Shown: in pieces, positions 1-64,000 of the stretch
How positions within the stretch are numbered: position 1 is the first letter of the stretch
Layout: each line of letters starts with the position of its first letter
From: Collinsella sp. TF06-26
Lineage (GTDB): Bacteria; Actinomycetota; Coriobacteriia; Coriobacteriales; Coriobacteriaceae
Direction of reading: 5' to 3'
Length of the DNA stretch: 64,000 nucleotides
NCBI RefSeq assembly: GCF_002232035.1
Contig: NZ_NKXR01000003.1
Location: 62,001 to 126,000 of the forward strand
Notes under the pieces: generated by a model
Database searches by the model: none
The model's input: only the letters and a program-made list of their open reading frames with translations
Told to the model about the DNA's origin: nothing
Made by a program: the position numbers and the translations under genes

Positions 1-118
1 GGAGGGCGAAAATACGGAAGTGGGTACCCGCTTCCTATGCTTGCTACGAATGTTTTTATCTTTTAGGCTCTTATCCCTTACTACGGAGAAAAAGCGATTT
101 TGCCAAACTTCCGCAAAA

Positions 119-161
119 GAAAAACGCTGCAATCTCAAAAAAAGATTACAACGCTTTCTAA
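119..161 (-). terminator. Rho-independent terminator downstream of the XRE gene
   Basis: Read on the minus strand, a stem near AGCGTTGTAATCT pairs with AGATTGCAGCGTT and is followed by a run of T. It lies about 30 bp past the stop codon of the XRE regulator, so it would end that transcript. Confidence 0.6.
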
Positions 162-189
162 ATCCTGTTCAGTTTTAAGCCGGACATTC

Positions 190-543
190 CTATTCGCCCT
201 CTTTTTCGACTTCGGAAATCTCTTTTGCCGTTGCGGTCACAATCCGTATGCCCGTATCGCTCATATCGTCAAGGAGCGCGTCAAGCTGCCGCCGCTGCGT
301 GTCCTTTGCGGCGGGCGTGTCTAACAGGAATTGGTCTACGGATATATGGTAACGCTGTATCAGCTCAAAGAATATCTGTAAACTTGGGTGCTGCCCCTTG
401 TTCTCAATGTTCGCAAGGTAACGCGGCGAGATAAACATTTCGTCGCCTACTTTCTTGCGGCTCTCTTTGCGTCCTTCACGCGCTGCCTTTATCGCTGCCC
501 CAAAAGCCTTGAAGTCGTATCGTGGTACTGGTCTTTTTGCCAT
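190..543 (-). CDS. XRE-family helix-turn-helix regulator of a Tn916-like element
   Basis: A 117-residue protein with an N-terminal HTH_XRE domain at about residues 12-70; SPRYLANIENKGQHPS is the recognition-helix region. A short charged C-terminal tail follows. The size, the minus-strand orientation and the position next to a KTR protein and a sigma-like gene match the orf9-type regulator of Tn916-family elements, which in that family represses transfer functions. The DNA is clearly AT-richer than the chromosome that starts near 3150. Function on this element is inferred from family and synteny. Confidence 0.85.
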   Translation of the reverse strand: MAKRPVPRYDFKAFGAAIKAAREGRKESRKKVGDEMFISPRYLANIENKGQHPSLQIFFELIQRYHISVDQFLLDTPAAKDTQRRQLDALLDDMSDTGIRIVTATAKEISEVEKEGE

Positions 544-637
544 AGTTATTCACCCTCTTACATTTTACTGTTCCCCTTTCTTCTTGGATATGTCTACACA
601 ATTCAATCAGTTAGCCAAAATAATTCATATGTATATG

Positions 638-666
638 TTGACAATTAGCCGCTTTTTTTGTATAGT
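638..666 (+). promoter_or_regulatory. Consensus sigma-70 type promoter for the leader/KTR/methylase operon
   Basis: TTGACA at 638-643 and TATAGT at 661-666 are separated by 17 bp, a near-perfect vegetative promoter. The predicted start near 673 gives a transcript that begins just before the leader peptide and carries a leader of about 250 nt before the first large gene. Confidence 0.75.
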
Positions 667-683
667 ATTATTAAAAGGGGGAA

Positions 684-716
684 ATGTTTATGTTACATAG
701 CATGCGTATTCGATAA
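684..716 (+). CDS. Leader peptide of an attenuation-controlled operon
   Basis: A ten-codon reading frame, MFMLHSMRIR, is preceded by AAAAGGGGGAA, a strong ribosome binding site. It sits directly after the promoter and overlaps a sequence (AGCATGCGTATT...) that can pair with a segment near 767-787. Short leader ORFs of this kind precede ribosome-protection and rRNA-methylase genes whose expression rises when ribosomes stall. That it acts as a sensor here is inference from position and alternative pairing. Confidence 0.5.
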   Translation: MFMLHSMRIR

Positions 717-740
717 GCATTGAAATCAAAAAAGATTTTT

Positions 741-765
741 CCCATTTTCAATATGGGCTTTTTTG
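741..765 (+). terminator. Leader hairpin with T-run (early attenuator)
   Basis: CCCATTTTCAATATGGG is followed by CTTTTTTG, a short intrinsic-terminator shape inside the leader RNA. It lies between the two segments that can pair with each other (about 699-720 and 767-787), so ribosome position on the leader ORF could decide whether it forms. Confidence 0.5.
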
Positions 766-788
766 TCATGCTTATTTTGCGTATGCTA

Positions 789-846
789 TACAACAAAACT
801 AACGATGTATAGACATAGTATAAAAACTATGCCTTAATTTTGTTGT
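789..846 (+). promoter_or_regulatory. Long leader hairpin
   Basis: An outer stem of CAACAAAA with TTTTGTTG encloses an inner stem of ACATAGT with ACTATG. It is the second structured block of the leader, between the early T-run hairpin and the final terminator hairpin before the KTR gene. Confidence 0.45.
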
Positions 847-862
847 AGTGTTATATGTATAA

Positions 863-905
863 ATGCAGGTCAATGCTCATGTTGAGAATTGACCTGTATT
901 TTTTT
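863..905 (+). terminator. Transcription attenuator before the KTR/methylase operon
   Basis: CAGGTCAAT pairs with ATTGACCTG and is followed by seven or more T. It ends about 20 bp before the KTR start codon, so transcripts that stop here would exclude both downstream genes. Together with the leader ORF this gives the layout of translation-coupled attenuation. Confidence 0.65.
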
Positions 906-924
906 GCACAAAAGGAGAAATAAT

Positions 925-1110
925 ATGCTTGAAAAATATTGGATAAAATGTCCAATTTGTAACGGAAAGACGAGGGTTCAAGTATTTTATAATACGGTAT
1001 TAAGAAATTTTCCTCTTTTCTGCCCTAAATGTAAATTAACACATATCATTGATGTTGAAAAATTAGAAATCATAATCAAAAACTCTGAAAAACAAAAGGA
1101 AGGATATTAA
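925..1110 (+). CDS. Cysteine-rich KTR-domain protein (Tn916 orf6-like)
   Basis: A 61-residue protein beginning MLEKYWIKCPICNGKTR. The start was chosen because AAAGGAG lies 7 bp upstream; an earlier in-frame start has no such site. Two CPxC knuckles (CPIC and CPKC) about 30 residues apart suggest one zinc ribbon. The GKTRVQ stretch is the signature of the Cys_rich_KTR family found next to tet(M) in Tn916-like elements. Its molecular role is unknown. The stop codon abuts the ATG of the radical SAM gene, so the two are translated from one message. Confidence 0.8.
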   Translation: MLEKYWIKCPICNGKTRVQVFYNTVLRNFPLFCPKCKLTHIIDVEKLEIIIKNSEKQKEGY

Positions 1111-2100
1111 ATGAAACACTTACCTAAAAGTACACCTACGGAAATATTGAATGACCCATACGGATTTACTTACAAAGAAATGTCGGAAGTAATTGGAGAG
1201 GATAAAGCAAGAGCCTTATATGCGGAATTGTATAAACAGCCATTTCACAAAAAAAATCTATCAATATCAACAAAAAAAGTCTATAAAAGTAGCGATACTG
1301 AAAAGTATGTTTATGAATTGAAAGACAACAGGTATATCGAAACGGTTTTTATTAAACGGCGAGATGGTGGGACTGTTTGCGTAAGTACGCAAGTTGGTTG
1401 TTCTGTTGGTTGTATTTTTTGTGAGTCCGGACGCAATGGTTTCGTTCGTAATCTAACACCATCTGAAATTGTGCAGCAGGTCATATTGATACGTCAAAAA
1501 GTAAATCGTATCGTTTTTATGGGAATGGGAGAACCTTTATTCAATTACGACAACTTGATTGCAGCAATCCATATTCTTCGAGATAGAAATGGACTTAACT
1601 TTCCAACCGACGGCATTACCGTATCAACAGTTGGTCCAGTTAATCAATTAAAAAAATTGCGCGAAGAACATCTAAAAATTCAGTTGACAATATCTTTACA
1701 TGCAGCAACACAGGCTGCGAGAAACTGCATCATTCCTCATATGCACATGTACGCTATTGAAGATGTTGTTAAGCAAGCATTGTCCTATTCACAAAGGCAT
1801 AATCGAAAAGTGGTATTTGCGTATTTGCTTTTACCAGGTATAAATGACCGTTCCTCAGATATAAGGCAACTTGCAAAATGGTTTAAGGGCAAAAATGTTA
1901 TGATTAACGTGCTGCAATACAACCCGACGAGTAATTCAAAAATTAGAGCACCACAAAAACAAGAAATGGTTGCGTTCAAACATCAATTAGAGCAAACAGG
2001 ACTTGAAGTTACCATGAGAGTTTCTCATGGTAGAAAGATTAAAGCAGCTTGTGGACAGTTAGCTAATACATATAATAAAGCCAAAAAACAACAAAAATAA
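1111..2100 (+). CDS. Cfr/RlmN-type radical SAM 23S rRNA (A2503) methyltransferase
   Basis: A 329-residue protein. The 4Fe-4S/SAM motif is C97-x3-C101-x2-C104 (CSVGCIFC). The two cysteines needed for methyl transfer in RlmN and Cfr are present as C90 in VCVSTQVGC and C314 in KAACGQL. GMGEPLFN (SAM binding) and LTISLHAA also match the family. It is shorter than E. coli RlmN (384) and slightly shorter than Cfr (349), with a reduced N-terminal domain. Family enzymes methylate A2503 of 23S rRNA, at C2 (RlmN, housekeeping) or C8 (Cfr, resistance to several ribosome-targeting drugs). Sequence alone does not tell which. The mobile context and attenuator argue for an inducible resistance-type role; this is inference. 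Confidence 0.85.
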   Translation: MKHLPKSTPTEILNDPYGFTYKEMSEVIGEDKARALYAELYKQPFHKKNLSISTKKVYKSSDTEKYVYELKDNRYIETVFIKRRDGGTVCVSTQVGCSVGCIFCESGRNGFVRNLTPSEIVQQVILIRQKVNRIVFMGMGEPLFNYDNLIAAIHILRDRNGLNFPTDGITVSTVGPVNQLKKLREEHLKIQLTISLHAATQAARNCIIPHMHMYAIEDVVKQALSYSQRHNRKVVFAYLLLPGINDRSSDIRQLAKWFKGKNVMINVLQYNPTSNSKIRAPQKQEMVAFKHQLEQTGLEVTMRVSHGRKIKAACGQLANTYNKAKKQQK

Positions 2101-2130
2101 TTTAATTAAAAGAGCCAGACGCACAGACGC

Positions 2131-2178
2131 AGAGCCGATAATATGCAGTTTGAAATACTGCTGTTATCGGCTCTTTTT
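2131..2178 (+). terminator. Rho-independent terminator after the methylase gene
   Basis: AGAGCCGATAA pairs with TTATCGGCTCT around a 20-nt region and is followed by TTTTTTG. It closes the KTR-methylase operon. Confidence 0.85.
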
Positions 2179-2350
2179 TGATTTAATTTGTGCCCCCAAT
2201 AACCATATTGGAGCAAAATCAGAACTGTTGCTTGTCGTTCTTTGATTTCCGCAGCAGCTTTGAAAAACCAAAGCCGCCGTTTCTTTTTATCTTCTAATGA
2301 AATGACGCGGTATCACTGTTAAAAGCGGCGGCTAAAAGGAGGTAGCCGCC

Positions 2351-2461
2351 ATGAAGCACATACCCTATCGACAAAATCCGACGGTCATTGACATATCAAA
2401 AAAAGCCCGACCACCGCCGGGAACCTCTCTACCCTTGACTATGAACTGTCTAATCATCTAA
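2351..2461 (+). CDS. Small basic protein of the integrative element
   Basis: A 36-residue reading frame beginning MKHIPYRQNPTVIDISKKAR, with AAAAGGAGG ten bases before the ATG. A strong terminator follows about 20 bp after the stop. The good ribosome site and the closing terminator are the only reasons to call it. No function is recognised. Confidence 0.4.
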   Translation: MKHIPYRQNPTVIDISKKARPPPGTSLPLTMNCLII

Positions 2462-2480
2462 ATACTGCTTATAATACCCA

Positions 2481-2516
2481 TACGCCTGTCCGGGCTTTTC
2501 GGACAGGCGTATTTTG
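2481..2516 (+). terminator. Rho-independent terminator
   Basis: ACGCCTGTCCG and CGGACAGGCGT form an 11-bp stem with a short GGCTTTT loop and are followed by ATTTTG. It ends the transcript of the small basic protein. Confidence 0.8.
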
Positions 2517-2637
2517 CTGCTCAAAAAATCTTTTTGAAAAAATTTCAAAAAATCTTCGGCGTTTTTCAAAAACGCCGTATTGCCCCGCGAAAAGGGGGAA
2601 GCACCACCAACTTTCCAACGAGAAAGGAGGTGAGAAT

Positions 2638-3078
2638 GTGGAACCTAATAGCAGGGAGTTTTACAAACAATGTGCTTTTCAGAAGTTTTGTAATACGGTG
2701 CTGCACAATGAAGCGTGTGACGCTCACAGGGAGCTGCACAGGCATAAGGCAAGGGAAGTCACCTTTTCCGATTTGCCCTTAGACGAAGCGCGGCAGCTTC
2801 ATACCTTTGATGAATATTTCAAACGGGAAACCGCCGAAACCGTCTTTGAGAAAACCGGGAAGAAAATCACGCCGAAGCTGCTTCTTGAAGCAATCCGTAC
2901 TTTGCCGGAAGAAAAGCGCAAAGCCGTACTCCTGTACTATTTCGAGGGAATGAACGACACCGAGATTGCGGAGCTGTTCAACACGTCGAGAAGCACGATA
3001 CAGTACAGGCGGACAAGCTCTTTTGAGAAATTAAGAAAATATCTGGAGGAAAATGCTGATGAATGGGACGAATGGTAA
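2638..3078 (+). CDS. Sigma-70-like factor of a Tn916-type element (orf7-like)
   Basis: A 146-residue protein with a GTG start, chosen because AAAGGAGG lies 7 bp upstream. The C-terminal half carries a sigma region 4 type helix-turn-helix: LPEEKRKAVLLYYFEGMNDTEIAELFNTSRSTIQYRR, about residues 88-125. The N-terminal half resembles the small element-encoded sigma factors that drive excision functions in Tn916-family elements. It overlaps the next gene by about 20 bp, as orf7 and orf8 do in that family. Confidence 0.8.
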   Translation: MEPNSREFYKQCAFQKFCNTVLHNEACDAHRELHRHKAREVTFSDLPLDEARQLHTFDEYFKRETAETVFEKTGKKITPKLLLEAIRTLPEEKRKAVLLYYFEGMNDTEIAELFNTSRSTIQYRRTSSFEKLRKYLEENADEWDEW

Positions 3079-3163
3079 CGAACCCGGCTACCCGGAAAAT
3101 GCCCTTGTTCCCTATCCTGTCATTGTGGCAGCGACAATGGTTGTCCGGCGTTTGCCCAGATAA
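3059..3163 (+). pseudogene. Truncated orf8-like element gene at the chromosome junction
   Basis: Reads MNGTNGNEPGYPENALVPYP, then VIVAAT, after which the frame runs into chromosomal sequence and stops after 34 codons; an in-frame ATG at 3053 is also possible. The conserved start of the orf8-type HTH protein is intact, but the remaining ~40-60 residues usual for the family are missing. The excisionase and integrase genes that normally follow are absent. The break falls at about 3136-3147, directly against a chromosomal repeat, so the element has lost its recombination end here. Confidence 0.65.
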
Positions 3164-3199
3164 AACCTGCCAAAATAAACCTGTCCCTTTTTGGCAGGT
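3148..3199 (-). repeat. Terminator-like dispersed repeat, copy 1
   Basis: On the minus strand this starts at the stop codon of the FtsX permease: CCTGCCAAAA, a GGGACAGG loop, TTTTGGCAGG, then TTTTAT and CTGGGC. The stem plus T-run is a valid intrinsic terminator. The same sequence recurs at 6724, 9873, 35070 and 49157. Its outer edge coincides with the end of the integrative-element remnant. Confidence 0.8.
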
Positions 3200-5976
3200 T
3201 ACTCGGCGCTCTTGAGGGCGCCGACCATGTCGATCTTGTTGAGCGTTCGGTTGGTGGCGAGGTTGACGATGATCGTAAAGCCAAAGGAAAGCACCACGGC
3301 AAGCGCGTAGCTCAGCGGCTCGACTTCGACGTCAAAGTACAGCGACGGCATCTGCAGGATGTACGTAAAGCTCTCGGCAAGCAGGCCACCCAGCGGCACG
3401 CCCAGCGCGGCGCCAATCGCCGTGAGGATCAGCGTCTCCTTGTTAACGTAGTGGTGTACCTCACCACGACGGAAGCCCAGCACCTTGATGGTCGCCAGCT
3501 CGCGTTCGCGCTCCGAAATATTCGTATTAGACAGCGTAAACACCACCACAAACGACAGGCACGCCGCCATAAAGGTCACGAGCACCACGACCGAATTGAT
3601 AATCGTAAAGTTCGCCTCATAGTTTTCCCAATGCTCGGCCGTACTCGAAATCGTAAGCCAACCGTCACTCTTAAGATTCTTGCTAAACGCAATCTGGTCG
3701 GCCGACGAACCCTTAAGCAGCACAAAGACGCCGTTAAGGCGTGCACTTCGACCGAACGCGCGCTCATAGGTGCCCTGCGTCATGTAAAGCGTGTTGCCCA
3801 GATAGTTGAGCGAGATGTCGCTGACTTTGACCTTGGCAACATTGAGCGACGAATCCTGGACGTGAGCCGTGTCACCCGGCTTGATCCCCAGCACCAGCTG
3901 AGAGCTCTTGCTCAAATACACATCCCCGTCACGCAGGGCGAGTGGTTCTTTGGACTCGTCCTCGAGACACACGTAGTCGTCCAGGTCGTTCGTGCGGTCA
4001 TCGGGCACCACGATCAGTTGCACGGTCTCGCTCTTGCCGCCAAATGTAAAGGAAACGTTGTCGGTCATAATCGGCAACGTCGCGGTCACGGTCACGTCGG
4101 AATCCTTGGCTGCGCTGCGCTCATCCAATGCCGCGCACGTCTTCGAAAAATCGTCGGGATTGGCGACCGCCAGGAGGTCATAGCGCGTGATATGCCCGTA
4201 CTGCTTGGGCGAAAGCGCCACCGACGTGTCACGGATGCCCATACCGCAGATCACGAGCGCTGTGCAGCCGGCAATTCCGAAGATGGTCATAAAGGCGCGC
4301 TTTTTATAGCGGAATAGGTTGCGTGCAGCGACCTTGTTCAAAAAGCCCATACGGTGCCAGATAAAGCCGATGCGCTCGAGCAAGATGCGCGAGCCGGCGC
4401 GCGGAGCCTTGGGGCGCATGAGCGAGGCTGGGGTCTCGGCCATCTCGTGGCGGCAGGCGATAATCGTGGCGCCCACCACGCCCACGGCAAACAGCGCCAC
4501 CGAGACGATTGAGGACACAATGTCGTACGAAAGCAGCATCTGGGGCAGCGAGTACATGTCGTCGAACACCGTAAACAGGAACAGCGGCAGGCCCACAAAT
4601 CCGATGACGTTGCCCAGCACGCCACCGATCAGGCACGCCCACAGCGCATAGTCCACGTATTTGGACAGGATGCGCCCGCGTGAATAGCCGAGTGCCTTGT
4701 ACAGACCGATGAGTGTGCGCTCCTCCTCGACCATGCGCGTGGCAGTGGTAAGGCTAATGAGCACAGCGACGATAAAGAAGATAAACGGGAAGACCGTGGC
4801 GATGGCCTCGATCGAGGAGCTGTCGCTCTCGACGCTCGAGTAGCTCGCGATGTTGCCACGGTCCTGGATGTACCAGGTGCATTCGCCAAGGTCGGAAATC
4901 TCGGCGCGGGCATCGGCGAATTGCTGGTCGGCGGCGGCGCGGCGCTGGTCCAAATCGGCCTGAGCCTGGGCGCGCTCCTCGCTGCCCTCGGCCATACGGT
5001 TGATGTTGTCCTGTTCAATCCCAAAGACCATGTTCGCTTGACGCTCGGCCGCGTCCAAGCTCGCCGGCGTATCGGCCGTCAGTTCCTGGGCACGCGCTTT
5101 TTCGCGCTCGTCACGAATCTTCTCGATATTGCCCTTGACCTCGTTAATCCTTGCCGTATAGGCATCGGAATAGGAGTTGAGGTCCTTGGCTCCCTCGACG
5201 ATCACGTGGATCGCGGAATAGGACGACGACGTCGCGGCATCCTCACTCACGTAGAACTTGTAGTCCGCGGCCGAGGCGGCACGGAAGGCGTTGACTGTCG
5301 AGTCGGAGCTCACATCAGTGGGATCGAGGACCTCAGCCGTAATGGTGTAGTCCCCATCGGCAAACTGGTCCTTGGCGCTTTGGTTCGACGAGCTCGCGTC
5401 ATTGGCGGCAAAACTCACCGTATCGCCGATTTTCTTGCCCGAAGCCTTCAAAAAACGTGAGGTCACTGCCACTTCGCCCGAAGTCTCGGGCAGCTCGCCG
5501 CGTACTAGCACCGGTTGGTCAATATTCTCTTTGGAGAGGCTCTGTACGACGACACGCTCGCGCGTCGTACCCACGGCGGTATAGGCGGTCTCGGTATAGA
5601 TGCCCTCGGCCGTCTCGACGCCGTCGACCTCCTGAATGGCCGCAAGATCGTCATCGGTCAGACCATAGGTCGACTGCACGTTGATGTCATAAACATTCTG
5701 ATGGTCAAAATAGGCATCGACCGAATCGCACAGATCCTCGCAACCCGCCTTGAGGCCGCACATCACGCTCACGCCGAGCGCCGTGATTACGACGATGGAT
5801 AAGAAGCGCTTAAGACTGCCTCGGATTGTGCGGTAGATGCCACGGCGAAAAACCATCGGCACCATATCGTTTGAGCTTTGGGCAGTGCGGTAGGTCGTAA
5901 AATCCTGCTCGCGCTCCGTGTTCTGCGCATCGCGGCGTTGGCTGTTGTGGCGGTCCTGGTCCATGGGCGCTACCAC
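3199..5976 (-). CDS. FtsX-family ABC exporter permease
   Basis: A 925-residue membrane protein with a MacB/LolC-type plan. A first transmembrane helix lies near residues 52-75. A large extracytoplasmic region follows that includes an alanine/glutamate-rich coiled coil at about 280-365. Three helices of FtsX domain 1 lie at about 385-510, then a linker, another helix near 570 and a second exposed domain. FtsX domain 2 is at about 790-915. It starts at GTG 5976, overlapping the ATPase stop by 7 bp; an ATG at 5964 is also possible. The pair forms one transporter. The substrate is unknown; the family moves lipids, peptides or lipoproteins across or out of the membrane. Confidence 0.85.
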   Translation of the reverse strand: MVAPMDQDRHNSQRRDAQNTEREQDFTTYRTAQSSNDMVPMVFRRGIYRTIRGSLKRFLSIVVITALGVSVMCGLKAGCEDLCDSVDAYFDHQNVYDINVQSTYGLTDDDLAAIQEVDGVETAEGIYTETAYTAVGTTRERVVVQSLSKENIDQPVLVRGELPETSGEVAVTSRFLKASGKKIGDTVSFAANDASSSNQSAKDQFADGDYTITAEVLDPTDVSSDSTVNAFRAASAADYKFYVSEDAATSSSYSAIHVIVEGAKDLNSYSDAYTARINEVKGNIEKIRDEREKARAQELTADTPASLDAAERQANMVFGIEQDNINRMAEGSEERAQAQADLDQRRAAADQQFADARAEISDLGECTWYIQDRGNIASYSSVESDSSSIEAIATVFPFIFFIVAVLISLTTATRMVEEERTLIGLYKALGYSRGRILSKYVDYALWACLIGGVLGNVIGFVGLPLFLFTVFDDMYSLPQMLLSYDIVSSIVSVALFAVGVVGATIIACRHEMAETPASLMRPKAPRAGSRILLERIGFIWHRMGFLNKVAARNLFRYKKRAFMTIFGIAGCTALVICGMGIRDTSVALSPKQYGHITRYDLLAVANPDDFSKTCAALDERSAAKDSDVTVTATLPIMTDNVSFTFGGKSETVQLIVVPDDRTNDLDDYVCLEDESKEPLALRDGDVYLSKSSQLVLGIKPGDTAHVQDSSLNVAKVKVSDISLNYLGNTLYMTQGTYERAFGRSARLNGVFVLLKGSSADQIAFSKNLKSDGWLTISSTAEHWENYEANFTIINSVVVLVTFMAACLSFVVVFTLSNTNISERERELATIKVLGFRRGEVHHYVNKETLILTAIGAALGVPLGGLLAESFTYILQMPSLYFDVEVEPLSYALAVVLSFGFTIIVNLATNRTLNKIDMVGALKSAE

Positions 5977-6671
5977 TCGATCGTCTCGATCGGCACGGGA
6001 TTTTGCTGGACCGTCTCGCTCTCCACGCAGCCATTCTTAAAGCGAATCAGGCGATCGGCCATGGGCGCGAGCGCGGAGTTGTGGGTGATGATAATGACCG
6101 TAATGCCCTGCTTGCGGCAGGTATCCTGCAGCAGCTGCAAGATCTGCTTGCCAGTTTTGTAGTCAAGCGCGCCCGTGGGCTCGTCGCACAGAAGCAGCTT
6201 GGGGTTCTTTGCCAGTGCGCGGGCGATGGACACGCGCTGCTGCTCGCCGCCCGAAAGCTGCGCCGGAAAGTTAGCGAGGCGGTCGCCCAGGCCAACCTGG
6301 CGAAGCGTTTGCTCGGCATCGAGCGAATCGGGGCAGATCTGCGCCGCGAGTTCGACGTTCTCAAGCGCCGTCAGGTTGGGGACCAGATTGTAGAACTGGA
6401 AGACAAAGCCGACGTCGGCGCGGCGGTATTCCACGAGCTGTGCCTCGTTGGCGGAGCTCACGTCACGCCCGTCCACCGTCACGGTGCCGGAAGTTGCCGT
6501 GTCCATGCCGCCCAAGATATTGAGCGCCGTGGTTTTACCGGCGCCCGAAGCGCCCAGGATAATGGCAAGCTCGCCACGCTCAACGGTAAAGCTCGCGCCG
6601 TCGAGCGCATGAATGCGGGCATCGCCCTCGCCGTATGCTTTGATGACGTCTTTGAATTCGATATAGGCCAT
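5970..6671 (-). CDS. ABC transporter ATPase of the MacB/LolD type
   Basis: A 233-residue nucleotide-binding protein. Walker A is GASGAGKTT near residue 37, the signature is [15 protein letters not shown], and Walker B with the catalytic glutamate is [12 protein letters not shown], the last typical of MacB/LolD/FtsE ATPases. It is the first gene of a two-gene operon with the FtsX permease and energises it. No obvious regulator is adjacent. Confidence 0.9.
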
Positions 6672-6720
6672 CGATTAATTCCCATCTGGTCGGATAACTC
6701 TTTAGTATTACCCATTTCCC

Positions 6721-6768
6721 ACCTACCAAAAAGGGACAGGTTTATTTTGGCAGGTTTTATATGGGGAA
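6721..6768 (+). repeat. Terminator-like dispersed repeat, copy 2
   Basis: Near-identical to the other copies (CCAAAAAGGGACAGG, then TTTATTTTGGCAGG, then TTTTAT) on the plus strand. Unlike them it follows no plus-strand gene and sits upstream of the ABC ATPase start, so it may be an orphan left by rearrangement. Confidence 0.75.
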
Positions 6769-6872
6769 ACGGCAGCTATAGATAGGGCGCCGGGGAGGCC
6801 GAGAAATCATCAACGGGGTCAGGCCGACCGCCAAACACAACGCACGCATCTCAATCTGTCAGCCAAATCATT

Positions 6873-6886
6873 CGAACAGTTGTTCG
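6873..6886. promoter_or_regulatory. LexA-type SOS box
   Basis: CGAACAGTTGTTCG is a perfect dyad of the form CGAAC-N4-GTTCG, the consensus of LexA boxes in Gram-positive bacteria. It lies 57 bp before the GyrI-like gene and just upstream of TATGAT at 6891, where it would block transcription. Confidence 0.6.
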
Positions 6887-6942
6887 TTTCTATGATATGA
6901 TTCAACTATCTAAGCAGGCCAATACGCAGAAAGGCGGCCAAC

Positions 6943-7581
6943 ATGGCGTTCGACTTTAAGAAGGAATGCAAGGAGCTCTACAAACCTGCAAGCAAGCCGA
7001 GTATCGTAACTGTCCCGCCTATGAGCTACGTTGCCGTTCGCGGAAAGGGTGACCCAAATACCGAAGGTGGCGAGTATCAAAACGCCCTGCCGCTACTTTA
7101 CGGCATCGCCTATACCGTCAAGATGTCGAAGAAAGGCTCAAGGAGTATCGAGGGCTATTTCGACTTTGTGGTACCGCCGCTCGAGGGTTTCTGGTGGCAA
7201 GAGTCCCCGAGCGGCGACATCGATTATGTACGCAAGGACAATTTCAACTTTATCTCGTGCATCCGCCTGCCCGATTTCGTCACCCGAGATGACTTTGGCT
7301 GGGCAGTCGCGGAAGCCACGACCAAAAAGAAACTGGACTTTTCCGCCGTCGAACTGCTTAAAGTTGACGAGGGTCTCTGCGTTCAATGTATGCACACCGG
7401 GCCCTACGACAACGAACCGGCGACCGTAGACGCTATGCATGAATACACGACCGAGCTGGGCTATGTTCCCGACTTCTCAGACACCCGTTTACATCACGAA
7501 ATCTATCTCTCCGATCCACGCAAATGCGCACCGGAGAAACTTAAGACCGTGGTTCGTCATCCTATCAAGCGCGCTGAATAG
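6943..7581 (+). CDS. GyrI-like small-molecule-binding domain protein
   Basis: A 212-residue soluble protein with the GyrI-like (SHV) fold. Recognisable segments are VPPMSYVAVRGKGDPNTEGG, the glutamate-containing ligand-pocket region VVPPLEGFWW, and the C-terminal DTRLHHEIYLSDPRK. The ATG follows AAAGGCGGCC. Family members bind hydrophobic compounds and some degrade or sequester them; the exact ligand is not predictable. A LexA-type box upstream suggests DNA-damage induction. The same is known for E. coli SbmC (GyrI), a distant relative. The gene stands alone. Confidence 0.8.
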   Translation: MAFDFKKECKELYKPASKPSIVTVPPMSYVAVRGKGDPNTEGGEYQNALPLLYGIAYTVKMSKKGSRSIEGYFDFVVPPLEGFWWQESPSGDIDYVRKDNFNFISCIRLPDFVTRDDFGWAVAEATTKKKLDFSAVELLKVDEGLCVQCMHTGPYDNEPATVDAMHEYTTELGYVPDFSDTRLHHEIYLSDPRKCAPEKLKTVVRHPIKRAE

Positions 7582-7654
7582 CGTGGGGCGTCATTTCACG
7601 CGCTAGGTTTTAAGCCAGCCAACCAGCCGCCTCCTAGGCCGTCCGGTAATTATC

Positions 7655-7737
7655 TTGACGCGGCCCGTCGCATCTTATAAGTTTGTTTTGCTAAAGCTGG
7701 AAAGCCTCTCAACGATGCGCAACTCCAGCTCTTTTTC
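7655..7737 (+). promoter_or_regulatory. Promoter and leader hairpin of the CLC gene
   Basis: TTGACG at 7655 and TATAAG at 7676 give a plausible but short-spaced promoter. The ~60 nt leader ends in AGCTGGA...TCCAGCT followed by CTTTTT, shaped like a terminator just before the start codon, so expression may be attenuated. A crcB-type fluoride riboswitch was looked for and not recognised. Confidence 0.4.
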
Positions 7738-7751
7738 TATCAAGAGAGCAA

Positions 7752-9011
7752 GTGTCGGAAAGCAAAATGTCAGAAAGCAGCGCATCGAGCAGGATTAAAC
7801 GCCTGGTCAACACCTATAGCGGTCTCGTGCTCATGGGCGCCGTCGGAATCCCTATCGGCGTTATCGTTGGCGCCATCTGTGCCCTTTTTGGTCGTGTGCT
7901 CCTGGCAATTGGCGCCTTCCGGGACTCGCACGTCGCGTTGCTGCTCCCCTTTCTCGCTCTTGCGGGCCTTGCCATCGTGTTTGCCTACCGCACCTGGGGC
8001 AAGGGCACCGACCGCGGCATGAGTCTGGTGTTCGACGTAGGCCACGGACACGAGGACGCCATCTCCCCACGTTTGGTGCCGCTCATTATGCTGAGCACGT
8101 GGGCCACGCATCTCTTTGGCGGCAGCGCGGGACGAGAAGGCGTAGCCGTGCAGATCGGCGCAACCGTCTCGCATTGGATCGGCCGACGTCTACCTTTCCG
8201 AGACCCCGGCAACACGTTTTTGCTTATCGGCATGGCCGCCGGCTTTGCCGGACTCTTCCGAACGCCCCTCGCCGCCACGGTCTTTGCGATCGAAGTACTG
8301 GTCGCAGGACGCATGGAATACCGCGCGCTGTTTCCCGCGCTTACGGCTTCGCTTGCCGCAAGCATGACCTCCGGCGCTCTGGGACTCGAGAAGTTCGAGG
8401 TCGCCATTACCGCCTCGTATGCGCTCGACCTCCCCGGTCTTGGACGACTGGCGCTGTTGGGTATCGCGTTTGGTATGGTAGGTGGAGCTTTTGCCTGGTG
8501 CCTTGCCCATGCCAAGACCCTTGCAGCGCGGCTGCTCCCCAGCCCTTACATACGCGTTGCCGTTATGGGCCTTGCGCTGTCGGCGATTCTGTTCGCGCTG
8601 TGGCAGGGGCGATACTGCGGCCTTGGCACCAACCTGATATCCGCGGCACTGGGTGACAACGGCGAGGCGTCGATCATGCCTTGGGACTGGGCGCTCAAAT
8701 TCGTACTCACCATCGCCACGCTTTCCGCAGGATATCAGGGTGGCGAGGTGACGCCGCTGTTCTCCATCGGAGCCAGCCTGGGTGTCGTACTCGCCGGGAT
8801 TCTCGGCATGCCCGTCGAGCTCTGCGCCGCGCTGGGATACGCCGCCGTCTTTGGCAGCGCCACCAACACGCTACTCGCGCCGATCCTCATTGGCTGCGAG
8901 GTCTTCGGTTTCGGTAATCTGCCGATGTTCTTCATCGTCTGCGTTGTGGCTTATCTGTTCAACATGGACAAATCGATCTACGCCCTGCAGGAGCACAGCC
9001 GCACCCGATAA
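7752..9011 (+). CDS. CLC-family antiporter, fluoride (CLC-F) type
   Basis: A 419-residue membrane protein of about ten hydrophobic segments; an ATG at 7767 gives 414 residues and is equally possible. The gating-glutamate motif reads HLFGGSAGREGVAVQ, with E129. The second motif is GYQGGEVTPLFSIG, at about 327-340. In place of GSGIP and GxFxP of chloride-type CLC proteins, these forms are typical of the CLC-F branch, which exchanges fluoride for protons and protects enolase and other targets from fluoride. Assignment to CLC-F rests on these motifs. It is monocistronic and converges with the AIM24 gene. Confidence 0.75.
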   Translation: MSESKMSESSASSRIKRLVNTYSGLVLMGAVGIPIGVIVGAICALFGRVLLAIGAFRDSHVALLLPFLALAGLAIVFAYRTWGKGTDRGMSLVFDVGHGHEDAISPRLVPLIMLSTWATHLFGGSAGREGVAVQIGATVSHWIGRRLPFRDPGNTFLLIGMAAGFAGLFRTPLAATVFAIEVLVAGRMEYRALFPALTASLAASMTSGALGLEKFEVAITASYALDLPGLGRLALLGIAFGMVGGAFAWCLAHAKTLAARLLPSPYIRVAVMGLALSAILFALWQGRYCGLGTNLISAALGDNGEASIMPWDWALKFVLTIATLSAGYQGGEVTPLFSIGASLGVVLAGILGMPVELCAALGYAAVFGSATNTLLAPILIGCEVFGFGNLPMFFIVCVVAYLFNMDKSIYALQEHSRTR

Positions 9012-9080
9012 ACAGGGCGTTTGCCACCAAAAAACGCGCACGACAGGCCGGGCCCGCCGCGCGCGTCATCCTATACACGA

Positions 9081-9755
9081 TTAGTTATTGTTGTTGGTCA
9101 TCGAAGCCACTGCTGCCGCAAGATTGGAAATGGGCATTGTCTGCAGCCAGATGCGCCCCGGACCGGTGAGCACAGTGTTGAACACGCCTTCACCGCCAAA
9201 CATGATGTTTTTGACGCCCTTGACCATCTGCGCGTCGATGCTCACCGTCTCCTCAAAGCCGGCCACGTTGCCGGTATCTACAATCATTTGCTGGCCAGCA
9301 GCAAGCTCGTACTCAACTAGGTCGCCGTCGATCTCGGCAAAGGCAATACCCGAGCCCGTGAGCTTTTGCATGATAAAACCCTCGCCGCCAAAGACGCCGG
9401 TCTTTGCCTTCTTGTTAAAGTGGATGCTCAGCTCAACACCACTTTCCGCGGCAAGGAACGAACGCTTCTGCAAAATCCAGCTCTTACCAGGGCCAATCTC
9501 GATCGGTATAATGCGGCCGGGGAAGCAAGAGCCAAACGCAATCATGCCATCGCCGTGCGCGGTCCAAATGTTTTGGAACAACGCCTCACCCGAAAAAGCC
9601 TTAGAGAACATCTTGCCTATACCACCGCCCGAGGTGGACATCTCCATGTTGGGGGTCATCCAGACCATGGCACCGCTTTCGGTGATCATGGATTCGCCGT
9701 CGCTAAGGTTGCACGTAACAACCGGGAAAGCCCCTCCGCCGATCTCGTACTGCAT
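9081..9755 (-). CDS. AIM24/TIGR00266 family protein
   Basis: A 224-residue protein that is one repeated beta-rich domain throughout, with the usual glycine pattern (GGGAFPVVTCNLSDGESMITESGAMVWM at the N-terminus, FGGEGFIMQKLTGSG in the middle and FGGEGVFNTVLTGPG near the C-terminus). The start is supported by AAGGAG 6 bp upstream. The family is widespread in bacteria and linked in yeast to mitochondrial biogenesis; its bacterial role is not known. It stands alone between convergent CLC and a sensor-kinase operon. Confidence 0.85.
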   Translation of the reverse strand: MQYEIGGGAFPVVTCNLSDGESMITESGAMVWMTPNMEMSTSGGGIGKMFSKAFSGEALFQNIWTAHGDGMIAFGSCFPGRIIPIEIGPGKSWILQKRSFLAAESGVELSIHFNKKAKTGVFGGEGFIMQKLTGSGIAFAEIDGDLVEYELAAGQQMIVDTGNVAGFEETVSIDAQMVKGVKNIMFGGEGVFNTVLTGPGRIWLQTMPISNLAAAVASMTNNNN

Positions 9756-9872
9756 GACCGTCTCCTTTCCTTCGGGAGCCGAACAACGATGTCCATATTT
9801 TAGCAGTTAGAGGTGCGTTTATTTGGGTCGGTGGCGTTCATGGCGCCGATCACCGCCAGCCTCCGCTGCCGT

Positions 9873-9921
9873 CTGCACAGATAAAACCTGCCAAAATAAA
9901 CCTGTCCCTTTTTGGCAGGTC
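9873..9921 (-). repeat. Terminator-like dispersed repeat, copy 3
   Basis: Minus strand: starts 2 nt after the sensor-kinase stop codon with ACCTGCCAAAAA, a GGGACAGG loop, TTTTGGCAGGT, then TTTTATCTG. It acts as the terminator position of the two-component operon. Confidence 0.8.
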
Positions 9922-11289
9922 TTAGAGGCGGACGGTGAAGGTGATCTGATGATCGTGGCCGGATACGGTGGCTGATCCGCCATGGGCTTCGGCGATGGCG
10001 CGCACGACGGACAGCCCCACGCCCGAGCCACCTGTCTTGGAGCTGCGCGACACGTCCGCACGATAGAAGCGGTCGAACAGCCGGTCCAGGTCGCCCTCGG
10101 GCAGCTCATCAACAGCATTCGATACGACAAGCTCGGCCGAGCCTTTGCCCGCACCGCGCGAAACGGCACGCAGGCTCAGCTCGATCACGCTGTCCTCGCT
10201 TGCGTAGCGTGTGGCGTTGTCCAGCAGCAGCTCAACAACCTGCGCCACTGCCGCGGCATCGGCATGGGCCCGCACACCGCTCGCGATCGACGTCGACAGC
10301 CGCTTTCCGCGCGAAACCGCCACCGATTCAAATGGCGTCGCAGCCGTGTCCACGGCCTCCGAAAGATCAATCGTCGCCATAGTAAAGCCGGCCGAACCCT
10401 CGTCCATACGCGCCAGGAACACCAGACGCTCCGTGAGCGCCGTCAGCCGCGCGACCTGCTCGTGAATGCTCTGCGTCCACTCGCTCTCGCCGCTCTCGAT
10501 CTCTTGGACCTCGTTGGCGGCGTCAATCACGGCCAGCGGCGTTTTGATCTCGTGGCTTGCATCGGTAATGAAGCGCTTCTGTTTGCTATAACTCTCGACC
10601 ATCGGCCGAATCACCGCACCCGAGGCACCCGCCACAATTGCCAGCACCGCCAGCCAGCCAATGCAACTGATCGCCACGCTCGCGCTCAAAAACGAATGAA
10701 AGCTTGCAAGCTCGCGCGAGCAGTCCACGAACACATAGGTGATCTCGTCGTCCTGGACGTCGGTCGTATAACGATAATTGCCAGAGAAGCCCGAGGTCCA
10801 GCCCTTGGCATGCAGCCTTGCGGCAATACTGGCGGCGCGCTTGGCACCAACCGCGGCAATGCGGGCCGTATTGACATCGGCAACCTGTCCGGCGTCAATC
10901 GTCACCGTAAAGTAGCGCGTGTCGAAGGGAGACTCCGCCGTCATGCCTTCGAAGTGTCTGATGCGAACGCCCGCTTGGCTATCGCCGGCATCCTTGCCAT
11001 TAGCGGGCTCGGCTTTAGGCTCGTCCCCCCAATCGATACCGTCCTTGCCCGCCAGAATATAGTCCAGGCGAGCGTCGGCCATCTTGCAAACATGCGAATA
11101 ATTGACAATGTTGATGCCAGCGATGATGAGCGTGAGCACCACGGTCACAGCGCCCATGGCAACGAGGATGAACTTACGACGCAGGCGACGGCCCATTGCA
11201 CTGGCAGCATCGGCGCGCTCCGGATTACCCGAGCCCACACCCATGCCGAGCTTCGCCGCCATGCGCTTGCACCACGTGCGCACGCTCAC
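9922..11289 (-). CDS. Sensor histidine kinase
   Basis: A 455-residue membrane kinase. I start it at GTG 11289, because GTGA overlaps the stop of the response regulator and GAAGGAG lies 7 bp upstream; the frame stays open further upstream but inside the regulator. A first membrane helix lies at about residues 39-61, an outer sensor domain at 62-200, and a second helix at about 201-228. The phospho-acceptor H246 is in DASHEIKTP. The HATPase domain has LLLDNATRYA and GGSGVGLSVV. It pairs with the upstream OmpR-type regulator. The signal is unknown. Confidence 0.9.
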   Translation of the reverse strand: MSVRTWCKRMAAKLGMGVGSGNPERADAASAMGRRLRRKFILVAMGAVTVVLTLIIAGINIVNYSHVCKMADARLDYILAGKDGIDWGDEPKAEPANGKDAGDSQAGVRIRHFEGMTAESPFDTRYFTVTIDAGQVADVNTARIAAVGAKRAASIAARLHAKGWTSGFSGNYRYTTDVQDDEITYVFVDCSRELASFHSFLSASVAISCIGWLAVLAIVAGASGAVIRPMVESYSKQKRFITDASHEIKTPLAVIDAANEVQEIESGESEWTQSIHEQVARLTALTERLVFLARMDEGSAGFTMATIDLSEAVDTAATPFESVAVSRGKRLSTSIASGVRAHADAAAVAQVVELLLDNATRYASEDSVIELSLRAVSRGAGKGSAELVVSNAVDELPEGDLDRLFDRFYRADVSRSSKTGGSGVGLSVVRAIAEAHGGSATVSGHDHQITFTVRL

Positions 11290-11975
11290 GCCCGTTCTCC
11301 TTCCTCGACAACCTCGAGCGAATATCCCTGGTTGCGCGACGCGCGGATGGCCACGTCGGCACCCAGCGCCGTCAGCTTTTTGCGCAGGTACGAGATATAG
11401 ACCCACACTACATTGGCACCTTCGGGCGCGTCCTCGCCCCAAACCTCAAGCATTAGGCGCTCGGTGGGCATGCGCGTGCCGGCGTTGCGCATAAAGAGTT
11501 CCATAAGCTGAAACTCGCGATTGGCCAGGTGCTCCTCGCCCAAAGGTCCCACAAGCGTGCAAGCCGCCGTGTCGAGGCGCACGTTACCCACGCTGAGCGT
11601 CGTGGCGTCAATTGCCGTCGCGGCACGCGTCATGGCACGAATACGCGCAAGCAGTTCCTTGGCGGCAAACGGCTTGGTCAGGTAATCGTTGGCACCGGCA
11701 TCCAGGCCCTCGACCTTATCGGACACCTCGCTTTTTGCCGTGAGCATGATGATGGGCAGTCGCTTTCCGGCGGCGCGTGTACGCTTGAGCACCTCGATGC
11801 CGTCCATGCCGGGCATCATGATGTCCAGGATTGCGGCGTCGTAATCGTTGGTGAGTAGATTCTCGAGCGCCGTCAAGCCGTCGAGGGCGGTGTCGACCTC
11901 GTAGTCGCTATGTTGAAGAATCGCGGTGAGGGCGCGGGAGAGACCAGGTTCGTCCTCGGCAAGCATCAGCTTCAT
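11286..11975 (-). CDS. OmpR-family response regulator
   Basis: A 229-residue protein. The receiver domain has acidic residues E7/D8, the phospho-acceptor D51 (AAILDIMMPG) and the conserved lysine in MLTAKSE. The C-terminal winged helix at about 125-225 contains LMLEVWGEDAPEGANVVWVYISYLRKKL. It is first in the operon with the kinase. Tandem CCTTAGCG repeats 11 bp apart lie upstream of its likely promoter, which suggests it regulates itself. Confidence 0.92.
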   Translation of the reverse strand: MKLMLAEDEPGLSRALTAILQHSDYEVDTALDGLTALENLLTNDYDAAILDIMMPGMDGIEVLKRTRAAGKRLPIIMLTAKSEVSDKVEGLDAGANDYLTKPFAAKELLARIRAMTRAATAIDATTLSVGNVRLDTAACTLVGPLGEEHLANREFQLMELFMRNAGTRMPTERLMLEVWGEDAPEGANVVWVYISYLRKKLTALGADVAIRASRNQGYSLEVVEEGERA

Positions 11976-12008
11976 AGTTGCTCCTTTGGCGCATGGCTCT
12001 ACAGGTTT

Positions 12009-12059
12009 CGATACTGCCGATGATAGCGTACCGTCAACCGCCTTAGCGCAGCCTTAGCG
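12009..12059 (-). promoter_or_regulatory. Promoter and tandem regulator site of the two-component operon
   Basis: On the minus strand CGCTAAGG occurs twice with an 11-bp period (12052-12059 and 12041-12048), just upstream of TTGACG (12037-12032) and a weak TATCGA-type -10. Direct repeats with about one helical turn spacing are the usual site of OmpR-type regulators. Confidence 0.45.
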
Positions 12060-12203
12060 GCTCAACCTGCGCGTTTTCAAATACGCAGGATGTGACTTAG
12101 CCAAACTTAAGCCGCCGATGCCGAGCGCCCGGACGCATACCGGCCGCGGAAGGACGGAGGCTCGTCCTTTTGCGGCGTCCTAGTTATGCAAAGCGTTCGA
12201 GCG

Positions 12204-12782
12204 TTATTCCTCGTACGCGCCCTCAAGCCGAAGCAGCCACTCCTTGCGATCAAGCCCGCCGGCATATCCGTTGAGCGATCCGTCGGCCGCGACCACGCGA
12301 TGGCACGGCACGATTATCGAAATGGGATTACGCGCAACCGCAGCCCCCACCGCACGAGGAGACACAGCGGGCGCTTCATTTCCCGGCACACGATGTCGAG
12401 CCGCTACACGCTGGGCGATCTCGCCATACGTAGCGACCTCGCCACGCGGAATAGAAAGCAGCTCAAACCAAACCTCGCGCTGAAACGCCGTACCAATCAA
12501 ATGCAACGGCGGCGTAAACCGAGGCTCCTGCCCTGCAAAATAAGCATTCAACCAAGCCCAAGAACGCTCGAGCACCGAGGAGGCCACACCATTTGCCGGA
12601 CTCACCGACGACATGCCACCGGTACCGGAAACCGCGTCGGCGCCTTCAACATGTTCGGAGTCTTCCCGGAGAAGCGTGGAACCAAAGTGCTCCTGCCCCT
12701 CAAACCAAAGCCCCGTCAGACCGCGGCCATCAGCGGCAAGCAAGATTTCGCCCAAAGGCGAGGCAAATGTCGTCGTGACCAC
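12204..12782 (-). CDS. ogt: Methylated-DNA--protein-cysteine methyltransferase
   Basis: A 192-residue suicide repair enzyme that takes the methyl group from O6-methylguanine onto its own cysteine. The active site is IIVPCHRVV with C160, followed by GSLNGYAGGLDRKEWLL; the DNA-binding helix region is AVGAAVARNP. Residues 40-65 form a low-complexity insertion between the N-terminal ribonuclease-like part and the catalytic domain. A GTG start is chosen because AAAGGAG lies 6 bp upstream. It is monocistronic and reads away from the asd gene. Confidence 0.92.
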   Translation of the reverse strand: MVTTTFASPLGEILLAADGRGLTGLWFEGQEHFGSTLLREDSEHVEGADAVSGTGGMSSVSPANGVASSVLERSWAWLNAYFAGQEPRFTPPLHLIGTAFQREVWFELLSIPRGEVATYGEIAQRVAARHRVPGNEAPAVSPRAVGAAVARNPISIIVPCHRVVAADGSLNGYAGGLDRKEWLLRLEGAYEE

Positions 12783-12841
12783 CAGCGGCTCCTTTCAAAA
12801 CTCCGCAACATAATACCGCGAATTGTGCAGACAACCCCAAT

Positions 12842-12997
12842 CGACCCCAAAGTCACCCAAGGCAGCAGGCGCGACAGCGCCGCAGCTGCCGCACGACCCC
12901 AAAGTCCCCGCAGGTAGCAGGCGCAACGCGCCGCAGCTGCCGGCCGCGCTCCGCAGTCCCCCAAGACGGCAGGCGCGAAGCGCCGGGGCCGCCGCCG
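12842..12997. repeat. Three degenerate 52-bp tandem repeats
   Basis: The landmark AGTC recurs at 12851, 12903 and 12955, exactly 52 bp apart. Each unit has a GGCAGGCGC arm and a GCGCC arm that can form a hairpin. The copies have drifted (the third most). The repeats fill most of the 454-bp gap between ogt and asd together with the nested hairpin at 13099; no gene is seen in this gap. Confidence 0.6.
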
Positions 12998-13098
12998 GGA
13001 CCAGGGCCTGCAACGGCCACGTGCCCCCACATCAGCCCAGCGGCCCCAACCAGCAGCGGCCCCATCGCAGGCCGCTCGCAGCCGAGTCACCGCAGGCA

Positions 13099-13220
13099 GG
13101 GGCCGGGCTTAGTTTTCAGAACACTCCGCAGACCAGTGTGGCGCCTTGTCCGCGGCTCCGAAGGAGCAGGACAAGGCGCCACACATGGTCGAGGACGTTC
13201 TGAAAACTAAGCCCGGCCCC
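13099..13220. repeat. Nested-hairpin element NH1
   Basis: A 24-bp outer stem runs from GGGGCCGGGCTTAG to CTAAGCCCGGCCCC. Inside it are CTCCGCAG on the left and TCGAGGACG on the right. A 15-bp perfect inner stem pairs GTGTGGCGCCTTGTC with GACAAGGCGCCACAC, and a GCTCC-GAA-GGAGC hairpin forms the tip. It lies just past the asd stop codon. The same plan with different outer stems recurs at 17525, 18554, 22613 and 55864. Confidence 0.85.
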
Positions 13221-13236
13221 CGCCGGACAGGTCGCA

Positions 13237-14262
13237 CTACTCGCAGAGCAGCTTAGCAATCTGGACGGCGTTGGTTGCCGCGCCCTTACGGATTTGGTCG
13301 CCGCAGCACCAGAAGGTGATGCCACGCGCGGCCTCGGGGTTCGAGATGTCGCGACGCACACGACCGACCCAGATCAGGTCCTGGTCGGACGTATCCATCG
13401 GCATGGGGAAGCGATCGTGCGCATCCTCGGCGCTCATGTCGTCAACCAGCTTGACGCCGGGAGCGGCAGCCAGCGCAGCACGAGCCTCCTCAACCGTAAT
13501 ATCGCGCTCAAACTCGAGCGTAATGCTCTCGGAGTGCGAGCGCAGCACGGGCACGCGCACGCAGGTGCAGTTCACGCGCAGCTCGGGCAGATGCATAATC
13601 TTGCGACCCTCGTTTTGCAGCTTCATCTCCTCGGAGGTAAAGCCCTCCTCCTTGACGCCGCCAATCTGCGGAATCAGGTTGCTCGCCAGCTGGGCGGCAA
13701 AGGCGCGCGGCTCGGGAATCTCCTCGCCGCGGCCCAGGGCGGCCAGCTGAGCCTCGAGCTCAGCCATACCGGGAGCGCCAGCGCCCGAAGCCGCCTGGTA
13801 CGTCGAGACGATCATGCGCTTCACGCCGGCGAGCTGATGCAGCGGCCACGTAGGAACCAGGCCGATGATGGTCGCGCAGTTGGGGTTGGCGATAAGGCCG
13901 TGATGCCACTTGATGTCGTCGGCATTGATTTCAGGCACAACCAGCGGCACCTCGGGATCCATGCGGAAGGCGTGGCTGTTGTCGACCACGACGGCGCCGC
14001 GCTTGACGGCCTCGGGCAGCAGCTCCTTCGCAATATCGTCGCCGGCGGCGCCGAGCACGATGTCGCAGCCCTCAAAGGCCTCGGGGCAAGCCTCCTCAAT
14101 CACAACCTGCTCGCCGCGGAACTCGACGGTCTTGCCCGCAGAGCGCGCGCTCGCTAGCAGCTTGAGCTTGCCGACCGGAAACTCCTGCTCGTTGAGGCAC
14201 TCGAGCATCTGGGTACCCACGGCTCCCGTCGCGCCCAAAATAGCAACCGTGTACTGTTTCAT
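13237..14262 (-). CDS. asd: Aspartate-semialdehyde dehydrogenase
   Basis: A 341-residue NADPH-dependent enzyme converting aspartyl phosphate to aspartate semialdehyde, the branch point to lysine, threonine and methionine. The N-terminal dinucleotide loop is ILGATGAVGTQML and the catalytic cysteine is C129 in NPNCATI. The start is placed at MKQYTVAIL behind AAAGGGGGAAGC; a longer frame upstream lacks a ribosome site. It lies downstream of lysC on the same strand, separated by 174 bp with two hairpins, so the two may be separate transcripts. Confidence 0.95.
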   Translation of the reverse strand: MKQYTVAILGATGAVGTQMLECLNEQEFPVGKLKLLASARSAGKTVEFRGEQVVIEEACPEAFEGCDIVLGAAGDDIAKELLPEAVKRGAVVVDNSHAFRMDPEVPLVVPEINADDIKWHHGLIANPNCATIIGLVPTWPLHQLAGVKRMIVSTYQAASGAGAPGMAELEAQLAALGRGEEIPEPRAFAAQLASNLIPQIGGVKEEGFTSEEMKLQNEGRKIMHLPELRVNCTCVRVPVLRSHSESITLEFERDITVEEARAALAAAPGVKLVDDMSAEDAHDRFPMPMDTSDQDLIWVGRVRRDISNPEAARGITFWCCGDQIRKGAATNAVQIAKLLCE

Positions 14263-14340
14263 GCTTCCCCCTTTAGAGGCTGTGGCTTTTGCCCGCACGC
14301 CGAGCAGGCCGATTATTGTTGCCAGTGTATACAAGAACAG

Positions 14341-14425
14341 GGCGGGCACGAAACCCGCCCCGTCGAAACGAAACCGAAACGAAACGCCCCGCCGTAGATT
14401 TTTGAGGCAAGTCCCAAAAATCTAC
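14341..14425 (-). terminator. Hairpins between lysC and asd
   Basis: GTAGATTTTTG at 14393 pairs with CAAAAATCTAC ending at 14425. GGGCGGG-CACGAAA-CCCGCCC lies at about 14341-14360. Both are downstream of the lysC stop and could end or slow transcription before asd. Confidence 0.5.
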
Positions 14426-14436
14426 TGGGATAGCAG

Positions 14437-15825
14437 CTACTTGTGGAGCGCGGCCGGGGCGGGATCGACCGGCGCGGGAGCCTCCAGGTCGGAGACCTTC
14501 ACAATGCCGTTCTCGTCGGAGAAGGCGCGGTAAATGGTCCGAATCGCCAGGTCGAAGTCCTTCTCCTCGACACCGATGATGATGTTGATCTCGTCACAGC
14601 TCTGCGAAATCATACGCACGCTCACGCCAGCCTGGCCGAGCATGCCAAACAGGTGGCCCGAGATACCTGCGCGGCCGCGCAGGTTACGGCCGACGGTCGC
14701 GATGAGCGCCAAGCCCTCAACGACCTCGATCTCGAGCGGCTCGACCTCCTGCTGAATGTCGCCCACGAGCGAGTACAGCGAGTCGTGCACGTCCTGCTCC
14801 TGCACCACGGCGCCAAAGCGGTCGACACCGGTGGGCATGTGCTCGACGGAAACGTCATAGCGCTCGAAGACCGAAAGCGCGCGGCGCATAAAGCCGACAC
14901 GCGGCTTGGTGCGGTCGCGGGCAACGTTGATGGCGACAAAGCCGCGCTTGCCGGTCACGCCGGTAATGATGGGCTCCGCCTCACCCTCGTCAGCCGTCTC
15001 GCTAATGATGGTGCCGGGGTCCTGCGGCGCATTGGTGTTCTTGATGACCAGCGGAATGCCCGCCTCGCGCACGGGGAACACGGCCTCCTCGTGCAAGACG
15101 CTCGCGCCCATGTACGAAAGCTCTCGCAGCTCCTCGTAGGTAACGCGGGCGATGGGCTGAGCCTCGGGCACAATGCGAGGATCGGCAGAATAGAAGCCCG
15201 AAACGTCGGTCCAGTTCTCGTACAGATCGGCGCCCAGGCACTTGGCCAGAATCGAGCCGGAAATATCGCCGCCGCCACGATCGAGCAGCTTGATCTGGCC
15301 CTCACGCGTCGCACCGTAGAAACCGGGCATAACAAAGCCGCCCTGCTGACCGTACTCCTGCACCAGCTCGGAGGTGCGGTTCATACTGAGCGTACCGTCG
15401 TGATGGAACGCCACAACTGTCGCGGCGTCCAGGAACGGCAGGCCCAGGTACTCGGCCATCAGGCGAGCGGTAAAGTACTCGCCGCGGCTTACGAGCTCCT
15501 CAGTAGAGTAGCCACCGGAGCGAGCACGCTCGGCAAAGGCCGCAAACTCTTCGCGGATGGGATAGGTGAGCCCCAGCTCGTCAGCGATATCAAAATAGCG
15601 CTGACCGATGTCCTCGAGCAGCTCCTCACACGACACGTGGTACTTAACGTGCGCGTTAACCAGGTAGAGCAGGTCAGTCACCTTGGTGTCGCCCTTAAAA
15701 CGGCGACCGCAGGCAGAAACCACCACAAAACGGCGGGCCGGATCGGCATCGACGATGGCCTTGATCTTCTTAAAGTGTTCGGCGTCGGCGACCGACGAGC
15801 CGCCAAACTTGGCAATCTTAATCAT
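14437..15825 (-). CDS. lysC: Aspartate kinase
   Basis: A 462-residue enzyme phosphorylating aspartate, the first step of the aspartate family. The N-terminal catalytic domain carries KFGGSS at residues 6-11 and RGGGDISGSILAK further on. Two ACT-like regulatory regions occupy the last ~160 residues (VSVRMISQSCDEINIIIGV), so feedback control by lysine or threonine is expected. The length matches class I/III monofunctional kinases. It is divergent from thrC across a ~100 bp shared control region. No lysine riboswitch is recognisable there. Confidence 0.95.
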   Translation of the reverse strand: MIKIAKFGGSSVADAEHFKKIKAIVDADPARRFVVVSACGRRFKGDTKVTDLLYLVNAHVKYHVSCEELLEDIGQRYFDIADELGLTYPIREEFAAFAERARSGGYSTEELVSRGEYFTARLMAEYLGLPFLDAATVVAFHHDGTLSMNRTSELVQEYGQQGGFVMPGFYGATREGQIKLLDRGGGDISGSILAKCLGADLYENWTDVSGFYSADPRIVPEAQPIARVTYEELRELSYMGASVLHEEAVFPVREAGIPLVIKNTNAPQDPGTIISETADEGEAEPIITGVTGKRGFVAINVARDRTKPRVGFMRRALSVFERYDVSVEHMPTGVDRFGAVVQEQDVHDSLYSLVGDIQQEVEPLEIEVVEGLALIATVGRNLRGRAGISGHLFGMLGQAGVSVRMISQSCDEINIIIGVEEKDFDLAIRTIYRAFSDENGIVKVSDLEAPAPVDPAPAALHK

Positions 15826-15929
15826 GGGCTGGAGGTTACCTTTCTAAAAAGCCTCTGCGAACCTATTTTGCGCGCTCTGATACCATGGTTTCACCGATTG
15901 GGACCAAGGCATCCGAGGAGCAGTGTTAT

Positions 15930-17447
15930 ATGGGAACTTATCATAGTACACGAGGACGCACTTTATCGTGCTCAAGTAAGGTGGCAATCCGCACCGGCAT
16001 CGCTCCCGACGGGGGTTTGTTTGTCTCGGACGAGCTCGGCACCCAGCAGGTCGATATCAGCTCGCTTGCAGATAAATCGTACTTTGAAATCGCTCAAGAT
16101 GTGTTGGGAATGTTACTGAATGATTACACGACCGAAGAAATTTCGGCCTGTGTGAATGAGGCATACCGCGGCACGTTCGCGAGCGAAGAGGTCACGCCGC
16201 TCGTCAAACTCGACGCCGCACCGGGCGCTGACGTCCCTCAGACCTATGTGATGGAGCTCTTTGGCGGCCCCACAAGCGCCTTCAAGGACGTCGCCCTGCA
16301 GATGCTCCCCCGTCTGATGGCCCGCACTTCCGCCAAGGACGGCGGCGCCGAGCGCATCATGATCGTCACCGCCACGTCGGGCGACACGGGCAAGGCAGCA
16401 CTCGCCGGCTTTGCCGACGCCCCGGGCACGGGCATCACCGTCTTTTATCCCGAAGGCAAAGTCAGCCGCGTGCAGAATCTGCAGATGTCCACGCAGGAGG
16501 GCGATAACGTCGCCGTCTGCGGCATCCGCGGCAACTTCGACGATGCCCAGAGTGCCGTCAAGCGCATCTTTGCCGATAAGGAGCTTGCCGAGCGCCTGGA
16601 GGCCGCTGGCACTGTGCTTTCGAGTGCCAACTCCATCAACGTCGGCCGCCTGGTGCCGCAGGTTGTCTACTACTTTGCCGCCTATGCGCAGCTGCTGCGC
16701 GCCGGCGCCATTGTGGCCGGCGACACCGTGGAGTTCTACGTACCGACCGGCAACTTTGGCGACATCCTGGCCGGCTACTATGCCAAGCGCATGGGTCTGC
16801 CCGTCGCCAAACTCGTCGTGGCCAGCGACAAGAACAACGTGCTCGCCGACTTCCTGACCACCGGCGTCTACGACCGCAACCGTCCGTTCTTCACGACCAT
16901 CTCGCCGTCGATGGACATCCTCATCAGCTCTAACCTGGAGCGCATGCTGTACTTCCTGTCCGATGGCGACTGCGAGCTCGTTGCTGGCCTTATGGAGCAG
17001 CTGGCACAGACTGGTCGCTACGAGGTTCCCGCCGACCTGCTGGCAAAGATTCAGAGCGTCTTTGGCTGCGGTTGGGCCAGCGAGGACGAGGTCCGCGCTG
17101 CCATCAAGAACTGCTGGGATGCAAACGGCTATGTGATCGACCCGCACACCGCCTGCGGCTATCACGTCTTTGAAAAAGTCACCCCCGCCGAGGGCGCCAA
17201 GGCCCGCGTGCTGCTTTCGACCGCCAGCCCCTACAAGTTCCCGCGCGCCTGCTGCGACGCTCTGGGCCTCGACGTTCCCGAGGATGATTTTGAGGCTATG
17301 CGTGTGCTCGAGCAGGCCACCGATACGGTCGCCCCGGCACAACTTGCCGAGCTCGAGTCCAAGCCCGTCCGCTTTGAAGACGTCTGCGACGTCGATGAGA
17401 TGGCAAGCTACGTCGAGTCTGCAGCAAAACGAATGAGCACCAACTAA
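15930..17447 (+). CDS. thrC: Threonine synthase
   Basis: A 505-residue PLP enzyme making threonine from O-phosphohomoserine. The PLP-binding lysine is K119 in GGPTSAFKDVA, and the length fits the ~500-residue bacterial class. Start at MGTYHSTRG: GAGGAG lies about 9 bp upstream, whereas an earlier frame start at 15885 has none. A clean terminator (17460-17490) and then nested hairpin NH5 separate it from thrB, which completes the preceding step. Confidence 0.95.
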   Translation: MGTYHSTRGRTLSCSSKVAIRTGIAPDGGLFVSDELGTQQVDISSLADKSYFEIAQDVLGMLLNDYTTEEISACVNEAYRGTFASEEVTPLVKLDAAPGADVPQTYVMELFGGPTSAFKDVALQMLPRLMARTSAKDGGAERIMIVTATSGDTGKAALAGFADAPGTGITVFYPEGKVSRVQNLQMSTQEGDNVAVCGIRGNFDDAQSAVKRIFADKELAERLEAAGTVLSSANSINVGRLVPQVVYYFAAYAQLLRAGAIVAGDTVEFYVPTGNFGDILAGYYAKRMGLPVAKLVVASDKNNVLADFLTTGVYDRNRPFFTTISPSMDILISSNLERMLYFLSDGDCELVAGLMEQLAQTGRYEVPADLLAKIQSVFGCGWASEDEVRAAIKNCWDANGYVIDPHTACGYHVFEKVTPAEGAKARVLLSTASPYKFPRACCDALGLDVPEDDFEAMRVLEQATDTVAPAQLAELESKPVRFEDVCDVDEMASYVESAAKRMSTN

Positions 17448-17459
17448 ACCCCTTATTAA

Positions 17460-17490
17460 GCGCCGGCGAAAGCCGGCGCACCTTCTTTTA
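17460..17490 (+). terminator. Rho-independent terminator after thrC
   Basis: GCGCCGGC-GAAA-GCCGGCGC, an 8-bp stem closed by a GAAA tetraloop, followed by ACCTTCTTTTA. Confidence 0.85.
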
Positions 17491-17524
17491 TCAGAAACCC
17501 ACCGGGATGATGACGAACTGACAT

Positions 17525-17635
17525 GCGGGTCTGCCTGTTTAGTTCGTCGCGAGTTCCGCACGAGCCGGAAAGCACTTAATGTGCTTTCCGAGCGAGCCAG
17601 GACTGCCCGAGCAGCGAACTAAACAGGCAGACCGC
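17525..17635. repeat. Nested-hairpin element NH5 between thrC and thrB
   Basis: The outer stem is GCGGGTCTGCCTGTTTAG paired with CTAAACAGGCAGACCGC. Inside are GTTCCGCACGAG on the left and CCCGAGCAG on the right. The inner stem is CGGAAAGCAC-TTAAT-GTGCTTTCCG. The right arm ends about 13 bp before the thrB start codon, so the structure reaches the thrB ribosome-binding region. Confidence 0.8.
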
Positions 17636-17648
17636 CCAGGAGATTCCC

Positions 17649-18530
17649 ATGATCAAGATCACCGTCCCCGCCACCAGCGCAAACCTAGGCATCGGCTACG
17701 ACACCCTCGGCATGGCCGTCAGCCTCTACTCGCACTTCACCTTTGAGCGCGCCGACAAGCTCACCATCACGGGTTGCCCCGAGGAGTTCCAAAACGAGAA
17801 CAACCTAGTCTACGTGAGCTTTGTGGATGCACTGGCCGCGTGGGGCGAGCCGGCTTTTCCCGTTGCCATCGACATTCAAACCGATGTGCCCGTCGCTCGC
17901 GGCCTGGGCTCCAGCTCCACCTGCGTCGTCGCCGGCATTATGGCCGCCGCCGCGCTGACGGGCCACACCGTCGACCGTGCCGAGCTCGTCCGCATTGCCA
18001 CCGAGGTCGAGGGCCATCCCGATAACGTCGCCCCTGCCATCCTGGGTGGTGCCGTTTGCTCCTTTACGCCGACTGATTCGCTCCCCCAGTGTCTGCGCTA
18101 CGAGGTGAGCGATCGCTTGCGTTTTATTACCGTGATTCCGCCCTACGAGGTGCATACGAGTGAGGCGCGCAAGGTCGTGCCGCAGGAGATTCCACTCTCC
18201 ACCGCCGTATGGCAAATGGGCCGCATCGCCGGCATGACGCGCGGCCTGGAGACCGGCAACCTTGACCTGATTGCCGCCGCCAACGACGACCGCATCCAGG
18301 AGCCCTATCGCCGCCGCCTGATTCCCGATTACAACGCCGTGCGCGACACCTGCCTTAACGGCGGCGCCAAGACCATCTGGATCAGCGGTTCGGGCTCGAC
18401 CCTCATGGCTGTGACCGACGACACCATCGTGGCAAAGTTCCTACAGGTCAAGCTGCGCGAGCAGTTCCCCAAGTGCGATACGCATATTCTGACGTGCGAC
18501 ACGGAAGGCGCTCAAATCGAGTACCTGTAG
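17649..18530 (+). CDS. thrB: Homoserine kinase
   Basis: A 293-residue GHMP-family kinase producing O-phosphohomoserine for ThrC. The family motifs are present: N-terminal PATSANLGIGYDTLGMA, ATP loop PVARGLGSSSTCVVAG at about residues 80-95, and the C-terminal glycine motif WISGSGSTLMA. CAGGAG lies 7 bp before the ATG. It is placed after thrC but separated by a terminator and a large hairpin, so it may have its own or partial read-through expression. Confidence 0.95.
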   Translation: MIKITVPATSANLGIGYDTLGMAVSLYSHFTFERADKLTITGCPEEFQNENNLVYVSFVDALAAWGEPAFPVAIDIQTDVPVARGLGSSSTCVVAGIMAAAALTGHTVDRAELVRIATEVEGHPDNVAPAILGGAVCSFTPTDSLPQCLRYEVSDRLRFITVIPPYEVHTSEARKVVPQEIPLSTAVWQMGRIAGMTRGLETGNLDLIAAANDDRIQEPYRRRLIPDYNAVRDTCLNGGAKTIWISGSGSTLMAVTDDTIVAKFLQVKLREQFPKCDTHILTCDTEGAQIEYL

Positions 18531-18553
18531 ACATCCTCCTCATATACCTGTCC

Positions 18554-18680
18554 GGGACGGTCGGGATGTTCCCTCAAAATCGTCCTCGCACATGAAGGCC
18601 CCTTGTCCTGCTCCTACGGAGCGACGGACAAGGGGCCTTCGCGCTGCGGAATGATTTTGAGGGAACATCCCGACCGTCCC
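18554..18680. repeat. Nested-hairpin element NH2
   Basis: The 28-bp perfect outer stem starts GGGACGGTCGGGATGTTCCC and its partner ends in GACCGTCCC. Read on the minus strand it shows the same internal signatures as the other copies: ATTCCGCAG and GCGAGGACG. The inner stem pairs GAAGGCCCCTTGTCC with its complement around GCTCC-TAC-GGAGC. It lies between convergent thrB and engB. Confidence 0.85.
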
Positions 18681-18788
18681 TGCGCCTACCTTGCTGAGGA
18701 TGTCTACAGGGACCCACGCTTTGAAGGGGCGCCGGGCTGATAGTTTGGCTTTTTATTGGTAGGGGCTCTTGCTAGACTGAAGCACTTA

Positions 18789-19379
18789 TTAGAGGCACGC
18801 CTCGGCAATGCGGCGCTTGAGCTCGTCGATGCCCACACCGGTCTGGGAGCTCGTGATGATCACGTTTTCGGCCGGGACGTTGAGCTGCTTTTTGATGGCT
18901 GCTGCCTGGCGGGCCTGCTGGGTGCGGCTGAGCTTGTCGGCTTTGGTGAGGCAGACGATAAAGTTGAACTCGTTGCCCTGCAGGTAGTCGATCATGTCAT
19001 GATCGAGCTTGCTGGGGTCGTGACGAATGTCAACCAGCGATACGACCAGGTTAAAGCTGCGCTCGGAGTCAAAGAAGTCGCCAATAAGCTCGGCCCAGCG
19101 GTCGCGCTCGGCCTTGGAGCGACGGGCGAAACCGTAACCCGGCAGGTCCACGAAATGCACGTCGTCGGCCTCAAAGAAGTTGATGTTGCTCGTCTTGCCC
19201 GGCGTACTGGAAACCTTGACCAGGTTCTTGCGGCCAAAGAGCTTGTTCATAATCGACGACTTGCCCACGTTGGAGCGGCCGACAAAGCTCACCTCGGGGC
19301 AGGTGGACTCGGGAATCTGCGAAACCTTGCCGTAGCTGGCGACGAACTTGGCAAGCTGGTAGTTAATGGAATCGGCCAT
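18789..19379 (-). CDS. engB: Ribosome biogenesis GTPase EngB/YsxC
   Basis: A 196-residue small GTPase needed for assembly of the large ribosomal subunit. G1 is GRSNVGKSS at residues 34-42, G3 is DLPGYGFAR, and G4 is LTKADK, with a C-terminal ITSSQTGVGIDEL motif. The start at MADSINY is set by AAGGAG 6 bp upstream; the GTG two codons earlier overlaps that site. It is transcribed with or just after the nucleosidase gene 38 bp upstream. Confidence 0.93.
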   Translation of the reverse strand: MADSINYQLAKFVASYGKVSQIPESTCPEVSFVGRSNVGKSSIMNKLFGRKNLVKVSSTPGKTSNINFFEADDVHFVDLPGYGFARRSKAERDRWAELIGDFFDSERSFNLVVSLVDIRHDPSKLDHDMIDYLQGNEFNFIVCLTKADKLSRTQQARQAAAIKKQLNVPAENVIITSSQTGVGIDELKRRIAEACL

Positions 19380-19417
19380 GGACACTCCTTGGTCGTAGGT
19401 TCTTACAAAAGAGCGCG

Positions 19418-20158
19418 CTATTGCGCGGCGGCAATGCGGCGGACGATATCGAGCGTGATATCACTTGCGACACGCGCGTACTCGAACAGATCGAACTCTC
19501 GGTCGCAAATTGCATCGTACGCCTCGTCACAATTATCGCTGATAGCGCGCAACACCAGGCAATCGACACCATTTTTGGTTGCGACATGGGCAATTGCCGC
19601 GCCCTCCATGCCGACACAATCGGCATGCGTCGCCTCGATAGCGTCGTTGCGCATGGCGGTGCCCGTCACAAAGCGGTTACCCGTGGCAATCGTGCCGACC
19701 AGGAATTGTTTGGCTCCCTCGTTCGAAGCGGCTGCATTTGTCGAAGCATCAACAAACCCACGCTCAGCAAGCACGTCGACGGCAATATCGACCAGCGCGG
19801 GTGTCGAGCCAAACTCCTCGAGCCCCGGTGCGGACTCGGCGATAAGCGCGGTATCGGTATCCAGATAGCGCAGGCGTTTGCCAATGACCACGTCGTCGAT
19901 ACGGAGCTTGGGGTTCAAACCGCCCGCAATGCCCGAAAACACAACAGCCTGCGGAGCATACTTGCTAATGAGGTGCTGTGTCGCAGCGGCGGCGTTCACC
20001 GTGCCCATGCCCGCCGTTGTGGCGACAACTGTCAGGCCGTCGAGCCCACCGCTCACAACGGTCAAGCCTGCCTCCCGTGCCTCGCAAACGTCGCTCAGCT
20101 CTTCCTTAATCTGCATGATCTCTTTTTCGAGCGCACCGATAATCGCGATGGTAGCCAT
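19418..20158 (-). CDS. mtnN: 5'-methylthioadenosine/S-adenosylhomocysteine nucleosidase
   Basis: A 246-residue enzyme hydrolysing MTA and SAH to adenine and a thioribose compound; part of methionine salvage and of SAM by-product clearance. N-terminal IAIIGALEKEIMQIKEEL, VVFSGIAGGLNP, GMEGAAIAHV and the C-terminal RAISDNCDE, which holds the catalytic aspartate, match the family. The start MATIAIIG follows TTGGGGAAT; a slightly longer frame start lacks a site. It likely shares a transcript with engB. Confidence 0.93.
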   Translation of the reverse strand: MATIAIIGALEKEIMQIKEELSDVCEAREAGLTVVSGGLDGLTVVATTAGMGTVNAAAATQHLISKYAPQAVVFSGIAGGLNPKLRIDDVVIGKRLRYLDTDTALIAESAPGLEEFGSTPALVDIAVDVLAERGFVDASTNAAASNEGAKQFLVGTIATGNRFVTGTAMRNDAIEATHADCVGMEGAAIAHVATKNGVDCLVLRAISDNCDEAYDAICDREFDLFEYARVASDITLDIVRRIAAAQ

Positions 20159-20236
20159 ACCATTCCCCAAACCTATACGAAATTCTCAACCACGGTATGG
20201 TACCAGCATTTTGTTTGACCTCGCCAAACGAACACG

Positions 20237-20434
20237 CTAAGCCAGTGCAGCGCGGGTATCATAGAGCGCCTTGGCGATGGCGGCCACGACCTCGCTCGAG
20301 CGGTCGCTCCACGGCATCGATGTCATGATGCTCATGACATAGGTACGGCCATCGATGTCGATAAGGCCCGCATCGCATGTCGAATAGCAACCATCCTCGC
20401 TGACCCAACCCACCTTGTTGCACATCTTAAAGGG
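20237..20434 (-). pseudogene. C-terminal remnant of a class A beta-lactamase-like serine hydrolase
   Basis: About 60 codons remain, beginning MCNKVGWVSEDGCYSTCDAG and continuing LIDIDGRTYVMSIM. K-V-G-W followed by D-A-G-L-I corresponds to the KTG-type box and last strands of the penicillin-binding fold. The active-site serine half is missing. Reading upstream, the frame meets a stop within five codons, at a GTAGTCAATTTGGGACG sequence that resembles the REP-type repeats. The gene appears to have been cut at that repeat. Confidence 0.6.
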
Positions 20435-20462
20435 TAGTCAATTTGGGACGGGCTTGTTAGCC
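20433..20462. repeat. Partial REP-like sequence
   Basis: GTAGTCAATTTGGGACGGGC resembles the first half of the GTAGTCATTGGGGACG repeats at 32791 and 63659. It marks the break of the hydrolase remnant and abuts the end of pflA. Confidence 0.4.
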
Positions 20463-21275
20463 AATGGCCGACCTGAGCTCCGCACGGCGCTTTTTCATGC
20501 CGGCCATGACGGCGTTGCGCAGCTCGGGCATGCGCGCGGTATCCATCTGGGGCACGCCCTCGAGCTTATAGGGAATACCCAGTTGCTCGTACTTGACGAC
20601 ACCCATCGTGTGATACGGCAGCATTTCCAGGCCCACCACGTTGTGCCATGGAGCGATCAGGCGACCGAGCTTCTCGCATTCCTCCGCCGTGTCGGTGATA
20701 CCCGGCACCACCACATGGCGAATAACAACCTTAATCTTGCGACGGGCAAGCTCATCGCCAAACGCCAGGATGCGCGCAGGATCGCAACCGGTCAGCTTTT
20801 TATGCTCAACCGGATCGGCATGCTTGATGTCGAGCAGCACCATATCGGTCTCGTTGAGAACAGCATCGAACTTCTCCGGATGCTTGGGATCAAATGCATA
20901 GCCACAGCTGTCTAGGCAGGTGTGTACGCGGCCATCGGGGTTGTTGTGCATCACGCGGAACAGGTCGGCCAAAAACTCGGGCTGCAGGAGCGGTTCGCCG
21001 CCCGAAACGGTAATGCCGCCGCTACGGTAGAACTCATGGTTGCTCTGGAACTCGTCCATGAGATGCTCGACGGTCACCATCGTGCCGCCGTTAACAGACC
21101 AGGTATCGGGATTGTGGCAATACGCGCAGCGCATGGGACAGCCCTGAACAAACACCACAAAGCGGATGCCGGGTCCGTCGACCGTTCCCATCGTCTCGAT
21201 CGAATGCACGCGACCCAGGGCATACGCAGAGTCCTCGGGATGAGCATCCACACCCTCAAGCGTCATCTCAGCCAT
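20457..21275 (-). CDS. pflA: Pyruvate formate-lyase activating enzyme
   Basis: A 272-residue radical SAM enzyme that puts the glycyl radical on pyruvate formate-lyase. The 4Fe-4S motif is C46-x3-C50-x2-C53 (CPMRCAYC), followed by HNPDTW; GGITVSGGEPLLQPEF is the SAM-binding GGE motif. It sits ~1.5 kb downstream of the glycyl-radical gene with degV between, all on the minus strand. Its natural substrate here would be Gly58 of the small separate subunit. Confidence 0.95.
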   Translation of the reverse strand: MAEMTLEGVDAHPEDSAYALGRVHSIETMGTVDGPGIRFVVFVQGCPMRCAYCHNPDTWSVNGGTMVTVEHLMDEFQSNHEFYRSGGITVSGGEPLLQPEFLADLFRVMHNNPDGRVHTCLDSCGYAFDPKHPEKFDAVLNETDMVLLDIKHADPVEHKKLTGCDPARILAFGDELARRKIKVVIRHVVVPGITDTAEECEKLGRLIAPWHNVVGLEMLPYHTMGVVKYEQLGIPYKLEGVPQMDTARMPELRNAVMAGMKKRRAELRSAIG

Positions 21276-21462
21276 TCCCGCAACCTTGCCTCTCTTTGGT
21301 TTTTGTCAATTAAAATGCCAGAGCCATTCTAGCCCATACGCCTGATGGCGAAACGGTTTAGCGGTCAATTTGATCGTCCTATTTGACTCCACGCAAAAGC
21401 GGCGGGAAGGTTGTCACAACCCGCTCGCCGCCGAAGCAATAGAAATCGATAGACGCCAGGCC

Positions 21463-22317
21463 CTACGCCTTAAGCGTAAGCACCGCGCCAAAGGCGGTCG
21501 GGCCGCAGTGGCTCGAGATGACGCCGCCGACCTGAGTCCAGGTAACGTCCTTAAAGCCCAGGTCGTGCGCATAGACTTCCATATCGTCGCGCAGCTCCTC
21601 GGAAAGGCCCACCGAATACGCCAGGCCAATATGCGAGTAGTCGATCTCGCCCTTCGCTACCATGTGGTCAAGAAAGGCACGGGCGCACTTGAGCATAGAA
21701 CCGCGGAACTTCTTGGTCGCCACGAACTTGCCGCCCGTCACCTCGATGCAGGGCTTAATCTTGAGCAGATGGGCGCCTAGGAACGCGACGTTGGACAAGC
21801 GACCGCCGGCCTTAAGGAAGGCGAGATCGGTTGGGACAAAGCCCAACAGCACGCGGTCCATCACCGAATTGGTGAAGGCGAAAATTTCGTCAACGGTGGC
21901 ATCGGGATGAGCCTCGATGTATTTGGCAGTCTCAACGACAACGAGTGACTGGCCCACCGAGACAAAGCGCGTGTCCATGGAGAACACGTAGTCGCGCCCC
22001 TGGGCCGCAATCTTCGAGGACTGATGCGAGCAGGTCGTGGCCTCGGAATACGCAAGATGCAAAATGGTCGCATCGGGCTGCTCGGCATGAATGCGGTCGT
22101 ACACGTGAGCAAAATCCGCAGGCGAGCAGCCACTGGTCTTGGGCATAACGCCAAACTCGTTACAGCGCGAGTAAATCTCGAGCGGATCGATCGAGCCGTC
22201 CTCGACGGTCTCGTCACCAATCGTGACATGCATAGGCACGCGCACGATGCCGTAGCGCTCGCAGAGCTCCGGCGTCACATCCGACCCAGACTCAACCACG
22301 ATTACGTACTTGCCCAT
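21463..22317 (-). CDS. DegV-family fatty-acid-binding protein
   Basis: A 284-residue protein of the DegV fold. It starts MGKYVIVVESGSDVTPEL; later hallmarks are TSGCSPADF (fatty-acid carboxylate contact) and SMDTRFVSVGQSLVV. The family binds fatty acids and in several Gram-positives delivers them to the FakA kinase; no FakA is in the window. The start is chosen at MGKYV because the family begins there, though the ribosome site is weak. A long open frame further upstream is not supported. Confidence 0.88.
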   Translation of the reverse strand: MGKYVIVVESGSDVTPELCERYGIVRVPMHVTIGDETVEDGSIDPLEIYSRCNEFGVMPKTSGCSPADFAHVYDRIHAEQPDATILHLAYSEATTCSHQSSKIAAQGRDYVFSMDTRFVSVGQSLVVVETAKYIEAHPDATVDEIFAFTNSVMDRVLLGFVPTDLAFLKAGGRLSNVAFLGAHLLKIKPCIEVTGGKFVATKKFRGSMLKCARAFLDHMVAKGEIDYSHIGLAYSVGLSEELRDDMEVYAHDLGFKDVTWTQVGGVISSHCGPTAFGAVLTLKA

Positions 22318-22399
22318 TCTTATCACGACCCATCTCGACGTTGGCTTTTCACTACATGACACACGCCCGGCGCACTGTTGCACAACGGCGTCCAAGCGC

Positions 22400-22444
22400 C
22401 AAAGAGACGCCGCCCTTTGCACATAACAAAGGACAGCGTCTCCC
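22400..22444 (-). terminator. Hairpin with short T-run between grcA-type gene and degV
   Basis: On the minus strand GAGACGC and CCTTTG on the left pair with CAAAG and GCGTCTC on the right, followed by TTT. It may end transcription coming from the pfl genes or act in the degV leader. Confidence 0.45.
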
Positions 22445-22507
22445 TGGAAAACTCCGTGCTTAACTGAGATTCTACACGGTTTATTGCTAAGTGTTACTTA
22501 CTCCGCA

Positions 22508-22536
22508 AACGGTAGCTATACGCGATAAACGGTAGC
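22508..22536. promoter_or_regulatory. Two direct AACGGTAGC motifs, 20 bp apart
   Basis: AACGGTAGC occurs at 22508-22516 and 22528-22536 in an AT-richer stretch upstream of degV, and once more in reverse at 25434-25442 upstream of pflB. The two-turn spacing suggests a protein-binding site; the regulator is not known. Confidence 0.35.
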
Positions 22537-22612
22537 GCAACTAAGAAAGTATCCCCAACGATCAATCTATTAGGAGAGTTCCGCCTAAAGAGTAACTACA
22601 CAGGACCCCGCC

Positions 22613-22735
22613 GGGGCTGTTTGGGCTACCTCCCAAAACTTTCCACAGGACGCAAGAAGCCCTCGCCGCACGAAGTGCGCAGCGAGGGCTTCTTGCATGT
22701 CCGAGGACGTTTTGGGAGGTAGCCCAAACAGCCCC
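22613..22735. repeat. Nested-hairpin element NH3
   Basis: The 27-bp outer stem starts GGGGCTGTTTGGGCTACC and its partner ends CCCAAACAGCCCC. The internal signatures are TTTCCACAG and CCGAGGACG. The inner stem is GCAAGAAGCCCTCGC paired with GCGAGGGCTTCTTGC around GCAC-GAA-GTGC. It begins ~27 bp past the stop of the glycyl-radical gene. The rest of the 444-bp gap holds the AACGGTAGC motifs and a terminator-like hairpin. Confidence 0.85.
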
Positions 22736-22761
22736 AGCGATCCTGCGGGAGTTAAACCCCT

Positions 22762-23013
22762 TTAGAACTTGTTGTGGAAGGTACGCGAAATGACCTCGTC
22801 CTGCTGCTCCTTGGTGAGCGTGTGGAAGTTCACGGCGTAGCCGGAAACGCGAATGGTCAGCTGCGGGTACTTCTCGGGGTGAGCCTGAGCGTCGAGCAGC
22901 GTCTCACGGTTGAAGACGTTGATGTTCAGGTGGTGGCCACCCTTCTCGGCGTAAGCGTCGAGCATGTGGACCAGGTTATCGGCCTGAGTCTCGGAAACTT
23001 CAGAAACCTTCAT
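22762..23013 (-). CDS. grcA: Stand-alone glycyl-radical domain of pyruvate formate-lyase
   Basis: An 83-residue protein that is the C-terminal glycyl-radical domain of [23 protein letters not shown], then [13 protein letters not shown] with the radical glycine G58, then the [14 protein letters not shown] ending. AAGGAG lies 7 bp before the ATG, so it is translated on its own. The large PFL gene just upstream lacks this domain, so unlike E. coli GrcA (a spare part for damaged enzyme) this piece is probably essential for activity. Confidence 0.9.
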
Positions 23014-23098
23014 AATGTGTCTCCTTCGATCGATAGGCGCCGGCCGAAACCGGCGCACTAATCAGTAATCGTTATTGTTAGTATAGCACTAACAATAG

Positions 23099-25150
<2,052 letters not shown>

Positions 25151-25544
25151 TGTGTAACCACGCTCCTAGTTACGTGTAATGCGGCGCTCTCTCACACCGC
25201 TGCTTATTGAATTCTTGAATTATCGGCTTGCACTACCGGCTTCTTCCGTTCTTCACCACACGTTGGTACAGGGAAAAACGTTTGTCCACCTTGGAACTGC
25301 AACCCAAAACCCAAGATTTCACCCGTTTGAGAAGGATAACATAGCCACCCCCTTCATCAGGGCTGTTATATGTTTCTTTTTTTATACCATAAGGTTGTTT
25401 TTAACAAATCCGCAGGAAACGCTCCCACCATCAGCTACCGTTCACCGATTCGCTTGATATTTCCCCTTGCCTTTATACGTCCTTCACTCTAGCTGTTATG
25501 CCAGCTTTAGCAGAGTAAAGTGCCCCAGAGACCCCACAGAAACT
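25151..25544 (-). promoter_or_regulatory. Upstream region of pflB
   Basis: No gene is seen. A possible minus-strand promoter (TTGTTA near 25400, TATAAA 15 bp on) would give a ~230 nt untranslated leader. GCTACCGTTCACCG at 25434-25447 shares its core with motifs at 47984 and 60554. TTGTTAAAAACAA next to the -35 is a partial redox-regulator-like dyad; I would not assign it. Confidence 0.35.
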
Positions 25545-25582
25545 ACAGGGCGGCCACGGGATTTCCCCCGGGGCCGCCCTGT
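25545..25582. terminator. Strong hairpin downstream of the KDG permease
   Basis: ACAGGGCGGCC pairs with GGCCGCCCTGT around a C/T-rich loop, 39 bp past the permease stop on the minus strand. Confidence 0.6.
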
Positions 25583-25620
25583 GGCATGGCTAGTTATTTA
25601 GCTTTGATTGCCGCTTGGCA

Positions 25621-26634
25621 TTAGGCGGCTGCGGCGGCCTTGTCGGTCGTTGCCTTGCTGTGGCCCTGGCCCTCAAAATGCTTGTAGCACCAGCTGGTGA
25701 CCAGCGGGGTCAAAATGGCCGTCACGATAGCACATGCTGCGACCTGCGCCGTAGCCGTCGCGAGCACCGCGCGGCCGTACATGGCCTCGTTGACGCTTGC
25801 CATGGCAGCAGGCGTGGCCACATTGGCTCCGGCGCAGCTCGAAATGGCCGCACCTGCGACACCCGTACCGCCCGTGAGCTTATCGACCGCGATGACGGGA
25901 ATTGCAAAGACCACCGAGCAGATCACGCCGAGCAGGATGCCGGGAAGACCACCGTTGATAAGCTGGCCAAAGGTCATGGTCGATCCCATGGCAAAGAAGA
26001 CGAGCACGATGATGGCGGAAAGTGCCGGTGCCATCATCTTCTTAAAGCTGGGGAAGAGGTTACCCAGGATAATGCCGACGACGATCGGCAGGATGGCGCC
26101 CACGAGCGACCAGCCGATCGGAGCCTGACCGGCAGCGCCGAGCACGATCATCGTGACCGGAGGGCCGACAACCAGCGTGGTGATTGCGACGGCACCACGT
26201 TCGGCCTCATTGCCCATGGTGCCCATCAGTCCAGCGTACATAGCGTTGTTCGCACCCGTGCAAGCGGCCAGCATCACCATGGCCGAGATACCAAACAGGT
26301 TGTCGTTGAACACATAAAGGATGAGCAGCGACACGGCAACGACCACGATCTGCTTGACGGCGATGATGATGGCGCCGCGGGCAGCGGCGGCAGGAGCGCT
26401 CTTAAACGAAATCGTCGTACCGACGATGAGCAAAAAAGCGCCAACAAGCGGGCCTGCGCCCTGCTGGGTCATGCCGAGCGTAAAGCTGCCGAGCGTTTTG
26501 AACAGGTCGGGGAACAGCGTGTTGAGCAGGCAGCCCAACAAAAGCGGCACCAAAATATTGGCACCCGGGATGGAGGACATCTTAAAGAACGGCTCCTTTG
26601 CCGCCGGCGCCTCCACCGCAGTCGATTCACTCAT
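25621..26634 (-). CDS. 2-keto-3-deoxygluconate permease
   Basis: A 337-residue membrane protein of the KdgT family, about ten hydrophobic segments. Recognisable stretches are IPGANILVPLLLGCLLNTLFP, ACTGANNAMYAGLMG and SCAGANVATPAAMASVNE. It would import 2-keto-3-deoxygluconate, a product of pectin or hexuronate breakdown, by proton symport. It follows an SDR gene that could supply or interconvert related sugar acids. No KDG kinase or aldolase is in the window. Confidence 0.88.
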   Translation of the reverse strand: MSESTAVEAPAAKEPFFKMSSIPGANILVPLLLGCLLNTLFPDLFKTLGSFTLGMTQQGAGPLVGAFLLIVGTTISFKSAPAAAARGAIIIAVKQIVVVAVSLLILYVFNDNLFGISAMVMLAACTGANNAMYAGLMGTMGNEAERGAVAITTLVVGPPVTMIVLGAAGQAPIGWSLVGAILPIVVGIILGNLFPSFKKMMAPALSAIIVLVFFAMGSTMTFGQLINGGLPGILLGVICSVVFAIPVIAVDKLTGGTGVAGAAISSCAGANVATPAAMASVNEAMYGRAVLATATAQVAACAIVTAILTPLVTSWCYKHFEGQGHSKATTDKAAAAA

Positions 26635-26691
26635 TTATATCTCCTTTTGATGCGTGCGACACGCGGTCACACGCTCCTGTGCCAGAAAGAA

Positions 26692-26723
26692 GGCGACGGT
26701 CCCGAGTCGCAGGAGCCGTCGCC
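26692..26723 (-). terminator. Hairpin between the SDR and permease genes
   Basis: GGCGACGG pairs with CCGTCGCC; on the minus strand it is followed by TTCTTTCT. It could end the SDR transcript or reduce read-through into the permease. Confidence 0.45.
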
Positions 26724-26742
26724 GAATTAACGTCGCGGGGTA

Positions 26743-27492
26743 TTACCCGTCCAGAACGATGCCACCGTCGCAGTCACCGATCTCGCCGTTCACGAAGCTG
26801 GCAAGGTCGGAGGCAAAGAAGAGCACCATCTGCGCGGGCTCGCTTGCCTGGGCGGCACGGCCCAGAGGAATACCGTTGATGATGCGCTGAGAGTTCTCGT
26901 CAGAGAGAATCGAGGTCATATCGGTAAGGGTGAGCGACGGGCACACGGCGTTGCAGCGGACGCCAAACTTGCCGCCTTCCTTGGCGACTGCCTTGGTTAG
27001 ACCGTTAACACCGGCCTTGGAGCTCGCGTAAGCCGCGGTGCCGAGCAGGCCGCCACCGATCTTGCCCGCAACGGAACTCACGTTGACGATAGTGCCGGCA
27101 TGGGCCGCCTTAAAGTGCGGGTACACAGCATTCATCATAGTGAAGGTACCGTTGAGGTTGATGTCGATGGTACGACGCCACTCGGTGTCATCGATCTCGT
27201 CGAACTTCTTGGTGCTGATGACGCCAGCACAGTTGATCAGGATGTTGGTTTGCGGCAGGTCCGTAAAAATCTGCTCGACGGTCTCACGCGCCTTGGGCGC
27301 ATCGGCAACATCGAGCTGATAGAACTTGTTGCCCTCGCCAAGCTCGACCACAGCGGCCTCGCCCTTGGCAGCGTTCCTTGCGATGAGCGCGACGTGTCCG
27401 CCGCCCGCGACGATGCCCTTGGCGATCTCGAGGCCAATGCCCTGAGTGCCGCCGGTAACGATCGCGGTTTTGCCCGTGAAGTCAAATGCCAT
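26743..27492 (-). CDS. Short-chain dehydrogenase/reductase, possibly KduD-like
   Basis: A 249-residue classical SDR. The cofactor loop is TGGTQGIG, then NCAG. The catalytic tetrad includes the serine in VNVSSVAG and Y-x3-K in YASSKAGVNG. Its place directly before a KDG permease suggests a 2-deoxy-3-ketogluconate (KduD) or gluconate 5-dehydrogenase role. Family alone does not fix the substrate. The gene reads away from the MarR operon across a ~250 bp shared region. Confidence 0.82.
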   Translation of the reverse strand: MAFDFTGKTAIVTGGTQGIGLEIAKGIVAGGGHVALIARNAAKGEAAVVELGEGNKFYQLDVADAPKARETVEQIFTDLPQTNILINCAGVISTKKFDEIDDTEWRRTIDINLNGTFTMMNAVYPHFKAAHAGTIVNVSSVAGKIGGGLLGTAAYASSKAGVNGLTKAVAKEGGKFGVRCNAVCPSLTLTDMTSILSDENSQRIINGIPLGRAAQASEPAQMVLFFASDLASFVNGEIGDCDGGIVLDG

Positions 27493-27701
27493 GACTCCAA
27501 CCCCCTTGATTCAGGTGTCTCCTTGCGGGAAGTTGGAGCATCGCACGTGGCGATAAATGAGTCCCAGTCGTCATGGTGGTGACAACCCCTCGCCTAACCG
27601 CGGGCATAGTAGTTCTTTGAAACGCTTCAGCAATTGAATTTTTTAACTCTTTATGCGCTCTTTATATTGCCCACTGCATGAGGCCCGAATATGCGGGTAT
27701 C

Positions 27702-27750
27702 ATCTTTCACCGAAAATAGTTTCTAGTGTTAGGGGTTTTCGGTGGAAGAT
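27702..27750. promoter_or_regulatory. 15-bp dyad over the MarR start codon
   Basis: ATCTTTCACCGAAAA at 27702-27716 and TTTTCGGTGGAAGAT at 27736-27750 are inverted with one mismatch. Each arm contains a small TTTC-N3-GAAA-like palindrome, and the right arm covers the GTG start of the MarR gene. It is a likely self-repression site, or an RNA hairpin hiding the start. Confidence 0.5.
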
Positions 27751-28191
27751 ACCGATTTCCATGAGCTTGGACGTCAGCTCTTAACTGAGTTTGGCAGCAT
27801 GCATCATCGCATTTCACGCTCTGCGGACAAAGCTCTCGGCGGCGAGATGGCTGTCATGCGCGCCCTCATGCTCGCTGGCGGTTCGCTCACGCCGAGCGAA
27901 CTCGCAAATCGCGCCTGGGTCTCGAGTGCCCGCATCGCCAATATCTTACGCACTCTCGAAGCCAAGGGCTGGGTCGAGCGCGAGCACTCAAAGACCGACC
28001 GTCGTCGTGTACACGTCACGATGACCGACAAGGGATTCCAGAATCTCGAAATCAAACGTCGGGAATTCGAGGAGCGCACCGCGGCCTTCCTCGAGCAGCT
28101 CGGCGAAACAGATACCCAAGAGATGGTGCGCCTTCTAAGGCGTCTCAACGAAATTATCGACTGCAATCAAGAAAGGAGAAATGCCAAGTGA
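27742..28191 (+). CDS. MarR-family regulator of the adjacent ABC exporter
   Basis: A 149-residue winged-helix protein: LTPSELANRAWVSSARIANILRTLEAKGWVEREHSKTDRRRVHVTMTDKG is the DNA-binding core, residues 53-102. It starts at GTG 27742 and overlaps the first exporter gene by 4 bp (GTGA), so the three genes form one operon. MarR-ABC-ABC operons are common in Gram-positives and respond to drugs or bile-type compounds. The ligand here is unknown. Confidence 0.88.
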   Translation: MEDTDFHELGRQLLTEFGSMHHRISRSADKALGGEMAVMRALMLAGGSLTPSELANRAWVSSARIANILRTLEAKGWVEREHSKTDRRRVHVTMTDKGFQNLEIKRREFEERTAAFLEQLGETDTQEMVRLLRRLNEIIDCNQERRNAK

Positions 28192-30554
28192 GGATTCTCA
28201 AGCTTTTTAAAAAGCATGTCCCATCACTGTTCGCAGCTATCGTACTTATCGTAATCAGCTGTAACGCCGATCTGGCACTGCCTACCTATATGAGCGACAT
28301 CGTCGACGTGGGCGTGCAGCAAGGCGGCATCGCCTCGCCCGTGCCCGACACCATTCGTGCCGAATCGCTCGACGACCTCGAACTCTTTATGAGCGCCAAG
28401 GACGCCAAGACAGTAGAAGCTGCGTTTGGCAAGGCAGACAAAAACGGCATTCGCACGTACAGGGGAACCGAGGATGAGCGCGCCGACGGCGGCAAGATTG
28501 CCGATATCATGAGCCTGCCCGAGACCGTCGTCCTTTCGCTCAACCAAGGCATCGACGCCAGCTCCATGGGCGACATGATGGGCGCGTCCAGCGAGAAAGG
28601 CAACAGCGACGCCCAAGCCATGCCCACGCCCGAGCAAATGGCAGCGATGACGCCCGACCAGCTCGCCGAGATGCAGCAAAAGGCCGCAGCGGCGCAGAAT
28701 ATGCAAAAGCAGATTGATGCCGACGGCGGCAAGATCACCATGAAGAGCCTGCGTCTAGGCGTTGAAGGCGGCCTAATCGACCAGGGCAAGCTCGTCGAGG
28801 GCGCCAACGGTATGGCGGACAAAATGGGCTCCATGTCGGGCTCCATCGTGACCCAACGCGCCGTGAGCTACGTGCAGGACGAGTACAAGGCACAGGGTAT
28901 CGACCCCGCCGACGTGCAGAACGCCTACCTGGGCCGCATGGCGACCACGATGTTTGGCCTGTGCCTGGTGTCGCTTGTCGCCACCATCCTGACCGGCGCC
29001 GTGGCTTCGCGCACCGCCTGCTCCATCGCCCGCGACCTGCGCCGCGAGACCTTCAACAAGGTTATGCACTTCTCGCCGGCCGAGGTGGGCAAGTTTAGCC
29101 AGGCTTCGCTCATCACCCGCTGCACCAACGACATTCAGCAGATCCAGATGGCCGCAACCCTGTTTATCCGCATGTGCCTGATGGCCCCCGTCATGGGCGT
29201 CGTCGCTGTCATGCGTGTCCTGGCCAACCACACCGGTCTGGAGTGGACCATCGCCGTGGCCATCATCGCGGTCTCGGCCGTCGTCGGCGTGCTTATGGGC
29301 CTCACCATGCCCAAGTTCAAAAAGATGCAGAGCTTTGTGGACCGCGTGAACCTTACCGCCCGCGAGCTGCTCGACGGCCTTATGCCCATCCGCTCGTTCA
29401 ACCGCGAGGAGCATGAGCTCGAGCGCTTTGACAAGGCTTCGCTCGACCTTATGACCACGCAGCTCTACACCAACCGAGCCATGAGCTTTATGATGCCGCT
29501 CATGATGCTCGTTATGAACTGCATCACCGTGCTTATCGTCTGGTTTGGCGCGCAGGGCGTGTCTGACGGCGTGATGCAGGTCGGCAACATGATGGCGTTT
29601 ATCTCCTACACTATGCAGATCGTCATGGCGTTTATGATCCTCACCATGGTGTCGGTCATCCTGCCCCGCGCCGAAGTCGCAGCCGAGCGCGTGGAAGAGG
29701 TCATCACCTGTCCCACGAGCATCAACGACCCCGTCTCGCCCAAACTGCCCGCGGCCAACGCGCCGCGCGGTGAGCTCGCCTTCCACGACGTGAGCTTCCA
29801 GTATCCCGATGCCCGCGCCGATGTCATCAGCGGTGTGAACTTCACCACGCACGCCGGCCAGATGCTCGGCATCATCGGCTCCACGGGTTCGGGCAAGTCC
29901 ACGCTTGTGCAGCTCATCCCGCGCCTGTACGACGTCACCGGCGGCAGCATTTCGCTCGACGGCATCGACGTGCGCGATATGACCCTTTCCGAGCTTCGCC
30001 GCCGCATTGGTTACATCCCGCAGCAGGGTCGCCTGTTCTCGGGCACCGTCGAGAGCAACCTCAAGTTTGCCGGCGACATGGTGGGCGATGACGACATGCA
30101 CCAGGCCGCACGCATCGCCCAGGCCGAGGACTTTATCGCCGAGCGCGAGGGCGGCTACGACTCCCCCATCAGCCAGGGCGGCTCCAACGTCTCGGGCGGC
30201 CAGCGTCAGCGTTTGGCCATCGCCCGCGCCCTGGCCAAAAAGCCTGAGATCGTGGTGTTCGACGACTCGTTTAGCGCCCTCGACTACAAAACCGACGCGC
30301 GCCTGCGCGAGGAGCTGGCCAAAAACGTCACTGACGCTGCGCTCGTGGTCGTGGCCCAGCGCATCGCGACCATCATGCACGCCGACCAGATCATCGTGCT
30401 CGACGACGGCCACGTGGTGGGCACCGGTACGCACGAGGAGCTGCTGCGCAGCTGCCCGGCGTACCTGGAGATCGCACAGTCGCAGCTTTCCGCCGAGGAG
30501 CTGGGGCTTACCCAAGAAGAAATTGCAGCCGTCATGGAAGGAGGCGAGCACTAA
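28188..30554 (+). CDS. ABC exporter half with large outer insertion and degenerate ATPase site
   Basis: A 788-residue type IV ABC exporter subunit. A first helix at about residues 12-32 is followed by a ~210-residue extracytoplasmic stretch (residues 33-243) with a methionine/glutamine-rich coiled segment; the other five helices lie at about 250-500. The ATPase has GSTGSGKST near 562 and VSGGQRQR near 666. Walker B reads VVFDDSFSALD, with aspartate where the catalytic glutamate normally is. This makes it the non-hydrolysing partner in a heterodimer with the next protein. Confidence 0.88.
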   Translation: MRILKLFKKHVPSLFAAIVLIVISCNADLALPTYMSDIVDVGVQQGGIASPVPDTIRAESLDDLELFMSAKDAKTVEAAFGKADKNGIRTYRGTEDERADGGKIADIMSLPETVVLSLNQGIDASSMGDMMGASSEKGNSDAQAMPTPEQMAAMTPDQLAEMQQKAAAAQNMQKQIDADGGKITMKSLRLGVEGGLIDQGKLVEGANGMADKMGSMSGSIVTQRAVSYVQDEYKAQGIDPADVQNAYLGRMATTMFGLCLVSLVATILTGAVASRTACSIARDLRRETFNKVMHFSPAEVGKFSQASLITRCTNDIQQIQMAATLFIRMCLMAPVMGVVAVMRVLANHTGLEWTIAVAIIAVSAVVGVLMGLTMPKFKKMQSFVDRVNLTARELLDGLMPIRSFNREEHELERFDKASLDLMTTQLYTNRAMSFMMPLMMLVMNCITVLIVWFGAQGVSDGVMQVGNMMAFISYTMQIVMAFMILTMVSVILPRAEVAAERVEEVITCPTSINDPVSPKLPAANAPRGELAFHDVSFQYPDARADVISGVNFTTHAGQMLGIIGSTGSGKSTLVQLIPRLYDVTGGSISLDGIDVRDMTLSELRRRIGYIPQQGRLFSGTVESNLKFAGDMVGDDDMHQAARIAQAEDFIAEREGGYDSPISQGGSNVSGGQRQRLAIARALAKKPEIVVFDDSFSALDYKTDARLREELAKNVTDAALVVVAQRIATIMHADQIIVLDDGHVVGTGTHEELLRSCPAYLEIAQSQLSAEELGLTQEEIAAVMEGGEH

Positions 30555-32410
30555 TGGCCGACGAGACCAAGACTCAGATTCCCAAGCCCACCCGCCGGCG
30601 CGGTCCCATGGGCCGCATGGGTGGCATGGGCCGCGGCGAAAAGGCCAAGGACTTTAAGGGCACCATGAGGCAGCTACTCGGCTATATCGGTCAGCACAAG
30701 ATTGCCGTGTTTGCCGCCGTCGCCTTTGCCGTGTGCTCGGTCATCTTTAACATTGTGGGACCCAAGGTGCTCGGCCAGGTTACGACCAAACTGTTCGAAG
30801 GCCTGGTCTCCAAGGTCAACGGTACCGGCGATGTCAACTTTGCCTGGATCGCCAAGACGCTCGGCTTTTTGCTCTGCCTGTATCTGGCAAGCTCTGTCTG
30901 CAGCCTCATCCAGGGTTGGCTCATGACCGGCGTCACGCAAAAGATTTGCTACCGCATGCGCAAGGAGATCGCCGCCAAGATTGCCGTCGTGCCGATGAGC
31001 TACTTCAACGGCCACAGCAAGGGCGACGTGCTCAGCCGCATCACTAACGATGTCGATACGCTCGGCCAGTCGCTCAACCAGAGCGTGACGCAGCTCATCA
31101 CGTCGGTGACGCAGATTATCGGCGTGCTCGTCATGATGCTGTCGATCAGCCTGCCGCTCACCGGCGTTACCGTGCTCACGCTGCCGGCAGCCGCGATTAT
31201 CCTGACCGTGATGATTCACTTCTCGCAGCCGTACTTCCGCGAGCAACAGCAAGTCCTGGGCGCCGTCAACGGCATTATCGAGGAGGACTTTGCCGGCCAG
31301 AACGTTATTCAGGTGTTCGACCGCGCCGAGGCCTCAATCGAGGAGTTCGACCGTCAAAACGACCGTCTCTTTATTAGTGGCTGGCGCTCGCAGTTCCTAT
31401 CGGGCCTGATGATGCCGCTTATGAGCTTGGTGGGCAACATGGGCTACGTGGGCGTTGTCGTGGTGGGCGCACAGCTCGCGCTGACCGGCAATGCCACGCC
31501 CGGCGACATCCAGAGCTTTATCCAGTACGTGCGCAACTTTACGCAACCCGTGCAGCAGCTGGGCAACGTGAGCAACACGATGCAGTCGATGGCCGCTGCC
31601 ACCGAGCGCGTCTTTGAGTTCCTCGCCGCGCCCGAGGAGGAGCAGAAGGCCGACGCCCAGATTCCCGAGAAGCGCCCCGGCCACGTTGAGTTCGACCACG
31701 TCAAGTTTGGCTACACGCCCGACAAGACCATCATCCACGACTTTAGCTGCGAGGCGCAGCCCGGTCAGACCATCGCCATCGTCGGCCCCACCGGCGCTGG
31801 CAAGACCACGCTCATTAAGCTGCTGCAGCGCTTCTACGACGTGGACGGCGGCTCGCTGCGTGTCGAGGGCGTCGACGTGCGCGACTGGGATCGCGCGGCG
31901 CTGCGCGGCGAGTTTGCCATGGTGCTGCAGGATACCTGGCTGTTTAACGGCACCATCCGCGAGAACATCCGCTACGGACGTCCCGATGCGACTGACGCCG
32001 AGGTCGAGGCCGCTGCACGCGCCGCACGCTGCGACCACTTTATCCATACGCTCGCCGGCGGCTACGACTTTATGATCAATGAGGAGGGCACCAACCTCTC
32101 ACAGGGCCAGCGCCAACTCGTGACCATCGCCCGCGCCATTTTGGCCGACCGTCCGGCGCTGATTTTGGACGAGGCGACTTCCAACGTCGATACCCGTACC
32201 GAGGAGCTTATTCAGCGCGCCATGGATGCGCTGATGCAGGGCCGCACGAGCTTTGTCATCGCGCATCGCCTGTCCACGATCCGCAACGCCGACGTGATCT
32301 TGGTGATTCGCGACGGCGACATCGTCGAGAAGGGCACGCACGACGAGCTGCTCGCCCAAGGCGGCTTCTACGCCGACCTGTACAATTCGCAGTTCGACGA
32401 AGCGGCGTAA
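30554..32410 (+). CDS. ABC exporter half with canonical ATPase site
   Basis: A 618-residue type IV ABC exporter subunit with six helices (about 45-340). The ATPase has GPTGAGKTT near 412, an LSQGQRQL signature near 515 and LILDEATSNVD near 537 with the catalytic glutamate. The first ~30 residues are Arg/Gly/Met-rich. Its ATG overlaps the previous stop (TAATG), so the two are translationally coupled and form an asymmetric drug- or lipid-type exporter. The substrate is unknown. Confidence 0.9.
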   Translation: MADETKTQIPKPTRRRGPMGRMGGMGRGEKAKDFKGTMRQLLGYIGQHKIAVFAAVAFAVCSVIFNIVGPKVLGQVTTKLFEGLVSKVNGTGDVNFAWIAKTLGFLLCLYLASSVCSLIQGWLMTGVTQKICYRMRKEIAAKIAVVPMSYFNGHSKGDVLSRITNDVDTLGQSLNQSVTQLITSVTQIIGVLVMMLSISLPLTGVTVLTLPAAAIILTVMIHFSQPYFREQQQVLGAVNGIIEEDFAGQNVIQVFDRAEASIEEFDRQNDRLFISGWRSQFLSGLMMPLMSLVGNMGYVGVVVVGAQLALTGNATPGDIQSFIQYVRNFTQPVQQLGNVSNTMQSMAAATERVFEFLAAPEEEQKADAQIPEKRPGHVEFDHVKFGYTPDKTIIHDFSCEAQPGQTIAIVGPTGAGKTTLIKLLQRFYDVDGGSLRVEGVDVRDWDRAALRGEFAMVLQDTWLFNGTIRENIRYGRPDATDAEVEAAARAARCDHFIHTLAGGYDFMINEEGTNLSQGQRQLVTIARAILADRPALILDEATSNVDTRTEELIQRAMDALMQGRTSFVIAHRLSTIRNADVILVIRDGDIVEKGTHDELLAQGGFYADLYNSQFDEAA

Positions 32411-32443
32411 CAACCGGCGGCAAACAACCGCAATACCCAAAGA

Positions 32444-32478
32444 ATGGGGGCGCAGGACAACCAGCGCCCCCATTTTTC
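32444..32478 (+). terminator. Rho-independent terminator of the MarR-ABC operon
   Basis: ATGGGGGCG and CGCCCCCAT form a perfect 9-bp stem followed by TTTTCG, 34 bp past the last stop codon. Confidence 0.85.
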
Positions 32479-32523
32479 GTTCTGCGGCCCTTGGACCGCA
32501 TCCCCTGGAGCCGAATTGACGGT

Positions 32524-32782
32524 CCTTTCCAGCCCCTGTGGGCAAAAAATGGCAAATATGAGTACTGTTACCTTTTTAGTAACAGCCAAAACAGCCCCAT
32601 ATGCTGCCCGCACGGCTTGCAAGCGCCCCTAAATTACTCAAATAGTTCTATAGCGGGCTTATATGTGTTAAGGTTAATGAACATATTTTCTGTTATGTCT
32701 ATTATCTTATGCCGGCAATATGACACTACGATAGCAACAGTACTCATATTTGCCATTTTTTGTCCACAGGGCCTGGAAAAGG
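32524..32782. mobile_element. MITE-like element with ~46-bp terminal inverted repeats
   Basis: The left end (CCTTTCCAG..., 32524-32569) and the right end (...CCTGGAAAAGG, 32736-32782) are near-perfect inverted copies. Both contain AAAAAATGGCAAATATGAG next to TACTGTT. The ~165 bp between them is AT-richer than the surroundings and holds no gene. No clear target duplication was found. The rest of the 558-bp gap holds a terminator and two REP-like repeats. Confidence 0.55.
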
Positions 32783-32790
32783 CCAACAGG

Positions 32791-32847
32791 GTAGTCATTG
32801 GGGACGTTCTTAAACGACCAGTCAAACAAGAACGTCCCCAACGACTA
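32791..32847. repeat. REP-like hairpin, GTAGTCATTGGGGACG family
   Basis: GTAGTCATTGGGGACGTTCTT and AAGAACGTCCCCAACGACTAC form a hairpin around ~15 nt. A near-identical copy is at 63659-63712. A GTAG at the foot of a GGGGAC hairpin resembles REP elements moved by RAYT transposases; no RAYT gene is in the window. Confidence 0.65.
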
Positions 32848-32854
32848 CTTAAAA

Positions 32855-32880
32855 ACGGGAGATTATCCACTCTCATTCTG
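32855..32880. repeat. Half copy of the GGGAGATTATCCACTCTC repeat
   Basis: ACGGGAGATTATCCACTCTC matches the right arm of the inverted repeat at 34141-34204; the left arm is missing here. Confidence 0.5.
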
Positions 32881-32968
32881 CGAGCACTCATTTAAGTCTG
32901 TCCCCAATGAGTGCCCGGCAGCAACGGGACCGCCGATGTCTTGGCAGAGTCAGTGAAAACCCGCGTAA

Positions 32969-34000
32969 CTAAACCCGCTCCGCGATCTCGTGAATGAGAT
33001 AGTCGGTCTTTTCCCAGCCCAGGCACGGATCGGTGATCGACTTGCCAAAGACACCGCCGTCGACCGGCTGGTTGCCGTCCTCAAGGTAGGACTCGATCAT
33101 AAAGCCCTTGACCAGCCTTGAAATGGCTTCGTTGCGGCGGCAGCTGTCGAGCACCTCCTTGCAAATGCGGTACTGCTCCAGCGGGCGCTTGCCCGAGTTG
33201 TCGTGGTTGCAGTCGATGACCGCCGCCGGGTTGGCGTAACCGGCATGCTCGGTGTAGCGCTCGGCCAGGCGCTCCAGGTGCTCGTAGTGGTAATTGGGGT
33301 AGGTACGACCGTCGAGACCGATGTAGCCACGCATAACGGCGTGCGCGAGCGGGTTGCCGTCGCACTCGACCTCCCAGTTGCGGAAGATAAAGCTCTGATG
33401 TGCCTGGGCGGCGTAGATGGAGTTGAGCATGACGGTGGTGGAACCGGCAGTGGGGTTCTTCATACCCACCGGCACCGAAATGCCACTCGACACCAGGCGA
33501 TGCTCCTGGTTTTCGACCGAGCGCGCACCCACGGCGACGTAGCTCAACAGGTCGACGAGGTACTGGTAGTTGGACGGGTAGAGCATCTCGTCGGCAGTGA
33601 AGAAGCCAGTCTCCTCGATGACGCGCAGGTGCATGTGGCGGATGGCCTTAACGCCCTCGAGCAGGTCATCGGGCGCCTCGGGGTCGGGGTTGTGCAGCAG
33701 GCCCTTGTAGCCAGTGCCCTTAGTACGCGGCTTGTTGGTGTAGACGCGCGGAATGATGATGAGCTTGTCCTTGACCTCCTCGGCGGTTTTGGCCAGGCGG
33801 TTCATGTACTCGAGGACCGAGTCCTCGCGGTCGGCAGAGCACGGTCCGATGATGAGCACCTTGCGCGCGTCCTCGCCGGTAAAGACCTTGGCGACCTCGG
33901 CGTCGAATGCCTGCTTCTTAGCGGTAAGCTCGGCGGAAAGCGGCATTTCCTCGCGGATCTCCATGGGGATCGGCAGCCTGCGTTTAAATTCCATGGCCAT
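32969..34000 (-). CDS. aroG: 3-deoxy-7-phosphoheptulonate synthase, class I
   Basis: A 343-residue DAHP synthase joining PEP and erythrose-4-phosphate, the first step to aromatic amino acids. The type I-alpha family features are present: IIGPCSADRE (PEP/metal cysteine), PRTKGTGYKGL, GMKNPTAGS, DCNHDNSGKRPLEQ and the C-terminal SITDPCLGW. Start at MAMEFKRRLPI: AGGAGG lies 6 bp upstream; a frame start five codons earlier overlaps that site. Which aromatic end-product inhibits it cannot be told. It stands alone. Confidence 0.94.
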   Translation of the reverse strand: MAMEFKRRLPIPMEIREEMPLSAELTAKKQAFDAEVAKVFTGEDARKVLIIGPCSADREDSVLEYMNRLAKTAEEVKDKLIIIPRVYTNKPRTKGTGYKGLLHNPDPEAPDDLLEGVKAIRHMHLRVIEETGFFTADEMLYPSNYQYLVDLLSYVAVGARSVENQEHRLVSSGISVPVGMKNPTAGSTTVMLNSIYAAQAHQSFIFRNWEVECDGNPLAHAVMRGYIGLDGRTYPNYHYEHLERLAERYTEHAGYANPAAVIDCNHDNSGKRPLEQYRICKEVLDSCRRNEAISRLVKGFMIESYLEDGNQPVDGGVFGKSITDPCLGWEKTDYLIHEIAERV

Positions 34001-34110
34001 GCGGGGCCTCCTCAATCAATTGATGGCAACGAGAACATTGTCGAATGCTCGGCATTATCCGCTGTCGCACGCTAAAGTGCAAGCACAACCAGCCAAAAAG
34101 GGAATGGATA

Positions 34111-34234
34111 ACGAGCGAGGATTTTCGGGCGCTTCCAACGAGAGTGGATAATCTCCCGTTTTTGACCTATGTTCGCGCTAAAAGTGGGAGATTATCCACT
34201 CTCGTCGAGCAAGCGTCCGAAAATCCTCGCTCGT
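34111..34234. repeat. Long inverted repeat with GTGGATAATCTCCC core
   Basis: Outer arms ACGAGCGAGGATTTTCGG and CCGAAAATCCTCGCTCGT flank inner arms GAGAGTGGATAATCTCCC and GGGAGATTATCCACTCTC around a ~30 nt centre. The inner arms recur at 63722 and as a half copy at 32855; the outer arms are seen only here. It fills the 350-bp gap between aroG and the GNAT gene. Confidence 0.75.
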
Positions 34235-34350
34235 GGCCCCTTTTCCTCCGTCCCCGAGAGATCGAAGCTCGTCTACCGAATGGTTGATGCGGCAGCGGTG
34301 CGCCCATGTCACACTCAGAGGTGGCCTGACCCACCTTGGAAGGAGCCTCC

Positions 34351-35001
34351 ATGAGCCTTGACAACGTAACCCTGCGCGCCGCCACGCTCGACGACCTGGC
34401 TGGCATCGCCGCCATCTACAACCAGCTGTGGTGCAACACGCTGCGCAACCGCGGCGACGTCGAAGCTGCCGATTTCTGCGCGCGCTTCAACATTGCCATG
34501 CAGCTGCAGCGCTCCCCCATCGCGCTCGTCGCCGAGGCAGAGGGCCGCATTATCGCCGCCTGCTGCATCGGTATCTTCGAGGACGGCAAGCCGCGTACCA
34601 ACCCCACGTGGGTACCCTGCTACGACGAGATGTTCGCCCAGGCAACCGAGATGGCAAAGACCGCCGATGCCAAACTCGAGGGCTCGCTCTTTGGCGACAG
34701 TCGCGAAAAGGCCACGGCCGATCGCTTTGCCGCCACGGGCGACGAGTATGCCCAGGGCCAGCTCAACCTGATCATCATTGTGCCCGAGTGGCAGGGCAAG
34801 GGACTCGGCCGCGAGCTCATCGACCTTGCGCGCGCCGAACTCGCCAAAGCCGGGTGCACCAAGTTCTTCCTGATGAGCGACTGCAACTCTGACTGGCAGT
34901 TCTACGAGCACCTCAACATGAAACGCATCCTGGAGGATCACAGCCAAGACACCGGCGACGGCTTTATCGTCTACATGTACGGAGGCGACACGCAGGATTA
35001 G
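34351..35001 (+). CDS. GNAT-family N-acetyltransferase
   Basis: A 216-residue acetyltransferase. The acetyl-CoA pyrophosphate loop reads VPEWQGKGLGRELIDLA, followed by FFLMSDCNSDWQFYEHLNM, the last strand and helix of the fold. Start at MSLDNVTLRAA: AAGGAG lies 6 bp upstream. The middle segment with many acidic residues (residues 90-135) is not diagnostic. The acceptor molecule is unknown. Confidence 0.85.
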   Translation: MSLDNVTLRAATLDDLAGIAAIYNQLWCNTLRNRGDVEAADFCARFNIAMQLQRSPIALVAEAEGRIIAACCIGIFEDGKPRTNPTWVPCYDEMFAQATEMAKTADAKLEGSLFGDSREKATADRFAATGDEYAQGQLNLIIIVPEWQGKGLGRELIDLARAELAKAGCTKFFLMSDCNSDWQFYEHLNMKRILEDHSQDTGDGFIVYMYGGDTQD

Positions 35002-35069
35002 CCTGAGTGCCGCCTCATGGGCTTTCTCCAAAACAGCCCAAACCAATCAGCCGCGCCAAAAGGGACATG

Positions 35070-35353
35070 CCAAAAAGGGACAGGTTTATTTTGGCAGGTT
35101 TTATCTGGGCAAACGCCAACCGCCGTGAGGAGAGCTGCTTGCCCTTGCGGCGGCCTTCTCGCCGAAAAACCAAGTGAGTAGACCTTTTGCAGGAGGCCGA
35201 GCACACTCCAAAACGCCACAGCTCTGACCTGCGGTTTTATTTAGCGTTTGTCGCGGTGTGCTCGACAGATCCAAAAAAGCCTACTCACTTGCATCTGAGG
35301 CGCACCGGATCGGCAAAAAACCGCCGCGAAAGGGGTCCGATCCTCTTCGCGGC
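35070..35353. repeat. 290-bp intergenic module, copy A
   Basis: Opens with the terminator-like repeat (CCAAAAAGGGACAGG..., copy 4). It continues with a GC hairpin and then a 119-bp core from AAGTGAGTAG at 35172 to CTACTCACTT at 35290. It ends with AAAAAACCGCCGCGAA and its partner, a terminator for the minus-strand gene beyond. Copy B is at 49157-49448 with the same order and core length. It accounts for the 374-bp gap between the GNAT gene and the ATPase. Confidence 0.8.
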
Positions 35354-35375
35354 AGTTGTTAATACGCCGAACTTG

Positions 35376-36545
35376 TTATCGCAAAAGCCAATCACGCGCC
35401 GAGACCACGCTACAGTCTTTCGACTCATACGTTGAATCCACGCGGGCCACAACATAGCGCGCATCTTTTGCAATGTCGATCTCATCGCATACAGCCTGTA
35501 AATGGCGGGCGTACTTATCGTGATACGTTCTGGATGATTTTATTTCGATAGCCTTGGGACTCCCTGAGTTTGTGCAGTCGAGCAAATCGATTTCTCGCTT
35601 GCCGTCGTCCCTATAGAAATACAACTCGGGATTCTCGCCCACGTTGAGATGGCTCTTCGCCGTTTCGGAAACGATGAGGTTTTCGAAAACTGCCCCCAGA
35701 TAAGAGCTCTCCAAAAGTTGCTCCAGTGATCCAATTTTGAGCAAGTAGCAGAGCAGCCCCGTGTCGTAAAAATAAAGCTTGGGCGTTTTAGTCAAACGTT
35801 TCCTGGCATTTGCATAATAGGGCTGCAGTGAAAACGTCAGGTAGCTCTGCTCCAGGATAGACAACCAGCTTTTAATGGTCGATACGTTCACACCCGTATC
35901 TCGAGAAAGCGAAGATATATTAATGAGAGCACCGGCGCTCTGGGCAATTATGGACAGAAACTTATGAAACTCCGCTTTATTGCGCACGTCAAGCAAGCCC
36001 ACAACATCGCGCTCAACATAGGTATCAATATAGCTGGGGAAATAAACCGAGGACGGCATTCCGGCGGAACGCAGGCGAGGGTATCCCCCTTCGAGCGCAA
36101 ACAAATCCACTTCCAACTGCCCCTGCTGGCCCCTCTCCGCTTCTCGAAACGAAAATGGCAGCAATTTTAAGATCCCGACTCGCCCGGCAAGAGACTGGCC
36201 GATGCTTTTCATCATCAAAAAGTTTTGCGATCCCGTAAGGATGTATTGACCGGCGTCTCCCCGCTCATCCGAAACAACCTGAATCATCGAGAACAAATCC
36301 GGGGCGTATTGCGCCTCGTCGATGATGAGTCCGCCCTTTCGGTTGCGGATAAAACTCACCGGATCCTCCAAGGCCGCGCGCCTCGTTTGGGGGTCCTCAA
36401 GCGTAACATAGGAATAGTCGGGAAAGGCATGCCGAACCAGCGTAGACTTACCGCTCTGCCTAGGCCCCGTCAACGACACAACAGGAAACCAACCCGCCAT
36501 GCGAATGAGCAACTCATGCAAATCCCTGTTAATGTACTCGGCCAT
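35376..36545 (-). CDS. DUF4143-type AAA+ ATPase
   Basis: A 389-residue protein: N-terminal ATPase with Walker A GPRQSGKS (residues 27-34), Walker B GGLIIDEAQYAPDLF, sensor LTGSQNFL, and a C-terminal DUF4143 domain ending in a nuclease-like DLLDCTNSGSPKAIEIKSS motif. Start at MAEYINRD behind AAGGGG; an earlier in-frame start lies within the repeat region. These ATPases are widespread, often horizontally spread, and of unknown function. The gene is less GC-rich than its neighbours. Four 23-bp repeats lie just upstream. Confidence 0.85.
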   Translation of the reverse strand: MAEYINRDLHELLIRMAGWFPVVSLTGPRQSGKSTLVRHAFPDYSYVTLEDPQTRRAALEDPVSFIRNRKGGLIIDEAQYAPDLFSMIQVVSDERGDAGQYILTGSQNFLMMKSIGQSLAGRVGILKLLPFSFREAERGQQGQLEVDLFALEGGYPRLRSAGMPSSVYFPSYIDTYVERDVVGLLDVRNKAEFHKFLSIIAQSAGALINISSLSRDTGVNVSTIKSWLSILEQSYLTFSLQPYYANARKRLTKTPKLYFYDTGLLCYLLKIGSLEQLLESSYLGAVFENLIVSETAKSHLNVGENPELYFYRDDGKREIDLLDCTNSGSPKAIEIKSSRTYHDKYARHLQAVCDEIDIAKDARYVVARVDSTYESKDCSVVSARDWLLR

Positions 36546-36570
36546 ATCAACGCCCCTTATAACGCTGTTA

Positions 36571-36662
36571 CCATAATCGTATAGTATCATTTGCCATAAT
36601 CTTGCAGTAGCGTTTTCCATAATCTTGTAGTAGTGTTTTCCACAATCTTTTAGTAGCCCAGT
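36571..36662. repeat. Four 23-bp direct repeats upstream of the ATPase gene
   Basis: CCATAATC (CCACAATC in the last) recurs at 36571, 36594, 36617 and 36640, exactly 23 bp apart. Units read roughly TTTTCCATAATCTTG followed by TAGTAG. They begin 26 bp before the ATPase start on its strand and overlap where its promoter must lie. It is an iteron-like operator array. Confidence 0.75.
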
Positions 36663-36711
36663 TCAAAAACGTTATTTATAGAGCCGAAATCTCAGACCCT
36701 AAATAACAATA

Positions 36712-36747
36712 GCCACCACAATGGGAACTGTCCCCATTGTGGTGGCT
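36712..36747. repeat. REP-like hairpin
   Basis: GCCACCACAATGGG pairs with CCCATTGTGGTGGC around an AACTGTCC-type loop. The GGGGACAG core on one strand echoes the other short repeats. It lies past the MATE gene stop. Confidence 0.55.
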
Positions 36748-36796
36748 TGCAGGCGAGTTGACTTATTCGACTATCGCGGGCCGGCCGTGTCCGAGT

Positions 36797-38173
36797 CTAG
36801 AGCGTGGCAAGTCGCTTGGATTCGCGGACGGCGAGGGCGATGGAGATAAGACCAGTGATGGCGTCAGCCGCCACCAAGGCAAACCAGACACCCTGAACGC
36901 CCATCATGTTGCCAAGCAGGTACATAAGCGGCACGGAGCAGATCACGTAGCGGAGCAGACCGGTGAACGTGGCGATACCCACCTTCTCAACCGCCTGGAA
37001 GTACATCGACATGGTCATGGCAAGATAGCCCAGGGCCACGGCCAGGATAACGATGCGCGTGGCGTTGGCGGCAACCTCGACGAGCGCCGGGTCGCTACCA
37101 GCAAAAAAGGCGCAGACCGGCGTTGCGGCCACCCATAGCACAGCAGACACCGCAGCAAGCGTCACGACCTGGTACTTAAGCGTGCAGGAGAGCGTTTCCT
37201 TGAGGCGCGCCCACGCCTTGGCGCCGGCGTTGAAGGCGGCAATGGGCTGCAGGCCGTACGAGAAGCACTGGGCGACCATCATGGTAATGTAGAGGATGTA
37301 GCCGTTGATCACACCAAAGGCCGCGATGTAGAGCGAACCCATGTCGCCGCCGAGCTGGCCAAGCAACGAGTTGGCAACGGTGTTGAAGATGAACGTGGCA
37401 GCTTGCACCAAAAAGAACGGGAAACCAATCTTGATGATCTGGCCGCAGATGGCCATGTCGAGTTTGAGGTCGGCGGCGCTGATCTGGAGCTGCGACTTCT
37501 TACCGCCGATGAACCAGAAGATACCGATGGCCCAGATACCGATGGAAAGACCGTAGTACACGCCAGCTCCCATAACGCCAAGCTTGAGCACAAACGTGGA
37601 AAGCGCAAGCCAGCAGATAGCGACGATGGCAGACACGGTCATGAGGTTGGCCTGGATCTGAACCTTCTCGTCCACACGCATGACGGCGGTGACCATCTGA
37701 CCAATGACCGTGAGCGGCAGCAGCACGGAGAAGGTGCGCACGCCGGCAACGGTATCGGCCATGATGTCGGGCGTGGCGCCGAAGAATGCGCAGATGGGCT
37801 CGGTAAACACAGCCATCACCACAGCAAGCAGCACACTCACAATCGTGGTAAGCCAAAAACCCTGGCTAAACGCCTTGCTGGCGCCCTTAATGTCGCCGGC
37901 ACCCAAAAGGTTGCCCACCACGGCGGGCACGCCGGTGCCAAACAGGTTGCCAAAGGCCAGGTTAATGTACTCGACCGACATGATGATCGAAACACAGGCC
38001 AGGCCGTGTGCACCCAGGCCCCAACCCATCACGAGGCCCTCAAGGACCACCATGATAATCTGGGCGAGCATACCCTGGCCGGTGATGATGGTGTACTTGC
38101 GCACCAGGCCGGGAATCGGCTGCGAGGCAAGCTCACGCTCCTCCTCAACAGCGGCGGTCGTTTCTTCTGCCAT
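36797..38173 (-). CDS. MATE-family efflux protein
   Basis: A 458-residue membrane protein of about twelve helices in two six-helix bundles. Motifs include MSVEYINLAFGNLFGTGVPAVVGNLLGAGD in the first half and PIAAFNAGAKAWARLKETL in the second. The start MAEETTAAV follows AAAGGGGAG. Family members exchange toxic cations or metabolites for sodium or protons. It is transcribed away from the ATPase and in the same direction as the amidohydrolase upstream (96 bp), so the two may share a message. Confidence 0.9.
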   Translation of the reverse strand: MAEETTAAVEEERELASQPIPGLVRKYTIITGQGMLAQIIMVVLEGLVMGWGLGAHGLACVSIIMSVEYINLAFGNLFGTGVPAVVGNLLGAGDIKGASKAFSQGFWLTTIVSVLLAVVMAVFTEPICAFFGATPDIMADTVAGVRTFSVLLPLTVIGQMVTAVMRVDEKVQIQANLMTVSAIVAICWLALSTFVLKLGVMGAGVYYGLSIGIWAIGIFWFIGGKKSQLQISAADLKLDMAICGQIIKIGFPFFLVQAATFIFNTVANSLLGQLGGDMGSLYIAAFGVINGYILYITMMVAQCFSYGLQPIAAFNAGAKAWARLKETLSCTLKYQVVTLAAVSAVLWVAATPVCAFFAGSDPALVEVAANATRIVILAVALGYLAMTMSMYFQAVEKVGIATFTGLLRYVICSVPLMYLLGNMMGVQGVWFALVAADAITGLISIALAVRESKRLATL

Positions 38174-38269
38174 TGTTCTCCCCTTTCCATGAGAGATTGA
38201 TGAATGGATGCATGAATGGATGGGCGGCACGCACAGGCTGCGGCACCGCCTAGCGATGCAGCAGCCCCG

Positions 38270-39898
38270 CTAGGCCTCGTAGACCACCTTGCCGGCAATC
38301 ATCGTGAGAGACGCCGTGGCCTCGAGGACCTCAGCCGGTTCGCAGTCAAAGAGGTTACGGTCGAGCACACAGATATCAGCCTGTTTGCCGCATGCGAGCG
38401 TACCGATGCGATCCTCGGCATGCATGGCGTAGGCGCTGCCGTAGGTGTAGGCGCGCAGGGCCTCGGCCATGGTGATGCGCTCCTGCGGGAACCACCCTTC
38501 TGGGTTGGAGCCGTCCTCGAGCATGCGGAAGACCGCGCCGTACACCTCCTCCATGGGCTCCAAGCCCACAACGGGGAAGTCACTGCCCAGGTGCACCACG
38601 GCACCGCTGGCAAGCAGGCTATGCAGGGGCCACGAAAGCGCAGCACGCTCGGGGCCCACGGCATCGTCCTTGGCAAGGTCAGCCATATCGAGCAGCATGT
38701 GCCACGGCTGCATACCAGGGCATATACCCAGCTCGGCATAGCGCGGCAGATCCTCGGGCTGAACCGTCTCGTTGTGCTCCATGGAGTGGCGGCAACCCCG
38801 CTTACCATGCAAGCGCTCGCCCTCCTCAAAGCAATCAAGCACAAAACGCACCGAGCGATCGCCGATCGTATGGACGCGCGTGTCAACGCCCCATTCCTGC
38901 GCCCTGACAATGGCGGCACGGATGCGCTCTGGATCCTCCGCGGGCTCACCGCAGGTATCGGGCGCGTTGGAATAGGGTTCAAGCATCCAAGCGGTGTGGT
39001 CGGAGCACACGCCATCAAGAAACTGCTTAAAGCCGTGCCACTCGACCTGCGTACCCGAGAAGGCGTATTTCTCCTTGATCTGCTCGAGCGTTAAGGACTC
39101 GTTTTCGAACAGATCGGTGTACAGGAACACGCGCAGTGGCAAGTCGCCCTTGGCATTAAGACCTGCCAACACCGCATACGGGTTTTCCATGCTCACAAAC
39201 GTAGGATTGACCATGCCGACCGTAGTGATTCCCAGGGCATTGGCGCGCCGGGCGGTTTTTGCAAACGACGCGTCAACAACCTCGGGCGCTGGGTCGTAGA
39301 CCTCGTCCATAAAGAAGACGCCGGCGTTGTTGGAAAACACGCCCGTCAGATTGCCCTCGGCATCCTTAAGGATCTTGCCGCCTGCGGGATCGGGCGTCTG
39401 CGAAGTTACTCCCACCTTGTTGATGGCGCAGGTATTGGCACTAAAGGTATGCAGGTCAACCTGCTGCAGAAAGACCGGGCGGTCCGAGATGTACTCATCG
39501 ATCATCGCGGCTGTGGGCATCTCGGGGACATCCCACTGGAACTGGATAATCTGGCAGCCCAGAATCCACTCGTTATCGGGATGGTCGGCCGCAAACGCCA
39601 CGACACGTTCCATCGCCATCTCAAAACTGGTGCAGTCGATGAGGTTGACGGCAAAATCGGGGTCGGTCATAAACGCGCCCTGGGCAAAATGCGTGTGCGA
39701 GTCGATCAGGCCGGGCATGACGAGCTGGTCGCCAAAGTCGCGCACCTCGGTATCGGGACCGATAAACGGTGCCAGGTGAGCATCGTCACCGCAGGCAACA
39801 ATCTTATCACCGCGCACGGCAACGCCGCCCTTAAACGGCTCGAGCCCATCGCCGGTAAAGACGGCGTTGCTCTTGATAACTACATCAGCCTTGTCCAT
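38270..39898 (-). CDS. YtcJ-like metal-dependent amidohydrolase
   Basis: A 542-residue protein of amidohydrolase family 3. The metal motif is DSHTHFAQG near residue 60; HTIGDRSVRFVLDCFE and HSMEHNETVQPEDLPR give later histidine ligands, and HLGSDFPVVGLEPM the catalytic aspartate. Start at MDKADVVIK: GAGGAGG lies 7 bp upstream. No signal peptide, so the enzyme is cytoplasmic. The natural amide substrate of this group is not known. A membrane LuxR regulator gene lies upstream on the same strand. Confidence 0.88.
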   Translation of the reverse strand: MDKADVVIKSNAVFTGDGLEPFKGGVAVRGDKIVACGDDAHLAPFIGPDTEVRDFGDQLVMPGLIDSHTHFAQGAFMTDPDFAVNLIDCTSFEMAMERVVAFAADHPDNEWILGCQIIQFQWDVPEMPTAAMIDEYISDRPVFLQQVDLHTFSANTCAINKVGVTSQTPDPAGGKILKDAEGNLTGVFSNNAGVFFMDEVYDPAPEVVDASFAKTARRANALGITTVGMVNPTFVSMENPYAVLAGLNAKGDLPLRVFLYTDLFENESLTLEQIKEKYAFSGTQVEWHGFKQFLDGVCSDHTAWMLEPYSNAPDTCGEPAEDPERIRAAIVRAQEWGVDTRVHTIGDRSVRFVLDCFEEGERLHGKRGCRHSMEHNETVQPEDLPRYAELGICPGMQPWHMLLDMADLAKDDAVGPERAALSWPLHSLLASGAVVHLGSDFPVVGLEPMEEVYGAVFRMLEDGSNPEGWFPQERITMAEALRAYTYGSAYAMHAEDRIGTLACGKQADICVLDRNLFDCEPAEVLEATASLTMIAGKVVYEA

Positions 39899-40213
39899 GT
39901 GAGCCTCCTCAGGCATCTTTGGTTGCAACGCGGACGCACCGCCCGCGTGGGCACTCGGTTGGGAGCGTAGCGCTCCCGCATCGGCGCGTGCCTACAAGCC
40001 GTGCTCGGACGTCTGTCCCACGTCCGCGGCTTCGCGCTACACCCATTGATACACAGGGGCAAATCCGTGCCAAGGCCAGGGATCGCAAACGGTCAGTTTA
40101 AGCAGGTTTACACGCTTTACCTGCAGGTTTATTGTCTGAGATTATTACCGCGTCATTACGCCCAACGGCGTGCCCGCCCACACGGCAAGACCCGCATGCA
40201 AGGAAGAATAGGA
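39899..40213. promoter_or_regulatory. Upstream region of the amidohydrolase with ACCTGCAGGT palindrome
   Basis: No gene is seen. ACCTGCAGGT (40119-40128) is a perfect 10-bp palindrome, and GCAGGTTTA occurs twice (40102 and 40123), 21 bp apart. GGGAGCG-TA-GCGCTCCC at 39960 forms a small hairpin. The palindrome is a reasonable site for the LuxR-type regulator encoded next door; this is inference. Confidence 0.35.
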
Positions 40214-41206
40214 CTAGGAACGCCAAAAGGCATCTATGAGGTCATCTCGGTTGGAGACACCGCTTTTAACGTAGATGCGATGCAAGTGCGCCTTGACAGT
40301 GCCAGGGCTGATGACCAACTCGCTGGCGATGTTTTGGGCGTCGTTGCCCTTCAGCACCAGCGTGAGCACCTCCTGCTCGCGCCGCGACAGCTTATGGGCA
40401 TCGGCATAGATCACAACGCGTGATGCTAGATCGTCCCCAGAGCGTGCGCTCTCGGCCGCCACGTCCTCATCGGCACGCGGATGACGGGCATACACGCGCA
40501 GGATATGGCTAAACTGGCAAAAGAGTTGGACCGCGCATGCCACGAGCAGCACGTTTTCGGAGATATTGCGCTCGGACAGATACCACAAAAAGAGGCTGAT
40601 GACGGGGTTTTGAGAGTCGGGGCGGCAGAGCAAAATCATGTAGGTGTCCTCGGCGATTACGCAAAACGCAAGAACGAGTGCCACCTTCCAAAAGAGCTTT
40701 GAGCGGTCGAGGTCGAGTTTCTCAACACGCGTGGCCCTGTGCCGGTAATGCCAGGCGGCATAGGCAAGACATCCTACATTGCCCAGGTCACGCGTGAGCC
40801 AAAAGAGATACTGCTGCATCTCTCCGGCAGCACCGCTGCGAGGCACCAGCACCAATTGCAAGATTGAAAACGGCACGATAGCAAGTCCGAGCATGCGCGA
40901 CGTCGGCCTTTTGCGCAAGCGCGCAAACATCCACAGTACCACGCAGGCATAGATGGCAATACCGAGCACGCAGCGCAGCAAGGGGTGCTGCAACGGCTCG
41001 CTAAAGGTAACAGCGTAGTCGTATTTGAGCCGATTGTACTCGTCAAAAAAAATGACCGACATATCGAGCATGTAGAGCAAAAAGCCCGCCGCGGCCACCA
41101 GGCTGTCGCGACGGCGCGTCATGAGCCAAACCACCAATGCCACGGCACTGGTCACCAGAGCCACACCCATGATAATCGTGGTGTAGATATAGAACGCGAA
41201 ACTCAT
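40214..41206 (-). CDS. Membrane-anchored LuxR-type regulator
   Basis: A 330-residue protein with seven hydrophobic segments over residues ~5-225. A C-terminal LuxR DNA-binding domain (LSRREQEVLTLVLKGNDAQNIASELVISPGTVKAHLHRIYVKSG) covers ~265-310. The plan and N-terminus match the second regulator at 48191-49156; the two are paralogues. Such one-component membrane regulators sense an outside or membrane ligand and act directly on DNA. It probably controls the amidohydrolase/MATE genes downstream or the transporter on its other side. Confidence 0.87.
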   Translation of the reverse strand: MSFAFYIYTTIIMGVALVTSAVALVVWLMTRRRDSLVAAAGFLLYMLDMSVIFFDEYNRLKYDYAVTFSEPLQHPLLRCVLGIAIYACVVLWMFARLRKRPTSRMLGLAIVPFSILQLVLVPRSGAAGEMQQYLFWLTRDLGNVGCLAYAAWHYRHRATRVEKLDLDRSKLFWKVALVLAFCVIAEDTYMILLCRPDSQNPVISLFLWYLSERNISENVLLVACAVQLFCQFSHILRVYARHPRADEDVAAESARSGDDLASRVVIYADAHKLSRREQEVLTLVLKGNDAQNIASELVISPGTVKAHLHRIYVKSGVSNRDDLIDAFWRS

Positions 41207-41334
41207 GCCCGCCTCCCCTGTCTAGATGCCGTGAGGATGTTGACAGATTCTTTGCCGCAAGATTAGACTCACCGATTAAACGTACTGTATCGTTTAGATA
41301 AACAAGCTGTGTCTCACCGATGAAAGGAGATGCC

Positions 41335-41526
41335 ATGGCGCCTATCGCACCGCTCAAAATACTCGTCGCCCCTGTCGCCAAGGCCATCGTCCACCTGAGC
41401 GACTCACTTACCTACAATGACGTCCCCTGTGTCGTCGAGGCGCGTTCGGACAGCTGCCCCTACCTGGGCCACGTTCCCTACTTTGCGCCTAAGCTCGCTT
41501 CTGATCCCGAGCACTGCGAGCAGTAA
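41335..41526 (+). CDS. Small cysteine-containing protein of unknown function
   Basis: A 63-residue reading frame, MAPIAPLKILVAPVAKAIVHL onward, with an AAAGGAG site 6 bp upstream. Three cysteines lie in the last 31 residues (VPCVVEARSDSCPYLG and the C-terminal HCEQ), which could bind metal. It is divergent from the LuxR gene and convergent with the first antiporter. No family is recognised. Confidence 0.5.
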   Translation: MAPIAPLKILVAPVAKAIVHLSDSLTYNDVPCVVEARSDSCPYLGHVPYFAPKLASDPEHCEQ

Positions 41527-41561
41527 TCCAAGACACAGCAAGCGCTGCGCAACTCGCGGCG

Positions 41562-42971
41562 CTACTGTTTTGGTGCAAAGAAACCTGATTCCCTTGCACC
41601 AACGCCGGGATTGTCGACGCTGCGGCCGCGGCGCGATATGAGGCGCGAAACCTCGCCCAGCAACACGACGATCACCACACCCATGAGAATGGGCAACTTT
41701 GCCATTTCGGCGGGCGAGCCGTTGAGCGGCACAATCGTAGCGACAATCGAAAGCACAAGCTCCACCACGGGAATCGCAAGTGCCACCGCAAGCACCTTGC
41801 CCTCGAAGGGTGCACGGAACACGCGCGGGCGATCGTCATATTTACGCAGGCGCCAAAACGCTGGGAACATCGGGATATAGCTCATGAGCAGAAAGACGAC
41901 GTTCATCGAAAAGAATACCCAAAAAACGTCGGAACCCTCGCCCAGCGGAATCTGAAGTAGCAGCACCAAGCTGGCAAAACAACCGTTAATGATTGCCGAG
42001 CCATTGGGCATGCCGGTCTTCTTGGACACCAGCGCAAAGGGGCGCGGCATGTTGCCATGGCGCGCGGCATAGCTCGCCACGTTGTTGACGCCAAAGCTCC
42101 AGCAGATCATGTTGGCGAACAGCGTCACCAAAAAGGCCACGCCAACGACCATCGTCAGCGGGTGAGCGCGCCCCACCATAGCGGCGACTGCGTCCACAAT
42201 GCCCGAATCGAGTGAAAGCTGCTCGGTGGGAACCGCGGCTCCAATGCCAATGCCGCAAATGATGTAAATTGCCGCAATGGCCACGCCACCGGCAATAACC
42301 GCCTTGGGGATATCGCACGACGGGTTCTTCATCGTGCTGGCAAAAGTCGCGACCACCTCAAAGCCCATAAAGTTGAATAGGATGATCGATAGGTACGTCA
42401 ACGAATTGGTGTCGCCCAGATCTGGAATGAAGGTCTTAAACGACATGTCGTTGGCAAAGCCGTTATTGCAGGCAAACCAGATGCCGACGATTCCCACCAC
42501 AGCGGTAATGAGCACCTTGATGACGGCGCCGCCGTCCATGACCCAATCGGCCTCGGCAACCGGCTGCATTGCCATGACCGTGACGCCCCACACAAAGGCA
42601 ATCTCGATGGCAATTCGGATCCCGAGTGAAAACTCGATACCCCACACCGCATTAATGACACTGGGGAACATGCAGGCGATACTTGCCACCCACAGCGGAA
42701 AGTTAACCCAGTAGCACCAAGAGCAACGGGCGCCCCAACGGTCGCCCAGGCCCAAGCGAACCCAATCGTACAGGCCGCCCTCGGAATCAAACGCCGTACC
42801 CAGCTCGGCCACCACCAGACCATAGGGAAGCAAAAACGTAATGATAAGGAAGATCCACCAGAAGAACTGCACGTTGCCCATGGCAGATGCCGGAGCCGCC
42901 GCCTCGATGGTAAACACGACGCAGATAACCGAAAGGATGACCTCGATCAGGGAGAACTTTTTACCTGCCAT
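41562..42971 (-). CDS. APC-superfamily amino acid/polyamine antiporter
   Basis: A 469-residue protein with about twelve membrane helices. The N-terminal FTIEAAAPASAMGNVQFFWW and LLPYGLVVAELGTAFDSEGGLYDWV motifs are of the glutamate/GABA and agmatine/putrescine antiporter group. It is closely similar along its length to the antiporter at 45216-46655, so one probably arose by duplication. Its place at the end of the agmatine cluster suggests a related substrate, but a 671-bp gap separates it from aguA. Confidence 0.88.
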   Translation of the reverse strand: MAGKKFSLIEVILSVICVVFTIEAAAPASAMGNVQFFWWIFLIITFLLPYGLVVAELGTAFDSEGGLYDWVRLGLGDRWGARCSWCYWVNFPLWVASIACMFPSVINAVWGIEFSLGIRIAIEIAFVWGVTVMAMQPVAEADWVMDGGAVIKVLITAVVGIVGIWFACNNGFANDMSFKTFIPDLGDTNSLTYLSIILFNFMGFEVVATFASTMKNPSCDIPKAVIAGGVAIAAIYIICGIGIGAAVPTEQLSLDSGIVDAVAAMVGRAHPLTMVVGVAFLVTLFANMICWSFGVNNVASYAARHGNMPRPFALVSKKTGMPNGSAIINGCFASLVLLLQIPLGEGSDVFWVFFSMNVVFLLMSYIPMFPAFWRLRKYDDRPRVFRAPFEGKVLAVALAIPVVELVLSIVATIVPLNGSPAEMAKLPILMGVVIVVLLGEVSRLISRRGRSVDNPGVGARESGFFAPKQ

Positions 42972-43642
42972 GGCACGCTCCCCCTACAGCAAAAAGGATG
43001 GCATCTGTACCGAAGGCGCAGCCCAAGGTAGGGTTGCAGGCCGCGTCACCGGTGCAGGTGCCATCCCAAAGAGAAGAGAGGATGCAATCGTTGGACCAAC
43101 GCTCGCGGAACAGGCGCGTGTAGATAACGATACGCTGGTACATAGATACTCCGATCAAAACGGCCGCGATTGCGACCGGAATCTTTTGGCAATTGCAGAC
43201 GCGTCTGACCTGGGAAATTCAAGCGAACAATTGGCCTAACCCGCAATAAATCCCAGATCAGACGCGTACTCAATCAAAGAGGCGGACACTCCGAAGTGGA
43301 GGCAACGGAGTGCCCGTTCCACGCCGCTGCGCCAGGTAACCCAAAAACCAACGCAGCAGACAAAGAGGGGGAAAGCAAATCTGCTTCAACAGAAAACCCA
43401 GCCGACCAAGACATCGAGCAACCAGACCATCAATGCCCCAAGATGGTTCGATTCGCCGATTGTCCGATTGATCGGCTGGGTTCCCGAAGCATCACGGCTC
43501 AGGAAGCCAAACGATTAAGCGTCTGCGTGATCGGCTGGGTTTCCGAGGTGCGGCAGATTGCCCTGAAAGAGGAGGGCATAGACCTTAAGGGTCATGCCCG
43601 ACGATTGAAGGGCAAGGTGCCGTGCCTCGGGAAGCCAGACAA
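42972..43642. other. Structured non-coding gap between aguA and the first antiporter
   Basis: No convincing gene. GCGTCTGACCTGGGA near 43199 pairs with TCCCAGATCAGACGC near 43264. TGATCGGCTGGGTT occurs twice, at about 43468 and 43530. GGGCATAGACC/GGTCATGCCC is a further small hairpin near 43575. The left part is the leader of the antiporter. A plus-strand open frame here (43296-43730) runs into aguA and has no clear homology. Confidence 0.45.
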
Positions 43643-44848
43643 TTACGCGGACGGCTCCTGCTGCGTAATGCAGTGGATATTGCCGCCGCCGAAGACGACC
43701 TGCTCGGACTGGACGCCGACGCACTTGTAGACGCCCTCGCCCCAGACCTCGTCGTAAATCTTCTGGAGCGTGTCAACGGCCAGCTGGTCGTTCTCGTCGC
43801 CGTACTGCGGGACGATAACGCCGTGGTTGGTGACCAGGTAGTTCATGTAAGAGGCGATCAGCGGCTCGTCGGGGACGCGCGGCTCGGCGTTCTCGTCGGC
43901 GTCGATGGTGTCGCAGGAAGCCTGGTCCATGAACAGCGGGTTCACGGGCATGCAGAGCTTGTAGACCTTCATCTTGCGGCCCTTAGCGTCAACGGCGTTG
44001 GAGAGGGTCTCGTAGGCAGCGTGGCACTGCTCGTAGAACGGATACTCGGGATCGTCGGTCCAGATGCAGGCCATGACGCCCGGAGCGATGAACGTGGCGA
44101 CGTCATCGATGTGGCCGTTGGTCTCCTCGGGGTCGATGCCCTCCTTGACCCAGATGACCTTCTCGACACCCAGGTAATCCTTGAGGTGCTCGTCCATATA
44201 GGCGCGAAGCTCCTCGCTCCAGGGCTCAAACTTCTTGTGGAACTTGGGCCAGATGGACTCGGGATCCTCTTCCTCCTCCAGAACCGCAGAGCAGGTGCGG
44301 CCCGGGGAAAGCAGGCACTGGTCGGTCACGACAAGGGTGCCCTCGCCGTCGACGGTGATGGAGCCGCCCTCGAGGATCATGTCATCGGGACGATAGCGAC
44401 GGCAGCCGGAGAGCTCAGCCATCTTAAGGGCGATCTGCTCGTCCTTGTCCCACGGGAAATAGAGGCCATCCACAAGGCCACCGTAAGCGTTGAAGTGCCA
44501 GTGGTTGGCGCGCTTCTCGCCCTTGCCGTTGATGACGTAGGTGGCGGCGGTGTCGCGGAACCAGGCATCGTCGGTGGTCATCTCGATGACGGTGACGTTC
44601 TCGTCCTCCTCGAAGACGGCCTTGCAGTTGGCATAGTCGACCTGGTTGGCGCACATGGTAACCGGGGTGAACTCGGCGATGGCGCGGGCGATGGCGGCAT
44701 ACTGCTTCTGAGCCGGCTTGGCGCCGTGGGCCCAGGTGTCGGTGCGGTGGGGCCAACCCATCCACACGCGATCCTGCGGGGCGAACTCAGCGGGCATAAA
44801 GAAGCCGTCGGCCTTGGGGGTGGACTCGGACTCGGTGATCGTACGCAT
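43643..44848 (-). CDS. aguA: Agmatine deiminase
   Basis: A 401-residue enzyme of the peptidyl-arginine-deiminase-like fold, turning agmatine into N-carbamoylputrescine and ammonia. N-terminal FMPAEFAPQDRVWMGWPHRTDTW, DAWFRDTAATYVINGKGEKR and the catalytic nucleophile C393 in GGGNIHCITQQ are characteristic. It is some 30 residues longer than most AguA. Start MRTITESES follows TTTGGAGG. It is the third gene of a ptc-antiporter-aguA set on one strand. Confidence 0.95.
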   Translation of the reverse strand: MRTITESESTPKADGFFMPAEFAPQDRVWMGWPHRTDTWAHGAKPAQKQYAAIARAIAEFTPVTMCANQVDYANCKAVFEEDENVTVIEMTTDDAWFRDTAATYVINGKGEKRANHWHFNAYGGLVDGLYFPWDKDEQIALKMAELSGCRRYRPDDMILEGGSITVDGEGTLVVTDQCLLSPGRTCSAVLEEEEDPESIWPKFHKKFEPWSEELRAYMDEHLKDYLGVEKVIWVKEGIDPEETNGHIDDVATFIAPGVMACIWTDDPEYPFYEQCHAAYETLSNAVDAKGRKMKVYKLCMPVNPLFMDQASCDTIDADENAEPRVPDEPLIASYMNYLVTNHGVIVPQYGDENDQLAVDTLQKIYDEVWGEGVYKCVGVQSEQVVFGGGNIHCITQQEPSA

Positions 44849-45215
44849 AAGATTTCCTCCAAATCGAACGATCGCTTGCCGCGGGCGGGTTGCCCGCAGC
44901 CTAAAACCAAGAGATGGTAGGCGCCCGTTCCTCGGCAAAGGTCGGGGCGCCCGACGCCGGTTTTCACGGAATCGCACCGGCAAGCGACGACGTAACCAAG
45001 TGCGCGGAGACAAAACGCACGAAGGATACGGAAGAGAGATTGGGGTGGGCGGTGGTTACCGGAGCTATCGCTCACACCCACCCCGGGGAATGGTTAGCAA
45101 ACCTGTCGCTTGGGCACGTCTCCGAAGAGGCTAGAGTGCCCGGAGTCGGGAGCGACAAGCCCGACGAAGCGCACGTTGGTACGCGAGGAGGGTTGGAGCC
45201 CCAGAACCGGGTGCT
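44849..45215. other. Intergenic region between the antiporter and aguA
   Basis: No gene is seen. GCGGGC-GGGTT-GCCCGC at 44881 and TGGGGTGGG (45041) with CCCACCCCG (about 45077) form hairpins. The second follows the stop of the antiporter by ~130 bp on the minus strand and may be a processing or partial termination site. Confidence 0.35.
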
Positions 45216-46655
45216 CTAGTTCTCCTCGGCCTCGGCGGCCTCCTCAGCGAGACGCTGAGCTGCCAGCTCGGGAGTGAGGCCCTTGTACTCGGTCTCGCGG
45301 CTCTTGGCGCTGACGACGCGGACAACCTCGCCGATGAGCAGAAGCACGATGAAGATAACGATCATCGGGAGCTTGTCGCCAATTTCAGCGGCAGAGAGCG
45401 GCACCAGCGTTGCAACGATGGCCAGGATCAGCTCGATGCAAGGGATGGCCAGCATGACCTTCATCATGGCGCCCTTAAACGGGAACGTGAAGATACGCTC
45501 GCGGTTGGGGTCGTTCTTGCGAAGGTTGAGGAACGCCGGGAACATCGGGATGTAGGTCAGCAGCAGGAAGACGACGGAGGTGCCGAAGAGCATCCAGAAG
45601 ACACCGTTGGAGATGGCGTCGATGGGTACGAGCTGCAGGCACAGCACCAGGGAGGCAACGATGGCGTTGACCAGGTTGGCGCCGTTGGGCATGTCGTCAT
45701 CCGAGATCATCGAGGCGAAGACCTTGGGCATGTTGCCGTGCTCGGCAGCGTAGCGGGCGACGGAGTTGACGCCGAAGGACCAGGCGGCCATGTTGGCGAA
45801 CAGGGTGATCAGGAAGGCGATGCAGATGACCTTGAAGATCATGGAGTCGCCCACCATGGTCTGGACTGCGACAATCATGCCATAGTCGGGGTCGATGGAA
45901 TCGGCCGGCACAGCAGCACCGATGCCAAAGCCAGCGAACAGGTAGATCACGGCGATGGACAGGCCACCGACGATGATAGCCTTGGGGATATCGCGAGCGG
46001 GATCGGCCATGTCGTCGGTCATGGTGCAGATGACCTCGAAGCCCATGAAGTTAAAGATGATGATCGACAGGTAGCCGAGAGCGTTGGTGTTGGTGAGCTC
46101 GGGCAGGAAGGTGGCAGCGGACATGTCGTTCGCAAAACCGTTCTCCATGGCATACCAAATGCCCAAAGCGCCAACGATAACGGCGACGGCGACCTTGATG
46201 ATGGCGCCACCGTTAAGGACCCACTCGGAGTCGGCCGCCTTGGAGCGGCCCATGAGATAGACGATCCACACAAAGGCAAGATCGATACCCATCTTGGCGA
46301 TCAAGTTGAACTCGACGCCAAAGACCATGCCCAAAATGTCGGGGAACATGGTAGCCAGCGAGGCGATCCACAGCGGGTAGTTGACCCAGTAGTAGTACGA
46401 GATGCGGGCGCCCCATTTGTCGCCCAGGCCATCGCGTACCCAGTCGTAAATGCCGCCCTCGCCGTCATAGGTGGTACCGAGCTCGGCAACAACCATGCCG
46501 TAGGGAAGCAGGAAGGTCAGGATCAGGAAGATCCACCAGAAGAACTGCTGGTTGCCAATGGCAGCAGCAGGAGCGGCGGCCTCGCAAACGAAGACGACGC
46601 AGATGATGGTCGAAATGACCGTCAAAAAGGAAAGCTTTTTCTTTCCGTCGCTCAT
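45216..46655 (-). CDS. aguD: Agmatine/putrescine-type antiporter
   Basis: A 479-residue APC-superfamily protein of about twelve helices, from CEAAAPAAAIGNQQFFWWIF to a charged, glutamate-rich C-terminus. Between putrescine carbamoyltransferase and agmatine deiminase on the same strand, it occupies the place of AguD in agmatine operons of enterococci, where it swaps agmatine in for putrescine out. The symbol rests on context; the family alone would say only amino acid/polyamine antiporter. Confidence 0.8.
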   Translation of the reverse strand: MSDGKKKLSFLTVISTIICVVFVCEAAAPAAAIGNQQFFWWIFLILTFLLPYGMVVAELGTTYDGEGGIYDWVRDGLGDKWGARISYYYWVNYPLWIASLATMFPDILGMVFGVEFNLIAKMGIDLAFVWIVYLMGRSKAADSEWVLNGGAIIKVAVAVIVGALGIWYAMENGFANDMSAATFLPELTNTNALGYLSIIIFNFMGFEVICTMTDDMADPARDIPKAIIVGGLSIAVIYLFAGFGIGAAVPADSIDPDYGMIVAVQTMVGDSMIFKVICIAFLITLFANMAAWSFGVNSVARYAAEHGNMPKVFASMISDDDMPNGANLVNAIVASLVLCLQLVPIDAISNGVFWMLFGTSVVFLLLTYIPMFPAFLNLRKNDPNRERIFTFPFKGAMMKVMLAIPCIELILAIVATLVPLSAAEIGDKLPMIVIFIVLLLIGEVVRVVSAKSRETEYKGLTPELAAQRLAEEAAEAEEN

Positions 46656-46787
46656 GATGAGCTCCTTCGCTCAGTCTTGGACAGATCCGAGGCCCAAGGT
46701 ACTAAGGCAATTGCCTGAGCCTCGGTGAGCGGGCGACAGGAGACGAGCATCCGCCGCCCGCAAACGTGCGTTTAGAAGCCTTGAGGC

Positions 46788-47861
46788 TTAGAGCTGCTCG
46801 AGAGCCTCGAGAGCGGCGTGGAGCTCAGCCTTGGCGGAGTACTCGACACCCTCGTCGTTGAGCGGGGTGCGCTTGCCCAGGGCGGCAAGGAGAGCACGGA
46901 TGGAGTGCTTGCGGTTCTCGGCCTCGACCCAGCACAGGGAGCGCTCGGGATCGTCCATGACCTCGTCGACGACCTCCTCGTTGCGGGTGGCCGGCAGGCA
47001 GTGCATGAACTTGGAGTTGGGGCCGGCGAAGTTCATCATGTCCATGGTGACCTGATACTTGGGATAGAACACGTCCATGTAGTTCTCGCCCGAGACCTCC
47101 TCGTCGTACAGGCCATACCACACGTCGGTGTAGATGAAGTCGGCGCCCTTGATGCACTCGATGTCGTCGGAGATGACGACAGAGCCGCCGGAGACCTTGC
47201 AGTTCTCCTCGGCGATGGCCATCATCTGCTTGCCGAACTCGGCGCGCTCCTCGACGGTGCCAACGTGCAGGCCGCCGTCGGGGATCTGGTGGCCCTTAGG
47301 TCCAAACTGGACAAACTTCATGCCGACCTTGGAAGCGATGAACATGAGGGAGACGCAGACCTGGGTGGCGTCGCCGATGAAGGCCAGGGTGCAGTCCTCG
47401 ATCTTCTTGCCCTCGGGGAGGTTCTCGAGCATGGTCATGAGGTCGCCCATCTCCTGCGTGGGATGGTTGAACTCGGACATGCCGTTGATGACGGGCACAG
47501 CGGAGCCCTCGGCGAGGCCGACGACGTCCTTGTGACGGTCAACGCGAGCCATCATGATGTCGAGCAGGTCGCCCATGACGCGAGCGGTGTCGCCCAGGGA
47601 CTCGTGGCCACCGAGCTGAATGGTGCCAGGGCCATAGAACTGAGCATGGCCGCCGAGGTCGCACATGGCGGTCTCGAAGGAAAGACGGGTGCGGGTGGAA
47701 ACCTGCTGGAAGATCATGCCAAGGCTCTGGTTGCGGAGCAGGTGCGGATAATAACCGTCAACCTTGATGGCCTTCTTCATTGCCAGGCCAAGATCCTCGA
47801 TAGCCAGGATCTGCTCTTTGGTGAAGTCGTTGGTGTCGATGAAATCCTTAGGCAGCGCCAT
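46788..47861 (-). CDS. ptcA: Putrescine carbamoyltransferase
   Basis: A 357-residue transcarbamylase. Carbamoyl phosphate is bound by STRTR (residues 55-59), HPTQ (133-136) and HCLP (287-290). In place of the ornithine-type SMG loop it has [10 protein letters not shown] (246-255), which together with the overall match marks putrescine carbamoyltransferase: N-carbamoylputrescine plus phosphate gives putrescine and carbamoyl phosphate. Start MALPKDF follows AAAGGAATCGAC. First gene of the cluster, divergent from a membrane LuxR regulator. Confidence 0.92.
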
Positions 47862-47983
47862 GTCGATTCCTTTCCGCCGGTCGTGCCGACTATTGCTATG
47901 AGGCGCTCGAACATCACGCCTCGTGTTGACAAGACCATCATTCACCCGTATGCAATTTTTACCTAGTTTATTCGGGATTAAAG

Positions 47984-48073
47984 ACCGTTCACGGAGTTAC
48001 ACCCCCTCTAAACCAATATAAACCCGCAGGTAGCCAGCTTGCAGGGGGTTTACTACCTAGAACCGCGAACGGT
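47984..48073. promoter_or_regulatory. Dyad operator between ptcA and the LuxR regulator
   Basis: ACCGTTCACGG at 47984-47994 is mirrored by CCGCGAACGGT at 48063-48073. Inside them GGTAG...CTACC and a TAAACC...GGTTTA pair add symmetry. Located midway between divergent genes, it is a likely regulator site. The remaining bases of this 329-bp gap hold no gene. Confidence 0.45.
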
Positions 48074-48190
48074 ATACGGCTATGCTGTATCTCGGCGCCT
48101 AATCCGCAATGGAACGAAGGGTTGAGACGTCTATATCCCACAAGGTATACAGGGCTCGGCCATAGATGAAATGAGATGGGACGGTGGCAG

Positions 48191-49156
48191 ATGAACACCC
48201 TGATGTTCTTCTATACCCTAGCAATACTCGTGATCTGTATTGTGACGGCAGTGCTTTCGCTTGCCGCCTATGCCTCGTCTCGTCGACGCTTCTTTGTCTA
48301 TGGCAGCGGCGTATTTATCTGCTATGCCATCGAGATGACCGAGATTTTCTTTTTTGAATACACGCTGCAAAACCAGAGTTTTCCGGCCAACGACTATTAC
48401 TCCATTACCATGCCTGTGTTGCGGACCCTTGTGGCGACCGCTTCACAAGCTTTTATCTGGCTCATTGCCATGGACTTGCTCGACAAACATTCAAAAAAGC
48501 AGTTTGTTATTCCCGTCGCAACGTTCTTCCTGAGCGAGCTGCTGATCATTGTCGCTGTCCCCTACGGCCCCATGCATCAATGGCTCTACTACACGATGCG
48601 TCAGGTATTCCTTGTATTTGTGGGACTATATATCTTTTGGACGGCGCATAAAAGCACGCAGGTCGAGCTTAAGGCGCGCGTCAACAATCAACGAAAGCAC
48701 CTCATTATCGGCGCCATTCTGGTCGGGTGCATCGTTGCCGAGGATTTCTACAACATCCTTGTTGTTCCCATGAGCCTGGCACCCTCTTGGCTGCAGCTGT
48801 ACCTGTCCGAGCGCAACTTTAGCGAGAATATCTTTGCGTGCTACTTTGCGATTCTGCTGATCATCTATGCCTATCACGTGCTTTCGATTCGCATGCAGGA
48901 GGCGCCCGAGGAAAAGAACGTCAGCGATCTTGATCGACACATCGAAGAGCAGATGCCCTTCTATCGCAACGCCTACAAACTCTCCAACCGCGAGACCGAA
49001 GTCATGCGCCTGGTTGTGCTGGGCAAATCGAACCAAGAGATCGCCGACGAGCTATTCCTTGCCGTGGGCACCGTCAAGACCCACATCCACAACATCCTGG
49101 TCAAAACCGAACAGCAAAACCGCACGACGCTCATCCTCCACTTTTGGAAACGATAA
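48191..49156 (+). CDS. aguR: Membrane-anchored LuxR-type regulator, AguR-like
   Basis: A 321-residue protein: seven hydrophobic segments over ~5-225, then a LuxR DNA-binding domain (LSNRETEVMRLVVLGKSNQEIADELFLAVGTVKTHIHNILVKT). The start at MNTLMFFYTL aligns with the paralogue at 40214-41206; an ATG at 48176 is possible. In Enterococcus and Lactococcus AguR is a membrane LuxR-type activator of the agmatine operon. The same plan and divergent placement here support that role. Confidence 0.82.
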   Translation: MNTLMFFYTLAILVICIVTAVLSLAAYASSRRRFFVYGSGVFICYAIEMTEIFFFEYTLQNQSFPANDYYSITMPVLRTLVATASQAFIWLIAMDLLDKHSKKQFVIPVATFFLSELLIIVAVPYGPMHQWLYYTMRQVFLVFVGLYIFWTAHKSTQVELKARVNNQRKHLIIGAILVGCIVAEDFYNILVVPMSLAPSWLQLYLSERNFSENIFACYFAILLIIYAYHVLSIRMQEAPEEKNVSDLDRHIEEQMPFYRNAYKLSNRETEVMRLVVLGKSNQEIADELFLAVGTVKTHIHNILVKTEQQNRTTLILHFWKR

Positions 49157-49448
49157 CCTACCAAAAAGGGACAGGTTTATTTTGGCAGGTTTTATCTGGG
49201 CAAATGCCAAAACCGCCGCGAGGGAGCTACTTTCCCTCGCGGCGGTTTTCTAGCAGTAAAACCAAGTGAGTAGGCTTTTGGCGGGATGCCGAGCACGCCC
49301 CAAAACACCACCGCCCTGACCTGCGGTTTTGTTGAGCGTTTGTCGCAATGTGCTCGGCAGATCCAAAAAAGTCTACTCACTTAGTTTTGAGATGCATCAG
49401 GCGGGCAAAAAACCGCCGCGAAGGGGGCCCGGCTCCCTTCGCGGCGTT
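49157..49448. repeat. 290-bp intergenic module, copy B
   Basis: Begins at the base after the LuxR stop codon with the terminator-like repeat (copy 5). Then ACCGCCGCGAGGG with its partner and TTTT forms a second plus-strand terminator. The 119-bp core (49264-49382) follows, and last comes AAAAAACCGCCGCGAA with its partner, a terminator for the minus-strand exporter gene. Within the core, GCCGAGCAC pairs with GTGCTCGGC inside the AAGTGAGTAG/CTACTCACTT stem. Confidence 0.85.
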
Positions 49449-49484
49449 TGTTCGCTGTGGTTATGCGACGGTTTTGCCCGCTTG

Positions 49485-51686
49485 CTACTCGCTGTAGCGG
49501 GTGGCGATGGCAGCTCGCACCATGCCGGTGCTCATGAGGTACGTTACCAGGAAGTAGCCGCCGTAGGCTGCCAGGAAAATCGCACAGGTGAGGCCCACCG
49601 TGCCGCCGATGCTCATGTTGCCAAACGTGCTCACCAGCTCGATGATCACCTTGAGCGCCACAAAGGAGTGCGCCAGACCCACTGCCAGCGGGAACAGGAA
49701 GAACACCGCTTGCTGTGCCATCACCGAATGGCGAATCTGGCGGTCGTCACAGCCGATCTGCGCCAGCACGCGATAGCTGCGGCTGCCATCTGCCACGTTG
49801 GAGAGCTGCTGGATCGACAGAATTGCCGCGCATGCAACGACCAGTACAAAGCCGATGTAGATAGCCAGATAGCTAATCATGCCGTTCATCTGCGCTGCCT
49901 GCGTATATAGCTCGGAGCGTGTCATGAAGACTCCCCACGAACCCGGCTCCTTGCCGTCAACGAGCAGGTTGTCGAGCATAGTGTATTTAATGAGCTCATC
50001 GGCCTCGGCAACATCCATCCCTCGCTTGTAGTTAACGAGCAGGTTGCTGGCATACGGCTGCAGATTAAGCTGGGACAGCAGCTCATCGGCAACGACCACG
50101 GTACCGGGATTGCTACCGAGCCCCGAGTTGGCGATGGCCGCCGTGTCCTTGTCCGACTTATCGGTTGCGGGCTTGAGCTCATGCCCACCCAAGGTGAGGG
50201 TATGGCCGCCGGCCATATATTTGGTGTACAGGTCGCCCAGCTCACCGCCCATATCACACGTAAGCACGTACTGGTCGCGGCCAATGCTCACCGGCTCCTC
50301 GCCCATCATCTGGCGCAGCTTGTTGTACTGGCTCGCCGGCGTCACAAACAGGCCCATATCATCGGCATTGCTACCCTCGAGCACCTTGGGGAGCTTTTCG
50401 CCCATGGCCTTGCACATCTCGCCTGCAGCTACCGAGGGACCCGAGCCGCCAAGCGGGTAACTCAGATACGAATCGATCTGCACATGCTCACCGGCAACAT
50501 CGGCGATATTGACCTTTTTGCCGGTCTCGTCGTTGTTGTCCGCCGACTTGCGCTCGCCATGCCATGCAGCGTACAAATCGACCGTTGCATCGGCCAGCAC
50601 CATGCGATCGGCCTCAGACGGATTGACATACTCCTTGTAGTAGTCGAGCGTTTCGGGCGTGTAATAGACATACGTCTGAGACACGTCAACAGGGTTATAG
50701 CGCTCCAGGTTTTCGTTCATCACGTTGGCGATCGACATACCGCACGTCACCGAGGTGATGGCCAAAAACAGGATCATCGCGATGACGCCCATCGAAAAGC
50801 ACACCGTATTGACCTTGGCCGCAAGCTGGCGTACGGTAAACATATTGAGGCCGCGCCAATAGACGCTGCGCAGGCCCTGCAGCAGCTTGATAAGCATGCC
50901 CGAAAGGCCCCAGAACAGGGCAAAGGTACCCACCGTAACCATGGCCGTGGTGATACCAAACTGGTTCATGGCCTCCTGCAGCTTGGTATCGGTCGCGGTG
51001 AGCGGGAACCCGTCGCGCAGCAGACGGTAATAGGCCACGCCCACAAGCACCGCGCCCACAGCAAAGATGGCAATCGCGATCCAGGGGTTGCGTGTCTTGA
51101 TACTCTCGTTGCGACGCTCGGCACCCATAAGCTCGATGAGTTTGGTACGACGCACGGCGCGAAGGTTCAGCAGCAGCGTGAGCACAAACATTGCGAGCAT
51201 GCAGGCAAGGGTCAGGTTGAACGCATGCACCGAGAAGAAGAAGTGGAAATTGGCGATCTGCGTCTTGAAGAGTGAAGCCGTAAAGAACGTCATGAGCTGG
51301 GAAAGCCCCACGCCCAGCACAATGCCGGCGACAAAGGCGCCGACCGAAACGATCACCGTCTCGAGCGCCATGATCGTGGCGACGCGCCCGCGCCCCATGC
51401 CGAGCACCTGGTACAGGCCAAACTCCTTCTTGCGGCGTTTCATGATGAAGTTATTGGCATACACCATCAAAAAGGCCATGACACCGGCCAAAAAGTACGT
51501 CAGGTAACCGAGCATGCTGCCCATGAGCTCGGACAGTCCCTCCTCCTTGATGCCGGCAATGTCGACCTGCATCGAGACGGTATTGAAGGCATAGAAGACC
51601 GTGACACCCAGGGTGAGCGTCAGCAAGTAGACAAGGTAGTCGCGGCCGGCGCGGCGGACGTTGCCCCAAGCGAGTTTACAGAGCAT
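49485..51686 (-). CDS. BceB-like FtsX-family ABC permease
   Basis: A 733-residue protein with about ten membrane helices: one near residue 20, three at 55-180, two at 205-275, one near 300 and three at the C-terminus. A ~240-residue outer domain sits between the later helices. It starts [21 protein letters not shown], as in BceB/VraG-type permeases that remove or sense cell-wall-active peptides. The start is at ATG 51686, overlapping the ATPase end by 11 bp. No BceRS-type kinase pair is adjacent. Confidence 0.85.
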   Translation of the reverse strand: MLCKLAWGNVRRAGRDYLVYLLTLTLGVTVFYAFNTVSMQVDIAGIKEEGLSELMGSMLGYLTYFLAGVMAFLMVYANNFIMKRRKKEFGLYQVLGMGRGRVATIMALETVIVSVGAFVAGIVLGVGLSQLMTFFTASLFKTQIANFHFFFSVHAFNLTLACMLAMFVLTLLLNLRAVRRTKLIELMGAERRNESIKTRNPWIAIAIFAVGAVLVGVAYYRLLRDGFPLTATDTKLQEAMNQFGITTAMVTVGTFALFWGLSGMLIKLLQGLRSVYWRGLNMFTVRQLAAKVNTVCFSMGVIAMILFLAITSVTCGMSIANVMNENLERYNPVDVSQTYVYYTPETLDYYKEYVNPSEADRMVLADATVDLYAAWHGERKSADNNDETGKKVNIADVAGEHVQIDSYLSYPLGGSGPSVAAGEMCKAMGEKLPKVLEGSNADDMGLFVTPASQYNKLRQMMGEEPVSIGRDQYVLTCDMGGELGDLYTKYMAGGHTLTLGGHELKPATDKSDKDTAAIANSGLGSNPGTVVVADELLSQLNLQPYASNLLVNYKRGMDVAEADELIKYTMLDNLLVDGKEPGSWGVFMTRSELYTQAAQMNGMISYLAIYIGFVLVVACAAILSIQQLSNVADGSRSYRVLAQIGCDDRQIRHSVMAQQAVFFLFPLAVGLAHSFVALKVIIELVSTFGNMSIGGTVGLTCAIFLAAYGGYFLVTYLMSTGMVRAAIATRYSE

Positions 51687-52461
51687 CGGAGCCCTCACCG
51701 CCCATCATGGCAACGACCTCCATAATGCGGTCGAAGAACTCTCGGCGGTCGGTGTCGCCGCGGCGCAGCTCGGTGAAGATCTTGCCGTCGCGAATAAACA
51801 GCACACGGCTCGTGTAGCTGGCGGCAAAACTGTCGTGCGTAACCATGAGCACGGTGGCGCGCAGGCGGCGGTTAAGGGCCTCCAGGCTCTCGAGCAGCAG
51901 GCGGGCGCTCTTGGAATCGAGGGCGCCGGTGGGCTCGTCGGCCATGATCATAGTGGGGTCGGTGACGAGCGCGCGAGCCGCGGCAACGCGCTGCTGCTGG
52001 CCGCCGGACATCTGGTAGGGATACTTGTCGAGCACCTGGCTAATGGACAGGCGCGCGGCCACGTCCTGCACGCGGGTCGAGATCTCTGCCGAGTTTGTGC
52101 GGGCGATGGTGAGCGGCAGGGCGATGTTCTCGCGCGCCGTGAGCGTATCGAGCAAGTTGGAGTCCTGGAAGATAAAGCCCAGCTCCTCGCGGCGGAACTG
52201 CGAAAGCTTGGCCTGCTTCATGCGCGTCACGTCCTGGCCGTTGATGCGGATGGTGCCACTCGTGGCGCTATCGATGGTCGACACGCAGTTGAGCAACGTC
52301 GACTTGCCCGAGCCCGAGGCGCCCATGATGCCGACGAATTCGCCGCGGTTGACGGTAAAGCTGACATCGTTGAGCGCGCGGGTCACGTTGCCCAGTGCTC
52401 CATATACCTTTTCGAGATGCGCGACCTCCAGTACCGGGGTCGCCGTTTGCGTGGTTTGCAT
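51676..52461 (-). CDS. BceA-like ABC ATPase
   Basis: A 261-residue ATPase. Walker A is GASGSGKST, the signature [15 protein letters not shown], and Walker [16 protein letters not shown], all of the MacB/BceA class. The start follows AAAGGACTCGGT. It is operonic with the permease downstream, giving a complete exporter likely aimed at antimicrobial peptides or similar compounds. That substrate is inferred from family only. Confidence 0.9.
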
Positions 52462-52534
52462 ACCGAGTCCTTTCTTGCGATTAGTCTACGGCATCTATAG
52501 TCGCAAGGAGCCGAGTCGGCTACCATCGATATGG

Positions 52535-52571
52535 CTTACGCTTGCCTTACCGTTGCGTAAGGTAAGCGTAG
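52535..52571. promoter_or_regulatory. Long dyad in the BceA / NUDIX-Vsr divergent region
   Basis: CTTACGCTTGCCTTAC and GTAAGGTAAGCGTAG are inverted around CGTTGC, with one mismatch and one extra base. TTGCCT and a CGTAGT-type -10 lie about 19 bp apart across it on the plus strand, the spacing typical of MerR-activated promoters. No MerR gene is in the window. Confidence 0.45.
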
Positions 52572-52605
52572 TCTGCCATGTGTTGATGTTGAGAGAGGGC
52601 TCCTG

Positions 52606-53592
52606 TTGAAGACTGTTCATGTTGCCGCTGGGATCATTCGCAAGGAAGGATCTGACGAGCTGCTTGCCGTGCAGCGCGGCTACGGCAACATGCAGGGACT
52701 ATGGGAGTTCCCGGGCGGCAAACTTCTGCGCGGCGAGACACCCGAAGACGCCGTGCGCCGCGAGCTTATGGAAGAGCTACAGGTAAAAGTCACCAACCTG
52801 CGTGATTTCTACACCGTTGAGTATGACTACCCCGATTTTCATCTCTCCATGGAGTGTTACTACTGCTCGCTCGCCGATGAATCCGATGAGCCCCAGAAAC
52901 ACGACCGCCAGCTTGATATCCGCTGGATTCCACGCACCTCGCTTGCCACGGTGGAATGGATGCCCGCCGACAAGGGGCTCATTGATGCTCTGATTGAGTT
53001 AAAGGAAGATCGGCTTGAGGCAAGCTCCGCCGATGACACCGCGCCCAACACAACCGACAAACCCGCCACCAAACCCAAGCGCGCACCTAAACGCCGCAGC
53101 AAAAAGCGTCCCAAGCCCGGTCTGCTCGACGGCATCGATACCTCGGACCTCTCCGCTGACGAGCGCGAACTGGTCCGCCGTCGCGCCGCCATCAAAAAGT
53201 CCATGAAGGGCAACAAGCGCGCCAACACCAAGCCCGAGCTGCTCGTACGTCAGCGCCTACGGGCCGCGGGCCTTACGGGCTATCGTTTGGAATGGAAGGT
53301 ACCCGGCAAGCCCGACATCGCCTTCCCCGGCCGCAAGATCGCCATCTTCGTCAACGGTTGCTTTTGGCACCGCTGCCCCAAGTGCAACCCAAGCCAGCCC
53401 AAGCGCAACGTTGAGTTTTGGGAGGCAAAGTTCCGTCGCAACGTCGAGCGCGACCGTGCTGCTGTGGCAGCGCTCACTCAAATGGGCTGGACGCCCATAA
53501 CCATCTGGGAATGCGAACTCAAAAAAGACCGCATCGACGCCACGATGGAAAAGGTCATCGAGCAGGTGCGCGCCACAGAGCCGCAGCGCTAA
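52606..53592 (+). CDS. Fusion of a MutT-type NUDIX hydrolase and a Vsr mismatch endonuclease
   Basis: A 328-residue two-domain protein. Residues 1-135 are a NUDIX hydrolase with the Nudix box at 38-60 (GKLLRGETPEDAVRRELMEE) and the WEFPGGK lead-in of MutT enzymes, which remove 8-oxo-dGTP. Residues 136-198 are a Lys/Arg/Pro-rich linker. Residues 199-325 are a Vsr endonuclease: NTKPELLVRQRLRAAG, PGKPDIAF with catalytic D237, VNGCFWHRC and WECELKKD. Vsr nicks T:G mismatches left by cytosine deamination. It starts with TTG after GAGAGAGGG. No cytosine methylase is nearby. A fused pool-cleaning and mismatch enzyme is unusual. Confidence 0.88.
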   Translation: MKTVHVAAGIIRKEGSDELLAVQRGYGNMQGLWEFPGGKLLRGETPEDAVRRELMEELQVKVTNLRDFYTVEYDYPDFHLSMECYYCSLADESDEPQKHDRQLDIRWIPRTSLATVEWMPADKGLIDALIELKEDRLEASSADDTAPNTTDKPATKPKRAPKRRSKKRPKPGLLDGIDTSDLSADERELVRRRAAIKKSMKGNKRANTKPELLVRQRLRAAGLTGYRLEWKVPGKPDIAFPGRKIAIFVNGCFWHRCPKCNPSQPKRNVEFWEAKFRRNVERDRAAVAALTQMGWTPITIWECELKKDRIDATMEKVIEQVRATEPQR

Positions 53593-53845
53593 CAGCGAGC
53601 ATTCACACGCTACGCACGTCCGCGCCACATCCACGTCACAAACCTTAGAAAGCCCTTAAGCTCAAAACCTTTCAAGAGTGTTACTCGATACCTCTGACCT
53701 GCAGTTTCATCGTAACACCAAACCAGGTTAAGCCTTTCTTTAGCGCTTCTTTGCGGCAGCCGCGGCATAATGTAGCCAGCGCACGGGACCTAGCAGCAAA
53801 CCCCGAGCGCATCCTTTTGGTGGATATCGAGGAGGCCGCATAAGC

Positions 53846-54055
53846 ATGCATTCTTCCAATGACGCAGCACAGCAGCCATCCCTAAAACATGCAAACCTTT
53901 TCTCCTTCCCCCCGACACAGAGAAACGGCCTCCTCGACTCCCCCACCACAAAAACCAAGCGCTCAGCCGATCAGAGCCTCAACTTACGAGCATCCTTCGA
54001 AAAGCTCCAAGCATCCCTAGACAAGGCGTTCCCCGAACAGGCAAGAGCAATCTAA
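53846..54055 (+). CDS. Small hypothetical protein
   Basis: A 69-residue reading frame (MHSSNDAAQQPSLKHANLFS...), polar, ending in a short amphipathic helix ASFEKLQASLDKAF. GAGGAGG lies about 11 bp before the ATG, slightly far. It ends 25 bp before the AraC-type regulator and may be co-transcribed with it. No homology is recognised. Confidence 0.4.
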   Translation: MHSSNDAAQQPSLKHANLFSFPPTQRNGLLDSPTTKTKRSADQSLNLRASFEKLQASLDKAFPEQARAI

Positions 54056-54080
54056 GCCCATCGCGCTTTATACTGATGCC

Positions 54081-55019
54081 ATGCGAAACATGGATCACAT
54101 AGAATTGCACCGCGGAGGACGCGAGGAAGCGTTTCCCGAGACCGCCGAAGACTGGCCCTATATTGCCGAACGCGCAGAATTCGCTCGCTATCCGGGCAAT
54201 TCCGTCCCCTGGCACTGGCATTCCGAAGTTGAGCTTTTCTACATGGAGCAGGGAGCGATTGACTATCGAACGCACGCGGCTCATGAGCACGTACGCTTTG
54301 AGGAAGGGTCCGCCGGCTTTATCAACGGCGGCGTTTTGCACAGCACGCTGCAATCACCCAATTCGGCGCCAGCCATTCAAATGCTGCATATCTTTCAGCC
54401 GTCGATGCTCGGCGATCCCGCGGGCCGTCTCCAAAAGCGCTACATCAACCCATTGCTTCAATGTCGAGGCGTCGATGTGCTCAAATGGTCGCCCACCAAT
54501 CCCGACGATATGCCCTTTATCGATTTGCTGAAGAGCTCCTTTAGCCACGACCTTCAACGGCCGCAGAACGAGATGGCGCTTCGAAATAGTTTGTCAGAGC
54601 TCTGGATTCAGATTAACGCCAAGGCCGAACCGCTCTTTTCTTCCGACGGCGCCTCTTGGATGACCAGCCGCGACGTACAGTTCAAGGCAATCCTGGACTT
54701 TATCCGCGCAAACTATGCAGCCGCTATAGATGTGCCCCAGATGGCATCTGCAGCCGGCGTAAGCGAAAGAGAGTGCTACCGCATTATCAAAACTTGTGCA
54801 GGAACGACCCCGGCGGCATATCTACGCGCATACCGCATAAACCGTGTTTGCGAACTTTTGGCACACACCACGCGAACGGTACAGACAGTCGCGCGCCAAT
54901 GCGGATTTATAACAGCAAGCCATCTTGGCCAGGTATTTAAAGAACAAATGGGGTGCACTCCTTCGAGCTATCGAGCAGCGAGGCAGAATCTCGATAGCAC
55001 CAGGCAGAAATCCCGCTAA
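54081..55019 (+). CDS. AraC-family regulator with cupin sensor domain
   Basis: A 312-residue protein. The N-terminal cupin has WHWHSEVELFYMEQGAIDY and ends in INGGVLHST. The C-terminal pair of helix-turn-helix motifs lies at about 200-305 (VPQMASAAGVSERECYRIIK and TVARQCGFITASHLGQVFKEQMGCTPSSYR). Such regulators usually sense a sugar or glycoside and activate a neighbouring catabolic gene. The HAD phosphatase follows directly; the target is otherwise unclear. Confidence 0.88.
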   Translation: MRNMDHIELHRGGREEAFPETAEDWPYIAERAEFARYPGNSVPWHWHSEVELFYMEQGAIDYRTHAAHEHVRFEEGSAGFINGGVLHSTLQSPNSAPAIQMLHIFQPSMLGDPAGRLQKRYINPLLQCRGVDVLKWSPTNPDDMPFIDLLKSSFSHDLQRPQNEMALRNSLSELWIQINAKAEPLFSSDGASWMTSRDVQFKAILDFIRANYAAAIDVPQMASAAGVSERECYRIIKTCAGTTPAAYLRAYRINRVCELLAHTTRTVQTVARQCGFITASHLGQVFKEQMGCTPSSYRAARQNLDSTRQKSR

Positions 55020-55075
55020 CCCTTCTTCTGTCACTGCATCAAACTTGCAGGCAAACAACAGAGAGGAGTAATCAT

Positions 55076-55699
55076 ATGAAGCACTTTGACCATATTGTAT
55101 TTGACGTTGATGGGACATTGGCAGATACAGAAGAAAGCGTTCTGTCATCGCTTGTCCAGATTGTCCAAGAAGAGACCAGCAAAACGCTTCCCCGACACGA
55201 GCTTGACTTTGCCCTCGGCATACCCGGCAAGGATGCCCTTGAGAAACTTGGGATCTACTCGCAGGCAACGTTGGATCGCTGGTGCCAAGTTGCCGCCAGC
55301 TTTAAAAGCACCATCAGCGTGTTTCCAGGTTTGCTTGAAGTCATCGCAACACTCGCCGATAGCGGCTGCAAACTTGGCATCGTCTCCTCACGTGCGCGCG
55401 ACGAATACGCAAAAGAAATTGCACCCCTTGGTTTCGATAAGTATTTTGAGCACATCATCCTTGTCGAAGACACAACCGAACATAAACCCGCACCCGCACC
55501 CATGCTCGAATATCTCCGACGTGCGGGCGCGAATCCTGGCAACGTCGTCTACGTTGGCGACACCGTCTACGACGAACAATGCGCAACTTCAGCAGGGGTC
55601 AGTTTTGCCCGAGCAGCATGGGGATCACACCAAGATATCCCAAACGCCACCTACAACCTCAAAACCCCCAACGACCTACTAACCCTAACAACCAAATAA
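55076..55699 (+). CDS. HAD-superfamily phosphatase
   Basis: A 207-residue HAD hydrolase of the beta-phosphoglucomutase/phosphoglycolate-phosphatase group. Motif I is FDVDGTLADTE, motif II is GIVSSR, the motif III lysine is in EHKPAPAPMLEYL, and motif IV is VYVGDTVYDEQCA. A small helical cap lies between I and II. GAGAGGAG lies about 10 bp before the ATG. The last residues and the following bases become A/C-rich. The substrate is unknown. Confidence 0.87.
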   Translation: MKHFDHIVFDVDGTLADTEESVLSSLVQIVQEETSKTLPRHELDFALGIPGKDALEKLGIYSQATLDRWCQVAASFKSTISVFPGLLEVIATLADSGCKLGIVSSRARDEYAKEIAPLGFDKYFEHIILVEDTTEHKPAPAPMLEYLRRAGANPGNVVYVGDTVYDEQCATSAGVSFARAAWGSHQDIPNATYNLKTPNDLLTLTTK

Positions 55700-55719
55700 C
55701 CCACGCGCCCCACCCTTTC

Positions 55720-55843
55720 AGCCCTAACGCCACAAGGGCGATTGAACAGGACAGCTTGGGCGGGCCCCCGCACTTAGTTTCCAAAATCATTCCGCAGCGC
55801 GAAGGCTTCTTATTATTTTCCGCCCTAACGCCACAAGGGCGAC
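55720..55843. repeat. Half nested hairpin flanked by a 20-bp direct repeat
   Basis: CCCTAACGCCACAAGGGCGA occurs at about 55724-55743 and again at about 55823-55842. Between them is only the left arm of a nested-hairpin element (CTTAGTTTCCAAAATC, then ATTCCGCAGCGCGAAGG). It looks like a copy broken by recombination or insertion. Confidence 0.55.
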
Positions 55844-55863
55844 GACCTCGAGTAAGTCAACCT

Positions 55864-55988
55864 GGGAGGGACGAGGGCTTAGTTCCCCAATCTTTCCGCA
55901 GGGGGCAAAAAGCCTCGCCGCACGAAGTGCGCAGCGAGGCTTTTTGCATGCCCGAGGACGATTGGGGAACTAAGTTCTCGTCCCTCCC
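55864..55988. repeat. Nested-hairpin element NH4
   Basis: The outer stem is GGGAGGGACGAGGGCTTAG-type paired with CTAAGTTCTCGTCCCTCCC, 29 bp with one or two mismatches. The internal signatures are CTTTCCGCAG and CCCGAGGACG. The inner stem (GCAAAAAGCCTCGC with GCGAGGCTTTTTGC) and the GCAC-GAA-GTGC tip closely match NH3. It lies between convergent HAD and aldolase genes. Together with the half copy it explains the 322-bp gap. Confidence 0.85.
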
Positions 55989-56021
55989 CGGGATATGTAG
56001 CGAGTCGGAGTACCCTTGCTG

Positions 56022-56879
56022 TTACTCTGCTTTGCCCACAGAGTTGAGGTTGGTCATGCGGATCTTAACCAGCTCGGTGATCTCGCGCATGCCCTCCTTG
56101 GCCGGCTTCTTAGGATCGAAGCAGGCGGGGTTCTCGGCCATGTAGGCCATGAAGCCCTTGGTGTAAGCCTGACGCAGCTCGGTGGCGTAGTTAACCTTGC
56201 AGATGCCGTTCTTCACAGCCTCGGCAACCTGCTCATCGGGCACACCGGAGGTGCCGTGCAGGACCAGCGGCACGTCGACGGCGTCGCGAATGGCCTTGAC
56301 CACGGACTGCTCGATGTGAGGATCGCTCGTGTACACGCCGTGGCTGGTGCCAACGCCAATGGCCAGCGAGGTGCAGCCGGTGCGCTCAACAAACTCCTTG
56401 GCCTCGGCAGGATCGGTGTAGGGGCTCTCGCCCTCAACCGCGGGACCGTCGTCCTCCTTGCCGCCAACCTTACCGAGCTCGGCCTCGACGGGCACGCCCA
56501 TGGCGCGGCCAGCATCGGCGACGGACTTGGTCAGAGCGATGTTGTCCTCGAAAGACTCGTGCGAACCGTCGATCATGACGGAGGTGTAGCCCGTGCGGAA
56601 AGCCTGCATGCAGCGGTCATAGCCATCGCCGTGATCGAGGTGCAGGGCAACGGGCACGGAAGCGCGCTCGGCGGCAGCCTTGACCATGCCGTAGAAGTAG
56701 TCCAGACCAGCGGTCTTGATGGTGCCCGGGGTGGTCTGCATGATGACGGGGGACTTGGTCTCCTCGGCAGCGGCCAGAACGGCCATAACGAACTCGAGGT
56801 TCTCGACGTTGAACGCGCCGACGGCGTAGTGGCCGGCCTGAGCGTCCTTGAGCATCTTTTCGGTGGTAACAAGTGCCAT
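56022..56879 (-). CDS. Class II fructose/tagatose-bisphosphate aldolase
   Basis: A 285-residue zinc aldolase. VALHLDHGDGYD carries the catalytic aspartate and zinc histidines, VEAELGKVGGKED the next ligand region, IGVGTSHGVY and PLVLHGTSGVPDE the remaining ones. The short form (about 285 residues) is that of GatY/KbaY and many bacterial FbaA. Galactose genes, a PfkB kinase and sugar regulators follow, so tagatose- or fructose-bisphosphate are both possible. Start MALVTTEKM follows GAGGAG; a longer open frame upstream is not supported. Confidence 0.9.
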   Translation of the reverse strand: MALVTTEKMLKDAQAGHYAVGAFNVENLEFVMAVLAAAEETKSPVIMQTTPGTIKTAGLDYFYGMVKAAAERASVPVALHLDHGDGYDRCMQAFRTGYTSVMIDGSHESFEDNIALTKSVADAGRAMGVPVEAELGKVGGKEDDGPAVEGESPYTDPAEAKEFVERTGCTSLAIGVGTSHGVYTSDPHIEQSVVKAIRDAVDVPLVLHGTSGVPDEQVAEAVKNGICKVNYATELRQAYTKGFMAYMAENPACFDPKKPAKEGMREITELVKIRMTNLNSVGKAE

Positions 56880-57214
56880 GAGCGTTTGCTCCTCTCCCTC
56901 GCCCGCATCTGGACATCGGGCGTAGTTGTTCACAAGGTGTTTTACCTTGCGTTTTGCTGCGCTCATTGTATGAAATTCAGCGGGTATGCATGTGCGAGAT
57001 ATTGTCATCGCGCGAGGTCCAACCTTCATTTTTGAAAAGCAAACGGAAGGGGTCGAACCCGAGCGTGCGTGTTCGATATTGAATTTTGGGCGTTAAGCGT
57101 CTTTCTTTTATAGAAAAGATAAGTAATCGAAAGGCGTTTTCTTACTCAAAAAGAAAATGAACGAAAATGGACTCAACACAATTCCTGCAAATTTCAGACG
57201 ATGATGGAGCAGAT
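56880..57214. promoter_or_regulatory. Divergent region between the aldolase and DeoR genes
   Basis: No gene is seen. CTTTCTTTTATAGAAAAG near 57100 is an imperfect dyad. GAAAATGAAC and GAAAATGGAC (about 57153-57173) are 10-bp direct repeats. Either could be a DeoR-type operator; the evidence is slight. Confidence 0.3.
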
Positions 57215-58018
57215 ATGGCCCACGCAACAACCCGAGCTTTCGCCGACGAGCGTCGTTCCGCCATCATGGAGATGCTCGATCATAATGCCTCGGTGCAGGT
57301 AGCAGAAATCGCCCAGACCTTTGGCGTGTCCTCCGTCACCGCCCGAGCCGACCTGGACGCGCTCGCGGAGTCCGGCAAGCTGCGCCGCACGCATGGCGGT
57401 GCCGTATCGCTCCACAAACGCCTGACCGTTTCCACGCAGGATCGCCGCATCAATGTCAACGTCGCCGCCAAGCAGGCCATCGCGCAAAGCGCCATTGAAC
57501 TCGTCGGCAATGGTGACACTCTGCTCGTCGACTCGGGCACCACAGCGCTCGAGTTCGTCCGGCTCCTCGACCAGCGCGATGGCATCACCGTCATCACGGC
57601 CGACATTACCATTGCCGATTACATCGACGAGAGCATGCCCTTAGTCGATGTCGTCATGCCGGGCGGGGCGCTGCGCAAAGGCCATCGTTATCTGTACGGA
57701 CCGCTCACTATGCAGGCGCTCCAAATGGTCCACGCCGATCTTGCCGTCATGTGCCCTGGAGCTTTTGTTCCCGGCTGCGGCTTTACGACCGACTTTCCGC
57801 AGATGGCCGAGACCAAAGCGGCTATGGTCGGTGCCGCCCGTCAAAGCGTCGCCCTTATGGACGCCAGCAAGGTTAACGGACGCGGCATGTACCGCTTTGC
57901 CGAGCTGACCGATGTCGACACCATCGTGATGGACCGTGATCCCGATGGCGCCGTCGCCACCTCAATCGCCGAGACCGCCGACGACGCCCGCCCAAATCTC
58001 GTCATCGCCGGCGCTTAA
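57215..58018 (+). CDS. DeoR-family sugar-operon regulator
   Basis: A 267-residue protein. The N-terminal helix-turn-helix is VQVAEIAQTFGVSSVTARADLDALAESGKLRRTHGGAV. The sugar-phosphate-binding domain has LLVDSGTTALEFV, VVMPGG and the C-terminal LMDASKVNGRG. I start at MAHATTRAFADERR because GGAG is 6 bp upstream and the helix then sits where the family has it; an ATG at 57167 is possible. It is divergent from the aldolase, a natural target. Confidence 0.88.
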   Translation: MAHATTRAFADERRSAIMEMLDHNASVQVAEIAQTFGVSSVTARADLDALAESGKLRRTHGGAVSLHKRLTVSTQDRRINVNVAAKQAIAQSAIELVGNGDTLLVDSGTTALEFVRLLDQRDGITVITADITIADYIDESMPLVDVVMPGGALRKGHRYLYGPLTMQALQMVHADLAVMCPGAFVPGCGFTTDFPQMAETKAAMVGAARQSVALMDASKVNGRGMYRFAELTDVDTIVMDRDPDGAVATSIAETADDARPNLVIAGA

Positions 58019-58055
58019 ACAAAAACCACCACAAAGGTGCCTTTGTGGTGGTTTT
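58019..58055 (+). terminator. Rho-independent terminator after the DeoR gene
   Basis: AAACCACCACAAAGG and CCTTTGTGGTGGTTT form a long perfect stem with T-run on either strand; it can serve both convergent genes. Confidence 0.85.
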
Positions 58056-58077
58056 CACATCAAAAGCTAACAAATCG

Positions 58078-59238
58078 CTACTTGGAAAGCTCGTCGGCGA
58101 GGGCCTCTATCTGAGCGCGCGAGGTGTCGTTGAGCGAACCCAGGACGGTCACTTTGTTCTGCGTCAGGGTGATGTCCTTCATGCCCTCGAGCTCCTTGGT
58201 CATAACCTTAGCGGCGGCAGGTGCCCAGGAGCCGGCCTCGACGAGTGCCACCGTACGGTTCTGATAGGCGTGCTCGGCAAGCGTGTGGATAAAGGTGCTC
58301 ATGAACGGGAAGATCTCGCCCTGATAGGTGATGGAAGCGAGCACCAGACGGTCGTAGCGGAACGCATCCTCAACGGCCTCGGCCATGTCGTCGCGAGCCA
58401 GGTCAAAGACGGAGACCTTCTGACCGCGAGCCTCAAGCGCGGATGCGAACTCCTCAACGGCAGCCTTCAGATGGCCGTACACGCTCGCATAGGCAATCGT
58501 GATGCCCTCGTCCTCGGGCCGATAGCTCGACCAGGTGTTGTAGGTGTCGAGGTAGTAGCCCAGGTTCTCGGTCAGCACGGGGCCATGAAGCGGGCAGATG
58601 ATCTGGATGTCCAGATCGGCGGCCTTCTTAAGCACGGCCTGCACGAACTTGCCGAACTTACCAACGATGCCAAAGTAGTAGCGGCGAGCTTCGCAAGCCC
58701 ACCCTTCCGGATCCTCGATGTCGTTGGCGCCAAACTTGCCAAAGCCGTCGGCACTAAAGAGCACTTTGTCGGTGGCCTCGTAGGAGAAGAGCACCTCGGG
58801 CCAGTGAACGTTGGGAGCGCCAACAAAGGTCAGGCTGTGGCCGCCCAGGTCGAGCACATCGCCCTCTTTGACGACCATCTTGCGCTCGGGGAAATCGGTG
58901 CCAAAGAAGTTGACCATCATGCGGAAGGCGCCCATGCTGGCCACGATCTGTGCCTGGGGATAGCGCTCCATAAAGGCGGCGATACCGGCGGAGTGATCGG
59001 GCTCCATGTGATGGACGACCAGGTAGTCGGGCGTACGGCCGTCGAGCGCGGCCTCGAGGTTGCCGAGCCATTCGTCGACAAAGCCAGCGTCAACCGAATC
59101 GGCGACAGCGATTTTATCGCCCAAGATAACATAGCTGTTGTATGCCATGCCATTCTCGGACACGTCGTACTGGCCCTCGAACAGGTCAATGTCGTGATCG
59201 TCGACACCGATGTAGCGGATATCCTTGGTGATCTCCAT
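58078..59238 (-). CDS. Flavodiiron protein (FprA-like)
   Basis: A 386-residue enzyme: an N-terminal metallo-beta-lactamase-like diiron domain (H77-x-E79-x-D81-H82 in HHMEPDHSAG, later HWPEVLFSYE and PLHGPVL) and a C-terminal flavodoxin domain (ITIAYASVYGHLKAAVEE). These proteins reduce oxygen to water or nitric oxide to N2O and protect anaerobes. Start MEITKDIRYIG follows AGGAGG. No rubredoxin is fused or adjacent. Confidence 0.92.
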   Translation of the reverse strand: MEITKDIRYIGVDDHDIDLFEGQYDVSENGMAYNSYVILGDKIAVADSVDAGFVDEWLGNLEAALDGRTPDYLVVHHMEPDHSAGIAAFMERYPQAQIVASMGAFRMMVNFFGTDFPERKMVVKEGDVLDLGGHSLTFVGAPNVHWPEVLFSYEATDKVLFSADGFGKFGANDIEDPEGWACEARRYYFGIVGKFGKFVQAVLKKAADLDIQIICPLHGPVLTENLGYYLDTYNTWSSYRPEDEGITIAYASVYGHLKAAVEEFASALEARGQKVSVFDLARDDMAEAVEDAFRYDRLVLASITYQGEIFPFMSTFIHTLAEHAYQNRTVALVEAGSWAPAAAKVMTKELEGMKDITLTQNKVTVLGSLNDTSRAQIEALADELSK

Positions 59239-59367
59239 CAGGCAAAGCCTCCTAGATAGACAAAAGAACCCGTCTATCATAACACTCGGTAGTATCCCAA
59301 CTGTTATCTGCCGGCATCCATACCGATTGTTATTGAAATACGATAAATCGCCGTTTACCTGCGCAAA

Positions 59368-60399
59368 CTATGAGCGTGGTATCGCCGTGCTATGTCGAAT
59401 AATGAGCTGGCCGGGAATACGAATGGCAACGGTTTTGCCCGCCGTACCCGCCTCGGGAACCGCATGCTCGAATACCTCGCGTCCGCGCTGATGTAGATCG
59501 AACCGCACGGTCGTGAGCTCGTTATGCGCGACAAAATCATCGAGCGAGTCATCGACGCCCACCACGCTCACGTCCTCAGGCACGCACAGACCGCTATCAC
59601 GCAGCGCGGCAATCGCGCCATTTGCCATCTGATCGTTTGCCGCATAGATCGCCGTCATGGTGCGATCGTGCTCGGCCAGGTACCTGCCGGCCTCGTAGCC
59701 GCTGTTAGCAGACCAGTCGCCCTCGAGCGGTTCTGCCGGCGCGATGTGTTTACGCTCGAGCGCATCCTGCCAACCGGCGCGACGAAATTGCTCGTCGACC
59801 GAGAACGACGGGCCGCCAATATAGCGAATCTGCTCGTGCCCCAGCTCAAACAGATGATCCATAAGCAATAGCGAGCAGCCGTAATGGTCGGAATCGACCG
59901 TGGTCACGCGCGGATGCGCGTACATGGTAACGATGACCGTTCCAATGCCCGGCAACGGATCGAACGTCTCAAAATCGGGCGCCATGCGACTCATGCCGAT
60001 GATGATACCGTCCACGGGCAGCGCGGCCATACGACGCGTGGCCTCGGCAAGCGAAAACTCCTCGGTCTTGGACATCTCGACCAGCGTGATGGCGCAGCCG
60101 CGCTCGCGGGCCGCGCTGGCAATGCCGTCAATCATCGTAAGGTTGCCAAACTTGGTGACATCGTTGACGCACAGGCCGACCGAATGGTAACGGCCGTCGC
60201 GCAGCGAGCGACCGGCATAACTCGGACGAAAGCCAAGCTCTTGCATAGCGGCCTGCACGCGCTGGCGCGTCTGTTCGTTAACGTTGGGCAAGCCGTTGGC
60301 GACGCGCGAAACCGTCTGCTGCGAAACGCCAGCAGCGCGGGCGACGTCGGCCATGGAGACCGGACGCGAACTGGTATCGTTGGACGGGCGCCTTGCCAC
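59368..60399 (-). CDS. LacI-family regulator, likely of galactose genes
   Basis: A 343-residue protein: N-terminal HTH SMADVARAAGVSQQTVSRVANG with hinge NEQTRQRVQAAMQELGFRPS, then a periplasmic-binding-like sensor domain with GVDDSLDDFVAHNELTTVRFD. It starts with GTG after AAGGTGATCCT. It is divergent from galK-galT, and three TGTTAACGTACTC sites lie in the shared region, so it most likely represses both itself and the gal genes. Confidence 0.9.
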   Translation of the reverse strand: MARRPSNDTSSRPVSMADVARAAGVSQQTVSRVANGLPNVNEQTRQRVQAAMQELGFRPSYAGRSLRDGRYHSVGLCVNDVTKFGNLTMIDGIASAARERGCAITLVEMSKTEEFSLAEATRRMAALPVDGIIIGMSRMAPDFETFDPLPGIGTVIVTMYAHPRVTTVDSDHYGCSLLLMDHLFELGHEQIRYIGGPSFSVDEQFRRAGWQDALERKHIAPAEPLEGDWSANSGYEAGRYLAEHDRTMTAIYAANDQMANGAIAALRDSGLCVPEDVSVVGVDDSLDDFVAHNELTTVRFDLHQRGREVFEHAVPEAGTAGKTVAIRIPGQLIIRHSTAIPRS

Positions 60400-60492
60400 A
60401 GGATCACCTTCACCCTTGAGAGATCTGAATAGCGTGAATGCCGGCCCGGGCAGAAATACATCCCGCGCCGAGGCCCGCTATCGTCGGACGCA

Positions 60493-60505
60493 TGTTAACG
60501 TACTC
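60493..60505 (+). promoter_or_regulatory. LacI-type operator 1
   Basis: TGTTAACGTACTC, with the central CG typical of LacI-family sites. It is the copy nearest the LacI-type gene. Confidence 0.55.
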
Positions 60506-60616
60506 TACTTTTTCTATCTGCATCTCTTCTGCTTTATAAGTCCATACGGCAGTACCGTTCACGGCTGAATTTCTACCGATTACCAGATTCTCAAAAAGTG
60601 ATAAGTGTTGTGTTAT

Positions 60617-60629
60617 GAGTACGTTAACA
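60617..60629 (-). promoter_or_regulatory. LacI-type operator 2
   Basis: GAGTACGTTAACA is the reverse complement of site 1, identical over 13 bp; its centre is 124 bp away. Confidence 0.6.
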
Positions 60630-60679
60630 TAGCCCGTAACGTGCGGCATCGTAGATGCTGAGTTTATGCCGCTTCAGAT

Positions 60680-60692
60680 TGTTAACGTACTC
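60680..60692 (+). promoter_or_regulatory. LacI-type operator 3
   Basis: TGTTAACGTACTC, identical to site 1; centre 63 bp from site 2 and 52 bp before the galK start. Three sites would allow looping repression across the 338-bp gap, which holds no gene. Confidence 0.6.
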
Positions 60693-60737
60693 ACTACGAC
60701 GGAAAACTCGTCAGTATGCGCCAAGGAAAGGACCCTC

Positions 60738-61943
60738 ATGACCACCCCCGACGAAAAGACACTCGCCACACTCACCAAGCTGTTTGAGGAGGAGTTTGGC
60801 CCCATCGGCGACCGCCAGGTGCTCTACGTGCACGCGCCCGGCCGTTCCGAGATCAGCGGCAACCACACCGACCACGAGGGTGGCCACGTTATCGCCGGCT
60901 CGCTCGATGTCGCCGTTGACGGCATCGCCGTGGCAACCGATTCCAACAAGGTCCGCGTTGCCGACGAGGGCTATCCCACGTTTGAGATCACGCTCGACAC
61001 GCTGGATGTTCAGGAGTCCGAGAAGGGCACGTCCGCAAGCCTCGTGCGCGGTATGGCCCACGAAATCGCTGCTCTGGGCGTTGAGCCCCAAGGCTTCGAC
61101 TTTGCCTTTACCTGCTCCGTCCCCTCGGGTGGCGGCCTTTCTAGCTCCGCCGCTGTCGAGGCGGCTTACGGCCGCGCCATGGAGACGCTCTGGGGCGCGC
61201 CCGCCATTGAGCCCGTCACGCTCGCCCAGATGAGCCAGCGCACCGAGAACAACTATTACGGCAAGCCCTGCGGTCTTATGGATCAGGCGGCTGTGTGCCT
61301 GGGCGGCCTCGCCTACATGGACTTTGAGGATCAGGCTCGACCTAAGACCCAGAAGCTCGAGCTCAACTTTGAGGATCACGGCTATGCGCTCGTGCTCGTT
61401 AAGGTCGGCGCCGACCACGTGGCGGCTACCGACGACTACGCCGCCGTTCCGCGCGAGATGCAGGACGTCGCCGCCGAGTTTGGCAAGGCACGCCTGTGCG
61501 AGGTCGACGTTGCCGACTTTGACGCCAAGCTCCCCGAGCTGCGCGCCAAGCTGGGCGACCGCGCCTGCCTGCGCGCCGTTCATTACTGGTACGAGAACGG
61601 CCTGGTCGATAAGCGCTGGGCGGCCCTCAACGCCGGCGACATTGATCGGTTCCTGGTCCTGACACGTGAGTCCGGTGCCAGTTCTGCCATGTACCTGCAG
61701 AATGTCGTCGCCAAGCTGGGTTCCGAGCAGCCTTCCATGTATGCCCTGGCACTGGCCGAGCACGTGCTCGACGGCCGCGGCGCCGTGCGTATCCACGGCG
61801 GCGGCTTTGGCGGCACCATCCAGGCCTTCGCGCCGCTCGACCTCGTCGACACCTTCATTGCCAAGATGAACGACTGGCTGGGCGAGGACTCTGCCCGCCA
61901 CTACGCGATTTCTGACAAGGGGGCTTACGCGGCATGGCTGTAA
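60738..61943 (+). CDS. galK: Galactokinase
   Basis: A 401-residue GHMP kinase making galactose-1-phosphate. The galactokinase signature is GRSEISGNHTDHEGG, near residue 38; the ATP loop is SVPSGGGLSSSAAVE; GGGFGGTIQAF lies near the end. Start MTTPDEKTL follows AAGGAAAGGA. It overlaps galT by 10 bp. Second enzyme GalT is next; no GalE or mutarotase is in the window. Confidence 0.93.
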   Translation: MTTPDEKTLATLTKLFEEEFGPIGDRQVLYVHAPGRSEISGNHTDHEGGHVIAGSLDVAVDGIAVATDSNKVRVADEGYPTFEITLDTLDVQESEKGTSASLVRGMAHEIAALGVEPQGFDFAFTCSVPSGGGLSSSAAVEAAYGRAMETLWGAPAIEPVTLAQMSQRTENNYYGKPCGLMDQAAVCLGGLAYMDFEDQARPKTQKLELNFEDHGYALVLVKVGADHVAATDDYAAVPREMQDVAAEFGKARLCEVDVADFDAKLPELRAKLGDRACLRAVHYWYENGLVDKRWAALNAGDIDRFLVLTRESGASSAMYLQNVVAKLGSEQPSMYALALAEHVLDGRGAVRIHGGGFGGTIQAFAPLDLVDTFIAKMNDWLGEDSARHYAISDKGAYAAWL

Positions 61944-63562
61944 TGATTGATGTGCGCGAAGCCGCGCAGAACCTGATCGAGTACGCCATTCATCGATCGA
62001 TGATCGGCCAGGACGATCGCATCTGGGCATACAACACCATTCTGGAGTGCATCGGCGCCACGGGCCCCGCACTCGACATGGCTTGGGCACTCAAGACCGA
62101 GAAGATTTCGCTCTTGCACCCCGATACACTCCCCAACTTTGACCTGGAGGGCACGCTTGCCGCGCTTGCCGAGGCCGCCGTTGCCAACGGTGCTGCCGAG
62201 GACACGGCATCGGGGCGCGACCGCATCGCCATGCGCATCATGGGCGCGCTCATGCCGAGGCCTTCGGTTGTAAACGAAGAGTTCAATGGGCGTATGGGCG
62301 TCAACGAGCCCCGCGCCGCGACCGACTGGTTCTACGGCCTGTGCTGCGATGCCGGCTATGTGCGCCGCGCCGCCATCGCACGCAACATCAAATGGAGCAC
62401 CCCCACCAACTGGGGCGATCTTGAGATCACCATCAACCTGTCAAAGCCTGAGAAGGACCCGCGCGACATTGCCGCGGCCGGCGCCGCAAAGAACACGGGC
62501 GAGAAGTATCCCGCCTGCCAGCTCTGCATCGAAAACGAGGGCTATCCCGGACGCTCCGCCGCAGCCGACGGTGGCGCTCACCCCGCCCGTCAGAACCTAC
62601 GCGTTATTCCCATTCAGCTTAATGGCGAGCGCTGGGGCTTCCAGTACAGCCCGTACGCATACTTTAACGAGCACTGCATTGCCATGAGCTCCGAGCATCG
62701 CCCGATGCACGTTGACCGCAAGGGCCTGACCTGCCTGCTCGACTTTGTGGACCTGTTCCCACACTACTTTATCGGCTCCAACGCCGACCTGCCCATCGTA
62801 GGCGGCTCAATCTTGTCGCACGACCACTTCCAGGGTGGCGCGCACGAGTTCCCCATGATGCACGCCGCCGAGGTCTCGCAGTTTAGCGTGCCCGGTTTTG
62901 ACCAGGTCAGCGGCACCGTGCTGCAGTGGCCGCTCTCGGTGCTGCGCCTGCGCACGCATGACCGCGCTCAGCTGCTCGACGCTGCCGAGAAGATTATCCT
63001 CGCCTGGCGCGAGTGGACCGACGAGTCGGTGGGCGTCATCGCGCACACAGCCGATGGCATGGCGCACAACACCGTGACGCCCGTCATCCGCCGCGTGGAC
63101 TCCCGCGGCAACGCCGGCGGCGAGATTTACGAGGCCTACCTGGCGCTTCGCTGCAACATCACGACCGACGAGCATCCGCTGGGCGTGTTCCACCCGCATG
63201 CCGAGTATCACCACATTAAGAAGGAGAACATAGGCCTGATCGAGGTCATGGGCCTGGCCATTCTGCCGCCGCGCCTGGTTCCCGAGCTCGGCGCTGTTCG
63301 CGAGCACCTGCTGGCGGCCAAAGCCGATGCCAGCTACGATCTTGCCGGCGCTCTCGAGAGCGACGACCTTTGCCGCAGCCACGCCGCATGGGCTGAGGAC
63401 GTCTACGCCCGCCGTGCCGACGAGCTTACGGCGGACAACGCCATCGATATCCTGCACGAGGAGGTCGGCGTGGTGTTTGGCCACGTGCTCGACAACGCCG
63501 GCGTCTTTAAGTGGGACGAAGCCGGCCGCGCCGCCCAGCAGCGCTTTATCGACTCGCTGTAG
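61934..63562 (+). CDS. galT: Galactose-1-phosphate uridylyltransferase, class II
   Basis: A 542-residue enzyme exchanging UDP between glucose- and galactose-1-phosphate. It is of the long Firmicutes-type class (GalT_2), not the ~350-residue E. coli form. The catalytic region is SILSHDHFQGG with H296/H298, and FNEHCIAMSSEHRPMH precedes it. Start ATG 61934 overlaps galK by 10 bp; ATG 61943 (TAATG) is an alternative. Coupled translation with galK is expected. Confidence 0.92.
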   Translation: MAVMIDVREAAQNLIEYAIHRSMIGQDDRIWAYNTILECIGATGPALDMAWALKTEKISLLHPDTLPNFDLEGTLAALAEAAVANGAAEDTASGRDRIAMRIMGALMPRPSVVNEEFNGRMGVNEPRAATDWFYGLCCDAGYVRRAAIARNIKWSTPTNWGDLEITINLSKPEKDPRDIAAAGAAKNTGEKYPACQLCIENEGYPGRSAAADGGAHPARQNLRVIPIQLNGERWGFQYSPYAYFNEHCIAMSSEHRPMHVDRKGLTCLLDFVDLFPHYFIGSNADLPIVGGSILSHDHFQGGAHEFPMMHAAEVSQFSVPGFDQVSGTVLQWPLSVLRLRTHDRAQLLDAAEKIILAWREWTDESVGVIAHTADGMAHNTVTPVIRRVDSRGNAGGEIYEAYLALRCNITTDEHPLGVFHPHAEYHHIKKENIGLIEVMGLAILPPRLVPELGAVREHLLAAKADASYDLAGALESDDLCRSHAAWAEDVYARRADELTADNAIDILHEEVGVVFGHVLDNAGVFKWDEAGRAAQQRFIDSL

Positions 63563-63658
63563 CATACGAGTTCGAGCCTCATCAGCGGCCACGACACAAC
63601 CGCCCACACGACAACGACGCCCGCCGGCAACATCGCCGACGGGCGCCGTTTTATTGGC

Positions 63659-63720
63659 TAGTCATTGGGGACGTTCTTAAACGACTAGTCAAACAAGAAC
63701 GTCCCCAACGACTAATGACT
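63659..63720. repeat. REP-like hairpin, GTAGTCATTGGGGACG family
   Basis: TAGTCATTGGGGACGTTCTT pairs with AAGAACGTCCCCAACGACTA; the loop ACGACTAGTCAAAC is almost the same as in the copy at 32791. It follows the galT hairpin. Confidence 0.65.
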
Positions 63721-63721
63721 C

Positions 63722-63785
63722 GAGCGTGGAAAATCTCCCACTTTGAGCTCGTATGGGCACCAAAAGCGGGAGATTATCCACGCTC
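63722..63785. repeat. Inverted repeat, GTGGATAATCTCCC family
   Basis: GAGCGTGGAAAATCTCCC and GGGAGATTATCCACGCTC are inverted around ~28 nt. The arms match the inner arms of the long inverted repeat at 34111. It sits back to back with the REP-like hairpin, as at 32791-32880. Confidence 0.65.
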
Positions 63786-63807
63786 ATTCTATTAGAAGTC
63801 GCAACCG

Positions 63808-64000
63808 CTACAACTCTACGACCTCAACGTTGTTGTAGATCTCGTCCCAGCGGTCCATGACCAGGTGGCCGGTCTTGGGATCCATGGCGTTGAGCTTGCC
63901 GCAGGTATTGGCGGTCTTGAGCACCGTGACATCGTCGGCACCAGCAGCAATGGCATGCGCAAAGCCGGCGATGGTCGAGTCACCGGAGCCCGTCGCGTTC
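63808..64000 (-). CDS. PfkB-family sugar kinase, C-terminal part
   Basis: Only the last 63 residues are in the window; the gene continues past 64000. NATGSGDSTIAGFAHAIAAG contains the GSGD anion-hole and catalytic aspartate of PfkB kinases (1-phosphofructokinase, tagatose-6-phosphate kinase and relatives). The final EIYNNVEVVEL stretch is usual for the end of the fold. With the class II aldolase and gal genes nearby, a hexose-phosphate kinase is likely; the exact substrate is open. Confidence 0.8.
   Translation of the reverse strand, partial: NATGSGDSTIAGFAHAIAAGADDVTVLKTANTCGKLNAMDPKTGHLVMDRWDEIYNNVEVVEL

Follow-up and report, generated by a model that had tools for sequence, protein, structure and literature searches.

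The analysed window, a stretch of 64,000 nucleotides from a genome of the gut bacterium Collinsella, contains a gene encoding a NUDIX-Vsr fusion protein of 328 aa (52606..53592, + strand; TTG start, stop codon 53590-53592), and an open reading frame lies at exactly these positions. The N-terminal NUDIX hydrolase domain (52606..53001, +; residues 1-132; PF00293, model pLDDT about 96) includes a Nudix box of the form G-x5-E-x7-RE-L-x-EE-x-Q-V (52717..52785, +; residues 38-60). It is followed by a basic, low-complexity linker (53002..53172, +; residues about 133-189) and a Vsr mismatch-endonuclease domain (53173..53580, +; residues 190-325) that matches TIGR00632 and the structure 1cw0. A divergently oriented gene for an ABC transporter ATPase (51676..52461, - strand) adjoins the fusion, an arrangement conserved in Collinsella-type genomes.

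According to the Pfam search the protein comprises a NUDIX domain at residues 5-123 (E 8.7e-19) and a Vsr domain at residues 196-256 (E 4.4e-17). The structure predicted from 88 related sequences consists of two folded domains (mean pLDDT 90), with a disordered part of the linker at residues 145-159 (pLDDT < 50); this model was used in place of one made from 7 sequences, which was poor (pLDDT 57). Based on the alignment the linker is nearly missing in some species and longer than 100 aa in others. The first-pass annotation had placed a NUDIX and a Vsr domain in one open reading frame and described the segment joining them as basic. The former is borne out by Pfam, TIGR00632 and phmmer, and the linker is likewise real, occupying residues about 133-189 and being disordered by pLDDT. 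Since the NCBI annotation of the Collinsella protein names Vsr alone, the NUDIX half is hidden in the present annotation.

The Vsr half exceeds the curated cut-off of the NCBIfam model TIGR00632 (108.2 bits, cut-off 97.85) and that of the Pfam model PF03852 (62.1 bits, cut-off 27), and phmmer matched it to the E. coli Vsr 1cw0 with an E value of 6e-18. In the alignment with 1cw0 the catalytic D51 of E. coli Vsr corresponds to D237 (53314..53316, +), and H69 and D97 correspond to H255 and D283, so that the catalytic residues, which the first-pass annotation had named as the point of comparison with E. coli Vsr, are intact. The aromatic wedge residues F67, W68 and W86 are represented by F253, W254 and W272, and counterparts of K89 and M14 are also present. 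The motif GCFWHRCPKC (53356..53385, +) combines the wedge residues F253 and W254 with H255 and the putative zinc ligands C252, C257 and C260; it is invariant in the Collinsella alignment except for F253 (Y in one row) and the variable K259. We take the roles of these residues to be those of their counterparts in the E. coli 1cw0 structure.

While the domain and the residues listed above are common to the fusion and E. coli Vsr (1cw0, 1vsr), the fusion protein differs by the attached NUDIX domain, by an apparent Cys4 zinc site (putatively C252, C257, C260 and C303) and by an N at the position of H64, as in most of the relatives collected. It also differs in its setting, with no dcm partner in the genome and no MutS in the genus. 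Judged from its sequence, the Vsr half probably nicks T:G mismatches.

Conservation in Collinsella and related genera

Both domains are encoded in a single open frame in 42 of the 43 Collinsella genomes, several of which are assembled in 1-3 contigs. The two doubts raised in the first-pass annotation, a missed stop and a fusion limited to one sequence, were both examined and neither holds. The single open frame in 42/43 genomes rules out a missed stop or an assembly artefact, and a strain-unique fusion is ruled out by the genus-wide presence together with a second fusion in Prevotella. The proposal that two mutation-avoidance domains are genuinely fused is supported by the occurrence of the fusion in these genomes and by the intact catalytic residues.

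The only loss seen in the genus concerns G024, the sole Collinsella genome among the 43 without the Vsr half. Furthermore, the fusion was found in sister genera of the Coriobacteriaceae, one genus (g5) having a solo Vsr. The divergent ABC transporter adjoins the fusion in all sampled Collinsella-type loci, and a genome of a more distant genus (G168, genus g6) has the fusion without this neighbour. In seven C. aerofaciens-like sequences dN/dS was 0.021 for the NUDIX domain, 0.031 for the Vsr domain and 0.18 for the linker.

A mobile-element origin was rejected, as none of the phage records covers 80% of the fusion query and the one full-length match in the plasmid collection is a Collinsella replicon of 0.9 Mb. 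G042 is the one Collinsella genome in which a C5 methylase gene was seen directly 3' of the fusion, in the same orientation and at a distance of a few hundred bases (L125:3790-6180).

Cytosine methylases, mismatch repair and GC content

The first-pass annotation had stated that no cytosine methylase is nearby. This is right and extends to the whole host genome, which is 99.97% complete and in which a search for a C5 methylase elsewhere gave no PF00145 match. PF00145 is also absent from 14 of the 43 Collinsella genomes, among them the single-contig genome G002. MutS_V was found in none of the 42 Collinsella genomes searched; NucS_C is missing from the host genome, and its matches within the Coriobacteriia are at most weak and partial. 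These searches of the host lineage agree with the reported absence of NucS and MutS-MutL from all analysed Coriobacteriia (PMC5290159).

Counted by a proxy threshold of E < 1e-38, Vsr is present in 152 of about 189 Coriobacteriales genomes (the total being the count from the genome listing), 50 of which lack PF00145. Outside the order, each of the 17 genomes with Vsr also encodes a C5 methylase. The uncoupling is only partial, since Vsr and C5 methylase are still associated among the Coriobacteriales (67% vs 32%, P 1.6e-4). Caulobacter likewise has a Vsr, VsrA, whose gene is not linked to one for a cytosine methylase, the methylase ScmA being solitary (PMC12907096). In contrast to the fusion and its host, VsrA has a working C5 methylase as partner, MutS is present in Caulobacter, and no NUDIX domain has been reported for VsrA (PMC12907096).

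In the Coriobacteriales samples (L120-L218, mostly stretches of 10-20 kb) the mean GC content was 0.526 without Vsr (n=35) vs 0.634 with Vsr (n=44). A genus-level model with genome size and family as covariates gave a Vsr coefficient of +0.091 (t 6.2). Within genera, GC is lower without Vsr in g1, g10, g11 and g13, the drop being absent or tiny in g16 and g21, and the Collinsella genome without the fusion, G024, has a GC content of 0.486 vs about 0.60. The lower GC without Vsr fits the direction expected of a T-specific T:G repair; it is correlational, and genome reduction could give the same picture. As to a tetranucleotide signature of Vsr action, CTAG is low in most samples, both with and without Vsr. 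Due to the strong difference in GC between the two sets, their oligonucleotide differences are unreadable.

These data bear on the reading that the Vsr of the Coriobacteriales is now a general, methylation-independent T:G nickase standing in for mismatch repair, and that a NUDIX pool-cleaner was gained in the Coriobacteriaceae. We consider this rather unlikely. The absence of MutS_V (0/42 Collinsella), the weak partial NucS_C matches, the published absence (PMC5290159), the 50 Vsr-bearing genomes of the order without PF00145 against none of 17 outside it, and the lower genus-level GC without Vsr all point towards such a role. However, Vsr and C5 methylase remain associated within the order, and the GC effect, besides being correlational, is confounded by reductive evolution, comes from short samples and is little or none in g16 and g21. 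Furthermore, a nickase acting on T:G alone has no means of distinguishing the template from the newly made strand, and this is a difficulty where replication errors are concerned.

It seems distinctly unlikely that the Coriobacteriales, lacking MutS-MutL and NucS, use their resident Vsr as a methylation-independent T:G endonuclease which in the Coriobacteriaceae is coupled to a cleaner of the dNTP pool. If true, mismatch repair would have a third, so far unrecognised route, based on Vsr, which would also push genomes towards GC. With the fusion, the Coriobacteriia, a class reported to be without a known mismatch-repair system, have a mismatch nuclease under strong constraint, and the question of mismatch repair in this class thereby becomes directly testable.

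Substrate of the NUDIX domain

The catalytic residues R52, E53, E56 and E57 of the NUDIX domain are intact and G38 and E44 are present; the last G of the Nudix box is replaced by Q. The first-pass annotation had assigned 8-oxo-dGTP as substrate. In E. coli MutT, the residues R78 and N119 recognise 8-oxoguanine. In the alignment columns these two positions are occupied by F78 and D122 in the fusion, and F and D are likewise found there in 3GWY. E. coli MutT, an 8-oxo-dGTPase, thus shares the fold subfamily, the catalytic residues and 34% identity with the NUDIX half, but differs from it at R78 and N119.

Overall similarity places the domain close to both enzymes. A phmmer search of the PDB matched it to MutT and 3GWY with E values of 1e-14 to 1e-15, 3GWY (60.1 bits) being narrowly the best NUDIX match ahead of MutT (57.5 bits). 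With a profile of the Collinsella NUDIX domains one MutT chain scored 84.3 bits, 3GWY 76.8 bits and E. coli MutT 74.0 bits. The NCBIfam equivalog model for MutT (TIGR00586) outscored the one for NudG (PRK10546), both remaining below their cut-offs (83.3 bits, cut-off 97.9, and 58.8 bits, cut-off 156). The structural search retrieved fold matches to MutT, 3GWY and MutT2 with 5mdCTP, all of the matches listed covering the NUDIX half, and with Z scores of 20.1 for MutT vs 19.7 for MutT2-5mdCTP these two are not separable.

The 3GWY protein of Bacteroides fragilis (Q5LBB1) was reported to hydrolyse 5-Me-CTP, 5-Me-dCTP and 5-hydroxymethyl-dCTP with a kcat/Km near 5e6 M-1 s-1, its activity on canonical NTPs being much lower (PMC5158307). 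It resembles the NUDIX half of the fusion in its fold, its Nudix box and the F and D at the MutT positions 78 and 119, but it stands alone, shares only 31% identity and is slightly outscored by some MutT chains in the Collinsella profile. E. coli NudG/Orf135 and the mycobacterial MutT2 (5zro, 5mdCTP-bound), both active on 5-Me-dCTP, are small MutT-like NUDIX enzymes which have, as the fusion does, a D at the position of N119; they are 29-35% identical and not fused to Vsr.

The NUDIX domains linked to Vsr in Bacteroidales scored 89.7 and 99.4 bits to 3GWY vs 55.2 and 62.9 bits to MutT, an excess of 35-37 bits. The chain 5x1x reached 91.0 bits with one of them (L077). Since 3GWY is the assayed relative closest to these versions and its base-pocket residues are common to the fusion, both halves of the fusion may act on 5-methylcytosine. 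Based on the pocket residues F and D and on the genomic company of the domain, a C5-modified dCTP is favoured over 8-oxo-dGTP as its substrate.

The competing assignment, in which the NUDIX domain is a MutT clearing 8-oxo-dGTP, Vsr repairs T:G and the fusion merely co-expresses two independent antimutators, appears possible, if unlikely. Because the Collinsella profile ranks some MutT chains slightly above 3GWY, with MutT chains overall scoring about as well as 3GWY, 8-oxo-dGTP may still be the substrate in Collinsella, and the NCBIfam MutT score of 83 bits, though below the cut-off, points the same way. It is further suggested by the host's NUDIX complement, in which the domain of the fusion is the only MutT/NudG-type NUDIX found, and by the presence of a MutY-like protein. 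On the other hand, the host is a strict anaerobe, the two recognition residues of MutT are replaced by F and D, and the linkage of this NUDIX clade to Vsr, to EcoRII-type C5 systems and to McrBC has no obvious 8-oxoguanine logic. The 8-oxo-dGTP activity proposed at first is thus possible, as a MutT chain tops the Collinsella profile, but with F and D at R78 and N119, as in 3GWY, it is not established.

By eye, one of the host's other two NUDIX proteins is ADP-ribose-pyrophosphatase-like and one is another NUDIX. An open reading frame of 373 aa in the host genome (L136:1450-2571, - strand) has a C-terminal NUDIX domain and an unassigned N-terminal region. The MutY-like protein of the host (L137:1030-1935, 301 aa) scores below the MutY cut-off and apparently has no C-terminal NUDIX-like domain.

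Recurrent NUDIX-Vsr linkage and proposed function

A second fusion of the two domains was found in Prevotella (L028). The strongly supported branches of the NUDIX tree require the fusion state to have changed twice, in the Coriobacteriaceae and in Prevotella L028, so that on this sequence phylogeny, in which the reference enzymes could not be placed due to long branches, the Prevotella fusion is independent of that in the Coriobacteriaceae.

In an even sample of Bacteroidaceae (the family of G043), NUDIX and Vsr genes lie within 5 kb of each other in approximately 9 of the 26 genomes holding both, among the matches listed, compared with 0.11 expected from random placement. This null model is lenient, given that defence islands may attract the two genes alike. 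In two loci (L031 and L090, the latter in G348) the genes are in frame with each other and separated by a single stop. Compact same-strand clusters of a C5 methylase, an EcoRII-like enzyme, NUDIX and Vsr with overlapping frames are present in L077 and L081, in which both orders of NUDIX and Vsr occur, and in L031 the pair likewise lies with genes for both enzymes. For the EcoRII-like enzymes of L077 and L031 the domains were confirmed with Pfam, whereas that of L081 was assigned by sequence likeness. In L052 an AAA-McrBC pair is followed by Vsr and NUDIX.

The restriction genes in these loci would suit a defence function, which the first-pass annotation had considered for the Vsr part and in which the NUDIX domain would drain the C5-modified dCTP of phages with modified cytosine while the nuclease, assisting restriction, cuts their DNA. 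In Collinsella such a role appears very improbable. The Bacteroidales pair does sit in EcoRII-type and McrBC loci, travelling with restriction systems, and 3GWY also hydrolyses 5-hydroxymethyl-dCTP. In Collinsella, however, the gene is core, syntenic with a non-defence neighbour, the ABC transporter, and under strong constraint (dN/dS 0.02-0.03 in both domains). In the flanks compared, no restriction genes were seen beside the Collinsella fusion except in G042, and the phage and plasmid searches gave only the 0.9 Mb Collinsella replicon as a full-length match. The PADLOC model PDC-S07 matches residues 1-132 (1.2e-37), but 99% of Enterobacter genomes are reported to contain a match (PMC12851794); the model therefore looks general rather than a defence marker, and its match was set aside as defence evidence. 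PDC-S07 picks up MutT-like NUDIX proteins at large, and defence counts that include it are probably too high.

We also consider it quite improbable that the fusion arose by chance or hitchhiking and has no joint function, each domain working alone. The unconserved sequence and length of the linker would be consistent with this, whereas two independent fusions, the repeated adjacency in both gene orders and the retention across the family, with a single Collinsella loss seen (G024), argue against it. Shared gathering in defence islands may account for part of the co-occurrence of NUDIX and Vsr. The fusion, its independent recurrence and the repeated operon linkage taken together argue that the clean-up of modified dNTPs and the nicking of T:G mismatches belong to a single process, for which the avoidance of 5-methylcytosine is the simplest reading.

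In our estimate there is about an even chance that the fusion is a chromosomal housekeeping enzyme of mutation avoidance with two functions, both halves of which address 5-methylcytosine and its deamination product. The N-terminal NUDIX domain would hydrolyse a non-canonical dNTP, most likely 5-methyl-dCTP, to the monophosphate before it is used by the polymerase. The C-terminal Vsr domain would then act on T:G mismatches arising from what escapes and deaminates, nicking 5' of the T and allowing C:G to be restored. One reaction would precede DNA synthesis and the other follow it, with the flexible basic linker tethering the two domains.

This assignment to 5-methylcytosine is favoured by the kept catalytic residues, the low dN/dS, the synteny, the recurrent linkage and the 3GWY-like pocket. 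It is weakened by the missing native source of 5-methylcytosine, as the host has no C5 methylase, and by the fact that broad-specificity enzymes, too, can have a D at the position of MutT N119. The confidences attached to the several readings overlap, since a stand-in role in mismatch repair can hold together with either NUDIX substrate.

Both domain families are known; the new part is their joined architecture and its setting, and a literature search of incomplete coverage found no report of a Vsr-NUDIX fusion. With Vsr, the small NUDIX enzymes that hydrolyse 5-Me-dCTP gain a concrete genetic partner.

The EcoRII-type C5 loci with Vsr and NUDIX extend over L077:3594-6887, L081:3430-6775 and L031:2338-7035. 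The McrBC-like genes directly before Vsr in L052 (L052:1462-5253) may represent a further 5mC-dependent system, and the same may apply to L062 and L079, in which large proteins without a Pfam match adjoin or lie near Vsr.
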